From Rhodococcus sp. ABRD24 (GTDB taxonomy: Bacteria; Actinomycetota; Actinomycetes; Mycobacteriales; Mycobacteriaceae), in the NCBI RefSeq assembly GCF_004328705.1, contig NZ_CP035319.1, forward strand, positions 4,588,001-4,652,000: a DNA stretch of 64,000 nucleotides. The letters run 5' to 3'. Positions 1 to 64,000 of the stretch are shown here, piece after piece (position 1 is the first letter of the stretch; each line of letters begins with the position of its first letter). Below the pieces are notes generated by a model, which searched no databases, was not told the origin of the DNA, and was given only the letters and a program-made list of their open reading frames with translations. Made by a program: the position numbers and the translations under genes.

Positions 1-838
1 GGGTCACCCTGCAGGGCAACAGGTTCGCACCACCCAGGAATGCCGCGGTGAAGCTGCTCGGCGGACGCTTCCACAGGTTTTCGGCAGTGTCGATATCCAC
101 CAGTCTGGCATCCCGCATGACGGCGATGCGGTCGGCGAGGGCCAGGGCCTCGGACTGGTCGTGCGTGACGTACAGCATCGCGGTGTCGGGCAGCGCCGCC
201 CGCAGTTCCTGCAGTTCGGTGAGCATGCTCTGGCGCAGCTGCGCGTCGAGGGCCGCGAGCGGTTCGTCGAGCAACAGGACCTTGGGGCGGATCGCGAGCG
301 CGCGGGCGATCGCGACGCGCTGCTGCTGCCCGCCCGACAGCTCGCGCGGCAGCCGCTTGCCGTACGCCGACATGCCCACCATCGCGAGGGCGTCGGATAC
401 CCTGCCCGCGATCTCGGACCGCGGAACTCGTTGCGCCCGAAGACCGAAAGCGACGTTCTCGGCAACGCGCATGTGCGGGAACAGGGCGTAGGACTGGACG
501 ACGACACCGATACCGCGCTTGGCGGGCGGCAGGTCGGTGACGTCCTCGCCTGCCAGCCGCACTGTCCCAGCGGTGGGCCGGGTGAAACCGGCCAGAGCCT
601 TGAGTGCGGTGGACTTGCCCGAGCCGCTGGGGCCGAGTAGGGCGACGGTTTCGCCGCGAGCGACGCGCAGGTTGAAGTCGACCAGGGCCCGGGTGGCCCC
701 GCGTCCGCGCCCGTAGGCAACGGTCACGCGATCGAACGTGATGGCGGGAGCGGAGTACCCGGTGGCGCCTTCCGTTCCTGCGCCGTGCTTTCCGGGGGCG
801 GTGGTGCCGGGGGACCGCCCGGGCTCGAATCGGGGCAT
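1..838 (-). CDS. ABC transporter ATP-binding protein, 2-aminoethylphosphonate type (PhnT-like), 3' end missing
   Basis: This is the energising ATPase of an ABC importer. About 279 residues are visible and the frame runs off the left edge without a stop. Walker A (GPSGSGKST) is at about residues 69-77, followed by a Q-loop in VVQSYALFPHM, the signature LSGGQQQRVAIARAL, Walker B VLLLDEP and the switch in YVTHDQSEAL. The ATG follows the binding-protein stop after a single base, so the two genes are one transcriptional unit. The substrate is inferred from the phosphonate genes upstream; from the sequence alone it could be any PotA/FbpC-like ATPase. The permease would be expected beyond the edge. 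Confidence 0.9.
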   Translation of the reverse strand, partial: MPRFEPGRSPGTTAPGKHGAGTEGATGYSAPAITFDRVTVAYGRGRGATRALVDFNLRVARGETVALLGPSGSGKSTALKALAGFTRPTAGTVRLAGEDVTDLPPAKRGIGVVVQSYALFPHMRVAENVAFGLRAQRVPRSEIAGRVSDALAMVGMSAYGKRLPRELSGGQQQRVAIARALAIRPKVLLLDEPLAALDAQLRQSMLTELQELRAALPDTAMLYVTHDQSEALALADRIAVMRDARLVDIDTAENLWKRPPSSFTAAFLGGANLLPCRVT

Positions 839-839
839 G

Positions 840-1901
840 TCAGTTACCGGTGGCCTTCTGGTAGGCGGCGATATCGGCGTCCAGCGAGGCGAGGACGTCG
901 GTCCAATTCGGCGTCCACACCTCGACGCCGTTCACGAGTCCGGTCGGGGTCGACTTGTCGGTCGACGTGCCGGCTGCCTGACGGACATCGGTGCGCACCG
1001 AGACACCCCGAGCGTCGGTCGCAACCGTCTTCTGTGCCTTCTCCGAGAGCAGGTACTCCATCAGTTTCTTCGCCTCGTCGGAGTGCGGTGCGCCCTTGGC
1101 CAGTCCCATCACGTAGGGGAGCGCGATGGTGGTGCGCTTCCCGTCGGTCTCGGCGGGGAAGAAGATGTTGAACTTCGAGCCGTCGTCCTTGATGGACGCG
1201 AGGTTCATCTGGACGTCACCGTTCGCGACGAGCAGCTCACCGTTGCTGACCTTCGGCTGCAGTTTGCCCGTGGACGACGACGGGCCCACATTGTTGGTCT
1301 GCAGCTTCGCGAGGTAGTCGAGTGCACCCTCCTTGCCCTTGAGGTGCTGCAGCAGTAGCAGGACGGCGGTGCCGTCGCCGGCCTGGCCGGGGGTGGAGTA
1401 TTGCAGCTTGCCCTTGAACTGCTCGGTGAGCAGGTCGTCCCATGTCGCCGGGGCAGGGTTGGCGCCGGGGTTCGCGATGAACGACAGGTAGTTGTCGACG
1501 ACCGGGACGTACTTGCCGGCCGGGTCCTGTACGTCCGCGGGGACCGCGGAAGTGTCGATGCCGCTCGGCTCGAGCAGGCCCTGCGCATCGGCCTTCTGGA
1601 TGAACGGCGGCAGTGTGACGACGACGTCGGCCTGCGGGTTGGACTGCTCCTTGCCGACGCGCGAGACGACCTCACCGGAGCCGGCCTCGACGAGGTTGAC
1701 GGCGATGCCGGTCTCCTCGGTGAACGCTGCGAACTGGGTCTTGTACCAGCCTGCGAGGCCGTCGGCACTGTAGACGGTGACGGTGCCGCCGTCACCGCTT
1801 GCGGCGGTACCGGTGCCGCCGCAGGCGGTCAGCGTGAGAGCAGCGGTGGTCATCGCGATCGCCGCTATCCCGATACGGAAGAGCTTGGTGTTCCTGCTCA
1901 T
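840..1901 (-). CDS. Extracellular substrate-binding lipoprotein, phosphonate (2-aminoethylphosphonate) type
   Basis: A 353-residue periplasmic-type binding protein that should capture the substrate outside the membrane for the adjacent ATPase. It starts MSRNTKLFRIG, has a hydrophobic segment and a lipobox ending LTLTAC (Cys27), then the mature domain GTVTVYSADGLAGWYKTQF typical of the iron/AEP-type class of solute-binding proteins. A longer in-frame reading exists upstream, but the signal peptide and the AGGACCTCC-like ribosome site upstream favour this ATG. It sits 40 bp after the hydrolase gene and ends one base before the ATPase ATG. The substrate is inferred from these neighbours. Confidence 0.88.
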   Translation of the reverse strand: MSRNTKLFRIGIAAIAMTTAALTLTACGGTGTAASGDGGTVTVYSADGLAGWYKTQFAAFTEETGIAVNLVEAGSGEVVSRVGKEQSNPQADVVVTLPPFIQKADAQGLLEPSGIDTSAVPADVQDPAGKYVPVVDNYLSFIANPGANPAPATWDDLLTEQFKGKLQYSTPGQAGDGTAVLLLLQHLKGKEGALDYLAKLQTNNVGPSSSTGKLQPKVSNGELLVANGDVQMNLASIKDDGSKFNIFFPAETDGKRTTIALPYVMGLAKGAPHSDEAKKLMEYLLSEKAQKTVATDARGVSVRTDVRQAAGTSTDKSTPTGLVNGVEVWTPNWTDVLASLDADIAAYQKATGN

Positions 1902-1941
1902 TCGGAGGTCCTGTCTTCGGGTATTCGAAAGGTGGAAGGAG

Positions 1942-2625
1942 TCAGTTGTCGTGCGAGAGAACGAGCTCGGTGAACTCGCGGACCGACGGCACGACATGGG
2001 TCGGTCCGGCGGAGCGCAACTGCTCCTCGTTGTGGGCGCCGGTCAGCGTGCCCGCGACGATCGAGGCTCCCGCCCTCCGGCCGCTCGTGATGTCGTTCGC
2101 TGTATCACCCAACACTGCAACATCTTTCACGTCATCGATGCCCAGGCGCATGAGGGCGGTGAGGACCAGATCGGGGTAGGGGCGCCCGCGGCCGGCCTCT
2201 GCGGGGGAGAGCGTGAGGTCGGGTAGCGTCTGCCAGCCGAGCGCGGCCAGCAGCTTGTCCTGCGTGGTTCGGCTGAACCCGGTCGTCAGCGCAACCTTGA
2301 CGCCGGCCTCGCGTAGCGCGGTGATCGACTCGGCGGCACCGGGAATGGCGGTTGCGCCGCCTTCGTCGACGAGACGGTCGTATGCGGCCTCGAATGCACG
2401 GTTCGCGGCCTGGGCGCGGTCCTCGTCGCCGAACAGTGCACGGAAGACGACGATCTTGGACTGTCCCATGGTGTCGAGCACGTACTGGCGGGCGGCATCG
2501 GCCTCGGGGCCGGTCGGCGCGAGCCCCGCGGCGGTACCGGCCGCGTCGAAGGCGCGCAGCACGAGGCCGTCGTCGGCGACAGTGGTGCCGGCCATGTCGA
2601 GTACGGCGAGCTTGATGGTGGTCAC
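1942..2625 (-). CDS. Phosphonatase-like HAD-family hydrolase
   Basis: A 227-residue HAD hydrolase. The nucleophile motif is VLDMAGTTV (Asp10), with the Ala-Gly-Thr form seen in phosphonoacetaldehyde hydrolase. MGQSKIVVF puts a Lys at residue 57, where the phosphonatase Schiff-base lysine would lie. VALTTGFSR supplies motif 2 and VLGDTANDI the acidic metal motif. The GTG start at 2625 is chosen because AGGAG lies just upstream and the upstream extension is Pro-rich and unlike the family. It likely cleaves phosphonoacetaldehyde to acetaldehyde and phosphate after the upstream oxidoreductase acts; that assignment is inferred. It is the second gene of the leftward operon. Confidence 0.85.
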   Translation of the reverse strand: MTTIKLAVLDMAGTTVADDGLVLRAFDAAGTAAGLAPTGPEADAARQYVLDTMGQSKIVVFRALFGDEDRAQAANRAFEAAYDRLVDEGGATAIPGAAESITALREAGVKVALTTGFSRTTQDKLLAALGWQTLPDLTLSPAEAGRGRPYPDLVLTALMRLGIDDVKDVAVLGDTANDITSGRRAGASIVAGTLTGAHNEEQLRSAGPTHVVPSVREFTELVLSHDN

Positions 2626-2683
2626 GTTATCTCCTGGGGTAATCGGGGCTACTGGGCTGAATGGAGCTACCGGGTGATCGGGA

Positions 2684-3811
2684 CTAGAGGCCCAGTTGGT
2701 CGGCGGTCTGTTCGGCAAGGGCAGGGCCGAGGGTCATGCCGCGCCCGCCCGGTCCGGCGACCACCCACACGCCGTCGGTCGGCTGTGCGCGGTGCACCAA
2801 CTGCTTCGGGTCCAGGCACTGGCTGTAGACACCGGCCCAGCGCTTGACGATCTGCGGCAGGTTGCGGCCCAGCAGCTCCTCGACCACGCTGGTCAGGTGC
2901 TGGTACGGCGCCTCGTCCACGTCGAAGTCGAAGGGCTCGTCGTACTCGTGGGTGTCGCCGATGGTGAGTCCGCCGTGCAGGCGCTGGACGCAGAGCATCT
3001 GCATGCGGTGCTCCGCGGCAATCGGATCCTGCGGCTGAGCGCCTCGCAGCGCGTCGAGGGCCGAGCCGGCGAACGCCGGGTAGTAGCGCATGCTGTCGCC
3101 GTCGGCGATCGCGGTGGTGAGTGCCTCACCGAGCGGTGCGGTCTGCATCATCTGCAGGCGCACGCGGCGCAGCGGAAGCTCGCCGGCCAGGTCGCGGGCC
3201 AGTCCGCCCAGCGTTGCGCCGGGGCACACGATCACCAGGTCGGCATCGAACGTGCGGTCGTGATCGTCTCGGATCCGCACGCCCACCTCGCTGGTGCTGA
3301 TCTCACGAGCCTCGGTGCCGGCGTGGAAGGTGTAGCGGCCGGTTGCCTCGAGGTGGCGGCGAATCGCGGGCAGCGCGATGCGGGACTCGACAGCGCCGTC
3401 TCGGGTGCAGTGCAGGCCTGCGAGGAACTTGCCGCGCAATGCCGGGTTCACCGCGCGCACCGCATCGGGCTCGAGCAGTGCGAAACCGCGGGCGTCGGCG
3501 TCGGCGCGGGCCACCATGTCCTCCGCGACCGCGAGCTCTTCAGGCGTGCGCAGCAGCGTCATCGACCCGGCCGCGCGGAAACCGATCTCCGGAACGCGGC
3601 GGGCCAGATCGGCCCACAGCTCGCGGGAGCGCAGCGACGCCTCCAGCTCGTGCTCGGCTCGGCCGGATACCCACACCAATCCGAAGTTGCGTACGGTGGC
3701 ACCGCGCGCCTCGAGTTCGCGTTCGAGATGGATGACGTCATGTCCTCGACGGATCGCCTCGTCGGCATGCGCCGTTCCGAGGATTCCTCCGCCCACAATT
3801 GCAATTCGCAT
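2684..3811 (-). CDS. FAD-dependent amino-phosphonate oxidoreductase (DAO family, phosphonate-cluster type)
   Basis: About 375 residues of the D-amino-acid-oxidase fold. The N-terminal Rossmann motif IVGGGILGTAHA is followed by HLERE for the FAD ribose, and VVAGPGGRGMTLGP near the C-terminus closes the FAD site. Members of this subgroup recur in phosphonate operons, where oxidation of aminoethylphosphonate or its N-methyl form to phosphonoacetaldehyde has been proposed. That fits the hydrolase directly downstream. In-frame ATGs also exist at 3823 and 3829; MRIAIVGGG is preferred because it puts the Rossmann strand at the N-terminus. The palindromic operator at 3829-3842 touches these starts, so binding there should block the promoter. 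Confidence 0.85.
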   Translation of the reverse strand: MRIAIVGGGILGTAHADEAIRRGHDVIHLERELEARGATVRNFGLVWVSGRAEHELEASLRSRELWADLARRVPEIGFRAAGSMTLLRTPEELAVAEDMVARADADARGFALLEPDAVRAVNPALRGKFLAGLHCTRDGAVESRIALPAIRRHLEATGRYTFHAGTEAREISTSEVGVRIRDDHDRTFDADLVIVCPGATLGGLARDLAGELPLRRVRLQMMQTAPLGEALTTAIADGDSMRYYPAFAGSALDALRGAQPQDPIAAEHRMQMLCVQRLHGGLTIGDTHEYDEPFDFDVDEAPYQHLTSVVEELLGRNLPQIVKRWAGVYSQCLDPKQLVHRAQPTDGVWVVAGPGGRGMTLGPALAEQTADQLGL

Positions 3812-3828
3812 GAGACTCAGCATGCGCA

Positions 3829-3842
3829 TTGGTCTAGACCAA
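3829..3842. promoter_or_regulatory. GntR/PhnF-type operator 1
   Basis: TTGGTCTAGACCAA is a perfect 14-bp palindrome in the divergent region. It closely matches the TGGTATAGACCA site described for mycobacterial PhnF, a HutC-type GntR repressor. It abuts the leftward oxidoreductase start. Confidence 0.82.
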
Positions 3843-3875
3843 CTGGGGGATGTTTGGGAAACTCCAGATGAACAA

Positions 3876-3889
3876 TTGGTATAGACCGA
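3876..3889. promoter_or_regulatory. GntR/PhnF-type operator 2
   Basis: TTGGTATAGACCGA is a second copy of the site with one imperfect arm, centred 47 bp from the first. It lies about 20 bp ahead of the rightward HD-oxygenase ATG, next to a possible -10 (TATTCT at 3896-3901). Two sites, one per promoter, imply joint control of both operons. Confidence 0.78.
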
Positions 3890-3909
3890 AATTGTGTATT
3901 CTTGGGCCC

Positions 3910-4455
3910 ATGAACGACGACGCGATCGTGCTCGAAGAGACTGCTGTGCTGCTGGATTCGCTGCGTGAAGTGTTCGATGGTGAGGCGGTCGACCAACTCG
4001 ATCATGCCTTGCAGGCGGCTGGGCATGCGATGGCCGACGGCGCCGACGACGAGTTGGTGCTCGCGAGCGCGCTGCACGACCTCGCGCGTAGTCCGCTGCT
4101 GGGTCTGCCCCGCGATGTCGCGCACGACCGGTTCGCGCGGGACTGGCTGACGCCGCGGTTCGGCGATCGGGTGGGTTGGCTCGCTGGCGCGCACGTCGCG
4201 GCCAAGCGGTATCTCGTGGCCACCGAACCCGGCTACGGCGACACACTGTCTGCGGAATCCGTTGCGACACTGAGGGCACAGGGCGGGCCGGCGGTGGATG
4301 AGGAATGGTCGTCGCATCCCTGGTGGCCGGCCGCGCTGCAGCTGCGCCGCTACGACGACCGCGCGAAAGTACCTGGGGCGCAGGCGCCCACGATTGACGA
4401 CGTCGTAGCGGTGGCCCGTCGAGTGCGCTCTGGTGGGATCGCGGCGGCGGGATGA
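3910..4455 (+). CDS. PhnZ-like HD-domain mixed-valent di-iron oxygenase
   Basis: A 181-residue HD-superfamily protein. Candidate iron ligands are His32, the HD pair His56-Asp57 in ASALHDLARS, His95 in GAHVAAKRYL (with Lys99 spaced as the PhnZ substrate lysine), and a late Asp in RRYDDRAK. PhnZ proteins cleave 1-hydroxy-2-aminoethylphosphonate to glycine and phosphate with O2. The usual hydroxylase partner PhnY is not in the window. The ATG at 3910 is used because the upstream extension crosses operator 2. It overlaps the next gene by ATGA and diverges from the oxidoreductase operon. Substrate choice is inferred. Confidence 0.8.
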   Translation: MNDDAIVLEETAVLLDSLREVFDGEAVDQLDHALQAAGHAMADGADDELVLASALHDLARSPLLGLPRDVAHDRFARDWLTPRFGDRVGWLAGAHVAAKRYLVATEPGYGDTLSAESVATLRAQGGPAVDEEWSSHPWWPAALQLRRYDDRAKVPGAQAPTIDDVVAVARRVRSGGIAAAG

Positions 4456-5153
4456 CAGTCGAGAGTCTCCCCAAGCACTACCTGGTGCGGACTCAGGTGG
4501 AGGACCTGCTTGCCGACCTGTCGGAGGGGGACGCAGTGCCGGCTGAGCGGGAACTCGCTGCCCGCTACGGCGTCTCGCGCGAGACGGTCCGACAGGCCCT
4601 ACAGGAGTTGCTGGTGGCGGGGCGTGTCGAGCGTCGTGGCCGCGGCACCGTCGTGGCGCGCCCTAAGCTGGTGCAGCCGTTGTCGCTCGGCTCGTACACC
4701 GAGGGGACACTGAGTCAGGGTCGGGTGCCGGGGCGTTTCCTGGTGCGGTGGGAGGAGATCGACGCGCACGCGAAGCTAGCGGAGATCCTCGAGATCGGCC
4801 TGGGGGACATGGTGATTCATCTGGAGCGCGTGCTGCTCGCCGACGGTGAGCGCATCGGTCTGGAGAGCACGTACTTGCCGCGCCGGCGTTTTCCGGATCT
4901 CGCTGAGACCTTCGACCCGGGTACTTCGCTGTATGCGTGGATCAGGGCGCGCGGCGTAGCGTTCACGACGGCGACTGAACGTATCGAAACCGCGTTGCCC
5001 ACGCCGAGGGAGGCGGCACTGGTGGAGTCGAGCACAGCGATGCCGATGATCAAGCTGCACCGTGTCTCCCGGGATGCCGATGGCGTGCCGATCGAGCGTG
5101 TCCGGTCGCTGTATCGCGGTGACCGGATGGCGTTCGTTACCGAGCTTCGCTGA
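4452..5153 (+). CDS. GntR-family (HutC/PhnF type) transcriptional regulator
   Basis: A 233-residue regulator with an N-terminal winged helix (RELAARYGVSRETVRQ, then a GRVERRGRGTVV wing) and a C-terminal UTRA ligand-binding domain from about residue 75 (GSYTEGTLSQGRVPG ... IGLESTYLPRRRFP). Its start overlaps the HD-oxygenase stop as ATGA, so it is co-transcribed with a target gene. The two TTGGT-N4-ACC palindromes upstream are of the HutC/PhnF class, so it probably represses both divergent operons and is released by a phosphonate or a derivative. Confidence 0.88.
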   Translation: MTVESLPKHYLVRTQVEDLLADLSEGDAVPAERELAARYGVSRETVRQALQELLVAGRVERRGRGTVVARPKLVQPLSLGSYTEGTLSQGRVPGRFLVRWEEIDAHAKLAEILEIGLGDMVIHLERVLLADGERIGLESTYLPRRRFPDLAETFDPGTSLYAWIRARGVAFTTATERIETALPTPREAALVESSTAMPMIKLHRVSRDADGVPIERVRSLYRGDRMAFVTELR

Positions 5154-5222
5154 TCTCGCTGCAGACCCTGCCGAACCGCTGTGGTCGGAGGCGGCGCTCG
5201 CGCGGTGGAAAACGGTGTTGCG

Positions 5223-5750
5223 TCACATCGAGTCCAGCGTCCGAGTGATGGCCTTGGCCCAGTTCTCGATTTCCGGCCAATCCCGGAAGTCGCCTTCGGG
5301 TAGGAGCTTTCGTCCGGCGGGCAGCTTGCGCATCAAACGAGCTCCCACGCCGAGGGTCTTCGGGTCCAAGGCGCCGAAGAACATGTGATGCTCGCGGGGT
5401 GCGATGGCATCCGTGAGGTCCTGCAGTTCCTGCGGCGTCGCGGCGTCGCGTACGTTGTTCCCCTGCTCGTCGACCTCGGAATCCCCGAGGGGACCGCTGG
5501 TGAACAGCCAGACGGGACGCGCGACAAGGCCGTCGCGGTGGTCGTGGACGAACGAACTCGCCGCCTTCTCCCAGTGCCTCATATACACGGAACTACCGAT
5601 GACGCAGGCGTCGTAGCCCTCCAGCGACATCGAGACCGGTAGTTCCACGAGATCCGCCGTGTGTCCGCCGGACCGGATCACTTCGGTGATGCGCTCCGCG
5701 ATCCCGGTGGTGGCGCCATGCCGGCTTGCGTATGCGACGAGAACCTTCAC
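5223..5750 (-). CDS. Flavodoxin-domain protein
   Basis: A 175-residue flavodoxin-like protein. The first strand and FMN phosphate loop read VKVLVAYASRHGATTGIAER, which is where this family normally begins. VIGSSVYMRHWEK and VWLFTSGPLG supply later flavin-site segments. The GTG at 5750 is chosen because AGGGGG sits 7 nt upstream; an in-frame ATG at 5768 is the alternative. It is convergent with the GntR gene 70 bp away and has no obvious redox partner nearby. The role is unknown; related proteins act in quinone reduction, protoporphyrinogen oxidation or stress redox chemistry. Confidence 0.82.
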   Translation of the reverse strand: MKVLVAYASRHGATTGIAERITEVIRSGGHTADLVELPVSMSLEGYDACVIGSSVYMRHWEKAASSFVHDHRDGLVARPVWLFTSGPLGDSEVDEQGNNVRDAATPQELQDLTDAIAPREHHMFFGALDPKTLGVGARLMRKLPAGRKLLPEGDFRDWPEIENWAKAITRTLDSM

Positions 5751-6066
5751 AGCGGAACCCCCTGTCATCGAACTATCAGACCGATCCGGCTCTGTCGCCG
5801 GGTTCGGGTACGGGTCTTCGGGATGCATGAAAGTCCCGACACGATGGGGACAGGCAATTGAGACGGATTCCGCGTCACCAGACCCGCCATGACCTGATCG
5901 ATCGGCTCCGCTTCGCCGCCCGCTCCCATCTGACAATCGTCGTGCCCGCCGTGTGTGGTAGTCAACATCGAAAAGGGATCGAAATCAATCCGATTCGCCT
6001 CACCCTCCTGACGGCCGCATAGGATCGGCATTCATTCGGGCGCATACCTCGAGGTGAGGAAATCAG
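5751..6066. other. Intergenic stretch, nothing recognised
   Basis: About 316 bases between the leftward flavodoxin and the rightward small ORF. It is less GC-rich than its surroundings and presumably holds both promoters. I see no convincing coding frame, operator pair or RNA element. Confidence 0.4.
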
Positions 6067-6435
6067 ATGACGAAGTACCATCGGTGCCGCGGGTTCTCTG
6101 GCCCCAACCTCGAGGTATGCGTGTCACCGTCTCTCGTTTCGACGGGCAACGACAATGGGATAGCCAGTTGGATTTCGGCGGTGACGTCCGGATTGGACGG
6201 GCTCCAGTTCGTTTTTGCCGCGATGGCGGTCTCGGAGGACGTGCCATCGCTTCTCGACTATCGGGCTCGTGCGGACCACTGCCGCACCAGCAATGCCTGC
6301 TCAGCCGCGAAGAGTTCACCATCGCCCTTTATGGGTGCCCGCTCTCGGTCCCCGTCGAGTCGGTCGACGTGGCATCCAGGCTCATTCCTGTGGCCTCGGC
6401 CCGATTCATGGTCCTTGAGTGTCCGTACGGTGTGA
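6067..6435 (+). CDS. Hypothetical small protein, weakly supported
   Basis: A possible 122-residue product starting MTKYHRCRGFSG with GAGG a few bases upstream. The first two-thirds (such as WISAVTSGLDGLQFVFAA) have plausible codon use; the Ser/Arg/Pro-rich tail looks like a wrong frame. It ends three bases before the next gene. A frameshift near 6330 or a non-coding region are both possible. No function is recognisable. Confidence 0.25.
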   Translation: MTKYHRCRGFSGPNLEVCVSPSLVSTGNDNGIASWISAVTSGLDGLQFVFAAMAVSEDVPSLLDYRARADHCRTSNACSAAKSSPSPFMGARSRSPSSRSTWHPGSFLWPRPDSWSLSVRTV

Positions 6436-6438
6436 TGG

Positions 6439-6930
6439 ATGCGTGATCGGTTGAAGACTCGGGGCTCGCAGATCGGTAACGTGTGGTTGTGGCCCACATG
6501 TGGGGCAATAGTGGTTGCTCTCCTCCTCGCGGGTATGTCCACCATTCCTCGGGTGTCTCATAATGACCCTTGCGATTCCGCTCTCTCCTTCGCGTCCGAG
6601 CTGGGACTGCATCTGTCCGGCGACGATGATGTCGTCTCCTGCGAATGGCACTCGAGCTTCCCGGACTCCTCCGGAACTGTCATGGTGCGTACCGCGTCAC
6701 ACGCTACGCGAGATGCCTTGCTGGAGTGGTCCGGTGTGAGCGAGGAGCTTGACCGATGGAATGTGAGTATCGACGACGGTCCGTTCCGCGAAGAGGTACG
6801 GAGACCGAATCTCGAACGCAGCGAGCAGGTGTACGTAGCTACCGCACCGAATGGCCACCAGCTGAGAATCAGCTATGACGAGGATATGGAGTCCGGTCTC
6901 CTGCTCGCAGTGCGGGCTATCCAGGTGTGA
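6439..6930 (+). CDS. Membrane-anchored or secreted hypothetical protein
   Basis: A 163-residue protein with one N-terminal hydrophobic segment at about residues 13-34 (VWLWPTCGAIVVALLLAG), then a hydrophilic domain with two Cys (NDPCDSAL and VVSCEWHSS) that could pair. The layout resembles small actinobacterial exported proteins, but I recognise no family. Codon use is convincing through the whole frame. Confidence 0.55.
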   Translation: MRDRLKTRGSQIGNVWLWPTCGAIVVALLLAGMSTIPRVSHNDPCDSALSFASELGLHLSGDDDVVSCEWHSSFPDSSGTVMVRTASHATRDALLEWSGVSEELDRWNVSIDDGPFREEVRRPNLERSEQVYVATAPNGHQLRISYDEDMESGLLLAVRAIQV

Positions 6931-7130
6931 CTGCTCTTCCTATCGCATCGCGTCCCGTTGACGGTCAGCAAGTACGACAGAATATTTGAGACTTCGTCGG
7001 ATCGCCGGACGAGTTCGGTCCTGCGGAATGTTGCTTGTGCGCAAATGGCGCCGACTGAACCCCACCCGAGACGGAGGCCGTTGAGCGTGTCGTCGTCTAG
7101 AGTCGATGTCATCGACTGGAGACTTCTCGT

Positions 7131-7631
7131 ATGGGCAGGACCGAAACGACGACACTGTGGATGATCGAAGACCTCGAACCGTGGCCGGACGAGCCGGACG
7201 TCGGCCAGGTGTGTGAACCCACCACGCAATGGATCACACCCAACACGATGGATCTGCCCGCCGAACTGGTGCGTACGATCTCGGCGCGGGTGGAGGAGAT
7301 CGAGACCGATGCGGGTGTCGAGCGCAGGGCCCACCTCGATCACGGATTCTCCACGTTACTTCCTCCCGGTCTCGACATCACCGGTAACACGACGTTGACC
7401 GGCTGCCTGTTCTGGGACCGATACCTGTGGACGAGCTACCGCACCCAACCCGCAGGCCGTGTCCTGGTCACCGACCGGCGCCCGGTCATCCAGCGGGCCG
7501 TGAGGACCCTGACCGGATATGCGGGCTTGTACAGCGTCGAACACCAGGGGCCGCGGACTGTGCACCGAGACGGCCCGATTCCCGACGGCTACTCCGTCGT
7601 CGCGTATGCGCTGTTGGTGACGCTGCAATGA
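7131..7631 (+). CDS. Hypothetical protein
   Basis: A 166-residue soluble protein with GGAG 8 nt ahead of the ATG. It is rich in acidic and aromatic residues (MIEDLEPWPDEPDV, GCLFWDRYLWTSY), with no signal peptide or membrane segment. Codon third positions are strongly GC, supporting a real gene. No family is recognised; neighbours on both sides are also unassigned. Confidence 0.5.
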   Translation: MGRTETTTLWMIEDLEPWPDEPDVGQVCEPTTQWITPNTMDLPAELVRTISARVEEIETDAGVERRAHLDHGFSTLLPPGLDITGNTTLTGCLFWDRYLWTSYRTQPAGRVLVTDRRPVIQRAVRTLTGYAGLYSVEHQGPRTVHRDGPIPDGYSVVAYALLVTLQ

Positions 7632-8125
7632 CAGGCCTGAGCGGGAGTCGCGCTCCCGAACCAGCGAGTCCAGCTGCCAACAATCGTTCACCGCGATCAC
7701 CGGCCCAGCACCGGCCGCACGACACCCTGTGGATCGCCGTGGTGGCTCTGTTGCCCTTGTAAGAGCCCGTGGAACGAGGGTTCCTAATTGATTCCTACGC
7801 GGGCCCGAAGCCCGTGCAGCCGGGCCCTCCGCGCTGGTGGGTGTGACGCTCATGGGTTCCTGGTGGCCGCTCTTGCGGGACGCCTTCACGCAGAGAACGG
7901 CGCGGCTCACCCGGCGTAGAGGGTTTCGGTGGTGTCCTGCTCGTGGTGCGAGCCGGCCGCAGGGATCAACCTCTCGCATGGTGTTCACGAGCTGCGAGCT
8001 CTTCGATAGATCGAGGCCCCTGCGGTGTGCTGGCGTCACGACACGACTGATGAGATGACGGACCATCATCGCTGCTGAGTCCTGCAATTAGGGCGTCGTG
8101 TGACTCCACTTCGGTTCGACCGACC
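7632..8125. other. Non-coding stretch ahead of the IS110 remnant, probable left end of the element
   Basis: About 490 bases without a convincing gene. IS110 elements keep a long non-coding left end before the transposase that encodes a guide (bridge or seek) RNA. This segment has several self-complementary patches, for example around GGGCCCGAAGCCCG near 7800. The element boundary is not identifiable by eye. Confidence 0.3.
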
Positions 8126-9384
8126 GTGTTCCTCGACATACAGGGAGTGCAGGTGGACAGATTCTGTGGGATCGACTGGGCCGACGACCATCACGACATC
8201 GCCGTCATCGACGACACCGGCACCGTCCTGGTGAAAGAATGGGTGAGCAACGACGCCGACGGGTTTGCCCGCCAACTCGAGGTCCTCGCCGACGTCGGCG
8301 ACCGCCCGGAGGATCCGATTCCGGTCGCGATCGAAACCGACCGTGGTTTGTGGGTTGCGACTCTGCGGGCGAGCGGGCGGGTGGTGTATGCGATCAACCC
8401 GCTGTCTGCCTCGCGGTATCGCAGTCAGCGCACCGTGTCCGGAGCGAAATCGGATGCCGCGGACGCAGTGATGCTCGCCAACATTCTGCGCATAGATCGC
8501 TCGTCACACCGGCCCATCCCGTGCGACACCGACCTGGCTCGCTCGATCAAGGTCCTCGCCGTGCGCAACAGGACGCCGTGTGGGCACGCACTGCGCTCGG
8601 TAACCAGATCCGATCGCTGCTCAAGGACTACTTCCCGGCAGCACTGACTGCGTTCGACGGACTCAGCGGTGGCGGCATCACGCGCGCAGATGCCCGCACG
8701 GTTCTTGCCTCAGCACCGACGCCTGAATCCGCAGCAGGGCTGACCCCAGCACGGTTGCGTTCGTTGCTGAGGAAAGCTGGCCGGCAACGAAATGTCGACG
8801 CAGACGCAGCCCGGATCCGGAAGGCTCTTCGCACCGAGCAGCTGCATCAACCCAAGTTGGTGGAGCGCGCGATGGGCATCCAGCTGTAAACGCTCGTGCA
8901 GCGTCTCGATGCAGCCTGCGACGCGGTCGCGACGCTGACTGTGGCGACAACTGAGCACTTCGAGCGGCATCCGGACGCGATGATCATCAACAGCTTCCCC
9001 GGACTCGCCGCGGTCAGTGGCGCCCGGCTGCTCGCCGAGATCGGTGACGACCGTATACGATTCGCCGACGCACGCGGGTTGAAAGCGTATGCCGGCGCTT
9101 CACCCGTCACCCGAGCCAGCGGGAAGAGAACCGTTGTGATGCACCGGCAGATCAAGAACAACCGCCTGGCCTCTGTCGGATCGTTTTGGACCCTCGTCGC
9201 GATCCAGAACTCGCCCGGCGCACGAGCACACTTCGACCGCAGACGGGCTGCCGGTGACTGGAGCCGCCAAGCCCAACGCCACTTGTTCGGAAAACTCCTC
9301 GGCCAGCTCCATACCTGCCTACGAACACGGCAGGTCTACGACGAGCTACGCGCGTTCCCCGGTGCTCCATCGTTGGCCGCTTGA
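8126..9384 (+). pseudogene. IS110-family transposase, inactivated by a 1-base deletion and a nonsense codon
   Basis: The N-terminal DEDD RuvC-like domain starts FCGIDWADDHHDIAVID and continues through VSGAKSDAADAVMLANILR. Around 8560 one base is missing (GCC GTG CGC where GCC CGT GCG is expected); the next frame then continues AQQDAVWARTALGNQIRSLL. That frame hits TAA at 8887-8889, reading as CAA mutated to TAA in GIQL(Q)TLVQRL. It carries on through the C-terminal Tnp20 domain (FPGLAAVSGARLLAEIGDD) to 9384. Both lesions are simple point changes, so decay is recent. The start is uncertain: GTG at 8126 or 8153. Confidence 0.85.
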
Positions 9385-9419
9385 CGGTTACGGCAAGAAG
9401 CCCCCGCTAGATTGTCGGA

Positions 9420-10022
9420 ATGCGTGAGTCGGAGCCGAAACCTGCAGGTGAAGTGACGCGAAATAAGCCGCCTGGTCCGCGTCTCCTGATGATCACCGTC
9501 TTCGCACTGCTCGTGCTGGTCTGCATCAATTACGACTGGTGGCCGTCACGGTTCGGCAATAGGCAGTGGGCGGACCCACTCCTTTTCGGTGGAGTTGCAT
9601 TGCTGATACTCGCAGTGGCGGGGCTGGTCTGGGCGATCCGCACGCTCTACGTCGTGGGGCAGGACCGTCGATGGTCGTGGTGGATCCTGCCTGCCCCGCT
9701 CGCCGTGGTCGGCGTGCTGGCGATCGGCCTACTGCTGCCTCCGCCGGACTTCGACGCGATGCGTCCCCAGTTCGAGCAGACGGCAAAGGACTTGCTTGCC
9801 AGCACAGAACGCATTCGCGCGAATGTGGAGATCGGTCCGTTCGACATCATCTCTGTGAGGAAGGATCCAGGCGGTGCTGTCTTCTTCACCGAAGCTCCAA
9901 TACTCGCGAGCAGCACCATTAGTGGGTGGGTCTATTCCCCGGCGGGGAATCCCGCGGGCTTCGACGACTTCTCGTCAACCCACATTGGTGGACCTTGGTA
10001 CGAGTTCACCGCCGTGTGGTGA
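9420..10022 (+). CDS. Three-helix membrane protein of unknown function
   Basis: A 200-residue protein with transmembrane segments near residues 23-37 (LMITVFALLVLVCI), 51-72 (PLLFGGVALLILAVAG) and 85-104 (WILPAPLAVVGVLAIGLLL). A roughly 90-residue extracytoplasmic domain follows (PPDFDAMRPQFEQTAKDLL onward). It lies just after the dead IS110 and ahead of a short hairpin. No family is recognised. Confidence 0.6.
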   Translation: MRESEPKPAGEVTRNKPPGPRLLMITVFALLVLVCINYDWWPSRFGNRQWADPLLFGGVALLILAVAGLVWAIRTLYVVGQDRRWSWWILPAPLAVVGVLAIGLLLPPPDFDAMRPQFEQTAKDLLASTERIRANVEIGPFDIISVRKDPGGAVFFTEAPILASSTISGWVYSPAGNPAGFDDFSSTHIGGPWYEFTAVW

Positions 10023-10052
10023 ACCTGATGGCCCCATCGAGCGAGCTACTGC

Positions 10053-10071
10053 AGACGCTCCGCTTGCGTCT
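10053..10071 (+). terminator. Short hairpin after the membrane-protein gene
   Basis: AGACGC and GCGTCT form a 6-bp stem around a 7-base loop, followed by TAACTAACT. It is placed as a terminator for the upstream gene but is weak. Confidence 0.4.
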
Positions 10072-10255
10072 TAACTAACTGAGATGTCTGTGTGTGCTGT
10101 CGACCCCAGGAGCGTTCGAACACCGGCCCCGTGATCTCGGTGTGGGTCGACGAGGGAAGCGTCGACCCACACCGTTTCGCGTCGCAATCAAGGCCGCTTT
10201 CTGCCCGCCATAGGCGATCCGGCTGTACAAGCAGTCCAGCTGGCAGACTTTCTTT

Positions 10256-10705
10256 ATGGAACGTCGCCATCACACGGACAGTGAGTCCAGTCGACAGACG
10301 TACAACGCCGACGCCAACCTTGACGACGAGGAGCCGACCCAACGGCATGGCAACTTCGCCCAGGCCGACTGGGATATGCGCTTCTTATCTGCACTGACAC
10401 GCCAGCTTTCGGCACGGCCTTGGGATACCGGCGTCTACGAGATCGAGCGGCTGGACTGGGCAGATTCGATCATGACGTTGGTTGTCCGTGTCTGGGGTCG
10501 CGACCGTTCGGGGCTGGTCGGTTGGCGTGAGCATCTGCCGACGGTGCGCTCGGGATTCACGCCCGATGATCCCGAGCGAGTCGCTGGCGCATGGCACACA
10601 GGTGAGTTCTACCCCTGCTACCTGCCGGATCCTTATCTACCCGATGAGAACGGCATTCACTGGATCGGACGAGGTCGACCATCTCATCCCGACAATCTTC
10701 GTTGA
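10256..10705 (+). CDS. Hypothetical protein
   Basis: A 149-residue soluble protein. The first 30 residues are polar and low in order (MERRHHTDSESSRQTY); the body is Trp/Asp-rich (WDTGVYEIERLDWADSI, YLPDPYLPDENGIHW). No strong ribosome site precedes the ATG, and a later start at 10376 (MRFLSALTRQL) is possible. It ends just before the convergent IS110 remnant. Function unknown. Confidence 0.45.
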   Translation: MERRHHTDSESSRQTYNADANLDDEEPTQRHGNFAQADWDMRFLSALTRQLSARPWDTGVYEIERLDWADSIMTLVVRVWGRDRSGLVGWREHLPTVRSGFTPDDPERVAGAWHTGEFYPCYLPDPYLPDENGIHWIGRGRPSHPDNLR

Positions 10706-10737
10706 AGCAGTCGTGATGGACGTATCGCGGCTGCAGA

Positions 10738-11589
10738 TCATGCGGTTAGCGGCACATCAAGACGCTCGCGAAAGTCGTGAAGCATGGTGCGCCAGAGGCG
10801 TTTCGCGACTTGCCGTTTGAGGCACCGCATCGCCTCTCGTGAAGTCTTCCCTTCGGCCATCTTGCGCTGGTGGTAGGCGTATCCGTCGCTGCTGGGTGTC
10901 CTAGCTTGGGTGACGGCGACGATGTGGATCGCCGAGTTCAGGGTGCGGTCACCGGACCTGGACAGTCGATGGCGCTGCTTGTCGGCGCTGGCGACCTCGA
11001 TCGGCGCCGTGCCGCTGTAGTTCGCGAACGCCGCCTCGTTCACGAACCTGGTGGGATCGCCGGTGCGGGCGAGGATCCGGGCTGCGGTGACGATGCTGAC
11101 GCCCGGGATCTTCAGCAGCTTGGTGCCGCTGGCAGCGAGATCGGTCTTGATTCGGGCGGTGATGTCCTCGATCTGGAACCGGGCCCGCCGCAGGTCCCCG
11201 ACAATGTCGAGGGCCACGTTCTTGCGCATCGCATCCGCAGTCGTCTCCGGCGAGAACGCTTTGAGCTGACCGGCGGCGTCCTCGGTGTCGAAGTCCCGTT
11301 CCATGCCTCCGGGGAACAGCTCGCGCAGCAGGGCGTGGAGCTGGTTGACGAGCCGGCCGTTCTGTTTGACCAGGTCGACCCGGTGTTCGTCGAGAATCCG
11401 CAGGACGTCGGTGTGGCCTTCCGGGGCGACCGGCCGGAAATCGCGCGCCGGCCACCACTGGAGAGTTCCCGCACTCGCGCTGTCGCGGTCGACGGGATAT
11501 CGACGACCGCTTCGCCGCGGCCGATCAGCCACTGCGTGAGGTGATGACCGAGTCCAGAAGCGTTCTCCACCGCCCAGCGCGGAGCGATC
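10738..11589 (-). pseudogene. IS110-family transposase remnant, truncated and internally deleted
   Basis: On the minus strand the N-terminal piece reads RWAVENASGLGHHLTQWLIG and stops making sense after ARVRELSSGGR. A second frame resumes at PVAPEGHTDVLRILDEHRV and continues through the Tnp20 domain (LLKIPGVSIVTAARILARTG) to the stop at 10738. The join lacks the Lys-Thr-Asp segment with the third acidic residue, so some tens of bases are deleted. The true N-terminus is absent; foreign sequence begins at about 11590. It is distinct from the IS110 copy at 8126. Confidence 0.8.
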
Positions 11590-11760
11590 GGCGGAGCGCA
11601 GTGGTGAACCCGGTGCCGACGTGCCCGATGTACTTCAAGACCCCGCCGTCGTCTTACGCGCCGAGCAACAGGGATCCGACTCCGTAGCGTGCGGTGCCGC
11701 TGCCGTCGACCCACTGGAGTTCGGGTGGGTTCGTTCGGGCGCACTTGCGCTGGGTGCCGC
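11590..11760 (-). pseudogene. Fragment of an ATP-dependent DNA ligase (C-terminal OB-domain region)
   Basis: Reading leftward, one frame gives LQWVDGSGTARYGVGSLLL, then GA, a TAA stop, and DDGGVLKYIGHVGTGFTTA. This is the pattern of the LigC/LigD-type ligase C-terminal domain, where GSLLLG-YDD and YIGHVGTGFT are hallmark segments; the stop replaces the expected Tyr. The fragment joins directly to the IS110 remnant. No other ligase part is visible in the window. Confidence 0.6.
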
Positions 11761-11830
11761 ATTGCCTGAGCTCAGACCGCTTCTCCCGTGCGAATCGGAA
11801 GAACCGAAAGTTCGTGATAACTCTCGAATT

Positions 11831-12443
11831 ATGCGAGTTGTTGCCACGAAGTACCGACTCGTGGCGGGTTTCCGAACCCGCCGTGCGATGAAGCTCGCCG
11901 AAGCCGCCGCTTCGCTTGGCATCGCAACCGAATTGGCTGACGTGGCGACTCTGCAGCGGCGGATCACGGAATCAGCCGATCCGATCGACGAGACGGCCTT
12001 CTTTCACGAGACGATCGCTGAGTACGGGTGGGCCCGTGACGTTGCGGGGCTGGCCCCATCCACCTTGCAGACACTCCTCAAGCCTGTTCTCGAGTTGTGC
12101 GACAATTTCGACTGCGTCCCTTGGAGACTCACTTCGCGACAGTTCGACCAGTATTTCGCCGGTCCCGGCAAACGCCATCACTCGACCCAACCATCGGGGC
12201 GACTTCACCTTGCGCATACCGCTCTCGAAGCGGGCCATGACTGAGTTTCGCGCCGCCTGGCGGGATGACCTACCGCGCTCGCGTAAGTACCCCATCGCGG
12301 TGCGTGACTACGCGATGGCGAAGGTCGCCTGCATCTCTGGTGTCCGGGCGAAAGAACTGTGCGCGGTGCGGATCGGGGACGCGCACTGGGATCGCGGGCA
12401 GTGGGGGCGGTTCATCGTCACCGGAAAGGGTGCGCGCGGTTCC
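11831..12443 (+). pseudogene. Tyrosine recombinase (phage-type integrase) remnant
   Basis: One frame starting MRVVATKYRLVAG carries the N-terminal core-binding part and ends RQFDQYFAGPGKRHHSTQ. Another picks up at about 12185 with RGDFTLRIPLSKRAMTEF and DYAMAKVACISGVRAKELCA, where the catalytic Arg region (SGVRAKELC) lies, and then IVTGKGARGSG. The gap implies a deletion between the two parts, and the C-terminal half with the HxxR and Tyr motifs is missing, cut off by IS3 sequence. Confidence 0.75.
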
Positions 12444-12669
12444 GGGTCGCGCGAGCGAGGACCCGGCGCTCGGCACCGTCGAGCGGCTGATCACCCTGCG
12501 CAGCCGCGGCCTCGACGCGACGGCGTTCGTCTGCGACCCAGCGCCCGAGCAGCTTCTCGTTCAACCCGAGCTCGCGGGCGACCTCGGCGATCGTGCGGCC
12601 CGAATCGATCACCCGATGAGAGGCCTCGACCTTGTACTCGGTCGTGAATGACCTGCGGGTACGTGACAT
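12418..12669 (-). pseudogene. IS3-family OrfA fragment
   Basis: From ATG at 12669 leftward: MSRTRRSFTTEYKVEASHRV, then a helix-turn-helix TIAEVARELGLNEKLLGRWV, ending in AERRVLARATRN where homology should continue into the leucine-zipper region. OrfB is absent. TGTGAGGTTCCCC, ending near 12739, looks like the element's left terminal repeat (TG...). The fragment is fused head-on into the tyrosine recombinase remnant at about 12435. Confidence 0.7.
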
Positions 12670-12879
12670 GCGAACATCCTTCCAGCGAGATCTCCTATCC
12701 CCGCTATCTCGGTCTCCGCTGCCCGAGGGGAACCTCACATTACGAGATGCGGGCCGAGGGCCTAGCCCGGCCCGACTGTTGTACCCAGTCGGAAACAGCG
12801 TCGGGTGGGGCGCACATCATCCGGCATCAGGCAGGCTGGGTTTGGGTCTGCGGTTCAGTCGGTCGAGATCGGCCGCCGG

Positions 12880-13761
12880 TCATTTGCGCTTCGCGTCGTC
12901 GTGATTGCGGACGAAAGTCATGAGTCGGGGAATCACCTGATTGGGGATGTGTCCGAGGATTCCGTGGCCAGTGCCGGCGAAAATCTCGACTTCCGCTGCA
13001 GGTAGAAGATCAGCCAGTCGCGCTGCCACCCGCTCGGGATTGGAGACCACCGTCTCGGCGCCGTAGATCACCAGCATCGGAACCGTGATCGACTGCACTT
13101 CTGCATCCTTGAGCATTCGAGCCCATCCAATCCCAGGGCGGTAGTTCAGGGCTTCTTTGGCGAGGGTGAACTCGAGGTCGCCGAGGACGTACCCCGGAGA
13201 CAGCCAATCGTTGAGCTTGCGGATACTTTCGTCGGTGCGGCGCATCCCGGCCCGGATCATCTTCAGCAGCACACCCCACGATGGCTTGTCGAAGACTCCT
13301 CCCGGCTCGATGAGCGTCACACTCGCCACTCGTTCAGGAGAATGGAGTGCTACGAGAACGGCGTGCCATGCACCCTGCGAGTAGCCGACCAGGTGGACAC
13401 GGTCGACCCCGAGTTTGTTCAATACCTCGTCGACCCAGGTGGCGAAGTCGGATTCTCCGGTGATCGGGGCGGTCTGGACGCTGCGCCCCGGAGTGCCGAT
13501 CGTGTCCAGTGCGTACACGACGCGGTCTCGGCACAGATCCTCGATGACGATGTGCCATTGCAGACAGTTAGCCCCGAGAGAGTGCACCAGGACGATCGGC
13601 GTCTCCGTGCCGGACCCCGACTTACGGACATGGGTGGTTCCGAACGATGTTGGGATGTCCAACTGTGTCGACGGAACCGGCCATGTGCCTTCCAATGCCT
13701 GGTAGACGCGGTCGTATGACAGCTTCGATGCGTCGTTCTTGAATCGTCCGATCTTCGGCAT
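12880..13761 (-). CDS. Alpha/beta hydrolase
   Basis: A 293-residue hydrolase. An oxyanion-side loop HSLGANCLQWH is followed by VYALDTIGTPGRS, the nucleophile elbow VGYSQGAW (Ser in GYSQG), a lid region around residues 165-215, the acid-side segment MLVIYGAETVV and the catalytic His in GTGHGILGHIP. The ATG at 13761 has GAGGGAGG upstream. It is divergent from a TetR gene with tandem operators in the 107-bp gap, so it is the likely target of that repressor. The substrate is unknown; an ester or lactone is plausible. Confidence 0.88.
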   Translation of the reverse strand: MPKIGRFKNDASKLSYDRVYQALEGTWPVPSTQLDIPTSFGTTHVRKSGSGTETPIVLVHSLGANCLQWHIVIEDLCRDRVVYALDTIGTPGRSVQTAPITGESDFATWVDEVLNKLGVDRVHLVGYSQGAWHAVLVALHSPERVASVTLIEPGGVFDKPSWGVLLKMIRAGMRRTDESIRKLNDWLSPGYVLGDLEFTLAKEALNYRPGIGWARMLKDAEVQSITVPMLVIYGAETVVSNPERVAARLADLLPAAEVEIFAGTGHGILGHIPNQVIPRLMTFVRNHDDAKRK

Positions 13762-13790
13762 GAGCCTCCCTCTCGCTGCACTTGGTTGTT

Positions 13791-13826
13791 GGTATGACGG
13801 TACCACTAATGCGGTATGTGCGTACC
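13791..13826. promoter_or_regulatory. Tandem TetR-type operators between hydrolase and regulator
   Basis: GGTATGACGGTACC (13791-13804) and GGTATGTGCGTACC (13813-13826) share GGTA...TACC arms and are 22 bp apart centre to centre, two helical turns. They sit in the short divergent region, as expected for a TetR protein controlling its own gene and the hydrolase. Confidence 0.7.
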
Positions 13827-13868
13827 ATCAATGGGCAAACGTCATCCGTGCGAAAGGGAGGCGGCCCT

Positions 13869-14492
13869 ATGCCGCGACTGGTCGACCATGAAGTGAGGCG
13901 ACGGGAGATCACCGATGCGGTGCGGCGAGTGATCGTCGACGGTGGGCTCGCGGCGGTGACGTTTCAGTCCGTTGCTGCCGAGGCTGGGATCTCGGTTCGG
14001 CTCGTGCAGTACTACTTCGGTACGAAGCGGGAGTTCCTTCTCGCGACACATCAGGCCGTGCGTCAGGACGCAGGTGCTCGTCTAATGCAGGAGTTGTCCG
14101 TCGTGGGTCCGGAAGCGACTCCCCGCGAGATCATTACCGCGTTCCTGGTCGCCATGCTCCCGCTCGATCAACAGCGTCGCGACGAAGCAATCGTTCTCGG
14201 TGCCTTCCATACTGCCGCGCTGACCGGACAGGGAATCGCCGCCGAGGAAACCCTAACTGCCCCAAGTGAGTTGACAGCGCTCATCTCCGGCCAGCTTCAG
14301 CGAGTGACCGATCGGGACGCGGTCATGCCGTCAATGGATCCTGACCTCGATGCGGAACTGATTCTGGCAGCTACGGGCGGGCTCGCCCAGGGGATGCTTC
14401 CTGGCTACGGCACGGCGGAACTGGCTCTCCAGCTCGTCGAGCGCCTTCTCGACCGCGTACTCGGGTCAAGGAATCCTCAGTCCAATCCGTAG
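13869..14492 (+). CDS. TetR/AcrR-family transcriptional regulator
   Basis: A 207-residue regulator. The N-terminal helix-turn-helix is VTFQSVAAEAGISVRLVQYY, followed by FGTKREFLL, and the C-terminal ligand-binding domain runs from about residue 75. GAAAGGGAGG precedes the ATG. It is divergent from the alpha/beta hydrolase and the shared gap holds two GGTA-N6-TACC sites. It is likely a repressor sensing the hydrolase's substrate. Confidence 0.88.
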   Translation: MPRLVDHEVRRREITDAVRRVIVDGGLAAVTFQSVAAEAGISVRLVQYYFGTKREFLLATHQAVRQDAGARLMQELSVVGPEATPREIITAFLVAMLPLDQQRRDEAIVLGAFHTAALTGQGIAAEETLTAPSELTALISGQLQRVTDRDAVMPSMDPDLDAELILAATGGLAQGMLPGYGTAELALQLVERLLDRVLGSRNPQSNP

Positions 14493-14503
14493 TCGGCAGA
14501 CAT

Positions 14504-15082
14504 GTCACCGGAGAGCGATCAGCCCGCGACCGCTACGACCCGAGATCCGCTCGAGTCGCCCTGGGCGCGTTGATGCTCGAGTTGATCGTCCAGAGTTACA
14601 AATCGCTCGAAGACAGCATCACTACAGCATTCGGCGTCTCGGCGGGGTCGGGTCTCGAACAGCGCCTCGCCGCTGGGCCACTTGCTTACCGCGTCTGGGC
14701 GATCGAACATCGTCGCCAGTTCAATCTCATCTTCTTCGACCAGCTCGGTGGGTGCGCCGCGCCACCTGCCGGACCGACTGTGTCCGCACAAACGGGTGTT
14801 CTGCAACCGATTGCTGTCCACTACGAGGTGCAGCTCGGACCGAACGCCGAACCGGCCGTCATCTCCCTCGGCGTGGGCATGACATCGCTTCCACCGCGCC
14901 GCAAACTCGCGTTCCTGTGTCCGGACTGGAGCCACGATCGCGCCCACCTGGGCGGCGCACTCGGTGCCGTCGTAATGACCGGCCTGTTGTCCCGGGACTG
15001 GATCCGCCCCGTCGACCGCTCACGCAGCCTTGAACTCACACCCGCAGGACACGAAGGACTCGCCACCTACTTCGCGGTATAG
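14504..15082 (+). pseudogene. Chimeric remnant: TetR C-terminal (WHG) domain fused to an ArsR-type C-terminus
   Basis: The first part (LAAGPLAYRVWAIEHRRQF, then LIFFDQLGG ... PPAGPTVSAQTGV) is the ligand domain of a TetR/WHG regulator without its DNA-binding half. From about 14830 the frame reads PPRRKLAFLCPDWSHDRAHL, then GGALGAVV and LELTPAG, typical of the C-terminal half of an ArsR-type regulator. Both run in one open frame. Without either DNA-binding domain it is unlikely to work as a regulator; deletion fusion of two neighbouring genes is the simplest explanation. Confidence 0.55.
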
Positions 15083-15097
15083 GACCCGAACCACTTT

Positions 15098-15307
15098 CTA
15101 CTCGTGCTCCATGCCGAAGGCCTTCGTGTAGATGCGGTCTCTTTGCCAGGTTGTATCGGTCTGGTGCTCGGGCGCGTCGGGCGAGAACTCGGGCAGGTTC
15201 ACGTCCGGATCTTCGCCTCGGGCTATGTGGTGGGTTGCGTCCGGTCCGTCCTCGAGTTCCTCCAGCGTTGATCGAGGACTGCACTCGGCAGACGCCGGGC
15301 AGGGCAC
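15098..15307 (-). pseudogene. C-terminal scrap of an unidentified protein
   Basis: The frame ends RGEDPDVNLPEFSPDAPEHQ, then TDTTWQRDRIYTKAFGMEHE and stop. It has good codon use at the C-terminal end but no plausible N-terminal part; upstream sequence loses coding character by about 15300. I do not recognise the family. The rest of this 425-base gap appears to hold only the promoter for the cluster beginning at 15509. Confidence 0.35.
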
Positions 15308-15508
15308 GTCTGCAGGCGTGCGTCGACGCGAATCCGAACAGGCCCGCTACGACCGTGCACGGATACGACAGCGCCCTGCACGGTAACGAAACTGAGATCG
15401 GCGTCACAGCGCATACGGTACCCGGAGCATCGCGCATTCCGGGCGGGACCGACCCGGTTCGGCGGCTCTACGGAGAGTCGAATCCGATACGCAGGAAAGA
15501 GATTTGGA

Positions 15509-16657
15509 ATGAAGACCGATCAAGCACCACCCGCTGTCGTGCCCGTTTCGGGCGCCGTACGTCCGCCGTTCGAGCAGGTCGCGGACGTCTTCGCGCGCAC
15601 GGTTGCTCGTCAGAGGGGAGGCGGAGCCGCACTGTGCATCTACCAGGACGGCGAGGCAGTCGTAGACCTCGTCGGAGGGGCATACGAGACCGACTCTCTG
15701 CAACAGGTCTTCTCGGTATCGAAGGGCATCGTGGCGATCGCCGCGGCGATCGCGCACGCCGAAGGCCTGATCGACCTCGACGCCCCGGTGGCGCAGTACT
15801 GGCCCGAGTTCCGCCGAGCGTCGACCGAGAAGATCACCGCGCGGATGATCCTCGGTCACCGCGCCGGGCTGTCTGCGGTCGCGGATCCGCTTACGCTCGA
15901 TGATCTTCTGGCCGGCGGTCTGGACGCGGCCGTCGTTCGGCAGGAGCCATATTGGGAACCGGGAACCGCCCATGGCTACGCCGCATTCACTTTCGGTGCC
16001 TTGATGAACGGTGTCTTCACGCACGCAGCCGGAGAAGACGTGGCGTCGTTCGTGCAGCGCCGTGTCGCCGGGCCCCTCGGCGCGGAGTTCTGGTTCGGCG
16101 CTCCGACGGATCAGCTCGCTCGACTCGTGCCCGTCGAGTTCGGCGAGCCTGTACTCACCCCTGCTCAGGCTCAAGGATTCTCGGATCCGAGCTTCATTCC
16201 GGACGGGAGTTTCGTCGAGATCCACGCTGACATTGCAGGGTTCTTCAACAACCCCGCGGTCGTCCAGGCCGGCTGGCCCGCAATGTCGGGCGTGAGCTCT
16301 GCGCGCGATCTTGCCAGGATCTTCGCCGCCGCCATCGGCGATGTCGACGGAACGCGACTCCTCGACGGCGCCGCGGTCGCGCAGATGACCGAAACCCAAT
16401 CCATCGGGCCAGACCGAATGCTCGGTTACGAAACGCATTTCGGCTCGGGAATCGAGCTCGCACACACGCACCTCCCGCTTCTGGGGGATCGATCCTTCGG
16501 ACATCAGGGGGCGGGTGGATCGCTGGTGTGTGCCGATGCCGAGCGTGGCATCTCGATGGCGTTCACCACGAACCTGTCGCCTGCCGTTGTCGGCGTGAGC
16601 GATCAAGCACTCCTCCTCCTGGCAGCGCTACGGCATTGCCTCACTCACTCGGCATGA
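15509..16657 (+). CDS. Serine hydrolase of the beta-lactamase/EstB esterase family
   Basis: A 382-residue class-C-like serine hydrolase. The SxxK motif is FSVSKGIVA (Ser69, Lys72), the Tyr motif is TAHGYAAF (Tyr157) and FGHQGAGGS supplies the third box. There is no signal peptide, so it is cytoplasmic and most like carboxylesterases such as EstB rather than a true beta-lactamase. It opens a rightward cluster with a flavin monooxygenase 40 bp downstream. Cleavage of the ester or lactone made by that monooxygenase is the natural inference. Confidence 0.85.
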   Translation: MKTDQAPPAVVPVSGAVRPPFEQVADVFARTVARQRGGGAALCIYQDGEAVVDLVGGAYETDSLQQVFSVSKGIVAIAAAIAHAEGLIDLDAPVAQYWPEFRRASTEKITARMILGHRAGLSAVADPLTLDDLLAGGLDAAVVRQEPYWEPGTAHGYAAFTFGALMNGVFTHAAGEDVASFVQRRVAGPLGAEFWFGAPTDQLARLVPVEFGEPVLTPAQAQGFSDPSFIPDGSFVEIHADIAGFFNNPAVVQAGWPAMSGVSSARDLARIFAAAIGDVDGTRLLDGAAVAQMTETQSIGPDRMLGYETHFGSGIELAHTHLPLLGDRSFGHQGAGGSLVCADAERGISMAFTTNLSPAVVGVSDQALLLLAALRHCLTHSA

Positions 16658-16697
16658 ACAACGGCCGCTTGCGGTCCCTCAACGAAAGACCACCAAC

Positions 16698-18119
16698 ATG
16701 AGCAACTCCACTCTCGATTCCGCTTCTCTGCCCACCACGTACTGCGTCGTCGGTGCTGGTCCTCTGGGGCTGATTGCCGCCCGCGCCTTCCGGCGGTACG
16801 GCATCGATGTCGAACTCATCGAACGCAACACCCGTGTCGGTGGGATCTGGGACATCGAGAATCCGGGGTCTCCGATGTACGAGACCTGCCACTTCATCAC
16901 CAGCAAGGAGTACGGGGGTTTCATCGGCTATCCGATGCCTTCGGCGTACCCCGACTACCCGTCCTGGCGACAGGTGCACGAGTACATCGAGAACATGGCG
17001 GTCGACTACGGGCTGGATCAGCTGATCACCTTCGGAACCGAGGTGACCGACGCACGTCCGGTGGAGACCGAGGCGGGCACCTACTGGAAGGTCACGCTGG
17101 ATTCGGGCGAGGTGCGTGACTATCGCGGCGTCATCTATGCCGGTGGTCAGCAGTGGCATCCGTTCATCCCTGACGTGCCTGGCCTCGAGTCCTTCACCGG
17201 CCGCGCCATCCATTCGAAGGACTACCGCTCGATCAGCGAGTTCGAAGGCAAGCGTGTCCTGGTGATCGGTGCCGGAAACAGTGGTGTGGACATTGCGGTC
17301 GACGCCGCTAACCACGCCGAGAAGGCGTTCCTGTCGACGCGCCGCGCGTATCACTTCTTCCCCAAGCAGATTTTCGGTATCCCGACGCCGGACCTGCTGA
17401 ACGGCAAGGTTCCTCTGCCCGAGTTGCCGATGCTCGGAGCGCTCGACCCGCAGCAGCAGCTCGACCTCGTTCTGGCCACCGTGGGTGACCTCAGCCGCTA
17501 TGGATTGCCGGTTCCCGAACACCCCGTCGGATCGACGCAGGCCATCGTCAGCAACCTCGTGCTTCACTGCTTCGCGCACGGACTGCTCACTTCGAAGTCG
17601 GATGTCCGGCGCATCTCCGGCTCGACTGTGGAGTTCGTCGACGGCTCGGTCGAGGACGTCGACGTGATCGTGATGGCGACCGGTTACGACATTGAAATCC
17701 CCTGGCTCGCTGATGGTGTGGTCCCGTTCGTGGACGGTCACCCGGTGTTCCATCTGGGCACGTTCGTCGATGGCGCATCCGGCCTCTACGGTATCGGCAT
17801 CATCCATCCCAGCGCTGCGGACGCGTGGGCCATCTTCGATCAGCTCTTCCAGTTGGCCGCAGCCGATGCGAATGCGGTGCTGACGGGGGAGAACGCGGAC
17901 AACATCCGGCGGATCCGGGACGAGTACCGCCCCGACTTGAAGGCAGATTTTCCGTTTCTCGATGTCCGCCGCAACGCGAACCAGGCGGATCTGATGATGC
18001 TCCGCAATGTGCTCGGCGAACTAGCCGAGACCTACGGCGTCGTGATTCCCAGCCAGTCCGATACGGAGTTCTACGCCGAACAGCTCGTCCGTCCGGTCGA
18101 CTCCGCGAAATCCGCCTGA
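16698..18119 (+). CDS. Flavin-containing monooxygenase / Baeyer-Villiger-type monooxygenase
   Basis: A 473-residue class B flavoprotein monooxygenase. The FAD motif is VVGAGPLGLIAARA (about residues 17-30), the family motif FxGxxxHxxxY is present as FTGRAIHSKDY at about 165-175, the NADPH motif is VLVIGAGNSGVDIA at about 187-200, and VMATGYD follows at about 325. The short motif is the FMO form rather than the longer BVMO form ending in W, but FMO-type enzymes can do Baeyer-Villiger chemistry. Placed between an esterase and dehydrogenases, it likely oxidises a ketone to an ester. Confidence 0.88.
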   Translation: MSNSTLDSASLPTTYCVVGAGPLGLIAARAFRRYGIDVELIERNTRVGGIWDIENPGSPMYETCHFITSKEYGGFIGYPMPSAYPDYPSWRQVHEYIENMAVDYGLDQLITFGTEVTDARPVETEAGTYWKVTLDSGEVRDYRGVIYAGGQQWHPFIPDVPGLESFTGRAIHSKDYRSISEFEGKRVLVIGAGNSGVDIAVDAANHAEKAFLSTRRAYHFFPKQIFGIPTPDLLNGKVPLPELPMLGALDPQQQLDLVLATVGDLSRYGLPVPEHPVGSTQAIVSNLVLHCFAHGLLTSKSDVRRISGSTVEFVDGSVEDVDVIVMATGYDIEIPWLADGVVPFVDGHPVFHLGTFVDGASGLYGIGIIHPSAADAWAIFDQLFQLAAADANAVLTGENADNIRRIRDEYRPDLKADFPFLDVRRNANQADLMMLRNVLGELAETYGVVIPSQSDTEFYAEQLVRPVDSAKSA

Positions 18120-18142
18120 GAACGTCAAGAGAGGGCAAATCG

Positions 18143-19183
18143 ATGCGCGCAATGTTCTGCGATGCCGAAGGTTCGGTGCGGCTGACTCGAGTCGCTGATC
18201 CCGAGATTCTCGCACCAACCGATGTCATTCTCGAAATCACCGCAACAACGATCTGCGGCAGTGACGTTCACCTCGTCGAGGGTCATATCCCCACGCCGTG
18301 GGGATTCACTGTGGGGCACGAATATGTCGGCACAGTAAAGGAACTCGGCGATGCGGTGACCTTGCTCGAGGTCGGAGACCGGGTGGTCGGCCCCGCTGCT
18401 CCGTGGTGCTCGAGCTGCCCGACCTGCCGGAGTGGCCAGACTCAGCGGTGTTCCCGCGGTGGGGTGTTCGGTTCCGGGGAGGCGTGGGGAGACCTGGGGG
18501 GAGCGCAGGCCGAGTACCTGCGGGTGCCCTGGGCCGATCACGTGTTGTCCAAGGTTCCGCCCACCGTCACCGACGCGCAGGCGCTGGCAGTCGGCGACGT
18601 GTTGCCGACCGGATGGACCGCAGTCCGGAACACCGTTCACGCGCCCGGCGGTGTCGTTCTCGTACTCGGTTGTGGACCGGTCGGACTGTCGGCCGTCCAC
18701 ACCGCCGGTCTGCACGGCGCTCGCCAGATCATCGCCGTGGACACGGTGCCGGAACGGCTGGCTCTGGCCGAGAGACTCGGCGCCACCCACACGTTCGTCG
18801 CTGACGCCACCGTGGCCGACTCGATCATCGAGCTCACTGGTGGACGTGGCGTGGATTCGATCATCGAAGCCGCAGGATCCCCCGCTGCCCTGGCTACCGC
18901 AGTGGCCTGTGTGGCGCTGGGCGGACATATCGGGATCGTCGGCATCCACTCGGCCCCCGTCGAACTGGATCTGGCTGGGCTGCTGTTCAAGAACGTCTCG
19001 GTGTGGACGGGCCTCGGCGACCTCACTCACATGGACGAACTGCTCGAGCTCATCGCCGCCGGGCGACTCGATCCGTCGCCGATGTTCACCCGCCAGTACT
19101 CGTTCGACGCCATCGAACAGGCGTATGCCGAGGTGGCCGACCAGGCGCCGGGCGTCGTCAAGACGCTGATCACCCTGCCGTGA
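18143..19183 (+). CDS. Zinc-dependent alcohol dehydrogenase (MDR family)
   Basis: A 346-residue medium-chain dehydrogenase. The catalytic zinc ligands are Cys38 (TICGSD) and His59-Glu60 (GHEYVG); the structural zinc lobe is CSSCPTCRSGQTQRC. The Rossmann motif is VLVLGCGPVGLSAV. The start at 18143 is 23 bp after the monooxygenase stop, so the two are in one operon. It is likely NAD-dependent and acts on the alcohol released by ester hydrolysis, feeding the aldehyde dehydrogenase next door; the substrate is inferred. Confidence 0.88.
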   Translation: MRAMFCDAEGSVRLTRVADPEILAPTDVILEITATTICGSDVHLVEGHIPTPWGFTVGHEYVGTVKELGDAVTLLEVGDRVVGPAAPWCSSCPTCRSGQTQRCSRGGVFGSGEAWGDLGGAQAEYLRVPWADHVLSKVPPTVTDAQALAVGDVLPTGWTAVRNTVHAPGGVVLVLGCGPVGLSAVHTAGLHGARQIIAVDTVPERLALAERLGATHTFVADATVADSIIELTGGRGVDSIIEAAGSPAALATAVACVALGGHIGIVGIHSAPVELDLAGLLFKNVSVWTGLGDLTHMDELLELIAAGRLDPSPMFTRQYSFDAIEQAYAEVADQAPGVVKTLITLP

Positions 19184-19230
19184 GGGCGGCAGCCGACCCT
19201 ATCCATCCACCGAAGGAGATGAGTTCATCC

Positions 19231-20703
19231 ATGAATGCCCTCGCCACCGGCCGCACCGTCCAACTACTGATCGACGGTGAGTGGACGCCCTCCGAGTCCG
19301 GCTCTTCGACGACTGAGATCTGCCGCCTCACTGGTGAACACGTGGCCACGGTCGTGGCAGCATCCGTCGCCGACGTTCGGCGCGCTGTCGACTCCGCGGA
19401 AGCCGCATCCGCCACCTGGGGCACCGCATCGCCGGCTCGCCGACGTGAGGTCCTGCAGCGTGCAGCGGACCTACTGGCCGAGCGCAGCGCGCAGATCAGT
19501 GCGGTCATGAGTGCCGAGATGGGTGCAGCACTCGGTTGGTGCAATTTCAACGTTCATGTCGCGGTCGGAATGCTCCGCGAAGCAGCTGCCCAGACGTATT
19601 CGATGATCGGCGAGGTCATTCCGTCGGACGTTCCGGGACTGACGGCACTCGCCGTCCGGGAACCAGCCGGAGTTGTCGTCGGCATCGCGCCGTGGAACGC
19701 GCCGCTGATTCTCGGAGTGCGTGCGGTGGCCATGCCCCTCGCCTACGGAAATACCGTCGTGCTCAAAGCGTCCGAGGAGACACCGTGCACCCATGCGGCA
19801 ATCGTCGAAGCACTCCATGATGCCGGGATCCCGGCCGGTGCGATCAATCTGATCACCAATGCGCCGGAAGACGCGCCCGCAGTCGTGGACAGTCTGATCG
19901 CCCACCCCGCGGTTCGGCGGCTCAACTTCACCGGCTCTACGAAGGTAGGGCGGATCATCGCGGAGAAGGCAGGTAAGCACCTCAAGCGAGTGGTGCTCGA
20001 GCTCGGTGGAAAGGCGCCGATGATCGTGCTGGCGGACGCCGATATCGATGCGGCGGTGGACGCGGCCATCTTCGGTGCGTTCATGAACCAGGGCCAGATC
20101 TGCATGTCGACCGAACGCATCGTGATCGACCGCGAAGTGGCCGACGAGTTTGCATCGAAGATTGCCGAGCGCGCAGCTGCACTTCGGGTCGGCGATCCCG
20201 CCGACCCGTCGACCCAGATCGGTCCGATGGTGCACGAGCAGGCCTGCCGCCATGTTGCCTCGCTGGTGTCCGACGCCTCCGAGCACGGCGCACATGTCAT
20301 TGCCGGTGGTGGTGAGGGCGATGGGTTGTTCTATCCGCCGACCGTGCTGCGGGGCGTGACCGCGCAGATGCGCCTCTACAGCGAAGAGGCATTCGGGCCG
20401 GTCGCGTCGATCATCGAGGTCGACGGCCCGGAGGAGGCGCTGCGAGTAGCCAACGATACGGACTACGGACTGTCGAGCGCACTGTTCACGGGCGATGTCG
20501 GTCGGGGTCTCGAGCTGGCCAGGAGGATCAAGGCCGGAATCTGCCACATCAACGGTGCCACCGTGCACGACGAGGCGCAGATGCCCTTCGGTGGTGTGCA
20601 CGACAGCGGATACGGCCGCTTCGGTTCCCGCGCTGCACTTGAGGAGTTCACCGAAACACGGTGGATAACTGTGCAATCCGGCGAGCGCCACTATCCGATC
20701 TGA
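19231..20703 (+). CDS. Aldehyde dehydrogenase
   Basis: A 490-residue NAD(P)-dependent aldehyde dehydrogenase. The catalytic Glu lies in VVLELGGKAPM and the catalytic Cys in NQGQICMSTERI; NFTGSTKVGR is the cofactor loop and EAFGPVASI the C-terminal signature. GAAGGAGATGAG lies upstream and an alternative in-frame ATG sits 12 bp earlier inside it, so the exact start is uncertain. It is 47 bp from the upstream dehydrogenase. It should oxidise the aldehyde made by the flanking alcohol dehydrogenases to an acid. Confidence 0.9.
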   Translation: MNALATGRTVQLLIDGEWTPSESGSSTTEICRLTGEHVATVVAASVADVRRAVDSAEAASATWGTASPARRREVLQRAADLLAERSAQISAVMSAEMGAALGWCNFNVHVAVGMLREAAAQTYSMIGEVIPSDVPGLTALAVREPAGVVVGIAPWNAPLILGVRAVAMPLAYGNTVVLKASEETPCTHAAIVEALHDAGIPAGAINLITNAPEDAPAVVDSLIAHPAVRRLNFTGSTKVGRIIAEKAGKHLKRVVLELGGKAPMIVLADADIDAAVDAAIFGAFMNQGQICMSTERIVIDREVADEFASKIAERAAALRVGDPADPSTQIGPMVHEQACRHVASLVSDASEHGAHVIAGGGEGDGLFYPPTVLRGVTAQMRLYSEEAFGPVASIIEVDGPEEALRVANDTDYGLSSALFTGDVGRGLELARRIKAGICHINGATVHDEAQMPFGGVHDSGYGRFGSRAALEEFTETRWITVQSGERHYPI

Positions 20704-20748
20704 CGCGACCGTGCGTGCATCGATATCGACAGAAGATGAGGTGATTTC

Positions 20749-21867
20749 ATGACCAAGACAGCAACGGCAGCGGTCCTCCGTGGACTCCACGAGGATTTCA
20801 CGCTCGAACAGGTCACTCTGGACGACCCGCGCCCCGACGAGGTTCTCGTGCGCATCGTCGCGAGCGGCGTGTGCGGCACGGATCTCGGGGTCGCGGCCGG
20901 CCACATACCCTTTCCCCTGCCCGGGGTGCTCGGACACGAGGGTGCCGGGATAGTGGAAGAGGTCGGCAGCGCGGTCACCCGGGTCCGGCCCGGGGATCAC
21001 GTTCTGCTGACATTCACCAGTTGCGGCGACTGCCCCAATTGCACGGCCAGCCATCCCGCATACTGCGCCGACTTCCTGCACCGGAACCTGCTCGGTGGCG
21101 AGCGGGCGGATGGCAGTGCCACCATCCGTCAGGCTGGGACGGACCTGCACGGACACTTCTTCGCCCAGTCATCCTTTGCCACGCATGTTCTCGCTGACGA
21201 GCGTGGCCTCACCCGGGTGGATCCGGACGCCGATCTGTCGCTGCTGGCTCCGCTGGGCTGCGGAATTCAAACAGGTGCAGGTGCGGTCCTCAATGTGCTG
21301 CGCCCGCAACCAGGCAGCACACTGGCGATCTTCGGGGCGGGCGCCGTGGGACTCGCGGCGGTGATGGCTGCCGCTCTCTCCCCGGCAACGCGCATCATCG
21401 TCGTCGACCTGGCCGAATCCAGGCTCGAGCTGGCCACCCAGTTGGGGGCAACCGACGTGATCAACCCCTCCAATGTCGACCCGGCAGAGGCGCTGCGCGA
21501 ACTCACGGCCGGATTCGGTGTGACGCACGCGCTCGAGTGCACCGGCAATCCCGGGGTTCTACGCACGGCGATCGAGGCGCTCGCCCCGCTCGGAGAGGTC
21601 GGTGTGATGGGTGCCCCGTCGCCGGGCACGACAGTTCCCGTCGACGTCAACTTCCTGCTCAACGGGCGGCGGATCACCGGCATCACGGAAGGCGACTCGA
21701 ACCCGCCGCTGTTCCTGCCCGTACTGGTTGACCTGGTCCGCCAGGGACGCATGCCCTTGGACAGGCTCGTCACCCACTACGACTTCGCTGACATCAACAC
21801 CGCCGCCCAGGACGCACGGGCGGCCGCCGTCGTCAAGCCGGTCCTGCGGATGCCAGGGCAGCCGTAG
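20749..21867 (+). CDS. Zinc-dependent alcohol dehydrogenase, aryl/benzyl-alcohol type
   Basis: A 372-residue class III-like MDR enzyme. The catalytic ligands are in GVCGTDLG and GHEGAGIVEEVG; the structural zinc lobe reads CGDCPNCTASHPAYC; IFGAGAVGLAAVMAA is the cofactor fold. The long form with GCGIQTGAGAVLN is typical of aryl-alcohol and mycothiol/glutathione-type dehydrogenases. The different architecture from the 18143 enzyme suggests the two act on different alcohols of the pathway. Confidence 0.88.
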   Translation: MTKTATAAVLRGLHEDFTLEQVTLDDPRPDEVLVRIVASGVCGTDLGVAAGHIPFPLPGVLGHEGAGIVEEVGSAVTRVRPGDHVLLTFTSCGDCPNCTASHPAYCADFLHRNLLGGERADGSATIRQAGTDLHGHFFAQSSFATHVLADERGLTRVDPDADLSLLAPLGCGIQTGAGAVLNVLRPQPGSTLAIFGAGAVGLAAVMAAALSPATRIIVVDLAESRLELATQLGATDVINPSNVDPAEALRELTAGFGVTHALECTGNPGVLRTAIEALAPLGEVGVMGAPSPGTTVPVDVNFLLNGRRITGITEGDSNPPLFLPVLVDLVRQGRMPLDRLVTHYDFADINTAAQDARAAAVVKPVLRMPGQP

Positions 21868-21913
21868 CCGACTACGGCAGTGCTCGACCTCCCGTGGACC
21901 AGAAAGGCTCCCG

Positions 21914-23185
21914 ATGTCTCAATCTCGCAGTGCATCTCAAAATTCATGGCCACTCGAGGGCCGTACGGTTCTGATCTTCTTCCTGACCTGGGGCCTCGTC
22001 TTCCTCGATCGTCAGGCGCTTTCGATCCTGATGCCGCTGATCGACGACGACATCAACTTGACGAAAAGCCAAGTGGGTCAGATCAACATGTGGCAGACGA
22101 TCGGCTATGCGTTGTCCGCTCCCATTTTTGCGTTCGCGGCGGATCGGTTCGGTCGTCGTAAGCCGATCCTGCTTTTCGGAATCCTGGCGACCGCGGTGCT
22201 TACCGCGGTCACGATGTCGGCCAACTCGTTCGGCGCGCTGTTGATCGTTCGTTCGTTGCTGGGTGCCAGTGAGGGAATCATCCTTCCGATCGCCATCGCA
22301 ATCGTCGCATCGACTTCCGCGCCTCAACGGTTCGGCCGTAACGTCGGATTCGTCTACGCCGGCGCCGCGGTGATCGCGGCTAGCCTCGGTCCCGTCGTGG
22401 TGACGCAGATTGCCGAAATGTCAACTTGGAAGATGACGTTCGTCATGATCAGTGTGCCGACGTTTGTCGCTGCACTGCTCGTGTGGGCCTTCATCGAGGA
22501 GCCTGCCCCCACTGTGGACGCTGCCCCGGTGGGGGAGCGGACCGGTGCATCCGATCGCGCTGCACTACTGGCCGGGCTGGCGAACCGGAACATCCTCGTG
22601 TGTGTCGCGATCAGCATCTTCGCCATGGGTGGGCTGTGGACCTTCAACTCGTTCCTTCCCCTGTATCTCACCGAGGTCAGCGAGTTGCCGATCGCGACGA
22701 TGGGAGTGGTGATGTCACTGTTCGGCGTCGTCTCCATTCTGTGGCAGGTGTTCCTCCCGTACTCATCCGATCGGATCGGTCGCAAGCCGGCAATGATCGG
22801 GTACGCGCTGCTCGCGGCGCTGACACCGGCAATGCTGCTGCTGTTCCCACAGAGCGGCCTGAGCCTGGTGGTGTACGTCGCGATCGGCGGCGTCATCATG
22901 ACCATGACAGCGCTGTTCGTCAGCATCATTCCTGTCGAGAGCGTGCCGGTGGGAATCATGGCAACGGCTGGTGCCCTCATCATGGGCATCGGGGAGCTGC
23001 TCGGGTCCTTCGCTGTCGGTGGTGCCGGGGCTTTGGCCGACCGGTATGGGCTCTCCGTCGTCATGCTCGTGGCGGCAATCTCGTACGTTGTGGTGGCCGT
23101 CGTGTCGATCGCACTCGTCGAAACCCGGAGTGCTCGACGCTCCCCGAAGGCGGACGAATCGGCGGCTGAGCAACTGCCGGTGTGA
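21914..23185 (+). CDS. MFS transporter, aromatic/organic acid type
   Basis: A 423-residue major facilitator protein with about 12 membrane spans. The loop 2-3 signature reads AADRFGRRKPILL and the loop 8-9 copy SSDRIGRKPAMIG. The first helix carries FLTWGLVFLDRQALSILMPL, whose Asp-Arg is characteristic of anion:proton symporters. The ATG at 21914 is used; upstream codons belong to the shadow of the dehydrogenase gene. As the last rightward gene of the catabolic cluster it probably imports the growth substrate. Confidence 0.87.
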   Translation: MSQSRSASQNSWPLEGRTVLIFFLTWGLVFLDRQALSILMPLIDDDINLTKSQVGQINMWQTIGYALSAPIFAFAADRFGRRKPILLFGILATAVLTAVTMSANSFGALLIVRSLLGASEGIILPIAIAIVASTSAPQRFGRNVGFVYAGAAVIAASLGPVVVTQIAEMSTWKMTFVMISVPTFVAALLVWAFIEEPAPTVDAAPVGERTGASDRAALLAGLANRNILVCVAISIFAMGGLWTFNSFLPLYLTEVSELPIATMGVVMSLFGVVSILWQVFLPYSSDRIGRKPAMIGYALLAALTPAMLLLFPQSGLSLVVYVAIGGVIMTMTALFVSIIPVESVPVGIMATAGALIMGIGELLGSFAVGGAGALADRYGLSVVMLVAAISYVVVAVVSIALVETRSARRSPKADESAAEQLPV

Positions 23186-23192
23186 CGGAACG

Positions 23193-23230
23193 GCCCCGCA
23201 GGTTGGCGGATCGACCGCCACCTGCGGGGC
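23193..23230. terminator. Strong hairpin between the MFS and AraC genes
   Basis: GCCCCGCAGGT pairs with ACCTGCGGGGC (11 bp), and an inner GGCGG/CCGCC extends the stem. It lies 8 bp after the MFS stop in the convergent gap. There is no long T-run on either side. Confidence 0.75.
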
Positions 23231-23267
23231 TACTTCGCACGTTGCTGACGGGACGTTGGCGGACTTG

Positions 23268-24260
23268 TCAGTTCCGAAATTGGCCCGAAGTGCCGACAGT
23301 ACGACTTCTGAACTCGCTTGCGGATTCCCCGAATGAACGCCGAAATGCCTGGCTGAAATGCGACGGGCTGAGGAATCCTGCCCTTGCTGCGATTGTGGCG
23401 ATCGACTCTTCGATGCGAAGCTGGTCGGACAGGTCACGTTTGCATTGCTCTAGCCTGCGCGTCCGGATCCAACCCGCGACGGTCAATTCCTGTTCGCTGA
23501 AAATATCGTATAGGTGGCGGGTTGAGATGAAATGTGCCGCAGCAATTCGCGCGGGATTGAGTTCGGGATCTGCCAGGTTGTTGTCTATATAGGCGAGAAT
23601 TTCGTGCAGTAGATCTCGGCGATGGGAATTTGGTGCCTCGCGTTCGGAGGTTCCGAGTTGACTCAGAAATACTGTTGCCACCATATCGACGGCATTGGCG
23701 ACGAGTCGTGTTCCGTATTCGCGGGGCAGCCTGGTCAGGTTCCCGCCGAGGCTGACGAGAAATGGACTCACTACCCGTGCCACGCCATCGTCTCCAGCGA
23801 ATCTCGCGGCAGTGAGCTCGGCAACCATGCGCGGTGGGACACCGAGTAGTTCCCGTGGCAGCATCACGGCGAGGCAGCTGAACCGATCTTCGAAGACCAA
23901 CGAGTACGGCCGGTCCATGTCGTAGACCGAAATATCTCCCGGCTTCAGAACCGCTTCGCGATTGTCCTGCATCACGATTCCGGTTCCCTCCAATTGGAGG
24001 CATAGCATGTATCGGAGTGTCGCCTTTTCCCCGGTCAGTGGAGCGGTACGTTGAGCCACCTGTTCCGAAGCGGAAACCTCGGATATGTTGATTCCGCCGA
24101 GAATTCGGCTCCGAATCCTGCCCCGGAAGAGATCAGGATTTTCGCTCCGAACCTGGAGGGGGACGAAAACTCCGGACACGGCTCTTCGCCAATCGTTGAC
24201 TCCGACGACATCGATGGTGTCAACGTCTCCGGCAGCCGATTCCAGGATTCTATTCAGCAT
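23268..24260 (-). CDS. AraC-family transcriptional regulator
   Basis: A 330-residue regulator. The N-terminal sensor half is of the AraC_binding_2 type (GDISVYDMDRPYSLVFEDRF). The C-terminal double helix-turn-helix spans about 230-325 and includes RIAAAHFISTRHLYDIF and ESIATIAARAGFLSPSHFSQ. The ATG at 24260 has GGAGG 7 nt upstream; long upstream in-frame codons are shadow. It faces the catabolic genes convergently, so it is probably their activator acting at the promoter near 15480. Its codon use is less GC-rich than its neighbours'. Confidence 0.87.
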   Translation of the reverse strand: MLNRILESAAGDVDTIDVVGVNDWRRAVSGVFVPLQVRSENPDLFRGRIRSRILGGINISEVSASEQVAQRTAPLTGEKATLRYMLCLQLEGTGIVMQDNREAVLKPGDISVYDMDRPYSLVFEDRFSCLAVMLPRELLGVPPRMVAELTAARFAGDDGVARVVSPFLVSLGGNLTRLPREYGTRLVANAVDMVATVFLSQLGTSEREAPNSHRRDLLHEILAYIDNNLADPELNPARIAAAHFISTRHLYDIFSEQELTVAGWIRTRRLEQCKRDLSDQLRIEESIATIAARAGFLSPSHFSQAFRRSFGESASEFRSRTVGTSGQFRN

Positions 24261-24430
24261 GGCGGTACCTCCGCGTGAGACAGTACCGAAGGGACGGCTC
24301 GTTGTGAACAATACAGATTTGATCATGGATTGTGTGAGCCGGAACCGGCTGATCGTTTCGACCCGCTGTCTCCGAGCCGGGCATCTCGGCAGTCGCGAGT
24401 CGTCGCGGCCGGCCGGTCTACCCTGAACCC

Positions 24431-25288
24431 ATGTCTGTTCGCACCGCGCTCGTTCCTGGAACCGTCTCGCCCACCCTTGCCGTCCCGAAGGACATCGAAC
24501 GTCCGGAATATGCGTGGAAGGCGACGGTTCAGGAGGGCAGCGAGCCGTGGGTGCAGACCCCCGAGACCATCGAGGCCATGCGGATTGCGAGCAAGATCGC
24601 AGCGCGGGCCCTGCAGGAGGCCGGCAAGGCCGTCGCGCCCGGAGTGACCACGGACGAGCTGGACCGCATTGCGCACGAGTACATGTGCGATCACGGCGCC
24701 TACCCGTCGACCCTCGGGTACCGCGGTTTCCCGAAGTCGTGCTGCACGTCACTCAATGAGGTGATCTGCCACGGTATTCCCGACTCGACGGTGATTCAGG
24801 ACGGCGACATAGTCAACATCGACGTCACCGCCTATATCGGTGGTGTTCACGGAGACACCAACGCCACATTTCTTGCCGGTGATGTCTCGGAGGAGAACCG
24901 CCTGCTGGTCGAGCGGACTCGCGAGGCGACTATGCGCGCGATCAAGGCCGTCAAGCCAGGTCGCGAACTCAACGTCATAGGCCGCGTGATCGAGGCGTAT
25001 GCCAACCGTTTCGGCTACGGCGTGGTGCGCGATTTCACCGGGCACGGCATCGGCGAGACCTTCCACAACGGCCTGGTGATCCTCCACTACGACCAGCCGA
25101 ACGTCGACACGATCATCGAGCCCGGCATGGTGTTCACGATCGAGCCGATGATCAACCTCGGCACCGTCGACTACGACATCTGGGAGGACGGCTGGACGGT
25201 CGTCACCAAGGACCGCAAGTGGACCGCCCAGTTCGAGCACACCATCGTGGTCACCGACGAGGGCAACGAGATCCTCACGCTGCCGTGA
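24431..25288 (+). CDS. map: Methionine aminopeptidase type I
   Basis: A 285-residue enzyme that removes the initiator Met. The five metal ligands are in NIDVTAYI (Asp), GVHGDTNAT (Asp), GHGIGETFH (His), FTIEPMI (Glu) and AQFEHTIVV (Glu). The roughly 40-residue N-terminal extension ([20 protein letters not shown]) matches the actinobacterial MapB/MetAP1c form. The stop overlaps the cobQ GTG as GTGA, so the two are translationally coupled although functionally unrelated. Confidence 0.96.
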
Positions 25289-26817
25289 CATCGGCGCTGA
25301 GCGGTGCGTTGCTGGTGGCGGGCACGACGTCTGACGCCGGGAAGAGTGTGCTGGTCGCCGGGCTGTGCCGGATGCTCGCGCGGCGAGGGGTGCGGGTGGC
25401 ACCGTTCAAGGCGCAGAACATGTCGAACAATTCCGTGGTGACGCTCGACGGTGGGGAGATCGGCCGCGCTCAGGCATTGCAGGCACGGGCGTGTGGGCTC
25501 GACCCGAGTGTGCGGTTCAACCCAGTGCTACTCAAGCCTGGCAGTGACCGGACGTCGCAGCTCGTCGTCCGCGGCAAGGCCGTCACCACGGTCGGTGCCC
25601 GCGACTACATCACCCACCGTGAGTGGCTGCGCGGGATCGTCGCCGACGAGCTGGCCTCGCTGCGCGCCGAGTTCGATGTCGTGATCTGCGAGGGCGCGGG
25701 ATCGCCCGCCGAGATCAACCTGCGGGCCACCGATCTGGCGAACATGGGCCTGGCTCAGGCCGCGCAGCTGCCGGTGATCGTGGTCGGCGACATCGACCGC
25801 GGGGGAGTGCTGGCTCACCTGTTCGGGACCGTTGCCGTCCTCTCGCCCGAGGACCAGGCGCTGATCGCCGGGTTCGTGATCAACAAGTTCCGGGGCGATG
25901 TGAGTCTGCTCGAACCCGGGCTCGAGCAGCTTCGGACCCTTACCGGCCGCCCGACGTTCGGGGTGATCCCGTTCGCCGAGAACCTGTGGCTCGACGCCGA
26001 GGACTCGCTCGGTGTCGTGGGTGACGCGCCCGTCGGCCGGCCCGCGCCGCCGGTCGGCGATGAGTGGTTGCGGGTGGCCGCGATCCGGCTCCCGCGGATC
26101 TCCAACTCCACGGACGTCGAGGCGCTCGCGTGCGAGCCCGGCGTCTCGGTGCACTGGGTGAGCGAGCCCTCGCGCCTGGCCGACGCCGACCTCGTCGTCG
26201 TGCCCGGCAGCAAGTCCACCGTCGCCGACCTGGAGTGGTTGCGGCGCAGTGGTATCGGTGACGCGCTGATCCGGCGAGCGCAGGCCGGTGGGGCGATCCT
26301 GGGAATCTGCGGCGGTTACCAGATGCTCGGCGCGGTGATCGACGACGGCGTCGAGTCCGGCGCCGGTGCGGTGCCCGGGCTGGGGCTGTTGGACCTCGAG
26401 ATCGAGTTCGCAGTCGAGAAGGTGCTCGCGGCGGTGGGCGGCCATGCGGATGGAATTCCGTTGCGCGGGTATGAGATCCATCATGGGCGCGTTCGGCGCA
26501 ATGGCGATCCGCCGCTGCTGAGCGCGGCGGACGGGTCCAAGGAGGGCAGTGTGCGTGGCAGTGTGCGTGGCACTCACTGGCACGGGCTGCTCGAGAACGA
26601 CGAGTACCGGCGCCGGTTCCTCGCCGAGGTGGCGCAGGGCGCAGCCCGTAGCGGCTTCGTCGTCGCGACCGACACCGACGTCGGGAGGGTTCGGGAGGCT
26701 CAGCTGGATTTGCTCGCGGACCTCGTCGAGCGGCATCTCGACATCGATGCGGTCCTCGCGGTCCTCGGGAACGGGGCATTGGCGGGTGTGCCCACGATCG
26801 GTGCGTCGCTGCGATAG
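25285..26817 (+). CDS. cobQ: Cobyric acid synthase (glutamine-hydrolysing)
   Basis: A 510-residue amidotransferase that amidates adenosylcobyrinate a,c-diamide at b, d, e and g. The N-terminal dethiobiotin-synthase-like domain has the P-loop variant [15 protein letters not shown] and [12 protein letters not shown]. The C-terminal class I glutaminase has the Cys elbow [12 protein letters not shown] and the His in [11 protein letters not shown]. It starts with GTG overlapping the map stop; a longer in-frame start lies inside map and is rejected. It is separated by 15 kb from the other cobalamin genes at 40443-46016. Confidence 0.95.
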
Positions 26818-26929
26818 CCAGTTCGGACGCACTGCCGGGAAAGCTGTTTTGCGGCTTCCGCGCGCGTCCTGGACTCCCCGCCCTAGGATCCCTAGCGACG
26901 ACGGCGACCGCCGACATCGAGGAGGCGAC

Positions 26930-28177
26930 GTGCGTACTGCCCTGGGGAGAAGCTCGACCGTCCGACTGATCGGCGTAGCGGCGGTAGCTGCGCTGGTGAT
27001 CACGGGATGCTCGTCCGACGATTCCGATACCGGGTCGTCCGCGTCGGCCACGACCAGCGCCGCGTCCACGACGGCGATGTTGCAGAAGATCGACGACGCC
27101 GCACTGAACGACATCGTGGCAGGCGTGGCGCAGGACCTTCAAATTCCAGGTGCCGTTGCCATCCTCGAGACCCCTGATGGCAACCTGATGGTCAAGTACG
27201 GCACCGGGACCCGTGGACAGAACTCACCGGTCGACACTGTCGAGCACGTACGTATCGGCTCCAACACCAAAACCATGACCGGCACAGTGATCTTGCAGCT
27301 CACCCAGGAGGGCAAGATTGCGCTGACGGACCCGGTCTCGAAGTTCCGGCCCGATGTGCCCAATGGCGACAACATCACGATCGAGCAGCTGCTGAACATG
27401 CGCAGCGGACTCTTCAACTACACAGAGACCCCGCAACTCAACGAGGCTCTCGACAACGAGCCGCAGAAGCAGTGGAAGCCCGACGAACTGCTGGCGCTCG
27501 CGTTCGCGAATCCGCCGTACTTCCCGCCCGGACAGGGCTACCACTACTCCAATACCAACACCGTGCTGCTCGGACTCATAGCCGAGAATCTGGACAGCAA
27601 GCCGCTGCCCCAAATCTTCCAGTCGCGGCTCTTCGGCCCGCTCGGCCTGACCGGTACTTCGTTCCCCGGTATCGCCGACAGCTCGCTCCCGGCGCCCCAC
27701 CCGCAGGGCTACGTCTACGGGACGAACATGGACACGTTGACCGACCCGGCCTTGCCCGAGGCGATGCAGACCGCGGCGAAGGACGGAACCCTGCTGCCCA
27801 ACGATGTCACCGGCGTCAACCCGTCTTGGGCATGGGCGGCCGGTGCCGGCATTTCGACTGCCGACGACCTCGTCACGTGGGTGCAGGCGCTGGTTGGCGG
27901 GAAGCTGCTCGATGCCGAACTGCAGGAACAGCGCCTCGCCAGCGTGCAGCCGACCGGCCCGGACGAAGGATCTGCTCAATACGGTTGGGGCATGGCGAAA
28001 ATGGGGCCGATGTTCGGCCACACCGGTGAGCTGCCCGGGTTCAATTCGTTCATGGGACACGATCCCGACAACGAGGTGACCCTGGTGGTGTGGACCAACC
28101 TGGCACCGGCCGCGAACGGGCAGGATCCGGCGACCGCCATGGCCAGGCAGATCATCGGCAAGATCTATCCCGCATAG
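26930..28177 (+). CDS. Lipoprotein serine hydrolase (class C beta-lactamase / DD-peptidase-like)
   Basis: A 415-residue exported protein. A GTG start with GGAGG 5 nt ahead opens a signal peptide ending in the lipobox LVITGC. The catalytic SxxK is IGSNTKTM, the Tyr motif is YHYSNTN and the third box is FGHTGELPG. NMRSGLFNYTETPQLNE is typical of D-alanyl-D-alanine carboxypeptidase-like hydrolases. It is anchored outside the membrane and probably acts on peptidoglycan peptides or esters. It stands alone downstream of cobQ. Confidence 0.87.
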   Translation: MRTALGRSSTVRLIGVAAVAALVITGCSSDDSDTGSSASATTSAASTTAMLQKIDDAALNDIVAGVAQDLQIPGAVAILETPDGNLMVKYGTGTRGQNSPVDTVEHVRIGSNTKTMTGTVILQLTQEGKIALTDPVSKFRPDVPNGDNITIEQLLNMRSGLFNYTETPQLNEALDNEPQKQWKPDELLALAFANPPYFPPGQGYHYSNTNTVLLGLIAENLDSKPLPQIFQSRLFGPLGLTGTSFPGIADSSLPAPHPQGYVYGTNMDTLTDPALPEAMQTAAKDGTLLPNDVTGVNPSWAWAAGAGISTADDLVTWVQALVGGKLLDAELQEQRLASVQPTGPDEGSAQYGWGMAKMGPMFGHTGELPGFNSFMGHDPDNEVTLVVWTNLAPAANGQDPATAMARQIIGKIYPA

Positions 28178-28218
28178 GCGTCCGATCGGTCCGTGGCGAT
28201 CGCGTACCGTTTTCAGCC

Positions 28219-28785
28219 ATGGAGTCGACGCGCGTTGAGGTGGTAAACGGGACCTGCAGAGTCCGGATAGGTGGGCCCGAGAGCCGGCACACGGTGCTGC
28301 TTCTTCCGGACGCGGGTGACCCGGCGGACGTCTACGACGCTGTCTGTGCGCGGCTGCACGACTCGGATCTGCGGACGGTCGTCCCCGAGAGCATCGAGGG
28401 CCTGGACGAGTCGTCGATCATCGCGCTACTGGACGAGTTGAAGCTGCCGTGGGTGAACCTGGTGGGCTCCGGCCTCGGTGCCGAACTCGCGTGGTCACTC
28501 GCTTCCCGAACGTTCGGCCGGTTCGCGAGCCTGGTCGTTGCCGACCGCGGCCACCCGGCAGTGCCTGGCGCCGACGGTGTTGTGCGGGACGCGACGTGTC
28601 CGGCCGTGGAACTGCCCACCACTGTTGTCGTGGGCAGTTCGCTCGGGCGGGCATGCGCGGACGCCAGCGGCCGGTTTGCCTACTCCGACTTCCGCGTCGT
28701 CCAGCTCGACGGGGTCGAGAACATCCCGGTATCGGCTGCTCCCGAGCTGGCAACCGAGGTGGTGCTCCGAACCAGCTCCTGGTAG
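28219..28785 (+). CDS. Small alpha/beta-hydrolase-fold protein lacking the nucleophile
   Basis: A 188-residue protein following the alpha/beta hydrolase order: HTVLLLPDAGDPADVYDAV, then WVNLVGSGLGAELAWSLA at the elbow position, then TVVVGSSLG. At the elbow the pattern is G-S-G-L-G, with Gly where the nucleophile should be, and no C-terminal catalytic His is obvious. It is therefore probably non-catalytic or a degenerate family member. It starts 42 bp after the lipoprotein hydrolase. Confidence 0.65.
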   Translation: MESTRVEVVNGTCRVRIGGPESRHTVLLLPDAGDPADVYDAVCARLHDSDLRTVVPESIEGLDESSIIALLDELKLPWVNLVGSGLGAELAWSLASRTFGRFASLVVADRGHPAVPGADGVVRDATCPAVELPTTVVVGSSLGRACADASGRFAYSDFRVVQLDGVENIPVSAAPELATEVVLRTSSW

Positions 28786-28938
28786 CCGCCCGCCGGACCG
28801 CTCGTCGGATGATTGCAACCGTTCGCCGCGGTGCGTGGACGTTCGATTTGTCTGGTGGCCGGCGGGCGCGTTAGCCTCGCCGCACGGGCCCGCCGAATAT
28901 GGCGTGCCGGTTCCCCGTCTTGTCCTGGAAGGACCTCG

Positions 28939-29013
28939 ATGCGCGGCACTGCAGCCACCGCCACCGCGATGCGAATGCGTCGCGCGTGTTGTCGCTGCAT
29001 GCGCGTGAGCTGA
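28939..29013 (+). CDS. Putative Cys-rich leader peptide (24 aa) upstream of the oxygenase-metQNI operon
   Basis: ATG at 28939 with GGAAGGA 5 nt upstream opens a 24-codon frame whose last half is MRMRRACCRCMRVS. Three Cys codons (TGT TGT CGC TGC) and a Met lie near its end, 126 bases before a sulfur-related operon. Short poly-Cys leaders that attenuate sulfur genes are known in mycobacteria. TAGCCT at 28872-28877 could be a -10. The 354-base gap around it has no other gene. Confidence 0.5.
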   Translation: MRGTAATATAMRMRRACCRCMRVS

Positions 29014-29077
29014 GACGAGATCCCCGCGCGACGGTACTCGAACGCCGTCCCGCATCCCCGTGCACATTCTTCCCGCC

Positions 29078-29119
29078 GGGCACCGACATCGTCGCAGCGT
29101 GAATAGTCCGCCGGTGCCC
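29078..29119 (+). promoter_or_regulatory. Hairpin next to the oxygenase ribosome-binding site
   Basis: GGGCACCG (29078-29085) pairs perfectly with CGGTGCCC (29112-29119), and the ribosome site GGGGAAAGG starts 2-3 bases later. Folding could limit access to the start at 29140; an upstream arm GACGG/CCGTC lies just after the leader peptide. Confidence 0.4.
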
Positions 29120-29139
29120 GTGGGGAAAGGACCCGTTCC

Positions 29140-30138
29140 ATGTCCGCCCATTCACTCCCGATCATCGACCTGGAGCATCTCGACGTCGACGCGCTGCGCA
29201 CCGTCACGCACGAGATCGGCTTCTTCTATCTGACCGGTCACGGCATCGACCAGCAGCTCACCGATGCCCTGATCGCCACGGCGCGGGAGTTCTTCGCGCT
29301 GCCCGAGGCCGACAAACTCGAGATCGAGAACAGCAACTCGCCGCACTTTCGCGGATACACCCGGGTCGGCGGCGAGCGCACGCAGGGCTACATCGACTGG
29401 CGCGAGCAGCTCGACATCGGACCCGAGCGGGACGCGGTCGATCCGATCGACCCGTCGCGCCCGTGGGACGTGCTGCACGGCCCCAACCTGTGGCCTACCG
29501 CCGTCCCGCGCCTGCGCGAACTCGCGCTCGGGTGGTCGCTCCAGGCCCAGGACGCCGGCCTGCGGCTGATCCGCGGCTGGGCGCAGTCCCTCGATGCGCC
29601 GGCCGACTTCTTCGACACCGCGTTCGCCGATCCCGATCCGCTGCTCAAGATCGCGCGCTACCCGGGCCACGACGGCTCGGTCACCGACCAGGGCGTGGGC
29701 AGCCACAAGGACGTGGGAGCGCTGACCCTGCTCTACCCGGAGCCCGACAGCACCGGTTTCCAGGTGGAAACAGATGGCGGCTGGCTCGACGTCGCGCCGC
29801 TGCCCGGACACCTGCTGGTGAACATCGGGGAACTGCTGGAGGTCGCTACCGGCGGCTACCTCAAGGCGACGGTGCACCGGGTGCTGCCGCCGCCGGCCGG
29901 CAAGGATCGGGTGTCGCTGCCCTTCTTCCTCAACCCCGGGTACGACCAGGCGCTGCCGGCCATCCCGCTGTCGCCCGAACTCGCGGCCGAGGCTGTCGGC
30001 GTCGGCCCGGACCAGCACGGCGGCACCCTGCACGCCCGCTACGGTCTCAACGCCCTCAAGTCGCGTCTGCGCGCTCACCCCAATGTCACCGAGCGGTACC
30101 ACCGCGACCTGCTCGACCTGCCCGCCCTGCGCGGCTGA
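29140..30138 (+). CDS. 2-oxoglutarate/Fe(II)-dependent oxygenase, isopenicillin-N-synthase-like
   Basis: A 332-residue non-haem iron oxygenase. The iron triad is His189 and Asp191 in GVGSHKDVGAL, plus His246 in ATVHRVLPP; Arg257 and Ser259 (RVSLPFFLNP) are the usual 2-oxoglutarate carboxylate ligands. The N-terminal IDLEHLDVDAL ... GFFYLTGHGI is the DIOX_N domain. It starts an operon with metQ 30 bp downstream. It may oxidise a small sulfur compound or amino acid brought in by MetQNI; the substrate is not evident from sequence. Confidence 0.88.
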   Translation: MSAHSLPIIDLEHLDVDALRTVTHEIGFFYLTGHGIDQQLTDALIATAREFFALPEADKLEIENSNSPHFRGYTRVGGERTQGYIDWREQLDIGPERDAVDPIDPSRPWDVLHGPNLWPTAVPRLRELALGWSLQAQDAGLRLIRGWAQSLDAPADFFDTAFADPDPLLKIARYPGHDGSVTDQGVGSHKDVGALTLLYPEPDSTGFQVETDGGWLDVAPLPGHLLVNIGELLEVATGGYLKATVHRVLPPPAGKDRVSLPFFLNPGYDQALPAIPLSPELAAEAVGVGPDQHGGTLHARYGLNALKSRLRAHPNVTERYHRDLLDLPALRG

Positions 30139-30168
30139 CCAGCTCCACACCACCGGAAGGTACCCCCA

Positions 30169-31002
30169 ATGTTTTTGCGCCGCACCGCTGTTCTTTCCGC
30201 TGCCGCTCTGTTCACCGTGGGTCTAGCCGCCTGCTCCTCGGGCGGTGACGGGGAGACTTTGGTGATCTCCGCGTCCAGCACCCCGCATGTCGAGATCCTC
30301 GAGCACATCGCAAACTCGGGTGCAATGGGTGACGTCAAACTCGACGTCAAGCCGGTCACCGGCGAGATCGACCCCAACGAGCTGCTCGTCGCGGGCGACG
30401 TGCAGGCCAACTACTTCCAGCACGCGCCGTATCTCGCCGACTGGCAGAAGCAGAAGGGCGTGAGCGATCTCGTCGCCGTCGCCGACGTGCACCTCGAGCC
30501 GATGGGCCTGTACTCGGAGAAGATCACCGCCGTCGATCAGCTCGCCGACGGTTCGACCATCGCGCTGCCCAAGGACACCACCAACTTCGCGCGCGGGCTC
30601 TACCTCCTGGAGTCGGCCGGACTGATCCAGATGGACGTCCCGTTCGCCGATGCCGACCTGTCCATCGTCATGCAGAAGAACATCAAGGCCAACCCGAAGA
30701 ACCTGAAGTTCGTCGAGATCGAGCGGTCACAGCTCGCCCGTAACCTCGGGGATCCGCAGATCACCGCCGCGGTCATCAACTCCAACTACGCGATCGAGGC
30801 CGGCCTGACGCCGGCGAAGGACGCGCTGCTGTCGGAGAAGGTCGAGAACAACCCGTTCGCGAACCTGCTCGTCGTTCGCGCCGCCGACCAGAGCGATCCC
30901 GGTATCCAGGCGCTCGCCGAGGCCCTCGAGTCGCCGGAGACCGCCACCTGGATCCAGGAGAACTACTCCGGTTCCGTCGTCCCGGTCCACGCGGCCAGCT
31001 GA
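30169..31002 (+). CDS. metQ: MetQ/NlpA-family substrate-binding lipoprotein
   Basis: A 277-residue lipoprotein. The signal peptide ends in the lipobox VGLAAC, followed by the mature start SSGGDGETLVISAS. The NlpA core includes NYFQHAPYLADWQKQKG, ALPKDTTNFARGLYLLESAG and AVINSNYAIEAGL, all typical of methionine-binding MetQ. Its stop overlaps the metN ATG as TGATG. With metN and metI it makes a complete importer, likely for methionine or a related thioether. Confidence 0.92.
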   Translation: MFLRRTAVLSAAALFTVGLAACSSGGDGETLVISASSTPHVEILEHIANSGAMGDVKLDVKPVTGEIDPNELLVAGDVQANYFQHAPYLADWQKQKGVSDLVAVADVHLEPMGLYSEKITAVDQLADGSTIALPKDTTNFARGLYLLESAGLIQMDVPFADADLSIVMQKNIKANPKNLKFVEIERSQLARNLGDPQITAAVINSNYAIEAGLTPAKDALLSEKVENNPFANLLVVRAADQSDPGIQALAEALESPETATWIQENYSGSVVPVHAAS

Positions 31003-32021
31003 TGATCGCGGTCCGGAACCTGGTCAAGACCTTCCCCGCCGCCGCCGGAGCGGACCCGGTCGCCGCCCTGCGCGGCATCGACCTCGAGATCGCCGAGGGC
31101 GAGATCTTCGGCATCGTCGGTCCGTCCGGCGCGGGCAAGTCCACGCTGATGCGGTGCCTGAACCTGCTCGAGCAGCCCACCAGCGGCAGCATCGTGCTGC
31201 GTGGCGACGACCTGTCGCAGCTCACCGGTGCGGGCCTGCGTCAGGCACGTCGGCGCATCGGAACCGTGTTCCAGCAGTTCAACCTGCTGCACTCGCGGAC
31301 CGTGCGGGCCAACGTCGAGTTCCCGCTCGAGCTGTCCGGTATGGACCGTAAGCAGCGCCGGGCCCGGGCCGACGAGTTGATCGCGCTCGTGGGACTCGCG
31401 GGCAAGGAGAAGGCGTTCCCGTCGCAGCTCTCGGGTGGGCAGCTACAGCGCGTGGGCATCGCCCGCGCGCTGGCGTCCGAACCGGACGTGCTGCTGTGTG
31501 ACGAGGCGACCAGCGCTCTCGACCCCGACACCACCAACCAGGTGCTGGACCTACTTGCGGAACTCAATCGCAAGATCGGGGTCACGGTCGTACTCATCAC
31601 GCATGAGCTCGGCGTGCTCCGGCGGATCTGCACGTCGGCAGCGAGGCTCGAGGACGGCCGGATTGCCGAGACCGGACGGATCCTGGACCTGGTCGCCGAA
31701 CCCGGTTCGGTACTCGGTGCGGCGATCGTCCCGGTCGGCGACGATCCGTCCGCGGGGGACCGCGCCGACACCGCGCTCGTCACCACGATCGGTGACGAGG
31801 CGCACGGGCCGTGGCTTGCGCAACTCGTCCGGAAGCTGGATATCGACATCTCGGTGGTCGGTGGCCGCGTCGAGCAGGTTGCCGGAGTCACCGTCGGGCG
31901 CTTGCGTCTGCGGTTCGGGTCCGACGTGAACCGGGCGGATGTCGAGACGTTCGTGGAATCGCAGCCCGGCACGACGCTGTCGTGGGGCCCGGAGTCCCGG
32001 ATCGAAGGACGAATCGCATGA
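31002..32021 (+). CDS. metN: Methionine ABC transporter ATP-binding protein
   Basis: A 339-residue ATPase. Walker A is GPSGAGKST, the signature LSGGQLQRVGIARAL, Walker B VLLCDEATSALDP and the switch VLITHELGVL. After the ABC domain, about residues 260-335 form the NIL regulatory domain, which lets MetN-type transporters shut off when internal methionine is high. It overlaps metQ before it and metI after it (ATGA). Confidence 0.93.
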   Translation: MIAVRNLVKTFPAAAGADPVAALRGIDLEIAEGEIFGIVGPSGAGKSTLMRCLNLLEQPTSGSIVLRGDDLSQLTGAGLRQARRRIGTVFQQFNLLHSRTVRANVEFPLELSGMDRKQRRARADELIALVGLAGKEKAFPSQLSGGQLQRVGIARALASEPDVLLCDEATSALDPDTTNQVLDLLAELNRKIGVTVVLITHELGVLRRICTSAARLEDGRIAETGRILDLVAEPGSVLGAAIVPVGDDPSAGDRADTALVTTIGDEAHGPWLAQLVRKLDIDISVVGGRVEQVAGVTVGRLRLRFGSDVNRADVETFVESQPGTTLSWGPESRIEGRIA

Positions 32022-32686
32022 ACAAGCTGACTTGGTACGACTCGTTCCCCGAGGTGTGGGACGCTACGCGGGAGACCCTCTACATGGTCTCGATCTCGTT
32101 CGTCCTCACCGTGCTCGGCGGCATCCTGCTAGGCGTCGTACTGTACGTGACATCGCCCGGCGGACTGTGGCCGCAGCGCGCCGTCAACGCCGTGCTCGGC
32201 GCGATCGTCAACGTCTTTCGCTCGTTGCCGTTCCTGATCCTGATGATCGCGCTCATCGGTGTCACCCGGCTGATCGTCGGCACCGCGATCGGCCCGGAGG
32301 CGGCGATCGTTCCGTTGACCATCGGTGCCATCCCGTTCTACGCGCGTGTCGTGGAGGCCGCGTTGCGGGAGGTGCCCGTCGGTCGTATCGAGGCGGGGCA
32401 GGCGATGGGGGCGACCAACCTGCAAATCGTTCGAAAAGTGCTTCTACCGGAATCGGTTTCGTCTTTGGTGGCCGGCGCGACGCTGACTGCGGTGCTGCTG
32501 GTCGGGTACTCGGCCATGGCTGGGGCCATCGGTGGCGGTGGTCTGGGCGATTTCGCAATCGTGTACGGCTACCAACGGTTCAACACACCGGTCCTCTTGG
32601 TCGCGGTCGTCGTCCTCATCGTCGTCGTGCAGATTCTGCAGTCGATCGGCGATCGCGTCGTCCGGGCGCTCGAGCACCGCAGGTAG
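32018..32686 (+). CDS. metI: Methionine ABC transporter permease
   Basis: A 222-residue permease with five predicted membrane spans. The coupling loop EAGQAMGATNLQIVRKVLLP carries the EAA motif. It starts inside the last codons of metN (ATGA overlap), completing the operon of oxygenase, metQ, metN and metI. Confidence 0.93.
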   Translation: MNKLTWYDSFPEVWDATRETLYMVSISFVLTVLGGILLGVVLYVTSPGGLWPQRAVNAVLGAIVNVFRSLPFLILMIALIGVTRLIVGTAIGPEAAIVPLTIGAIPFYARVVEAALREVPVGRIEAGQAMGATNLQIVRKVLLPESVSSLVAGATLTAVLLVGYSAMAGAIGGGGLGDFAIVYGYQRFNTPVLLVAVVVLIVVVQILQSIGDRVVRALEHRR

Positions 32687-32884
32687 GACTCGATCGTGGA
32701 GGGTGGGTGTCGAGCTGGTCGCGGGTCAGGACGATTCGAGTGTCCAGTCGCGGACATCCGCATTGAGTTCACGTGCGGACCTGTGAGCGGAACGGCGAAG
32801 CTTCTTGTTCTCGATGTCTCTGTCTTCTGATCGAATTCGGTTCGCGAAAGCGCTGACATCGGTGCCACTGAAAGCTATACTCGA

Positions 32885-34456
32885 ATGTATGTTCGAAATG
32901 GGGGTTGCTCTCGACACGGCCGATGTTTGCGCGGCATGCATGCGCGGATCGCTCGGGAACAGTTCCTGGAAGTCGATGCGGTGACGGACCTGTTCGAGGC
33001 TCGGTGCGCGGAAGACAGGCGGGCTGGCCGGAACGAGTCCCGTGAAGGCGAGTTCGCGCACGTCGAGGTTGCGGGGATTCTGGGGCTGACGGAGTGGGCG
33101 GCGCAGCGGATGATCGGGCTGGGCTACGAGTTGCGTGTGCGGCTGCATCGGGTTCGGGAGGAGTTCAAGTCGGGCCGGATCGATCTGGCGAAAGCCCATG
33201 CCTTCAACGAGGTACTCGCGAACGTCGCCGACGAACTGTTGGATGCGGTCGAGGAACGCCTGCTGGAGGGCGCGGATCGGGTCTCCACGACGAAGTTGAA
33301 GGCTCGGGCCCGCCGACTGATCGCCAACCTGGACCCCGACGGGGTCGCGGAACGCCGGACGACTGCGGAAGCGGGCCGGGATGTGCGGGTTCTGGCCCGC
33401 GACGACGGACTGACCGATCTCGACGGAATCCTGGCCGCTGTCGGAGGTCGGATCGTATCCGGAAGATTGCGAGCCATGAGCCAGAATGTGTGCGGTCAGG
33501 ATCCGCGGACGATGGCGCAGCGCCGCGCGGACGCGTTGGTCGCGCTTGCGTCCGGGCACACTTGCCTGGACTGCGCGTGCGGTCGCGCCGACTGCACCGC
33601 ACGTCAGGTCGGGAAGATGACCGCGAATGTGCAGGTGCAGATCCTCGTCGGCGTCAGTGCCGCGACTCTGTTGGGCTTCGACGACGCCCCCGGATTCCTG
33701 TTCGGCCACGGACCCATTGACGCCGACCTGGTCCGCGATCTGGCCGCCGACGGCACCTGGAAGCAGGTCCTCACGATCAGCGACAAAGACCGGGAGCGGC
33801 TCACCGCGAACCCGACAGCTGGAACACCCGGGGCGGTCGCCGGGATCGGACGTGCCGGGCCCGCGCCGATGCTCCCACCCACCCGGGCGGCCGCCCGGTA
33901 CCGGGAGACCACCTACACGCCGTCGGACGCGCTCGCGGCCACCATCCGGGTCCGGGACGGGGTGTGCCGGTTCCCGAACTGCACCGTTCCGGCCGCGGCC
34001 TGCGATCTCGACCACACGGTCCCGTTCGACCACGACAGTCCCGGCGCGGGCGGCCTCACCGTCGAGAACAATCTCGCGTGCCTGTGCCGGAAACATCACC
34101 GGCTCAAGACGATCGGGTACTGGTCGGTCTGCCAGTCCGAGGGTGGACGCCTCGACTGGACCGACCCGGCCGGCCACACCATCACCACCCGGCCCGAAGG
34201 CCCGTTCACTCTCGACGGCCTCTACGCCGGCGTGCCCGAGCATGTTCGTGCCCGGCTCGACACCCGCACGCTCGCGAAGCTGAACCGGTCACCCGTCGAG
34301 CAGGAACTCGGGCTTCTCATCGACCTGCACGTCCCACCGGCGCAGCAGGCCGCCTACCGGCAAAGTCGACGCCGTGGTTACCTGCCGCGGCATCCCGACA
34401 AGCGGCGAGAACCGGTCCTCGTCGTCGACTTCGGCGAGGACGACCCGCCCTTCTGA
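32885..34456 (+). CDS. DUF222 / HNH endonuclease-domain protein (13E12-repeat type)
   Basis: The frame is 523 residues. The DUF222 region (about 25-300) includes VAGILGLTEWAAQRMIGLGY, VSTTKLKARARRLIANLDP and the Cys-rich CLDCACGRADC. The C-terminal HNH box is VCRFPNCTVPAAACDLDHTV ... NNLACLCRKHHRLKT with the expected paired Cys and His. The N-terminus is doubtful: MFEMGVALDTADVCAA, typical of the family, lies in another frame from 32889 and would join this one at about 32938 with one extra base. The role of these multi-copy actinobacterial proteins is unsettled. Confidence 0.82.
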   Translation: MYVRNGGCSRHGRCLRGMHARIAREQFLEVDAVTDLFEARCAEDRRAGRNESREGEFAHVEVAGILGLTEWAAQRMIGLGYELRVRLHRVREEFKSGRIDLAKAHAFNEVLANVADELLDAVEERLLEGADRVSTTKLKARARRLIANLDPDGVAERRTTAEAGRDVRVLARDDGLTDLDGILAAVGGRIVSGRLRAMSQNVCGQDPRTMAQRRADALVALASGHTCLDCACGRADCTARQVGKMTANVQVQILVGVSAATLLGFDDAPGFLFGHGPIDADLVRDLAADGTWKQVLTISDKDRERLTANPTAGTPGAVAGIGRAGPAPMLPPTRAAARYRETTYTPSDALAATIRVRDGVCRFPNCTVPAAACDLDHTVPFDHDSPGAGGLTVENNLACLCRKHHRLKTIGYWSVCQSEGGRLDWTDPAGHTITTRPEGPFTLDGLYAGVPEHVRARLDTRTLAKLNRSPVEQELGLLIDLHVPPAQQAAYRQSRRRGYLPRHPDKRREPVLVVDFGEDDPPF

Positions 34457-34491
34457 CTGCGGTCGGTAGTCATCTGTGCCACTCTCTCGAT

Positions 34492-34560
34492 CTAGTTGTT
34501 CTGCCCGAGAGATCCCAGCGAGCTGAGGGAACCGAGAGATCCGAGGGATCCCCCGGAATC
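34492..34560 (-). other. Possible remnant of a secreted-protein C-terminal tail
   Basis: The minus strand reads PDSGGSLGSLGSLSSLGSLG, then QNN and stop. Gly-Ser-Leu repeats also occur in the lipase pseudogene tail at 35020 and the secreted protein at 52392. The sequence that should precede it is now occupied by the opposite-strand gene at 34612, so only a tail, or a chance frame over a GAGATCC-like repeat, remains. Confidence 0.3.
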
Positions 34561-34611
34561 CGGCGCGCCGGGCCCTCGTACGGTCGTGGGTGAGGATCGA
34601 GGGGAGTGGGC

Positions 34612-35022
34612 ATGCTGAATGCCGTTCGGGTGGGGTGGTTTCTGCTGGCGTGGGTCTGTGCGGGGCTGGCGATCCTCGCCGCGACCAGTTCGATGATGCA
34701 GATCACCGCATGTGAACTGGGATATCCGGACGCAGGGATCATGCCCGGTGGCGAATGCGAGCAGTCGATCGTGCGGACCTACGGGCCGCCGATCGTCGCC
34801 GTGCTGGCGATCCCCGCGGTGCTCTGTCTGCTCCCCGCGGCGTTCCCGGAGCGCTTGCTTGCGGGACTGGTCGCGGGAACCCTTGTCGTGGGCTCGTTCG
34901 GGACACTCTTCGCGTCCGCGCCGCTGAGTGTGTTCGGCTTCTTCGTCCCGGCGGCCGTGCTGGCAGTGGCTCTGGCGCTGGGGCACTCCTGGCTGCCCGA
35001 CAGACTCGACGCGCTCAGCTAG
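34612..35022 (+). CDS. Small membrane protein of unknown function
   Basis: A 136-residue protein with four hydrophobic segments: VGWFLLAWVCAGLAILAA, PPIVAVLAIPAVLCLLPAAF, LLAGLVAGTLVVGSFGTLF and VFGFFVPAAVLAVALALG. The first loop holds two Cys (ACELGYPDAG, GECEQSI) that could pair. The ATG at 34612 lies 8 nt after GAGGGGA. Its last codons overlap the convergent lipase pseudogene. No family recognised. Confidence 0.6.
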   Translation: MLNAVRVGWFLLAWVCAGLAILAATSSMMQITACELGYPDAGIMPGGECEQSIVRTYGPPIVAVLAIPAVLCLLPAAFPERLLAGLVAGTLVVGSFGTLFASAPLSVFGFFVPAAVLAVALALGHSWLPDRLDALS

Positions 35023-36054
35023 ACCCGAGCGACCCGGCCGAGCTGTGGGACCCGAGGGAGCCTCCGGAAGCAGGGGCGCACTCGGGGTCCTCGGAGTTGC
35101 TCTCGCAGGCAAACACCGTTGCGATGAACGTGGCCGCGTCCGCCTCGTTGGCACACAGGCTGCCGATGTGGTCGGCCGGATAGATCCTGAAGTCCGGACG
35201 GGTGCCGGGCAAGGTTCATTTCCGTGATCAGCTTGACTGTCAACGGAAGCGGCACTGTCGGGTCCTCGGCCCCTGCGCGATCATCAGCGGCCGGTCGTAA
35301 CCTGACGTCGGCACCCGCAGATAGTCGCGCAGTGCCGCCATGAGCGCCGGTTCGTTGAGCGATCGCGAGAGCATCTGTGCTACCGAGATATTCGCGGCGA
35401 GCTGCAAATTGGAGGTAGGGGAGTTCCGGCGCCGCGTCGACGAGCGTCCGATCGGGGCCAGTCAGCTGTCGATGTCGAGTTCGGGGTGGACGTCACGGAG
35501 TCCCGCGATCACGAAGGTCATGAAGCTGGTCAGCCCCGCGAGGCCCTGCGGCGGGAAATTCGGCCCGGCGAACGGGGCGAGTGTCTCGATGTTCGACGGC
35601 ACTCCGGTGGCGACCGCGCCGCGGTAGTCCAGTCTAGGCGCGTACTCGGTGGCGGCGTGTGCAGTGAACACCGCGGCCTGCCCGCCCTCTGCCAGCCCGG
35701 CCACCGCCTAACGCGTCGAGACGGCGCCGTCGATTCGGCGCGGGCTGCCCGCACCGAATCGACGACGCTGTCCGTCGCAGACTTCCCGTGGAGGTAGGGC
35801 GGGACGCCGGGAGTGCCCAGGCAGATGTAGTCGGTGGCCGCGACGGCGTATCCGCGGGCCGGCGCCGGTGCCCGGCAGCCGGAGCGACGGGGGCAGTGGG
35901 TCGGACTCGAGGACCGTTCCAGGTGCGCCGAGGGCGGGTGCGACGGGTGGGACGACCGATGCTGTGGGAGCGAGGATCTGCGGCGCCCGCGACGAGCGCG
36001 ACGGCGATCGCGGTGACGATCCGGCGGCCCATCCGGGAACCCATCATTCGCCGA
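35015..36054 (-). pseudogene. Secretory lipase (LIP family) pseudogene
   Basis: Leftward from about 36054 the pieces fall in different frames: a signal-like MMGSRMGRRIVTAIAVALVA, then ARGYAVAATDYICLGTPGVP and HGKSATDSVVDSVRAARAES, then QAAVFTAHAATEYA ... NIETLAPFAGPNFPPQGLAG, then VAQMLSRSLNEPALMAALRD, YLRVPTSGYDRPLMIAQG and finally FRIYPADHIGSLCANEADAA with a GSLGS tail. At least three frameshifts and an in-frame TGA after ELDIDS break it. The nucleophile elbow reads GLAEGG, with Ala where the family has Ser. Confidence 0.82.
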
Positions 36055-36105
36055 ACCTAGCTCAGCGCCAACGATCTTCGAGGTGGTTCGGTGGAACCGA
36101 TCGGC

Positions 36106-37509
36106 TCAGATCTCCAGACCGAGTAGCGCGTTCTCGACCACCTCGGGCAGCGCGGGGTGAATCCAGTACTGCCCGTGCGCCATGTCCTGCGCAGACAACC
36201 CGAAACTCATCGCCTGGATCAGCGGCTGGATCACCGTCGGCGCCTGCGCGCCGATGACGTGTGCACCCAGCAGGCGGCCAGTGCCGCGCTCGGCGATCAC
36301 CTTGCAGAACCCCTCGTCGTCCTCCATCGCCCACCCGTATGCGACGTCGCCGTAGTTCTGCACCTTGACCGTGATGTCCAGGCCTGCCTCGCGGGCCTGC
36401 TCCTCCGTCATACCGACATCCGCGATCTGCGGGTCGGTGAACACTGCGGCCGGCACGAAGCGGTGATCACTGCGCCGTAGGCCGTCGGTGGACGTCCACG
36501 CGTCTCGCAACAGGTTCTCTCGCACCACCCGCATCTCGTGGTTCGCAACGTGCTTGAGCTGGTACGGCGACGACACGTCGCCGAGTGCGAACACACCCTC
36601 CGCCGTGGTGCGCTGGAATTCGTCGACGATGACGCGTCCGGACTCGTCTACGGCGATGCCGCCGTGCGACGCGTCGAGCTGGTCGCCGTTGGGTGTCCGT
36701 CCGACCGCGACGAGTAGTTCGTCACCGGCAACGACGGTGCCGTCCGAGAGTTCGATCTCGATGCCGCCGCCGGCTGAGCCGGCAACTCCTGCAGAGCCCG
36801 ACGGTCGGGCCGCGACCATCGGATTACCTAGGTGCACATCCCATTTGCGGTTCGCCAGTTCGGTGAACCATTCCGAGACCTCCTTGTCGAGGTGGCGCAG
36901 CAGGCGTTCGCTACGGCCGATGATGGACACCTGCACTCCGAGCGCGGAGAACACGTGCGCGAACTCGGCGGCTACGAAACCCGAGCCGAGGATCACCAAT
37001 CGTTCGGGTAGTTCCGGCAGCCGCATGATGTCGTCGTTGGTATGGAATCGCACACCGCCGTCGAGGACTTCGCGTGGGATCACCGGACGCGAGCCCGCCG
37101 CGATCACGACCTGGTCGGCAGTGATGACATCGCCGGTCCCGGTATCGATTGTCCGGGGGCCGACGAAGCGGGCGTGACCGCGGAAGACGGTGACGTTGTC
37201 GCAGTCCTCGGCACGATAGCGCTCGCCGCCCGCTGCAATCGGGTCGATCCGGCCGAATACGCGTTTGACGATGTCATGCCAGCGCACGTCGTCGAGCGTC
37301 GCGTCGATGCCGAGTTTCGACGATCCGGTGATGGTACGGGCCACTTCCGCGGCGTACACGTACATCTTGGTGGGGATGCAGCCGACGTTGAGGCAGGTGC
37401 CGCCGAACGTGCTCTTCTCGAGCAGCGCGACCTTCATGCCGTCGTATCGCTCGTCGAGAATCGAGTTACCCGATCCGGTGCCGATGATCGCCAGATCGAA
37501 GTGGGTCAT
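36106..37509 (-). CDS. mtr: Mycothione reductase
   Basis: A 467-residue FAD-dependent disulfide reductase that regenerates mycothiol from mycothione with NADPH. The N-terminal FAD motif is [13 protein letters not shown], the redox-active pair is in [13 protein letters not shown], the second nucleotide motif is [25 protein letters not shown] contacts FAD and the C-terminal catalytic His is in [14 protein letters not shown]. The ATG at 37509 overlaps the upstream hydrolase stop, so the two are coupled. Its presence argues for a mycothiol-making actinobacterium. Confidence 0.93.
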
Positions 37510-38534
37510 GCGCCGGCTCCCGTTCTGCGTGCTGTCGTGGTGTGGGCGTCGAGCCATGTCAACCACAGGTCTAGTTCGGCGAACGCCGTTGCCAGCGGCT
37601 TCTCGGTGGACAGGAACACGTCATGGCGGGCGCCCTCGATCGGCACAATCGTGGTGCGGTTGCCGAGGCAGCCGGCCCACTTCGCGATCTGGTCGACGTC
37701 GAGGACGGCGTCGGCGCCGTCGACGGTGGGGTTGTAGCGGGATGCGAACACCGTCGACTTCGAACGCAGGATCAGTGACGGCACCCCGATGTCGAGCCCG
37801 CGGTGCAGCTGCGCATGACCGCGTCTGACCGCGCGCAGCCAGCCGAACGTCACCGGGAACCCGCTCAGCGGCTTCCAGTCCAGGTTGTAATGCCACTCGC
37901 CGTTGGAGCTCACATGCAGGCTCGAGCCGTACGTGTCGAGCTTCTGTCCGGGGACGGGCGTCTTTCCCGACAGCCGTCCGAGCGCGTCGATCGCGGCAGT
38001 CGTGCCCGCGCTGCGCAGCAGTGCCGGACCCTGCAGGTCGAACCACGGACTGTTGAGGACCAGGCCCGCCACACCGGCCCCGGCGGTACCCTGCGGCCGG
38101 CGTTGGAGCCGGTCGAGCCACAACGGCACGATGAGCCCGCCGGTGGAGTGGGCGACCAGCAGCACATCGCCGCCGGTACCGATCTGCTCGCGCACCAGCT
38201 GCAGCGCCGCGTTCAGCTCGACGTCGTACGCCCGAAGGTCGGTCACGAAGTGCGGCGTCTGCCCCGGTCGCAGCGAACGGCCGCATTTGCGCAGGTCAAG
38301 CGCGAAGAATGCATATCCCTGCGCGGCGAAGTGCTCGGCTAGGTGTTGCTGGAAGAAGTAGTCGGTGAACCCGTGGACGTACAGCACGGCGCGGCTCGTG
38401 GACGTCGACGCCGGCTGGTAGCGGACCAGCGTGGCCTCGAGCTCGCCCTCGCCGTCAGGGTCGGTCCCGAGCGGGATGGTCAGCTGCTGGTATCCGTCGC
38501 CGAGAACGTCGGGGGCCCAAGTAGTCACGATCAC
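37506..38534 (-). CDS. Alpha/beta hydrolase, lysophospholipase/monoglyceride-lipase-like
   Basis: A 342-residue hydrolase. The oxyanion loop is [19 protein letters not shown], the nucleophile elbow [10 protein letters not shown] (Ser in HSTGG), the acid-side segment [20 protein letters not shown] and the catalytic His lies in [31 protein letters not shown] is the usual cytoplasmic lysophospholipase-like strand-4 region. It starts with GTG (38534; GTG 38528 possible) and overlaps mtr by 4 bp. Its substrate is unknown. Confidence 0.85.
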
Positions 38535-38700
38535 ACTCTATTGGTCGGATGGAGTTGTTTGCGAGGGGCACAATTGGGGGAGGTGATTCGGGTAGATACG
38601 CACAGGTAACCTAAGCGCCACAGGCGCGCGAAAGGCGGGCTGTGCATGCGGATGCGTACCGACAGGCTGCGTGTGAACAGACAAGGAAGTCGATTCTCCA

Positions 38701-40233
38701 GTGTCAGACCAGAACGTGGTAGAGGCGAAGACCGATGTAGTGCTCGTGGGAGCGGGCATCATGAGCGCGACGCTCGGCGCGATCCTGCGTCAGTTGCAGC
38801 CCGACTGGTCGATCACCGCCTTCGAACGACTCGATGCGGCTGCGGCCGAGAGCTCCGACCCGTGGAACAACGCCGGTACCGGCCACTCCGCACTGTGTGA
38901 GCTCAACTACACCCCGGCCAAGTCCGACGGCACCGTCGACATCACCAAGGCTGTCAATGTCAACGAGCAGTTCCAGGTCTCGCGCCAGTTCTGGTCGTAC
39001 GCGGTCGACAACGGTCTCCTCACCGATCCCAAGGAGTTCGTCAACCCGATCCCGCACGTGAGTTTCGTACACGGGGCCGACAATGTGAAGTACCTGCGCG
39101 CGCGCTATGAGGCACTGGCGCGCCATCCCTTGTTCGCCGGCATGGAGTATTCCGAGAGCGAGCAGTTCTTCACCGAGCGTCTACCGCTGATGGCGAAGGG
39201 TCGCGACTTCTCCGATCCGGTGGCCCTCAACTGGACAGAGGCCGGTACAGACATCGACTTCGGCGCGCTCACCAAGCAGTTGCTGAACTACGTCGCGTCC
39301 TCGGGCGGCACGGTGCATTTCGGTCACGAGGTCCGCAACCTCACCAAGAAGTCCGACGGCAGCTGGACCGTCAAGGTCGAGAATCTGCGCACCGGCGCCA
39401 AGAAGGTCGTCAACGCCAAGTTCGTGTTCGTCGGTGCCGGTGGCGGCGCGCTGCACCTGCTGCAGAAGTCGGGCATCAAGGAGGCCAAGGGCTTCGGTGG
39501 ATTCCCGGTCAGCGGCCAGTTCCTGCGCTGCACCAACCCCGAGCTGATCGATCAGCACCGCGCCAAGGTGTACGGCAAGGCCGCTGTCGGGGCGCCCCCG
39601 ATGTCGGTGCCGCACCTCGACACCCGCGTCATCGGCGGTAAGCCTGGCCTGCTGTTCGGCCCCTACGCCGGCTGGTCGCCCAAGTTCCTCAAGCAGGGCA
39701 AGATCACCGACCTGCCCGGCTCGGTCAAGCCCAACAACCTGATGTCGATGCTCGGCGTCGGCGTCACCGAATTGAGCCTCACCAAGTACCTCATCGGTGA
39801 GCTCATGCAGTCGCCCGCCGACCGCATCGGCACCCTCGGTGAGTTCGTGCCGAAGGCCGTCGGCAAGGACTGGGAGCTCATCACCGCCGGGCAGCGAGTC
39901 CAGGTGATTCGCAAGAAGGGTAAGGGTGGCGTGCTCGAGTTCGGCACCGCCGTCGTCAGCGCAGCGGACGGCACCATCGCCGGCCTGCTCGGCGCTTCAC
40001 CCGGTGCGTCCACTGCGGTTCCCGCAATGCTCGACGTCCTGGAACGCTGCTTCCCTCGCGAGTTCGACGCGTGGAAGCCGAAGCTGACGCAGATGGTCCC
40101 GTCACTGGGGCAGAAGCTGACCGACAATGTCGACCTGTTCAACCAGGTTTGGGACTGGAGTACGCGTTCGCTGCAGCTCGGTACCGACGCCGCTCCGGCC
40201 GCCGACCGGGTAGCCGAGTCCGCGTCCGTGTGA
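38701..40233 (+). CDS. mqo: Malate:quinone oxidoreductase
   Basis: A 510-residue peripheral membrane flavoenzyme that oxidises malate to oxaloacetate and passes electrons to quinone. The FAD motif is [18 protein letters not shown], and family segments include [31 protein letters not shown] and [15 protein letters not shown]. The GTG at 38701 is the likely start. A hairpin follows at 40241. It stands alone between the hydrolase-mtr pair and the cobalamin operon. Confidence 0.95.
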
Positions 40234-40240
40234 CGATCAC

Positions 40241-40285
40241 GCACCTACCGCGGCGCGGGGACGATCCCGAGTCGCGGTAGGGTGC
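40241..40285 (+). terminator. Hairpin after mqo
   Basis: GCACCTACCGCG pairs with CGCGGTAGGGTGC (one bulge) around a GC-rich loop. It starts 8 bp after the mqo stop and ends 9 bp before the riboswitch. Confidence 0.7.
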
Positions 40286-40293
40286 GCAGCAGA

Positions 40294-40392
40294 GAAACGT
40301 TTGTGGGGAAGTCCTGTGAGAATCAGGCGCGGTCCCGCCACTGTGAGGGTGTTCCACGCGAACCACCCGGAGCCAGAATGCCGCAACGTTTC
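40294..40392 (+). ncRNA. Cobalamin riboswitch (B12 element)
   Basis: The core reads GGGAAGTCCTGTGAGAATCA, then GCGGTCCCGCCACTGTGAGG, the conserved B12-box consensus, then AGCCAGAATGCCG. The closing stem P1 is GAAACGTT (40294-40301) with AACGTTTC (40385-40392), 8 bp and perfect. It lies about 50 bases ahead of the TTG start of the chelatase-like gene, so cobalamin binding should repress this operon, probably at translation initiation given the short spacing. Confidence 0.95.
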
Positions 40393-40442
40393 GCACCGCC
40401 AAGCTCTCGGCGAGGAAACCGAGAAGTGAAGGGATTCGATCG

Positions 40443-42353
40443 TTGCGTCACAACCATGACCTGGCCGCTCACGAGCCTGCCGGATTTCCGTTCAGTGCGA
40501 TCGTCGGTCAGGATCGGCTGCGCCTGGCCCTGATCCTGTGCGCAGTCCACCCTGGCATCGGCGGTGTGCTGGTGCGCGGCGAGAAGGGCACCGCGAAGTC
40601 CACCGTCGTGCGCGCACTCACCGCTCTGCTACCCGAGGTAGCGGTGGGCCGTCGCGCCCGCCTCGTGGAACTGCCTGTCGGCGCAACCGAGGACCGCGTC
40701 GTCGGCTCCCTCGACCTCGAGAAGGTACTGCGCGACGGCGAGCGGGCCTTTCAGCCCGGGCTGCTCGCCGAGGCCCATCAGGGTGTGTTGTACGTGGACG
40801 AGGTCAACCTCCTGCACGACCACCTGGTGGACGTCCTGCTCGACGCCTCCGCCATGGGCCGCGTCCATATCGAACGCGACGGCGTCTCGCACTCCCATCC
40901 GGCCCGGTTCGTCCTGGTCGGGACCATGAATCCGGAGGAAGGCGAGCTACGTCCGCAGCTGTTGGACCGTTTCGGTCTCGCGGTCGACGTTGCCGCCTCC
41001 CGAGACGTCGACGTCCGTATGCAGGTGGTACGTCGGCGCCTCGATTACGAGCGCGATCCCGACACGTTTGCCGCTCGCTATGCCGAGCAGGACGCCGAAT
41101 TGGCCCGCCAGATCTCCGCGGCCCGCGACGCCGTCGCCGCGGTGGAACTGTCGGACACGGAACTGCGCCGGATCGCCTCGCTGTGCGCGTCCTTCGATGT
41201 CGAGGGGATGCGAGCCGATCTGGTCCTGGCCCGTACCGCGACCGCGCACGCGGCGTGGCGCGGCGCCGACGCGGTCACCGAGGAGGATGTCCGGGTTGCC
41301 GCGGAATTGACCTTGCCGCACCGTCGTCGGCGTGACCCCTTCGACGAGCCTGGTCTCGACGAGCAGCAACTCGATGATGCATTGGAGCAGGCCGATGCCG
41401 ACGCGCGGGCACACGACGAGCCCGAGCCCGACCCTGACCCCGACGGCCCCGGCGCCGGTGAGGCGCCTCCGGAGTATCCGTCCGGTGAGTCGAAGAACGA
41501 ATCGCCCGAACAGGGTTCGTCCGGTTCGGGTCCGGAGGGCGAGCGCCGTGTCGGTGCACCCGGGCCGCAGTTCCGGACCCGCATGCTGGAGATCCCCGGC
41601 GTCGGCGACGGCAGCCCCGGCCGCCGCTCGCGGTCCCGCTCGACGCGCGGCCGGTCCGTGCGGACGACGACGGAGCCCGGCCACGGGCTGCACCTGGTCG
41701 GCACCCTGTTCGCGGCCGCGGAACACCAGGTCACCCGTGGCCGGACCAATGGTCCGATACTGCTGGCGGCCAACGATGTTCGCGGTTCACTCCGAGAGGG
41801 GCGTGAGGGCAACCTGGTTCTGTTCGTCGTCGACGCATCCGGTTCGATGGCCGCCCGCGACCGGCTGTCGGCGGTCACCGGCGCGATCGTGTCGTTGCTG
41901 CGGGATGCGTATCAGCGCCGCGACAAGGTCGCGGTGATCACCGTCCGCGGGACGGGCGCCGAACTGGTGCTGCCGCCGACGTCGTCGGTGGAGGTCGCGG
42001 TGCGCCGCCTGCGGGCCATGAAGACCGGTGGCCGGACCCCGCTCGCCGAGGGCTTTCTGCGGGCTCGTGAGGTGGTGCTGCGTGAACGCGTCCGCGATCC
42101 CAAGCGCCGCGCGCTGGTGGTGGCCCTCACCGACGGCCGCGCCACCGGTAGCAAGGATGCCCTGCCGCGCGCCAAGCGTGCCGCTGCGATGCTCGCCGCT
42201 GCGTCCGTCGCGTCGATCGTCGTGGACTGCGAGACCGGCATGGTCCGCCTCGGCCTGGCTGCGGAACTGGCGCGGGACCTGCGCGGCGGTCACGTCCGCC
42301 TCACGGAACTGTCGGCGCAGCAGGTCGCCGGCGTCGTTCGCGCCGCTGCCTGA
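40443..42353 (+). CDS. Magnesium-chelatase-like ChlI/ChlD fusion, cobalt-chelatase-associated AAA+ protein
   Basis: A 636-residue protein. The AAA+ domain (about 15-330) has Walker [10 protein letters not shown], Walker [11 protein letters not shown] and the sensor [19 protein letters not shown]. An acidic, Pro-rich linker (about 325-365) follows, then a von Willebrand A domain with [19 protein letters not shown] (about 459-472). It corresponds to the mycobacterial Rv2850c-type protein and probably supplies the AAA+ motor for cobalt insertion with CobN. The start is TTG, preceded by GAAGGGA and under the B12 riboswitch. Confidence 0.92.
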
Positions 42354-42389
42354 ACCGCCTGAAAACACAGTCCGAGAAGGGATCCCGAT

Positions 42390-43004
42390 ATGCCGAAGGG
42401 CGTACCCGAGAACGTGCCGGCCGACGGGCTCACTACCCGGCAGCGCCGCAACCAGCCCGTCCTGGCGGTGCACACTGGCGCCGGCAAGGGCAAGTCGACC
42501 GCCGCCTTCGGTATGGCGCTGCGTGCCTGGAACCAGGGCTTCGACATCGGCGTCTTCCAGTTCGTCAAGAGCGCGAAGTGGAAGGTGGGTGAGGAAGCCG
42601 CCTTCCGTGCGCTCGGCGACCTGCACGAGAGCAGCGGTGCCGGTGGCGCCGTCGAGTGGCACAAGATGGGCGAGGGGTGGTCCTGGACTCGCAAGCAGGG
42701 GTCCGAGGAGGACCATGCGGCGGCAGCCGCCGAGGGTTGGCAGGAGATCGCACGCCGACTCGCGGACGAGACCCATCGCTTCTACGTGCTCGACGAGTTC
42801 ACCTACCCGCTCAAATGGGGATGGGTGGATCTTGACGAGGTCGTCGAGGTGCTGCAGAGCCGTCCGGGCAATCAGCATGTGGTGATCACCGGGCGTGACG
42901 CCCCGCAGGCGCTGATCGACGCCGCCGATCTCGTCACCGAGATGACCAAGATCAAGCACCCGATGGACGCGGGCCGCAAGGGCCAGCGCGGTATCGAGTG
43001 GTGA
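42390..43004 (+). CDS. cobO: Cob(I)yrinic acid a,c-diamide adenosyltransferase
   Basis: A 204-residue CobA/CobO-type enzyme that transfers the adenosyl group from ATP to the cobalt. The P-loop is TGAGKGKSTAAFG (about residues 29-41); VFQFVKSAKWKVGEE and FYVLDEFTYPLKWGW are diagnostic. It sits 36 bp after the chelatase-like gene and overlaps cobB by GTGA. Confidence 0.95.
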   Translation: MPKGVPENVPADGLTTRQRRNQPVLAVHTGAGKGKSTAAFGMALRAWNQGFDIGVFQFVKSAKWKVGEEAAFRALGDLHESSGAGGAVEWHKMGEGWSWTRKQGSEEDHAAAAAEGWQEIARRLADETHRFYVLDEFTYPLKWGWVDLDEVVEVLQSRPGNQHVVITGRDAPQALIDAADLVTEMTKIKHPMDAGRKGQRGIEW

Positions 43005-44380
43005 GTGCTCCTGCGGTGGTGATTGCGGCGCCGGCTTCCGGAAGCGGCAAGACGACCGTCGCGACCGGCCTCGTGGGTGCGCTGCGGGCATCGGGCGACC
43101 GGGTCGCGCCGTTCAAAGTGGGACCGGACTACATCGATCCCGGCTACCACGGGCTCGCTGCCGGACGCCCCGGCCGCAACCTCGATACCGTGCTCGTCGG
43201 CGCGGACCGCATCGGCCCGCTCTTCCGCCACGGCAGTGCCGACTGCGACATCGCCGTCGTCGAGGGTGTGATGGGCCTGTTCGACGGCAAGATCGATCCG
43301 GGTTCGGCAGCACCGTCGGCCGAAGGTTCCACGGCGCAGGTGGCCGCGGCGCTGGGCGCGCCGGTGGTCTTGGTGATCGACGCGCGCGGACACAGCCAGA
43401 GCCTGGCGGCTGTACTGCACGGCTTCTCGACGTTCGACGCCGCCGTCCGGATCGGTGGGGTGATCCTCAATCGCGTCGGCAGCGCCCGCCACGAGCAGGT
43501 GTTGCGGCAGGCGTGCGAACGGGTGGGCCTGCCGGTTCTCGGGTCGATGCCCCGGCTGGCGGAACTCGAGGTGCCGTCTCGTCATCTCGGGCTGGTGCCG
43601 GCGGTGGAACACGGTGAGGCCGCGCTGGCTGCGGTGGCCGCGATGACGGAGCTGGCTGCGGCGCACCTGGACCTCGATGCCATCCGGTCGCTCGCACGCT
43701 CATCGGTCGACACGCCCGCCTGGGACCCGGCTGTCGAGGTCGGACCCGTTGCGGCCGAGGCGCGCCCGGTGATCGCCCTTGCCGGTGGTGTTGCATTCAC
43801 CTTCGGTTACGCCGAGCATCGGGAGCTGCTCGAGGCGGCCGGAGCCGAGGTCTTCACGTTCGATCCGTTGTACGACGAACTACCCTCGGGCACAGCAGGT
43901 CTGGTGCTTCCGGGCGGGTTCCCCGAAGAGCATGCGGTGGCACTGTCGTCGAATGCTGCGCTGCTGCACCAGGTACGGCAACTCGCGGCGGACGGTGCGC
44001 CGATCCACGCCGAGTGCGCAGGACTGTTGTACCTTGCTCGCAGTCTTGATGGGCATCCGATGGCAGGGGTGATCGAGGTCGACGCCCGGTTCGGCATGCG
44101 CTTGACGCTCGGGTACCGGGAGGCCGTCGCGCTTACCGACTCGGTGCTGTTCGACGCCGGCACCCGCGTGAGCGGCCACGAGTTCCACCGTACGGTGCTG
44201 GCCACCGAGACCGCCGGCGACGCGGGACCGGCGTGGGGATGGCGCGCCTGGGACTCCGGGGCCACTCGGGAGGGCTTCGTTGCCGGCGCCGCGGGAGCAG
44301 TGCACGCGTCTTACCTGCACACCCATCCCGCCGGAAACCCCGCCGCGGTCCGGCGGTTCGTCGAGGCCGCTCGTGGCTGA
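43001..44380 (+). CDS. cobB: Cobyrinic acid a,c-diamide synthase
   Basis: A 459-residue glutamine amidotransferase that amidates the a and c carboxylates. The N-terminal P-loop reads APASGSGKTTVATGL, followed by FKVGPDYIDPGYHG and EGVMGLFDG. The C-terminal glutaminase has the Cys in IHAECAGLLYLAR and a His in SYLHTHPAGNP. The GTG at 43001 gives the usual GTGA overlap with cobO; GTG at 42998 is equally open. Confidence 0.94.
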   Translation: MSAPAVVIAAPASGSGKTTVATGLVGALRASGDRVAPFKVGPDYIDPGYHGLAAGRPGRNLDTVLVGADRIGPLFRHGSADCDIAVVEGVMGLFDGKIDPGSAAPSAEGSTAQVAAALGAPVVLVIDARGHSQSLAAVLHGFSTFDAAVRIGGVILNRVGSARHEQVLRQACERVGLPVLGSMPRLAELEVPSRHLGLVPAVEHGEAALAAVAAMTELAAAHLDLDAIRSLARSSVDTPAWDPAVEVGPVAAEARPVIALAGGVAFTFGYAEHRELLEAAGAEVFTFDPLYDELPSGTAGLVLPGGFPEEHAVALSSNAALLHQVRQLAADGAPIHAECAGLLYLARSLDGHPMAGVIEVDARFGMRLTLGYREAVALTDSVLFDAGTRVSGHEFHRTVLATETAGDAGPAWGWRAWDSGATREGFVAGAAGAVHASYLHTHPAGNPAAVRRFVEAARG

Positions 44381-44756
44381 TCTGGGCGGACTGTGCGTCG
44401 GGGTGGGCGCGGGCAGTCGGGTCGGCGTCGCGGACATCGTGAGCGCGGTTCTCGAGGTCTGCGGTGATGAGGCGGTCGCGGTGCTGGCCACGCTCGACAG
44501 AAAGGCTGGGCAGGCGCCCTTCGTCGACGCGGCAGCGGCCCTCGGTGCCCGCCTCGCGGGGTATCCACCGGAACAACTCTCCGCGGTGTCGGTGCCGCAC
44601 GCTGCCGAGACGGTATACGGCGCGGTGGGTACGCCGAGTGTCGCGGAAGCGGCCGCGATCCTCGCGAGCGGCGGGGGAGGGCTCACTGTGACCAAGCACG
44701 TCACGAATGGCGTCACGGTCGCGGTGAGCCGTAGTGTTTCGAAATCTGTCGAGTGA
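44373..44756 (+). CDS. CobE / CbiG C-terminal-like cobalamin biosynthesis protein
   Basis: A 127-residue protein. It begins LCVGVGAGSRVGVADIVSAV and has ATLDRKAGQAPFVDAAAALG, VPHAAETVYGAVGTPSVAEA and a C-terminal LTVTKHVTNGVTVAVSRS. This is the CobE/CbiG_C pattern, where the domain helps open the precorrin ring. The GTG start overlaps the cobB stop by 8 bp. It lies in the middle of the riboswitch operon. Confidence 0.87.
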   Translation: MADLGGLCVGVGAGSRVGVADIVSAVLEVCGDEAVAVLATLDRKAGQAPFVDAAAALGARLAGYPPEQLSAVSVPHAAETVYGAVGTPSVAEAAAILASGGGGLTVTKHVTNGVTVAVSRSVSKSVE

Positions 44757-44789
44757 ACATCCGCTTCGATGTGGAGAACGGGGAGACGA

Positions 44790-46016
44790 GTGTCTGCTTC
44801 CGCCGGTGACGAGACCAGCTACCTGGTCGGACTCAACCTGACGGACCGTCGTGTCGTGGTGGTCGGTGGCGGCACCGTCGCACAGCGCCGCCTCGGTCTG
44901 CTGATCGCGTCCGGGGCCCGCGTGCATCTCGTCAGCCGCGAGGTCACGCCCGCGGTCGAGGGCATGGCGACCGCCGGGCAGATCACGCTCGAACTGCGCG
45001 ACTACGCCGACGGCGACCTCGACGGTGCCTGGTACGCCATCGCATGCACCGACGAGCCCGAGACCAACGCCGCGATCGTCGCGGAGGCCGAGGCACGCCG
45101 CGTGTTCTGCGTGCGCGCCGACAACGCCCGTGAGGGAACGGCCGTTACCCCAGCGACGGGCGTGTTCGACGGGCTGAGCATCGGCGTCCTCGCCGGAGGC
45201 GCACACCGGCGCTCGGCCGCCGTCCGTACCGCATTGCTCGAGGCCCTGCAGTCCGGCGCCGTCACCGACACCGACGAGACGCCCGCGCCCGGCGTCGCGC
45301 TCGTCGGGGGCGGACCCGGTGACCCGGACCTCATCACCGTCCGGGGCCGCCGCCTGCTCGCCCGCGCCGACGTCGTCGTCGCCGACCGCCTGGCCCCGCC
45401 GGAGTTACTGGCCGAACTCGGCCCGCATGTCGAGGTGATCGACGCCGCGAAGATCCCGTACGGCCGCGCGATGGCGCAGGAGGCGATCAACACAGCGCTC
45501 ATCGAGGGCGCGAAGGCCGGCAAATTCGTGGTCCGCCTCAAGGGCGGCGATCCGTACGTGTTCGGCCGCGGCTTCGAGGAACTCGAGGCGTGTGCGGCCG
45601 CCGGTGTCCCGGTCACCGTCGTCCCCGGCATCACGAGCGCGATCTCCGTGCCGTCCGCGGCGGGTATCCCCGTCACACACCGCGGCGTCACCCACGAGTT
45701 CGTGGTCGTGAGCGGTCACGTCGCGCCCGACCACCCGGACTCGCTCGTCGACTGGGCCGCGCTCGCGAAGTTGCGCGGCACCATTGTGTTGCTCATGGCT
45801 GTCGAGCGGATCGAGCAGTTCGCGTCCGTCCTCGTCGACGGTGGACGTCCGTCGGACACCCCGGTCACCGTCATCCAGGAGGGCACGTTGCGCACCCAGC
45901 GCGTGCTGCGGGCGGACCTGGCGACGGTCGCTGCCCGGGTCAGGGAGGAGAACATCCGTCCGCCCGCGATCGTCGTGGTCGGTCCGGTCGCCGGGTTTTC
46001 CGCGGACGCTCGGTAA
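44790..46016 (+). CDS. cobA: Siroheme synthase-like fusion: precorrin-2 dehydrogenase + uroporphyrinogen-III C-methyltransferase
   Basis: A 408-residue fusion. The N-terminal Met8-type domain has VVVVGGGTVAQRRLGLLI, and the C-terminal SUMT domain from about residue 170 has ALVGGGPGDPDLITVRG, KFVVRLKGGDPYVFGRG and VTVVPGITSAISVPSAAGIP. It makes precorrin-2 and may feed both cobalamin and siroheme. The GTG at 44790 with GGGGAG just upstream is chosen over the ATG at 44769. It is the last gene of the cobalamin operon before an MFS gene 12 bp on. Confidence 0.93.
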   Translation: MSASAGDETSYLVGLNLTDRRVVVVGGGTVAQRRLGLLIASGARVHLVSREVTPAVEGMATAGQITLELRDYADGDLDGAWYAIACTDEPETNAAIVAEAEARRVFCVRADNAREGTAVTPATGVFDGLSIGVLAGGAHRRSAAVRTALLEALQSGAVTDTDETPAPGVALVGGGPGDPDLITVRGRRLLARADVVVADRLAPPELLAELGPHVEVIDAAKIPYGRAMAQEAINTALIEGAKAGKFVVRLKGGDPYVFGRGFEELEACAAAGVPVTVVPGITSAISVPSAAGIPVTHRGVTHEFVVVSGHVAPDHPDSLVDWAALAKLRGTIVLLMAVERIEQFASVLVDGGRPSDTPVTVIQEGTLRTQRVLRADLATVAARVREENIRPPAIVVVGPVAGFSADAR

Positions 46017-46027
46017 CGTGAACTCTT

Positions 46028-47506
46028 GTGTCTGACTCCACCGCCGTGAAGTACCCCGTGACCACGCGTGCGTTCGGCCTCGCGATCATCGTCCTCAGCG
46101 GCATGCAGCTGATGATGGTGCTCGACGGAACCGTCGCCTCGCTCGCGCTCGCCAAGATTCAGGAAGACCTGGGGCTCAGTGATTCCGGGCGCAACTGGGT
46201 GATCACGTCGTATGCCCTCACCTACGGTGGCCTGATGCTGCTGGGCGGCAGACTGGGCGACTCGTTCGGGCGTAAGCGCGTCTTCACCGGCGGCGTGGCG
46301 CTCTTCACGATCACGTCGTTGCTGTGCGGGTTGGCGGTCAACGAGGCCACGCTCGTGGTGGCCCGGGCGTTACAGGGTGTGGGCGCGGCGATCGCCTCAC
46401 CGACCGCGCTCGCGCTCGTTGCGACCACATTCGCGCCCGGTCCGGTGCGGAACCAGGCCGTGGCGATCTTCGCGGCCATGACGGGTGTCGGCTCGGTGGC
46501 CGGTCTGATCATCGGTGGCGCACTCACCGAGTTGTCGTGGCGGTGGATCTTCCTGATCAACGTGCCGATCGGCCTGGTGATCCTGGTGTTCGCATTCCGC
46601 GCACTCGAGGAGACCGGAGCCGAGCGGCTCAAGCTGGACGTGCCTGGAGCCATCCTCGCAACCCTGGGCTGTGCCGCCGTCGTATTCGGTTTCACCGAGG
46701 GCCCGGAGATGGGTTGGGGCAGCCCCCTCGTGCTCGCAGGGTTGATCGGCGGGTTGGCACTGCTGGGCGCGTTCCTCGCGGTCGAGCGCCGCGCTGAGAA
46801 CCCGCTACTGCCGTTTTCGCTGTTCCGCAATCGCAGCCGGGTCGCGACGTTCATCGCCCTCGCCCTCGTCGGCATGGTGATGTTCTCGCTGGCGCCGTTC
46901 GTCGCGCTGTTCGTTCAGGACATCCTCGGCTACACGCCGTTGCGCGCGGGCCTCGCTTTCGTGCCGTTCGCGTTCGGCCTCGGTGCCGCGGCCTTCGTCG
47001 CCTCCAAGCTCGCGGTGAAGGTCCAGGCCCGGTGGCTCGTCGTGACAGGCATGGTCATCACCTTTGTCGGCCTGCTGTACGGCTCCACGCTCGACGCTTC
47101 CGCGACGTACGTCGGGAACCTGTTCCTGCTCGTAGTCGGTGTCGGCTTCGGTGTCGGCCTCGCCGTGGTGCCGCTGCCGCTGTGTGCGATCGCCGGCGTC
47201 GGGCCGCACGAGATAGGTCCGCTGGCCGCGATCGCGCAGGTGGCACAGACGCTGTTCGGGCCGGTGGGGCTCGCGATCGTCGGTGCGATGGCCACGTCGA
47301 AGACGCTGTCGCTCGGCGGAATCTCGGGCGTGGCCAAGGACATGACGCCGGACCAGTTGTCCGCGCTCAGCGAGGGCTACATGTTCGCTCTCCTGGGTTG
47401 CGCGATCTTCGCGCTCCTGGCGGCGCTGACCGCGCTGTTCATCCGGTTCTCGCCCGGGCAGGTGGCACAGGCCCAGGCCGCGGAGAAGGCGGCGCAGGAG
47501 GCATAG
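46028..47506 (+). CDS. DHA2-family MFS drug exporter
   Basis: A 492-residue transporter with about 14 spans. Motif A reads LLGGRLGDSFGRKRVF, motif C-like AAMTGVGSVAGLIIGGAL, and DGTVASLALAKIQEDLGL is the typical first-helix region of EmrB/QacA-type proteins. The GTG is 12 bp after the cobA stop, so it may be read through from the cobalamin operon. A drug or metabolite efflux role is inferred from family only. Confidence 0.88.
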   Translation: MSDSTAVKYPVTTRAFGLAIIVLSGMQLMMVLDGTVASLALAKIQEDLGLSDSGRNWVITSYALTYGGLMLLGGRLGDSFGRKRVFTGGVALFTITSLLCGLAVNEATLVVARALQGVGAAIASPTALALVATTFAPGPVRNQAVAIFAAMTGVGSVAGLIIGGALTELSWRWIFLINVPIGLVILVFAFRALEETGAERLKLDVPGAILATLGCAAVVFGFTEGPEMGWGSPLVLAGLIGGLALLGAFLAVERRAENPLLPFSLFRNRSRVATFIALALVGMVMFSLAPFVALFVQDILGYTPLRAGLAFVPFAFGLGAAAFVASKLAVKVQARWLVVTGMVITFVGLLYGSTLDASATYVGNLFLLVVGVGFGVGLAVVPLPLCAIAGVGPHEIGPLAAIAQVAQTLFGPVGLAIVGAMATSKTLSLGGISGVAKDMTPDQLSALSEGYMFALLGCAIFALLAALTALFIRFSPGQVAQAQAAEKAAQEA

Positions 47507-47523
47507 GTGGTGCCGCGCCCGAA

Positions 47524-48960
47524 ATGTCCTGGCTGAACGATCAGCTGGGCCGTAACGTGCACTCGGTGCTGCTCACACTGACTGCTACCGCCACAGACGA
47601 AGTCCCGGACGCCTCGGACCTCGGCTACCTGCTGCACAAGCATCCGGATCGGGTGCAGACGTTCGAGTTGTCCGTCGGCACCGCGACCGTGCTCTATCCG
47701 GAGTCGACTCGTGCGCGGTGTACTGCGGCGCTACTCCTCGACGTCGATCCCATCGAACTCGCGCGCAGCAAGTTCCGCCGCGGCAGTGACGGATTCGCAC
47801 TCGGCCAGTATGTGAACGATCGGCCGTATGCCGGGTCGTCGATGCTGGCGGTCGCCCTGTCTCGGGTGTTCAAGTCGGCGTTGGCCGGCGTCTGCAAGAC
47901 ACATCCGGACCTTGTCGACGTCGCGATGCCACTGCAAATCAAGATCCCGGCGATGCCGGCCCGCGGCGGCGCAGATCTCCCCGGCCGACTCTTCGGCCCG
48001 CTCGGCTGGGACGTGACTGCGGTCCCGCTGCCCCTCGACGAGACCATTCCGCAGTGGGGTGACGCGGATTACGTGCGCCTCGAGCTGTCGGGAACCACAA
48101 CACTGTCGGCGGCGCTGCGTCACCTGTACGTGCTGCTTCCGGTGCTCGACGATGTCAAGCACTACTGGGTGGGCGAGGAAGAGGTGGACAAGCTGGTGCG
48201 GATGGCCGGTGAATGGCTGGCCGGCCATCCCGAGACCGGGCTGATCGCGTCGCGGTACCTGGCACACCGTCGGGAACTGGTGTCGTCGGTAGTCGATCGA
48301 TTGACCGACGATCCTGTAGACCAAAATGCCGATGCGCCCACGCCCGACACGAGCCTCGCGCAACTACGCCAGGATGCGGTGCTGACGACCCTGGAGAAGC
48401 TGGGTGCGGCACGAGTGGTGGATCTGGGCTGCGGGGAAGGTCGATTGCTGGGAGCCATGTTGGCCCGGCCCTCGTTCACCAGGATCGTCGGCGTCGATGT
48501 CAGCGACAGCGCACTCCGCAGGGCCGAGCGCAGGCTCGGCGTCGACGAGCTGCCGGACGGTCAGCGGGACCGTGTCGCGGTGTTGCAGTCCTCGGCCACC
48601 TACCGCGACGCGCGGCTTCGTGGCTTCGACGCGGTGGTGCTGATGGAGGTCGTCGAGCACGTCGACGAGTCGCGCCTGCCCGCCCTCGTGCAGTCGGTCT
48701 TCGGTGACATGCGGCCGCGGGTGGTACTGGTGACGACGCCCAACGCGGAGTACAACGCGCTCTACCCGAACCTCGGGGCGGGCGCATTCCGACATCCGGA
48801 TCACCGTTTCGAATACACCCGAACACAATTCGAGATCTGGGCGGCGGGCCTCGCAGTAACACATGGCTACGACGTGAGTTTCTCCGGGATCGGCGAGCTC
48901 GACGAGACCCACGGCACGCCCACCCAGATGGCTGTTTTCACCCGAAAGGAGGACACGTAG
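47524..48960 (+). CDS. hen1: Hen1-type RNA 3'-terminal 2'-O-methyltransferase
   Basis: As annotated 478 residues; bacterial Hen1 proteins usually start close to LLTLTATA, so GTG at 47566 (464 residues) may be the true start. The N-terminal half (DLGYLLHKHPDRVQTFELSV) is the bacterial Hen1 N-domain that cooperates with Pnkp. The C-terminal methyltransferase has VVDLGCGEGRLLGAML for SAM and the metal-binding EVVEHVDESRL, then FRHPDHRFEYTR. It abuts pnkp (TAG then ATG), forming the RNA repair cassette that methylates the 2'-OH at a cleaved end before sealing. Confidence 0.94.
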   Translation: MSWLNDQLGRNVHSVLLTLTATATDEVPDASDLGYLLHKHPDRVQTFELSVGTATVLYPESTRARCTAALLLDVDPIELARSKFRRGSDGFALGQYVNDRPYAGSSMLAVALSRVFKSALAGVCKTHPDLVDVAMPLQIKIPAMPARGGADLPGRLFGPLGWDVTAVPLPLDETIPQWGDADYVRLELSGTTTLSAALRHLYVLLPVLDDVKHYWVGEEEVDKLVRMAGEWLAGHPETGLIASRYLAHRRELVSSVVDRLTDDPVDQNADAPTPDTSLAQLRQDAVLTTLEKLGAARVVDLGCGEGRLLGAMLARPSFTRIVGVDVSDSALRRAERRLGVDELPDGQRDRVAVLQSSATYRDARLRGFDAVVLMEVVEHVDESRLPALVQSVFGDMRPRVVLVTTPNAEYNALYPNLGAGAFRHPDHRFEYTRTQFEIWAAGLAVTHGYDVSFSGIGELDETHGTPTQMAVFTRKEDT

Positions 48961-51489
48961 ATGAGTGTCGTCGAGATTCCCGAACCGTCCTTGGTCGTGC
49001 TCGTCGGGATCAGCGGATCCGGCAAGTCTTCCTTCGCTGCTCAGCATTTCGGCTCCTATGAGGTGATCTCGAGCGATCACTGCCGGGGGCTCGTCAGTGA
49101 CGACCCGAACGCGCAGGCCGCGACGGCCGACGCATTCGAAGTACTCGAGTTCATCGCGGCCAAGCGACTACGGGCGGGAAGGCTGACCGTCGTCGACGCC
49201 ACCAGCGTCCAGCCGGCGGCACGGAAGAAGCTGATCGATCTCGCCCGCAGCCACGATGCGCTTCCTGTGGCGATCGTCCTGGACATTCCGGAGCCGGTGT
49301 GTGCCGAGCGCAACGCGGCCCGCGGCGACCGCGCTTTCGATCGCGCCGTGCTGCGCCGTCAGCACCAGCAACTGAGCCGTTCGATGCGCGGGCTCTCCCG
49401 GGAGGGGTTCCGGGCTGTGCACGTGCTGGACGGCGTCGACGCCGTCGAGTCGGCTCGGATTGTCCGGCAGCCTCTGCGTAGCGATCGGCGCGACCTGACC
49501 GGACCCTTCGACGTGATCGGTGACATCCACGGGTGCCTCAGTGAGCTCGAAACACTGCTGGGCATAATGGGATACACCGTGCTTCGCGATGAGCTGGGTC
49601 GGGCGGTGGACGCGGTTCCGCCAGCCGGTCGGACCGCGGTCTTCGTGGGCGACTACGTCGACCGGGGGCCCGACTCGCCCGGTGTGCTCCGATTGGTGAT
49701 GGGGATGGTCGCCGCTGGCCACGCCCTCGGCGTTCCTGGAAACCACGAGAACAAACTGGTCAAGGCGCTGCGCGGCAAGAAGGTCAGTGTCACGCACGGT
49801 CTCGGGTACACCCTCGAGCAGCTGGCCGGTGAGTCCGAGGATTTTCGCAGACAGGTCGCGGACTTCTGCGACGGACTCGTCGCGCACCTCGTCCTCGACG
49901 GGGGACGGCTGGTCGTCGCACACGCCGGGCTCAAGGAGGAATACCACAACCGCGCGTCGGGTCGGGTGCGCAGCTTCGCGCTGTACGGCGAGACCACTGG
50001 GGAGACAGACGAGTTCGGTTTTCCCGTGCGCTATCCCTGGGCTGAGGACTACCGGGGTGAGGCCATTGTGCTGTACGGGCACACACCCGTGCCCGACGTG
50101 CGCTGGATCAACCGCACCGCTTGCCTCGACACCGGGTGCGTCTTCGGCGGCGCGCTCACCGCAATGCGATACCCGGAACGCGAGGTGGTGTCGGTGCCCG
50201 CCGAGCGGCAGTGGTATCGACCGGTCAAGCCTCTGCACCAGCCCGCGTCGGATCCGCAGGCCCTCGACATCGACGACATTCTTCGGGTGGGGGGAGTGGA
50301 GACTTCGACTCGCGGGCGGATCTCGGTTCGTCCGGAAAACGCGGCGGGCGCACTCGAGGTGATGAGTCGCTACGCGGTTGATCCGCGATGGCTCAACTAT
50401 CTTCCGCCGACGATGTCGCCGTGCGCGACCTCGGCACTCCCGGGACTTCTCGAGCATCCTGCCGAAGCCTTCGATGCCTATCGAAAGGCGAAGGTGGACG
50501 AGGTGATCTGTGAAGAGAAGCATATGGGTTCGCGCGCTGTGGTGTTGGTGTGCCGCGACGCGGCCGTGGCTGCAGAGCGCTTCGGTGTCGGTGACGGGCT
50601 CTCGGGGATGGTGCACACCCGGACCGGCCGGCGCATGTTCGGGGATACGCTGACCGAGTTGTTGGTCGCCAACGTCGCGGATGCGGTCGGGGCGGCTGGG
50701 CTGTGGGACGAACTCGGCACTGACTGGGTGCTGCTCGACACCGAACTGCTGCCCTGGTCGGCGAAGTCGGAGGCGCTGCTGCGATCGCAATACGCGGCCG
50801 TCGGTGCGGCGGCGTCCGCGGACTTGTCCGCGCGCACGGCGGTGCTCGATGCTGCGTCCGGGCGGGGGCTCGACGTCGGTGTGTTGTTGGCGGGGAACAG
50901 GTCCCGAGCCGACGACGTCGAGAGCTACATCGAGGCGTACCGGAGATACGTGTGGCCGACGGAAGGGCTCGTCGGGGTGCGGCTCGCGCCGTTCCAGGTG
51001 CTGGCGACCGAGGGGGTGAGCTATGGTGACCGCGACCACGGTTGGCACCTCGAGGTTGCGGATCGACTCGCGGACGTTGCGCCGACGCTGTTCACGACGA
51101 CGCGGCGAGTGCTCGTGGACACGAGGGTGCCCGAGTCGGAGGCGTCGGGCGTCGCATGGTGGGAGGAGCTGACCGGGGCAGGCGGCGAGGGAATGGTGGT
51201 CAAGCCGTTCCATAACCACCGCGGTGGCGGACGAGTGCAGCTGGGAATCAAGGTACGTGGACGTGAGTACCTGCGGCTGATCTACGGTCCGCACTACACC
51301 GAGCCGGAGAACCTGGCCCGGTTGCGGAACCGGAGTCTGGGCCACAAGCAGTCGATGGCGCTGCGCGAGCACGCGCTCGGGATGGAGGCGATCGACCGGC
51401 TGATCAAGGTGGAGCCGCTGTGGAGGATCCACCAGGCCGTGTTCGCTGTCCTCGCGCTCGAGTCGGAGCCGGTGGACCCGCGGTTGTAG
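48961..51489 (+). CDS. pnkp: Polynucleotide kinase-phosphatase-ligase, RNA repair
   Basis: An 842-residue three-domain enzyme. The 5'-kinase has P-loop GISGSGKSS at residues 16-24. The binuclear metallophosphatase spans about 180-430 with FDVIGDIHGCL, VGDYVDRGPDS and GNHENK. The C-terminal adenylyltransferase ligase has the nucleophile in CEEKHMGSR (Lys520) and GMVVKPF. It needs Hen1 for efficient sealing, and hen1 lies directly upstream. The pair repairs RNAs (classically tRNAs) cut by ribotoxins; no toxin gene is seen nearby. Confidence 0.95.
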   Translation: MSVVEIPEPSLVVLVGISGSGKSSFAAQHFGSYEVISSDHCRGLVSDDPNAQAATADAFEVLEFIAAKRLRAGRLTVVDATSVQPAARKKLIDLARSHDALPVAIVLDIPEPVCAERNAARGDRAFDRAVLRRQHQQLSRSMRGLSREGFRAVHVLDGVDAVESARIVRQPLRSDRRDLTGPFDVIGDIHGCLSELETLLGIMGYTVLRDELGRAVDAVPPAGRTAVFVGDYVDRGPDSPGVLRLVMGMVAAGHALGVPGNHENKLVKALRGKKVSVTHGLGYTLEQLAGESEDFRRQVADFCDGLVAHLVLDGGRLVVAHAGLKEEYHNRASGRVRSFALYGETTGETDEFGFPVRYPWAEDYRGEAIVLYGHTPVPDVRWINRTACLDTGCVFGGALTAMRYPEREVVSVPAERQWYRPVKPLHQPASDPQALDIDDILRVGGVETSTRGRISVRPENAAGALEVMSRYAVDPRWLNYLPPTMSPCATSALPGLLEHPAEAFDAYRKAKVDEVICEEKHMGSRAVVLVCRDAAVAAERFGVGDGLSGMVHTRTGRRMFGDTLTELLVANVADAVGAAGLWDELGTDWVLLDTELLPWSAKSEALLRSQYAAVGAAASADLSARTAVLDAASGRGLDVGVLLAGNRSRADDVESYIEAYRRYVWPTEGLVGVRLAPFQVLATEGVSYGDRDHGWHLEVADRLADVAPTLFTTTRRVLVDTRVPESEASGVAWWEELTGAGGEGMVVKPFHNHRGGGRVQLGIKVRGREYLRLIYGPHYTEPENLARLRNRSLGHKQSMALREHALGMEAIDRLIKVEPLWRIHQAVFAVLALESEPVDPRL

Positions 51490-51498
51490 GCAGCTGCC

Positions 51499-52242
51499 TC
51501 ACGTCAGGATGATCAGTTCGCCGTCGGAGGCGGTCTCGACGGTGAGACCGGCCTTCGACGCGACCCGCGCGACGCCCCTGATGTCGGTCGGCTCGGCGCG
51601 AGAGACGGTCAGTGCCCGCGCGAGTAGACCCTTGTGGTGCTTGTTGAAGTGACTCACCACCTTCCGGGAGCCGTCGGTCTGCTCGGTGAGGACGGTTGCG
51701 ATGATCGCGCCGGGCACCGGGCCCAGCTGCTGGTAGGTGCCCGACCGCAGGTCGACCACCAGTCCGCCGTCGGCCTCCGCGACGAGGGCGTCGGACAGTT
51801 CCGGCTTCCACAGTGACTGCAGGGTGCCGAAGCCGGGCAGCTTGGACCCGCCGGAGAGCCGGTACGCGGGAATCGGGTCTCCGGCCCGGATGGCACCGAA
51901 CAGTGCCGAGCCCATCCCGAGCCGACGATATGCCTTCTCCCGCTGGACCTTTGTGAACGACTTCGCGTCGAGCGCGTCGAACAGCACGCCCGTGTAGCGT
52001 TCGAGCGCGGGCCGGGTGGGGGAGGCCCACAGCTTGGCGTTGCGTTCGATCTCGTCGGCCTGCTTCAGGCCCAGTCCCAATGCCACATTCGACGCCTCGG
52101 TGTCCGCCGACAGGTCGACGAGCGCCTGCACCAGCATCTCGCGGGTCTCGCTCAACTGTGGCATCGACAGCTCGCCCAGGTCGAGGGGCGCGCCCTTGCC
52201 GCCGTCGGATTTGGTTTCGGAAGGGGGAAGCAGGACAAGCAC
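51499..52242 (-). CDS. yaaA: YaaA/UPF0246 family protein
   Basis: A 247-residue protein. It begins VLVLLPPSETKSDGGKG, the invariant YaaA N-terminus, so GTG at 52242 is chosen over the longer Arg-rich reading upstream. VVSHFNKHHKGLLARAL carries the family's conserved basic motif. YaaA proteins limit free iron and oxidative DNA damage in E. coli. It is convergent with pnkp (9 bp apart) and downstream of an iron-box-controlled gene, which may be meaningful. Confidence 0.9.
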   Translation of the reverse strand: MLVLLPPSETKSDGGKGAPLDLGELSMPQLSETREMLVQALVDLSADTEASNVALGLGLKQADEIERNAKLWASPTRPALERYTGVLFDALDAKSFTKVQREKAYRRLGMGSALFGAIRAGDPIPAYRLSGGSKLPGFGTLQSLWKPELSDALVAEADGGLVVDLRSGTYQQLGPVPGAIIATVLTEQTDGSRKVVSHFNKHHKGLLARALTVSRAEPTDIRGVARVASKAGLTVETASDGELIILT

Positions 52243-52326
52243 GATCGCCAACGCTACCGCGCGGCTGCGGCGCCGGCGCCCTCGGCGTGTGGATCTGCGT
52301 CGCGGCTGGCTGGGCACAGGAATCAG

Positions 52327-52360
52327 GTCTGGCCTCCGCTGCAAAGAGCGAAGGCCAGAC
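52327..52360 (-). terminator. Hairpin after the two-repeat secreted protein
   Basis: GTCTGGCCTTCGCT pairs with AGCGGAGGCCAGAC with one mismatch on the minus strand. It lies 32 bp past the stop of the gene ending at 52392 and before yaaA, separating the two transcripts. Confidence 0.7.
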
Positions 52361-52391
52361 TTCGGTTGTTCCGCGGGTCAGTTCAGGTGCT

Positions 52392-53312
52392 CTACCCGGC
52401 GTCGAATTGTAGGCCGGCGACGTTCCGGATCTCGGAAGCGTCGACGACCACTCCGGCAGCGGGCGCCGCGAAGGTGATCGGTGTCGTGGTGTCCTGGCTA
52501 CGGTCGGCGGAGCCGTGAGCCATGACGGTGTAGATCGAGCACGCGTTGGCGAGGCAGTCCGCGCCGCCCTGGACGGCCTTGATGTTGAGGGTGGTGCTCC
52601 ATGCGCCGCCGGAGATGGCGCTGGGCCGGACGAAGGTTTGTGCGCCCCAGGCAGTTGCGTCGGTGGGGGACCACTTGTTGTCCTGGATGACGCCGACGTA
52701 GAGGCCGGTGCTTGCGGCGGCACCTTCGAATCCGGTGCCGGAGATGGTGATGTCCTCACCGGCGGCCGCGATGTTCGCGGTCTTGGACGCGGTCACAGCG
52801 GGCCCGGTCGGCACGACGACGGACGGCGCAAAGCTCACCGGGGTCTTGGTGTCCTGGGTGCGGTCGGGCGAGCCGTGCGCGGAGACGGTGTAGATGGAGC
52901 AGGCGTTCTCGAGGCAGTTCGAGTCGCCCTTGATCGCGGCGACGTCGATGTCGGCGGTCCATGCGCCGCTCACGATGTCGGTTGCCTCGAGCCACTTGGT
53001 CGTCATCCAGGCGGTGGAGTCGGTGGCGGAGTACTTGTCGTCCTGGACGAGACCGACGTAGATGCCGGCGCCGGCGCCGGAGAAGCCGCTGCCCGCGACG
53101 GTGATGGTCTCACCGGCGGCCGCGATGCCGGTGGCCTTCGACAGCGACACCAGTGGCGTTGCCTCTTCGGGTTCTTCCGGTCCTGGAGCGCTGGAGCCGA
53201 GGCTGCCCAGTGAGCCGAGCGGGCTGGTCTGCGCTGCTGCGACTCCCAGAGACATCGTGCAGGCGAGCGTGCCGGCGACGGCCACGATCGCGGACTTTGT
53301 GAACGCGCGCAT
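52392..53312 (-). CDS. Secreted protein with two neocarzinostatin-like repeats, iron-box controlled
   Basis: A 306-residue protein. A signal peptide (about 1-27) is followed by a short SPLGSLGSLGSS spacer and two domains of about 110 residues (54-162 and 172-282). Each has a G-I-Y-V-G-L-V-Q strand, a Trp, a close Cys pair (133/138; 253/258 in DC-x4-C form) and an AHGS-x-DR-x-QDT ending in TPVSF. The Cys spacing and ending resemble neocarzinostatin-type Ig-fold domains. There is no C-terminal anchor, so it should be released. An IdeR-like box lies 42 bp upstream. Iron or haem capture is a guess. Confidence 0.75.
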   Translation of the reverse strand: MRAFTKSAIVAVAGTLACTMSLGVAAAQTSPLGSLGSLGSSAPGPEEPEEATPLVSLSKATGIAAAGETITVAGSGFSGAGAGIYVGLVQDDKYSATDSTAWMTTKWLEATDIVSGAWTADIDVAAIKGDSNCLENACSIYTVSAHGSPDRTQDTKTPVSFAPSVVVPTGPAVTASKTANIAAAGEDITISGTGFEGAAASTGLYVGVIQDNKWSPTDATAWGAQTFVRPSAISGGAWSTTLNIKAVQGGADCLANACSIYTVMAHGSADRSQDTTTPITFAAPAAGVVVDASEIRNVAGLQFDAG

Positions 53313-53353
53313 TGTCCTTCTTTCTGAGGTGGGTCCGCCGAGATGGCGAATAC

Positions 53354-53372
53354 TTAGGTAAGGCTAGACTTA
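53354..53372. promoter_or_regulatory. IdeR/DtxR-like iron box
   Basis: TTAGGTAAGGCTAGACTTA matches the 19-bp DtxR/IdeR consensus TTAGGTTAGGCTAACCTAA at 15 positions. It lies about 42 bp upstream of the two-repeat secreted protein, where a promoter would be. Confidence 0.62.
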
Positions 53373-53456
53373 ATTTGATCTTCGGTAAAGGGGTAGAAGC
53401 ATGCGGGTCCAGAGGTGCGATGTGTCCTAAAAGACCAGTTCAGTGCATAATTCTGT

Positions 53457-53483
53457 GAGGGGCGTCCGGACCGGACGCCCCTC
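53457..53483. terminator. Long perfect hairpin after the four-repeat protein
   Basis: GAGGGGCGTCCGG and CCGGACGCCCCTC form a 13-bp perfect inverted repeat around a single A. It is 20 bp beyond the stop of the minus-strand gene ending at 53504. Confidence 0.85.
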
Positions 53484-53503
53484 GGGCTAGGTGGCAGGCA
53501 GTG

Positions 53504-55576
53504 CTAGGTTCGGCGGCGTAGTGCGAAGGTTGCCGCTACTGCGATTCCGGCTCCGACGACTCCGCCGATGAGCAGCGGAAGGATCCACGCGGTGACGTCG
53601 GTCAACGCGTCGGCAAGATTGCGGATCGCAGGGGAAGCGGCGTTCGCGTCGTCCGACGAGGCGTTGCCGTCACCGTTCGAGCCGCCGTCGGCCGCCGTCA
53701 GTGCTGCTGATGCAGCCTTGTCGGCATTGGGTGCGTTGGGGTCGTCACCGAAGCTGACGGGCGTCTGGGTGTCCTGGCTGCGGTCGCTCGAACCGTGCGC
53801 TGCGATCGTGTAGATCGAGCACGGATTCTTGGTGCAGTCCGAGTCGCCCTTGACGGCCTGCACCTTCATGGTGGTCGACCATGCGCCGTTCTTGATCCCG
53901 CTCGGCGTGATGAACGCCGTGGTCATCCAAGCGCCGGCATCGGTGGTGGTGAACTTGTTCTCCTGGATCAGTCCGACGTAGATGCCGGGAGGTGCACCTG
54001 AGAATCCGGTGCCCGCGATCGTGATCTGGTCGCCTTCGATCTTCAGGCCCTTGGCCTTCGAGAGTGTAACGGCCGCAGTCTTTGCGATGCCGGGACCGCC
54101 GGCGGCATTCAGCACGGGCGGGGCGGTGACGGTGCCCGGTGCGACGCTGCCGACGAAGCTCACCGGGGTCTTGGTGTCCTGGCTGCGGTCCGAAGAACCG
54201 TGGGCCATGACGGTGTAGATCGAACACGCATTCTTGATGCAGTCGAAGGCACCCTGGTTCGCGATCAGTTCCACGGGCAGTGACCAATGACCACCGGAGA
54301 TCTGCTCCGGCTTGATGAATGCCGAAGTCATCCACACAGAGGCGTCGGCTGCGGAGAACACGTTGTCCTGAACGAGGCCGACGTAGAGGCCAGGCGCGGC
54401 GCCGGAGAAGCCGGAACCGGAGACAGTGACCGTCTCACCGGACGGGTTGATGCCGCTCGCCTTCGACAGCGACACCGCCAGGTTGCTGTTGGCCGTGAAC
54501 GTGGTGCCGGGAGCCGCGCCGGCCGCGCCGGGACCGGTTGTGGCTCCGCCCGCGCTGGTCTCGCCGCCACCGGTGAGCGGTGGCGCGGTGCCGACGAAGC
54601 TGATCGGGGTCTTGGTGTCCTGGCTGCGGTCGCTCGAGCCGTGTGCTGCGAGCGTGTAGAGGGCGCAAGTGTTGTTGATGCAGTCGCCGCCGGGAAACGC
54701 GCCAAGGACGTCGATCTTGGTCGAGAAGGAACCGCCCGGCATGTCGGACGGCTTGATGTACTTCGTACCGTAGAAAGCCGAGGCGTCGGTCGACGAGTAC
54801 CGGTTCGTCTGGGCGATACCGACATAGATGCCCATGCCTGCGGTCGAGAAACCGCTGCCGCGCACGGTGATCGAGTCCCCCGCCGCATTGAGTCCGCTGG
54901 TCTTGTCGGTGTCGACACGGGGTCCGCCGCCGGTTGTCTGAGATGTGGTCGGCGGTTTGGTGGTGGTGGTCGGCGGTTTGGTGGTGGTCGGCGTGGTGGT
55001 GGTCGGCGGTTTGGTGGTGGTCGGCGTGGTGGTGGTCGGCGTGGTGGTGGTCGGTGGAATGGTGGTGGTCGGTGCGGTGGTGGTCGGTGGTTTGGTGGTG
55101 GTGGTGGTCGGGTGCGCCGCGAATGTCACCGGGGTCTTGGTGTCCTGGGTTCGGTCCGGTGAGCCGTGCGCTGCGACGGTGTAGATCGAGCACGCATTCT
55201 CGATGCAGTCGAACGAGTCCTTGATGGCCACGACATCGACGCGGGTAGTCCAGGAGCCGCTCTTGATTTCGGCCGCCCTGATCCACGCCTGGGTAATCCA
55301 GACGCTGCCGTCAGTGGTCGAGAACTTGTCGTCCTGGACGAGGCCGACGTAGATGCCGGCGCCGGCGCCCGAGAACCCGGTGCCCGAGATGTCGATCTTG
55401 TCACCGTCCTTCAGGCCGGTCTTCTTGGACACTGTTGTGACCGGCGTACTGGAAGCGGTTTGGGTGGCGCCACTGTCACCTGAGGTATCGGGGGCGGCAA
55501 TGGCGAGGCCCATCGGCGTCGTCACTGCCATGGCGACCGCGATGGTCGCGAAAGCAGCCCTGGTCAACGCGCGCAT
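53504..55576 (-). CDS. Surface-anchored protein with four neocarzinostatin-like repeats and a Thr/Pro linker, iron-box controlled
   Basis: A 690-residue protein. A signal peptide (1-28), repeat 1 (48-153), a Thr/Pro/Lys linker (155-219), repeats 2 (220-328), 3 (367-474) and 4 (501-609), then a membrane span at about 663-685 and the tail RRRT. Repeats share GSGFSGA..G-I-Y-V-G, a Cys pair as DC-x4-C, and AHGSSDRSQDTKTP. There is no LPxTG, so it is held by the C-terminal helix with the linker reaching through the wall. Two overlapping IdeR-like boxes precede it. It is a paralogue of the 52392 protein. Function unknown. Confidence 0.75.
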   Translation of the reverse strand: MRALTRAAFATIAVAMAVTTPMGLAIAAPDTSGDSGATQTASSTPVTTVSKKTGLKDGDKIDISGTGFSGAGAGIYVGLVQDDKFSTTDGSVWITQAWIRAAEIKSGSWTTRVDVVAIKDSFDCIENACSIYTVAAHGSPDRTQDTKTPVTFAAHPTTTTTKPPTTTAPTTTIPPTTTTPTTTTPTTTKPPTTTTPTTTKPPTTTTKPPTTSQTTGGGPRVDTDKTSGLNAAGDSITVRGSGFSTAGMGIYVGIAQTNRYSSTDASAFYGTKYIKPSDMPGGSFSTKIDVLGAFPGGDCINNTCALYTLAAHGSSDRSQDTKTPISFVGTAPPLTGGGETSAGGATTGPGAAGAAPGTTFTANSNLAVSLSKASGINPSGETVTVSGSGFSGAAPGLYVGLVQDNVFSAADASVWMTSAFIKPEQISGGHWSLPVELIANQGAFDCIKNACSIYTVMAHGSSDRSQDTKTPVSFVGSVAPGTVTAPPVLNAAGGPGIAKTAAVTLSKAKGLKIEGDQITIAGTGFSGAPPGIYVGLIQENKFTTTDAGAWMTTAFITPSGIKNGAWSTTMKVQAVKGDSDCTKNPCSIYTIAAHGSSDRSQDTQTPVSFGDDPNAPNADKAASAALTAADGGSNGDGNASSDDANAASPAIRNLADALTDVTAWILPLLIGGVVGAGIAVAATFALRRRT

Positions 55577-55618
55577 CTTCCTTCTTCCTGGTTACGGCCG
55601 CAATAGCGGCACCTCTAA

Positions 55619-55652
55619 TTAGGTGAGCCTAGGGTAACTAAAGCAAACCTAA
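55619..55652. promoter_or_regulatory. Two overlapping IdeR/DtxR-like iron boxes
   Basis: TTAGGTGAGCCTAGGGTAA (55619-55637) matches the DtxR consensus at about 15 of 19 positions. GTAACTAAAGCAAACCTAA (55634-55652) has an intact right half and a weaker left half. They lie 43-76 bp upstream of the four-repeat surface protein. No other candidate target faces them except the distant proS. Confidence 0.65.
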
Positions 55653-55770
55653 GTTACCGCACCTTCGTCGAATCTGGTGTGCCCGACATTTCGGAGACCG
55701 TGCCCGTCGCCTGGAGTGCGGCTGGTCGACTCGACGTGGGGAGCCGCAGATCCCTCGCTTGCATGACGGT

Positions 55771-55875
55771 CAACCGCTGTGCCGTCGATCGGTTTCGCAA
55801 GCTCAACCGCTGTGCCCTCGATCGGTTTCGCAAGCTCAACCGCTGTGCCCTCGATCGGTTTCGCAAGCTCAACCG
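55771..55875. repeat. 33-bp direct tandem repeat, three copies plus a 6-bp partial
   Basis: Units begin CAACCGCTGTGCC, contain TCGATCGGTTTCGCAAGCT, and start at 55771, 55804 and 55837; a fourth begins at 55870 and breaks off after CAACCG. Copies 2 and 3 are identical and copy 1 differs at one base (GCCGTC versus GCCCTC). With no spacers it is not a CRISPR. The array ends 16 bp before the proS GTG. A 33-bp unit keeps all frames open, which explains the repetitive ORFs here. Confidence 0.9.
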
Positions 55876-55891
55876 ACTAGGCTGCTAATTC

Positions 55892-57637
55892 GTGATCACC
55901 CGTATGTCGCACCTGTTCCTCCGCACCCTCCGCGACGACCCGGCCGACGCCGAGGTCGCCAGTCACAAGCTGCTGGTCCGCGCCGGCTACGTGAGGCGCA
56001 TCGCCCCAGGCGTGTACTCGTGGCTGCCGCTGGGTCTGCGCGTGCTGCGTGAGGTGGAGCGTGTGGTCCGCGAGGAGATGAATGCGATGGGTGGGCAGGA
56101 GATCCTGCTCCCCGCGCTGCTGCCGCGCGATCCCTACGAGACGTCGAACCGCTGGACCGAGTATGGCGCCAGCCTGTTCCGCCTCAAGGATCGCAAGGGC
56201 AACGACTACATGCTCGGCCCCACACACGAGGAGCTCTTCGCGCTCACCGTCAAGGGTGAGTACAACTCCTACAAGGACTTCCCGGTCACCCTTTATCAGG
56301 TGCAGACGAAGTATCGCGACGAGGAGCGTCCGCGCGCTGGCATCCTGCGCGGCCGCGAGTTCGTGATGAAGGACTCGTATTCGTTCGACCTCACCGACGA
56401 GGGCCTGGCGGCGTCCTATCAGGCGCACCGCGACACCTACGAGCGGATCCTGGCCCGGCTCGGCGTCAAGTACGTCATTGTCTCGGCGACCTCGGGTGCG
56501 ATGGGCGGCAGTGCCTCGGAGGAGTTCCTCGCCGAGAGCGCAATCGGCGAGGATACCTACGTCCGCTGCCTCGAGTCCGGCTATGCCGCCAACGTTGAAG
56601 CTGTCAAAACCCTTGCCCCCGAGCCGATTCCGTTTGACGGTCTGCCCGAGGCGAAGGTGCACGACACCCCCGGCACCGAGACCATCGACACCCTCGTCGA
56701 GTGGGCCAACGGCGCAGACCTGGGCCGGACGGTGACCGCCGCGGACACCCTGAAGAACATCATGGTCAAGTCCCGCGTGCCCGGTGGCGAATGGGAGCTG
56801 CTCGCGATCGGCATCCCCGGTGACCGCGAAGTCGACGAGAAGCGCCTCGAGGCCGCACTCGAGCCGGCCGAGTACGTGCTCATCACAGAGACGGACTTCA
56901 AGAACAATCCTTTCCTCGTCAAGGGTTATATCGGTCCGAAGGCGCTGCAGGAGAACGGCGTCCGCTACCTCGTCGACCCACGCGTCGTGGACGGCACTAG
57001 CTGGATCACCGGCGCCGACGAAGAAGGTAAGCACTTCGTGGGCCTGGTCGCCGGACGCGACTTCACCCCGGACGGCACCATCGAGGCCGCCGAGGTGCGC
57101 GACGGCGACCCGTCGCCCGACGGAGCCGGAGCTCTCGTTGCCGCCCGCGGCATCGAGGTCGGGCACGTATTCCAGCTGGGCCGCAAATACACCGACGTCT
57201 TCGGCGTCGACGTGCTCGGCGAGAACGGCAAGCCGGTCCGCCCGACCATGGGCTCGTACGGCATCGGCATCTCGCGTCTGGTCGCGGTCATCGCCGAGCA
57301 GCACCACGACGACAAGGGGCTGCGCTGGCCCGCCGAGGTCACCCCATTCGATGTGCACCTCGTGGTCGCGAACAAGGACGACGCCGCCCGTGAAGGCGCC
57401 GAGGCCCTGGCCGCCGAGCTGGACAAGTCCCGCGTTGAGGTCCTGTTCGACGATCGCAAGGCGTCACCCGGTGTGAAGTTCAAGGACTCCGAGCTGATCG
57501 GCATCCCGCTCGTCGTCGTTGTGGGCCGCGGCTTCGCCGACGGCAAGGTGGAGTTGCGCGATCGGTTCACCGGCGAATCCCGTGAGGTCGCCGTCGAGAG
57601 CGCGCTCGCCGAGATCCTCACCGCGATTCGGGGCTGA
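55892..57637 (+). CDS. proS: Prolyl-tRNA synthetase
   Basis: A 581-residue class II synthetase of the bacterial type. Motif 1 region is [20 protein letters not shown], motif 2 [20 protein letters not shown] and motif 3 [18 protein letters not shown]. The editing domain (about 220-410) is inserted between motifs 2 and 3, and the C-terminal anticodon-binding domain starts at about 480 ([12 protein letters not shown]). Starts at GTG 55892 or ATG 55904 are both possible. The 33-bp repeats end just ahead of the start. Confidence 0.96.
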
Positions 57638-57852
57638 CACCGAACCGCGCGCTGCCGCGCGGATGTCACGCCATAGCGACGATGGGCTGCGAGAACCCGG
57701 CAGATGTGATCAGTGGGCGTCTACACCAGACGGGGTGGGCGGCCACTGATTCGCATTCTTGCGATCGAGCCGGTCTGTCAGGAGTTCGGTTCGGTGGGAG
57801 CGGCGGGCGTTCGCCGGAGCTCCCGCCGCCTACCCCGCTCCTGGTAGGCGGC

Positions 57853-57960
57853 CTATCGACGATCGGATTCCTCGAACACCGAGCGATAGATGGCGTAGCC
57901 GAAGAACCAGAGCGTCATGGCTACGCATAGCGCGAGAAGAATGTCGAAGAAGACCACCAT
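57853..57960 (-). CDS. 35-residue single-span membrane micro-protein
   Basis: MVVFFDILLALCVAMTLWFF continues GYAIYRSVFEESDRR: one hydrophobic helix and a charged cytoplasmic-type tail. GGAG lies 7 nt before the ATG. It is divergent from a TetR gene 63 bp away, and two copies of TCTCC-N4-GGAGA lie between them, so it is the likely regulated partner. The 215-base gap to proS shows nothing else. No family recognised. Confidence 0.6.
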   Translation of the reverse strand: MVVFFDILLALCVAMTLWFFGYAIYRSVFEESDRR

Positions 57961-57983
57961 CGGATGCTCCGATCCCAAGAATT

Positions 57984-58030
57984 TCTCCGCGTGGAGAGGA
58001 CTGCATCACGATAGACTCTCCACATGGAGA
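57984..58030. promoter_or_regulatory. Paired operators for the TetR regulator
   Basis: TCTCCGCGTGGAGA (57984-57997) and TCTCCACATGGAGA (58017-58030) share identical TCTCC/GGAGA arms and are 33 bp apart, three helical turns. The second covers the TetR start codon, indicating autorepression; the first sits before the micro-protein. Confidence 0.75.
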
Positions 58031-58524
58031 AGTCCACGCGAGATTCGCTGCTCGACGCCGGGTTGGAACTGCTCGGCAGAGTCGGGTTCCGGGGCTGGTC
58101 GATGCGAGGTGTCGAAGACGAGGCCGGCGTCCCTCACGGCAGCGCACGTCATCACTTCACGAACCAGCGCGGTCTGGTCCTGGCGATGGTCCGACACCTA
58201 CTCGATGGAGACATCCCCGCCGTGGGCGAGACTCCACATCAGCAGATTGCACGGTGGCTCGGCGACGAGGCAGGAAGAACCAGGGCGCGCTACGAACTCG
58301 TTGTCGCGTCATTCCACGACGCCGAGCTCGCTGCCGAACTGGTTCGCGGCCGGGACCACCTCGTTGCCGTTCTGTGCGAACGCGGCTTTGCGCACACCGA
58401 TGCTTCCGGGCTCGTAACCGCGCTGGACGGAATGGTGCTCGACGCGCTGCTTCGGCGACTCCCGGCTCACGAGGTCGACCCACAGCGGGTCATTGATCGA
58501 TTCTCGCCGGCCGCGCAGCAGTAG
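58024..58524 (+). CDS. TetR-family transcriptional regulator
   Basis: A 166-residue short TetR protein. The helix-turn-helix is WSMRGVEDEAGVPHGSARHH, followed by FTNQRGLVLAMV. The C-terminal domain of about 110 residues is small for the family. Its ATG lies inside an operator copy. The divergent partner encodes a 35-residue membrane protein. The inducer is unknown. Confidence 0.85.
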   Translation: MEKSTRDSLLDAGLELLGRVGFRGWSMRGVEDEAGVPHGSARHHFTNQRGLVLAMVRHLLDGDIPAVGETPHQQIARWLGDEAGRTRARYELVVASFHDAELAAELVRGRDHLVAVLCERGFAHTDASGLVTALDGMVLDALLRRLPAHEVDPQRVIDRFSPAAQQ

Positions 58525-58683
58525 GGGCCGGTTACTGCATCAGCCCGCACGCGCATCGGAGCGAGATGAGTCCTGACCCACTGATGCAGGCGGACGGCCT
58601 CGTTGCCTGCTGTCCCGTGAGATGAAGCCCGCCGGACGCCCGCATCTCTCGCGACGTGCCCCCTGCATCCTGTCGGGCTGTGG

Positions 58684-58958
58684 GTGTGTTCAGCTGCATG
58701 TATGGGGTGGGCTACGCGGGAGATCGGTATTGCGTCCGGAGTAGGCGCTGCCGCGGCGGGGGTCGAGAGCGTGCGTGCCGAGCTTGGCGGAGCGACGTTG
58801 GTGGCGGGGTTCTTCGTGTGGAGCGTGCTGGCTTCCGCGATGCCCGGGGCGTCGTTCTCAGCGGGTGGCAGTGGGTTCCTGGGATCTCGGTGGTGTGTGC
58901 TGTGGTGACATACGTGTGCACGGTGTTCCTGGCGCCGGTAGAGGGGGCGGTTCCATGA
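58684..58958 (+). pseudogene. Small two-span membrane protein broken by a 1-base deletion
   Basis: One frame reads MGWATREIGIASGVGAAAAG (ATG 58702), then LVAGFFVWSVLASAMPG and GGSGFL. The adjacent frame then gives GISVVCAVVTYVCTVFLAPV EGAVP and a stop overlapping the next ATG as ATGA. One base lost near 58880 explains the break; a sequencing error would look the same. It is the first of a chain of overlapping small genes. Confidence 0.4.
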
Positions 58959-59347
58959 GGTCGATGTGGTGGCACGGCGCGGCGTCGAAGCTGGAGGCGG
59001 GGGCTCCGTTCGTCATGTTGGCGCTGTGGCTCTATCTGGGCGGACAGTTCGTCAACGTTGTCGTGATGACGCCATCTGCGTGGAACTGGTTCTCGCTGGG
59101 GCTGTGGGTGTTCGTCGTGATCGGCACTAGCTGGCAATGCGTGAACGTGATCCGCCGACGCGTGGGCACACCGGCTCTGCCGGTCGTGGCGCCGGACACG
59201 GTCTCAACTGCAGACGTGGAAGCTGCGATCGCTTCGACTCCGAACAGGGTTTCGGCGATAAGGGCGGTGAGGGAACGACACCCAGGTCTCGGGCTGAAGG
59301 CTGCTGTCGATCTGGTCGACGCGGCCCTCGACGCGAGAAACGAATGA
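58955..59347 (+). CDS. Membrane protein with a ribosomal L7/L12-like C-terminal domain
   Basis: A 130-residue protein. Two membrane spans (about 20-38 LEAGAPFVMLALWLYLGGQF and 46-62 WFSLGLWVFVVIGT) are followed by a cytoplasmic domain ending ISAIRAVRERHPGLGLKAAV-like sequence (read: SAIRAVRERHPGLGLKAAV, then DLVDAAL). That matches the IKxVRExTGLGLKEAKxLVD pattern of L7/L12 C-terminal folds seen in several actinobacterial membrane proteins. It overlaps its neighbours on both sides by 4 bp. Confidence 0.6.
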   Translation: MRSMWWHGAASKLEAGAPFVMLALWLYLGGQFVNVVVMTPSAWNWFSLGLWVFVVIGTSWQCVNVIRRRVGTPALPVVAPDTVSTADVEAAIASTPNRVSAIRAVRERHPGLGLKAAVDLVDAALDARNE

Positions 59348-59445
59348 GTGCAACGACTTCCGGTGGATGCGGGGAAGGCGATGTTTCGGCATTCGCGCCA
59401 CTGATCGCCGAAGTTCACCCGAAGCAACGTGGCGGTGCGAGGTGA
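59344..59445 (+). CDS. Very small hypothetical protein (33 aa)
   Basis: MSATTSGGCGEGDVSAFAPL continues to QRGGAR. It overlaps the previous stop (ATGA) and the next start (GTGA). Nothing else supports it; the overlap chain is the main argument. Confidence 0.3.
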   Translation: MSATTSGGCGEGDVSAFAPLIAEVHPKQRGGAR

Positions 59446-59571
59446 TCCGTCGGGCGCACTCGGTGTGGATCGTGATGGCCGTGACAGCCCTCGCAGCATG
59501 CGGGAATGCGCCATTCGAGCCGGCCACGGTCATCCTATCCTCCGGGGAAGCGACTTCGTCAAGTCCGCGCG

Positions 59572-60932
59572 TTGACTCATCAAAGATGCCCGCGTAGGTC
59601 CCATCGTTGACTCATCCGAGAATGCCCGCGTAGCGGCGTGTCGGTCCGGTCGATGCCGGTGGGGGCGGTAGGGCCGGGTGATGGGACTGTCTATGGCGGA
59701 ACGTAAGTCTGTGACGAGGGCGATCGCGACCCGATATGCCCGGGCCGACAGGTCGGGGAAGTCCCGGATTCTCGACGAGTTGTGCGCGACGACGGGGTGG
59801 CATCGTGATCATGCCCGCAGGATGTTGCGGTCTGCTCTGATGCCGCGGGTGGTGCGTCCGCGGGCTCCATGTCCGGTCAAGTATGGTTCGGAAGTTGTTG
59901 CAGCACTGACATTCTGTTGGGCGGTGCTCGGCATGCCGGCAGGGAAGCGTCTTGTCCCGATCCTGCCGGAGCTGGTTCCGGTGTTGCGGCGGTTCGGGGA
60001 ACTCGACATCGACGACGACACCGCGGCGTTGCTGGTGCGGATGTCGGCGGCGACCGTGGATCGGCGGCTGGCCCCGCAGCGCAAGTCGCTCGAACTCAAG
60101 GGTCGCTCGCACACGAAGCCGGGATCGCTGCTCAAGTCGCAGATACCGATCCGGACGTGGGCGCAGTGGGACGATGCGGTGCCGGGGTTCGTGGAGATCG
60201 ATCTGGTCGGTCACGAGGGCGGGAACGCGGTCGGTGAGCATGCGTACACGTTGACGGTGACCGATATCGCCACCGGGTGGACGGAGAACCGGTCGGTGCC
60301 GAACAAGGCCCTCAAGTGGGTGGTCGCGGCGCTCGACGAGATCGCCGGGGTGTTGCCGTTCCCGCTGCTCGGTGTGGACTCCGACAACGGCAGCGAGTTC
60401 ATCGACCATCATCTGCTGGCGTGGTGTGAACGGCGGGAGATCACGTTCACCCGCTCGCGGCCGGGGAACTCGAATGATGGTGCGCACGTCGAGCAGAAGA
60501 ACTGGGCCATCGTGCGTACCGTTGTCGGCTATCTTCGCTACGACACTCCTGCGGAACTTTTGTTACTCAACAAGATTTGGGTTCTGCAATCGAATATGAC
60601 GAACTTCTTCTCGCCGCAGCAGAAGCTGATCTCCAAGGTTCGGGACGGCGCGAAGGTGACCAAGAAGTACGACACCGCGACCACTCCACACCGGCGTGCG
60701 AGCGCTCACCCCGCGGTGACCGCCGACACGAAGGACGCTCTCGATGCGGCCTACGCGAGCGTCAATCCCGCGGCGGTCCAACGACAGATCCAGGCCCTTA
60801 CCGCCGAGTTGATCACCCTCGCCACCAGTAAACGAACACCGACGAAGAAGCCCGGATCCGCCACCACTCCCTCGCGGACATCCACAAATGAGGCAACGAA
60901 TCACGCTTCGCGGGCATCTTGACATGAGGCAA
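59572..60932. mobile_element. Intact insertion sequence with doubled terminal repeats
   Basis: The left end has two direct copies of TTGACTCAT...GATGCCCGCG-type sequence, at 59572 and 59607. The right end has two inverted copies: TTGCCTCATGTCAAGATGCC reads inward from 60932, and TTGCCTCATTTG...ATGTCCGCG from 60895. The element is about 1.36 kb with one transposase. No clear target duplication is seen at the junctions, so the exact borders are tentative. Confidence 0.7.
59678..60922 (+). CDS. DDE-type integrase-core transposase
   Basis: An open 414-residue transposase. An N-terminal helix-turn-helix region (ARADRSGKSRILDELCATTG) precedes the rve-type core. The catalytic acids are in VEIDLVGHEGG (Asp), LLGVDSDNGSEFIDHHL (Asp) and GNSNDGAHVEQKNWAIV (Glu). 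The Lys/Thr/Ser-rich tail is disordered. It resembles integrase-core transposases near IS481/IS3; the exact IS family is uncertain. Starts at GTG 59678, ATG 59681 or ATG 59693. Confidence 0.85.
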   Translation: MMGLSMAERKSVTRAIATRYARADRSGKSRILDELCATTGWHRDHARRMLRSALMPRVVRPRAPCPVKYGSEVVAALTFCWAVLGMPAGKRLVPILPELVPVLRRFGELDIDDDTAALLVRMSAATVDRRLAPQRKSLELKGRSHTKPGSLLKSQIPIRTWAQWDDAVPGFVEIDLVGHEGGNAVGEHAYTLTVTDIATGWTENRSVPNKALKWVVAALDEIAGVLPFPLLGVDSDNGSEFIDHHLLAWCERREITFTRSRPGNSNDGAHVEQKNWAIVRTVVGYLRYDTPAELLLLNKIWVLQSNMTNFFSPQQKLISKVRDGAKVTKKYDTATTPHRRASAHPAVTADTKDALDAAYASVNPAAVQRQIQALTAELITLATSKRTPTKKPGSATTPSRTSTNEATNHASRAS

Positions 60933-61365
60933 CAGGGTCCGAAGCACGCCCTTGATCTCCGCGACGACCTCGATTCCCCCTATGCGGTTGTATGGGAAGG
61001 GTACGAAGTCCTCGATGATCGCACCGTTGCTGTCACAGTTATGTCGGGGCTGCCGGAATGGAGCGCGGCCAGCAGTCACCGAGACAGCGTCAGCAGTGTC
61101 GATCGGAATCACCATCGGTGGTAAGCCCGGTGCCGGCGCCTGCGACGCCGTAGGGATGATCGCGAAGGTGATCGTTCCTCTCCCTTCCCCTTTGAACCAT
61201 CGAGACGTTCTCGACGCGAACTCCTCGAATTGACGGAACCTGCGAGACCGATCTCCCGAGGTCGTTCAGGACCGATCGCTGCGGCCGTCCCGGAAGGACA
61301 GAAGATCCGAGACCAAAACCGCGCGCTCGTATACATTCAGTTGGCTGACAACCGAAGGGGGCATC

Positions 61366-61680
61366 GTGCTGATCGGAGCGTGCGCGGTACTGCTCGGCGT
61401 CGCGTTTCATCTTCTGGGCGCGTGGGTTTCGGCCCGTCAGAACGACCGCCATTCAATGTCGGCTGCCAGTGGCCGATTCGCTGCGTGGCTGTCTCAGTGG
61501 ACGCGCGGCTTGCAGACTGCGGGATGGATACTGAGCATCATCGGCGCGCTGGCCTTCGGCGATGCGATGTCGACATCGCCGGGTGTGAGCATCGCCGTGG
61601 TTGTGGCAGTGCTCGCACTGGTCAACGGCTTGCCGAGTCTTATCGTGACCTTGTTGCACCGGCGAACAGCGCGCGGGTGA
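61366..61680 (+). CDS. Small membrane protein of unknown function
   Basis: A 104-residue protein starting at GTG with AGGGGG upstream. Three hydrophobic segments are visible: LIGACAVLLGVAFHLLGAWV, TAGWILSIIGALAFGDAM and VSIAVVVAVLALVNGLPSLI. It lies 132 bp after the broken lipoprotein and converges on the SDR gene. No family recognised. Confidence 0.55.
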   Translation: MLIGACAVLLGVAFHLLGAWVSARQNDRHSMSAASGRFAAWLSQWTRGLQTAGWILSIIGALAFGDAMSTSPGVSIAVVVAVLALVNGLPSLIVTLLHRRTARG

Positions 61681-61700
61681 TTTCGCCAATTCACTTGCCG

Positions 61701-61726
61701 CGCTGACGGGTCCGGTCGGGTCAGCG
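61701..61726. terminator. Hairpin between convergent genes
   Basis: CGCTGAC pairs with GTCAGCG (7 bp). It lies 20 bp after the small membrane protein and overlaps the last codons of the SDR gene on the other strand. Confidence 0.4.
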
Positions 61727-62536
61727 CTGGATCCGGGCGTCGTAGTCGGCGCGTCCGGCGTCGACGTCCAGGAACACCCGATCGAGACCGGTTGTTCGAC
61801 GTAGCAGGCGGGCGACTGGTCGGGGGAACAGCGGCCACAGCAGCGTCCCGGACAGGCGCCTCGGCACGACCGCCCGGCGTCGACCTGTCCGCAGGATCTG
61901 CACCACGGTATGCGCTACTTGCTCCGGCGTGATCGGCGCGATCAACGGTCCGGGATGGGTGCCGGCGAGCAGTCCAGTGCTTGTGAACGTCGGCAGCACA
62001 GTGCTGACTCTTACCCCATGGGCCGCCAATTCGGCGTCGGCCGCGTCTCCGAAACACAGGACCCCGGCCTTGGTGGCGTTGTAGACGGCCATGCCCGGCA
62101 CCGCGACACACCCTGCTATGGATGCGATGTTGACGATCCGGCCGCCGCCGGATGCCATCATCACCCGTCCAGCTGCGCGGGTTCCGTGCAGCACTCCGCG
62201 CAGGTTGACGTCCACCACGGTGTCGATCGTCGCATCGTCCTGCTCGAGCAGTGGACCGAGCGGCATGACGCCGGCGTTGTTGATCCAGCCCCACGGCGTG
62301 CCGAGAGCCGCTTGGACACCCGTCAGGAAGGATTCGACCGACCGAGGATCGGTGACGTCGAGGACCGTGCCGAAAACTCCGATGGCGTCGGCTGTGCGGC
62401 GCACCTCGGTCTCGTCGATGTCGCCGATCGCGACGAGAGCGCCGGAGTCGCGTAGGGCGGCGGCGGTCGCCCGGCCGATGCCCCGCGCCCCGCCGGTTAC
62501 CACGACGACGCGACCTGTGATGTCGATTCTTCTCAC
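61721..62536 (-). CDS. Short-chain dehydrogenase/reductase
   Basis: A 271-residue SDR. The cofactor motif is VVVTGGARGIGRATAAAL with GDID after strand 2 suggesting NAD, then INNAGVMPLG, the Ser in VNIASIAG and the catalytic YNATK. The C-terminal extension of about 40 residues (LSGTLLWPLFPRPVARLLRR) is typical of membrane-associated actinobacterial SDRs. It follows the aldehyde dehydrogenase by 28 bp on the same strand. The substrate is unknown. Confidence 0.88.
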   Translation of the reverse strand: MRRIDITGRVVVVTGGARGIGRATAAALRDSGALVAIGDIDETEVRRTADAIGVFGTVLDVTDPRSVESFLTGVQAALGTPWGWINNAGVMPLGPLLEQDDATIDTVVDVNLRGVLHGTRAAGRVMMASGGGRIVNIASIAGCVAVPGMAVYNATKAGVLCFGDAADAELAAHGVRVSTVLPTFTSTGLLAGTHPGPLIAPITPEQVAHTVVQILRTGRRRAVVPRRLSGTLLWPLFPRPVARLLRRTTGLDRVFLDVDAGRADYDARIQR

Positions 62537-62564
62537 TGTTGGCTCTCCTCTGGAACAGCCCCCC

Positions 62565-64000
62565 TCAGGATCGGTGCCGCGCTCCGAGTAGCGCGCGGGT
62601 GCCGGCGTTCATCGCGGCCAGCAGGGTGCCGCGAAGTCGGTCGGGATAGGCGGTCGGAATCCGTTGGGTGGTGACCGTCTGGGGTTCGGTGTAGCGGAGG
62701 ATTCCCTCGCGGCCGTGCCGGCGCCCGGTGCCGCTCGACCTCATGCCGCCCATCGGGGCTCCCAGAGACGCGATCGCGGACAGGTAGCCGTCGTTGACGT
62801 TCACCGAACCCGCCACCACCTCGGCGGCGATCCGGCGTCCGCGGCGCAGATCCCGGGTCCACACGCTCGCACTCAGGCCGTACTCGCCCTCGTTGGCCCG
62901 GCGTACCGCCTCCGCGTCGGAGGCCACCCGGTAGACGGAGACCACCGGACCGAAGGTCTCCTCGGCATAGATTGCCATCTCTGCGGTCACGCCGGTGAGC
63001 ACGGTCGGTTCGTGGAACAGCGGCCCCAGATCTGGACGCGCCCGGCCCCCGGTCATGGCGGTGGCGCCTCTCGCCAGAGCGTCCGCGATGTGCTTCTCTG
63101 TAGTCTCGAGCTGCCGGCGGGAAGTCAGCGATCCCATGTCGACGTCGTAGCCGTACCCGGCGCCGACCCGAAGCTGCTCGGTGCGGGTGACAAGTTCGCG
63201 CACGAATCGGTCGAATATGCTCTCGTGCACATAGATCCGCTCGATGCCGATGCACATCTGCCCGGCATTCGAGAATACCGCCTGTACGGCGCCGCGAGTG
63301 GCCGCCCTGATGTCTGCGTCGGCGCAGACGATCATCGGGTTCTTCCCACCCAATTCGAGCGAGGCTCCAATCAGTCTGTCCGCGCAGCGCCGCGAGATCT
63401 CACGGCCGGTCCTCGTGGAACCAGTGAAGCTCAGGTAATCCACCGCGTCCACGACCGCGGGTCCGATCCGGCTGCCGGGCCCAGTCACTACCTGCCACAA
63501 TGCGTCTGGTATTCCGGCCCGCACTGCCAGGTGGCGGGCGTAGAGCAGCGTGAGCGGGGTCTGCGAGTCGGCCTTGCTGAGTACCGCATTACCGGCGAGC
63601 ACGGCCGGGATCACGTCGCCGACGGCCAGGAAGAGCGGGTAGTTCCACGGTGCGATCACCCCGACCAGGCCCTTCGGCCGGTAGCCGACGCGGGCCGAGA
63701 CCAGTCCCGGCACCGCGCCCCGGACACGACATTCGCGCAGATAGCGGGCGCTGTGGGCGGCGTAGTGCAGGGCGGTGGCGACGACGCCCTGCACTTCGAC
63801 AGCGGCATGCACGCGGGCCTTGCCGGTCTCCCACTGCATGAAGTCGCACAGGCGGTCGTGGTGGTCGACGAGCAGCCTGGCGAAGCGGGCCACGACAGCT
63901 TCCCGGTCCCGGACCGGCCGCGCCGCCCAGGCGGGCTGCGCGGACCGCCCGGCTGCGGCCACGGCGGCGACCGCCTCGGCAGAGGTCTGCGGAACGGAGG
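62565..64000 (-). CDS. Aldehyde dehydrogenase, succinate-semialdehyde (GabD2-like) type, N-terminus beyond the window
   Basis: About 478 residues are visible and the frame is still open at the right edge (SVPQTSAEAVAAV), so only the first residues are missing. The catalytic Glu is in ASLELGGKNPMIV and the Cys in NAGQMCIGIERIYV; FTGSTRTGREISR is the cofactor loop. ERIYV after the Cys and the YRPKGLVGVIAPWNYPLFL segment are like actinobacterial GabD2. It is the first gene of a leftward pair with the SDR. The exact aldehyde is not determinable here. Confidence 0.87.
   Translation of the reverse strand, partial: SVPQTSAEAVAAVAAAGRSAQPAWAARPVRDREAVVARFARLLVDHHDRLCDFMQWETGKARVHAAVEVQGVVATALHYAAHSARYLRECRVRGAVPGLVSARVGYRPKGLVGVIAPWNYPLFLAVGDVIPAVLAGNAVLSKADSQTPLTLLYARHLAVRAGIPDALWQVVTGPGSRIGPAVVDAVDYLSFTGSTRTGREISRRCADRLIGASLELGGKNPMIVCADADIRAATRGAVQAVFSNAGQMCIGIERIYVHESIFDRFVRELVTRTEQLRVGAGYGYDVDMGSLTSRRQLETTEKHIADALARGATAMTGGRARPDLGPLFHEPTVLTGVTAEMAIYAEETFGPVVSVYRVASDAEAVRRANEGEYGLSASVWTRDLRRGRRIAAEVVAGSVNVNDGYLSAIASLGAPMGGMRSSGTGRRHGREGILRYTEPQTVTTQRIPTAYPDRLRGTLLAAMNAGTRALLGARHRS

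Follow-up and report, generated by a model that had tools for sequence, protein, structure and literature searches.

The window analysed here, a 64-kb stretch of actinobacterial DNA from a host genome that consists of a single 5.1-Mb contig, holds two adjacent genes for exported paralogues with neocarzinostatin-like (NCS-like) domains, each behind a putative iron box, and this arrangement raises the question of what the two proteins do. Our best reading, to which we give a probability of roughly 60%, is that both proteins, A and B, belong to the cell envelope, are repressed by iron and act at the surface in haem acquisition; we further infer that the domain itself binds haem.

Gene A (pos. 52392..53312) encodes a protein of 306 aa with two NCS-like domains and no C-terminal membrane helix, and lies downstream of gene B (pos. 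53504..55576), which encodes a protein of 690 aa with four such domains, a C-terminal membrane helix and an Arg tail; both genes and all parts of them given here are on the minus strand. The domains of A cover approximately residues 53–162 (52827..53156) and 172–282 (52467..52799), and those of B approximately residues 45–153 (55118..55444), 219–328 (54593..54922), 366–475 (54152..54481) and 501–610 (53747..54076), with the membrane helix assigned by hydropathy to about residues 657–687 (53516..53608). The preliminary description placed a Thr/Pro-rich stalk between the domains of B and the membrane; instead, this stretch (about residues 156–216; 54929..55111), encoded by tandem repeats, separates domains 1 and 2, thus setting domain 1, the outermost, apart from domains 2–4, and the linker ahead of the helix is rich in Asn, Asp, Ala and Ser. 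The nearest named loci of the pair were those of Prescottella (Rhodococcus equi/hoagii group), with proS identity not exceeding 96.6% and P. defluvii Ca11 (L007) as the top match. In the host genome and its relatives the pair is flanked by proS and yaaA or pnkp and adjoined by no transporter gene; the adjacent genes are proS, yaaA, pnkp and hen1. The presence of the iron-protective YaaA next door was correctly noted earlier, but a functional link to it is weak, since a 14-bp hairpin (52327..52360, minus strand; z –3.1, without a T tract and absent from the terminator scan list) lies in the gap between A and yaaA, and in one related genome (G250) YaaA adjoins a third paralogue rather than A. 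The hairpin probably marks, as judged from sequence, the end of transcription of A, with YaaA probably on a separate transcript; an A–YaaA operon was set aside because the hairpin separates the genes. PADLOC gave no defence match for A or B, and no match was obtained for plasmid-borne relatives of A.

Alignment confirmed that the two are side-by-side paralogues composed of six repeats, as first described: all six domains align lengthwise and carry both the Cys pair (CxxxxC) and the segment AHGSxDRxQDT. CxxxxC, DR[S/T]QD and exactly two cysteines were each found in 61/61 window-type domains, the loop histidine in 58/61 and AHGS in 55/61; these counts refer to profile matches in 19 proteins from the window and eight related loci, and the profile was built from domains picked by a pattern containing the same motifs. 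Divergence was greatest in domain 2 of B and, where A has three domains, in its middle one, and domain 4 of B was the most alike between species (mean identity 0.88). In a second, single-domain class of relatives, HxxxxDRSQD was present in 12/12 rows together with four cysteines forming both Cys pairs, compared with only two cysteines per domain in the window type. In the two inspected rows of proteins fused to an HtaA domain, the loop His was replaced by Arg.

The neocarzinostatin fold proposed earlier was supported by structure prediction and comparison with solved structures: the AlphaFold model of a window-type domain (domain 1 of A) matched neocarzinostatin after VIA re-alignment of Foldseek candidates. 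Foldseek alone gave no match below 0.001; its 50 best candidates included antibodies and SKICH domains. The single-domain type from haem clusters has the same predicted fold, and the profiles of the two types aligned end to end with a probability of 99.5. Sequence search of solved structures did not find neocarzinostatin; in this search, B alone gave one chance row and domain 4 of B alone led to ice-binding proteins, and the domain profile had its best matches in cyclodextrin glycosyltransferase (0.0012). The same profile also touched ThiX of a C. glutamicum supercomplex (0.044), whose soluble domain is unresolved according to passages of the report on that complex (PMC8795186).

For the iron boxes, every position of the window was scored against TWAGGTTAGSCTAACCTWA, the palindromic, degenerate DtxR/IdeR consensus. 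Exactly two sites, one ahead of each gene, reached at least 14/19, where 30 first-order Markov sequences gave an expectation of 0.03: the box of A (53354..53372; 16/19) and that of B (55619..55637; 15/19) lie 41 and 42 bp, respectively, from their start codons. A second, weaker box-like site of B (55634..55652; 13/19) overlaps the first, at a place where relatives also show a pair. The degenerate consensus was needed, as a strict IdeR consensus with up to three mismatches found nothing in the window. Across the whole genome only two places scored at least 16/19, and none did in the reversed control; the other place lies 17 bp ahead of an open reading frame that encodes a Peripla_BP_2 protein. 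A pattern modelled closely on the box of A occurred at three genome places versus four in the reversed control, and was thus no evidence. When seven loci (the window, L006–L010 and L013, with L011 and L012 left out) were aligned, the box block before A was conserved with variable flanks, and the region before B contained the box-like pair. The IdeR-like boxes described before each gene are thus present in the window and kept in its relatives, and the iron control claimed along with them is supported at the level of DNA sites.

The analysis was extended to 25 chosen upstream regions of the window and its relatives, which include those of haem oxygenase, HtaA, HmuT-like and NCS-like genes and in which divergent pairs share a box; 19 scored 14 or more and six scored 11 or less. 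All seven haem-locus regions examined (in G322, G091, G389, G294, G042, G236 and G069) had a site of 15–18/19 before at least one NCS-like gene or its operon. No box was found upstream of the NCS-like genes in L049, L055, L057 and L064 or of two genes in L056 (best scores 9–11/19). Of these six, L049 comes from a 2.4-Mb genome, and the last two genes stand further along a gene row of G042 in which a 16/19 box precedes the first NCS-like gene.

The distribution of relatives pointed to haem. A profile search (1e-4) found the domain in 31/397 genomes of the order. HtaA was present in 52/397 genomes, namely 18/31 domain-bearing and 34/366 other genomes (p 4e-10, relatedness ignored), and haem oxygenase in 152/397, namely 23/31 and 129/366, respectively (p 3e-5, relatedness likewise ignored). 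HtaA lay within 6 kb of the domain in 15/31 genomes, and in eight of those 15, all of one family (f15), the two were fused, 37–40 bp apart in one frame; for example, a 497-aa protein in G091 has HtaA at residues 41–198 followed by the domain at 212–335. In G074, G136 and G250 the overlap with HtaA was not local. For the single-domain subclass, haem oxygenase was located within 3.6 kb for 13 of the 14 best matches; the alignment used for this subclass has 12 rows from 10 of these 14 genomes, which therefore match by construction, G015, G347, G131 and G228 being independent of it, and haem oxygenase was already known at three of the loci (G322, G389 and G294) when the rows were chosen. Fifteen weaker of the 32 genomes matching the single-domain profile had no haem oxygenase nearby. 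Among the 31 domain-bearing genomes, HtaA was not detected in 13 and haem oxygenase in eight. The domain had no match in 129 of the 152 haem-oxygenase genomes, so haem use does not generally require it.

Individual loci show NCS-like genes within haem clusters. The operon in G322 runs from haem oxygenase through a single-domain NCS-like protein with a C-terminal helix to Peripla_BP_2, FecCD and an ABC ATPase, and is divergent from a gene for a multi-domain NCS-like protein. In G389 and G294 the single-domain protein is encoded between haem oxygenase and an HtaA protein, and weaker NCS-like matches occur with an HtaA domain on either side; the NCS and HtaA genes of G294 are adjoined by genes for haem oxygenase, Peripla_BP_2 and FecCD. 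In G069 the transporter pair sits between the NCS gene and the HtaA gene. Where a frame was over-extended (649 aa; L052:10240-12189), only its Peripla_BP_2 part was used. The occurrence of distant relatives of the domain inside haem-uptake clusters indicates that the fold has probably been recruited to collect haem iron. Thus, for the haem or siderophore ligand suggested earlier, the neighbours of relatives (the HtaA fusion, haem oxygenase and Peripla_BP_2/FecCD) speak for haem, but no haem genes adjoin the pair in the window, and its multi-domain proteins belong to a different subclass from the single-domain markers of haem loci, which counts against a haem role.

The host nevertheless has haem genes of its own, given that a haem oxygenase gene located about 430 kb from the pair is followed in a row by Peripla_BP_2 and FecCD genes and is preceded, at 36 bp, by a 15/19 box. 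The NCS-like surface proteins and the haem oxygenase row therefore stand behind boxes of one kind. HtaA (PF04213) had no match in A, B or the host genome, so that the haem oxygenase and transporter genes form the inner part of a route for haem uptake, while the surface module known from actinobacteria is missing.

Comparison of related loci revealed variation in A. The domain is present in 11/14 genomes of the genus sample. In L006–L010, A has three domains and ends in a C-terminal hydrophobic stretch and Arg tail; such an end is lacking in the window (two domains), L011 (one), L012 (one) and L048 (two), and L013, broken by frame changes, was excluded. The idea that A is released therefore holds for four of the nine loci examined, the window among them, but not as a general feature, and the model of a released shuttle plus a tethered receptor is weak because A ends in a membrane helix in the other five.

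We propose that, when iron is scarce, an IdeR-type repressor would leave the boxes and A and B would be made. B, held in the membrane, would display its four domains of predicted neocarzinostatin fold through the envelope, and A would display or release one to three more. The domains may gather haem, or take it from a haem protein, and would hand it to the binding-protein/FecCD transporter encoded elsewhere beside haem oxygenase, so that A and B would occupy the surface place held by HtaA-type proteins in other actinobacteria. Direct contact between domain and haem would be the weakest step of this scheme; the conserved His and DRSQD loop is the obvious candidate for it, and the matching loop of neocarzinostatin presumably borders its ligand cleft. 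A broader version, in which the neocarzinostatin fold would join the CR/HtaA and NEAT domains as another class of surface module that binds haem in Gram-positive bacteria, with strings of domains relaying haem across the envelope, replacing HtaA in Prescottella and using the His/DRSQD loop at the ligand cleft, is put forward tentatively and seems to us somewhat more likely to be wrong than right.

Other explanations need to be weighed against this reading. The domains could serve the iron-starvation envelope as Ig-like spacers, or as modules that bind proteins such as haemoglobin or partner haem proteins, and never contact haem themselves, which other proteins would bind. The eight fusions fit this explanation, since there the domain follows a full HtaA haem-binding domain and could be a mere spacer, as does the repeat number of A, which ranges across species from one to three, a kind of variation often seen in spacers; in addition, A passes the Pfam cut-off of the Ig-like TIG family (PF01833; 22.4 versus 20.9 bits), although the match is partial (profile positions 10–38 of 84) and B scores below it (16.1). 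However, the loop is conserved beyond what a spacer needs in both the window-type and single-domain classes, and HtaA, the one haem-receptor family searched for in the genomes, was found neither in G322 nor in the host genome, which leaves NCS-like proteins as the candidates at the surface in both. We consider a spacer function rather unlikely.

Instead of haem, the cargo could also be an iron chelator, either a ferric siderophore or some other small aromatic compound. The neocarzinostatin fold holds small polycyclic ligands, and the other best box in the genome precedes a gene of the Peripla_BP_2 family, which includes ferric-siderophore carriers; the close neighbours that searches for haem genes revealed in relatives, by contrast, are haem oxygenase and HtaA, and we regard this possibility as quite improbable. 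That A and B carry an enediyne-like antibiotic, or protect the producing cell against it, appears barely credible: the fold match to enediyne apoproteins and a weak match to NF040680 favour this role, but both scores are below the curated cut-offs (PF00960, 24.1 of 25 bits for B with no match for A; NF040680, 26.9 of 86 bits), and the proteins have two cysteines per domain, are multi-domain and iron-boxed with one of them membrane-anchored, and are encoded beside proS, yaaA, pnkp and hen1. Among the haem-locus relatives scanned, PF00960 results ranged from no match up to 61.8 bits.

Surface participation in haem acquisition thus remains the preferred reading, and we compared the pair with known systems on this basis. 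Enediyne antibiotic chromoproteins have two intradomain disulfides. Compared with their apoproteins (neocarzinostatin, macromomycin, C-1027 and actinoxanthin; PF00960), A and B share the predicted fold but lack one Cys pair, score below the cut-offs, and are strings of domains, exported or anchored, with iron boxes and housekeeping neighbours. An iron-boxed surface family of predicted neocarzinostatin fold tied to haem oxygenase is a direct candidate for moving haem through the mycolic-acid envelope in actinobacteria without HtaA, and hints at a native function of this fold, which has chiefly been described as carrying antibiotics. The single-domain proteins of haem loci, for which no established name was found, share with A and B the predicted fold, the C-terminal motif and, in those examined, the iron box, but they have one domain with both Cys pairs and a gene inside the haem locus, whereas A carries two domains and B four, at a locus of their own. 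Searches of the literature, which covered few subscription journals, found no publication tying neocarzinostatin-fold proteins to haem uptake or IdeR, or combining neocarzinostatin, HtaA and heme; the single paper that mentions neocarzinostatin along with IdeR is, judging from its entry, a review of phage display. HtaA/ChtA CR proteins (PF04213), which function together with haem oxygenase and a transporter for haem, differ from A and B in fold; in eight or more of the 397 genomes they carry a fused NCS-like domain. In passages of a report on corynebacteria, HtaA/ChtA are described as iron-repressed, exported proteins with membrane-helix forms, some of them also secreted, whose CR domains bind haem via tyrosine (PMC12494546). 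Passages on CwpG of Actinoplanes give no iron or haem link for this candidate cell-wall protein, which resembles A and B as a surface protein with an InterPro neocarzinostatin-like domain (PMC13251363).

The related locus L048, in genome G250, carries a third paralogue of the two exported proteins A and B, composed of four neocarzinostatin-like (NCS-like) domains (4916–6769, + strand) and preceded by an IdeR/DtxR-type box of its own that agrees with the consensus at 15 of 19 positions. Here yaaA adjoins this third paralogue, and hen1 and pnkp stand between it and the A and B genes. Hen1 and Pnkp form a bacterial RNA-repair pair; in the window, their genes (47032–51489, + strand) adjoin yaaA, and among the related loci compared both are also present in L007 as well as in L048. 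At a second locus of G250 (L060), a gene whose product gives a weak, partial match to the haem-binding domain HtaA is found close to a Peripla_BP_2 gene preceded by a 16/19 box. Such weak partial matches (31–52 bits) are given by proteins of 364–389 aa from G074, G081, G136, G250, G289 and G392, genomes of family f1.

In G042, several NCS-like genes form a row near a haem oxygenase gene (L056, 4272–13393). One gene of this locus (6825–8663) combines S-layer homology domains with an NCS-like domain, and its neighbour (5542–6936) likewise encodes an S-layer homology domain.

Among solved structures, the domain profile weakly matched ThiX of C. glutamicum (PDB 7qhm chain M; positions 12–109, 0.044). 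ThiX is one of the subunits of a respiratory supercomplex, and its soluble part is unresolved in the structure (PMC8795186); this part may be an NCS-like domain.

Elsewhere in the window, a tandem repeat (55770–55875; 33-bp unit, 3.2 copies, 98% matches) lies directly upstream of proS, and a transposase-like protein carrying an rve integrase core domain is encoded at 59678–60922 (+ strand).
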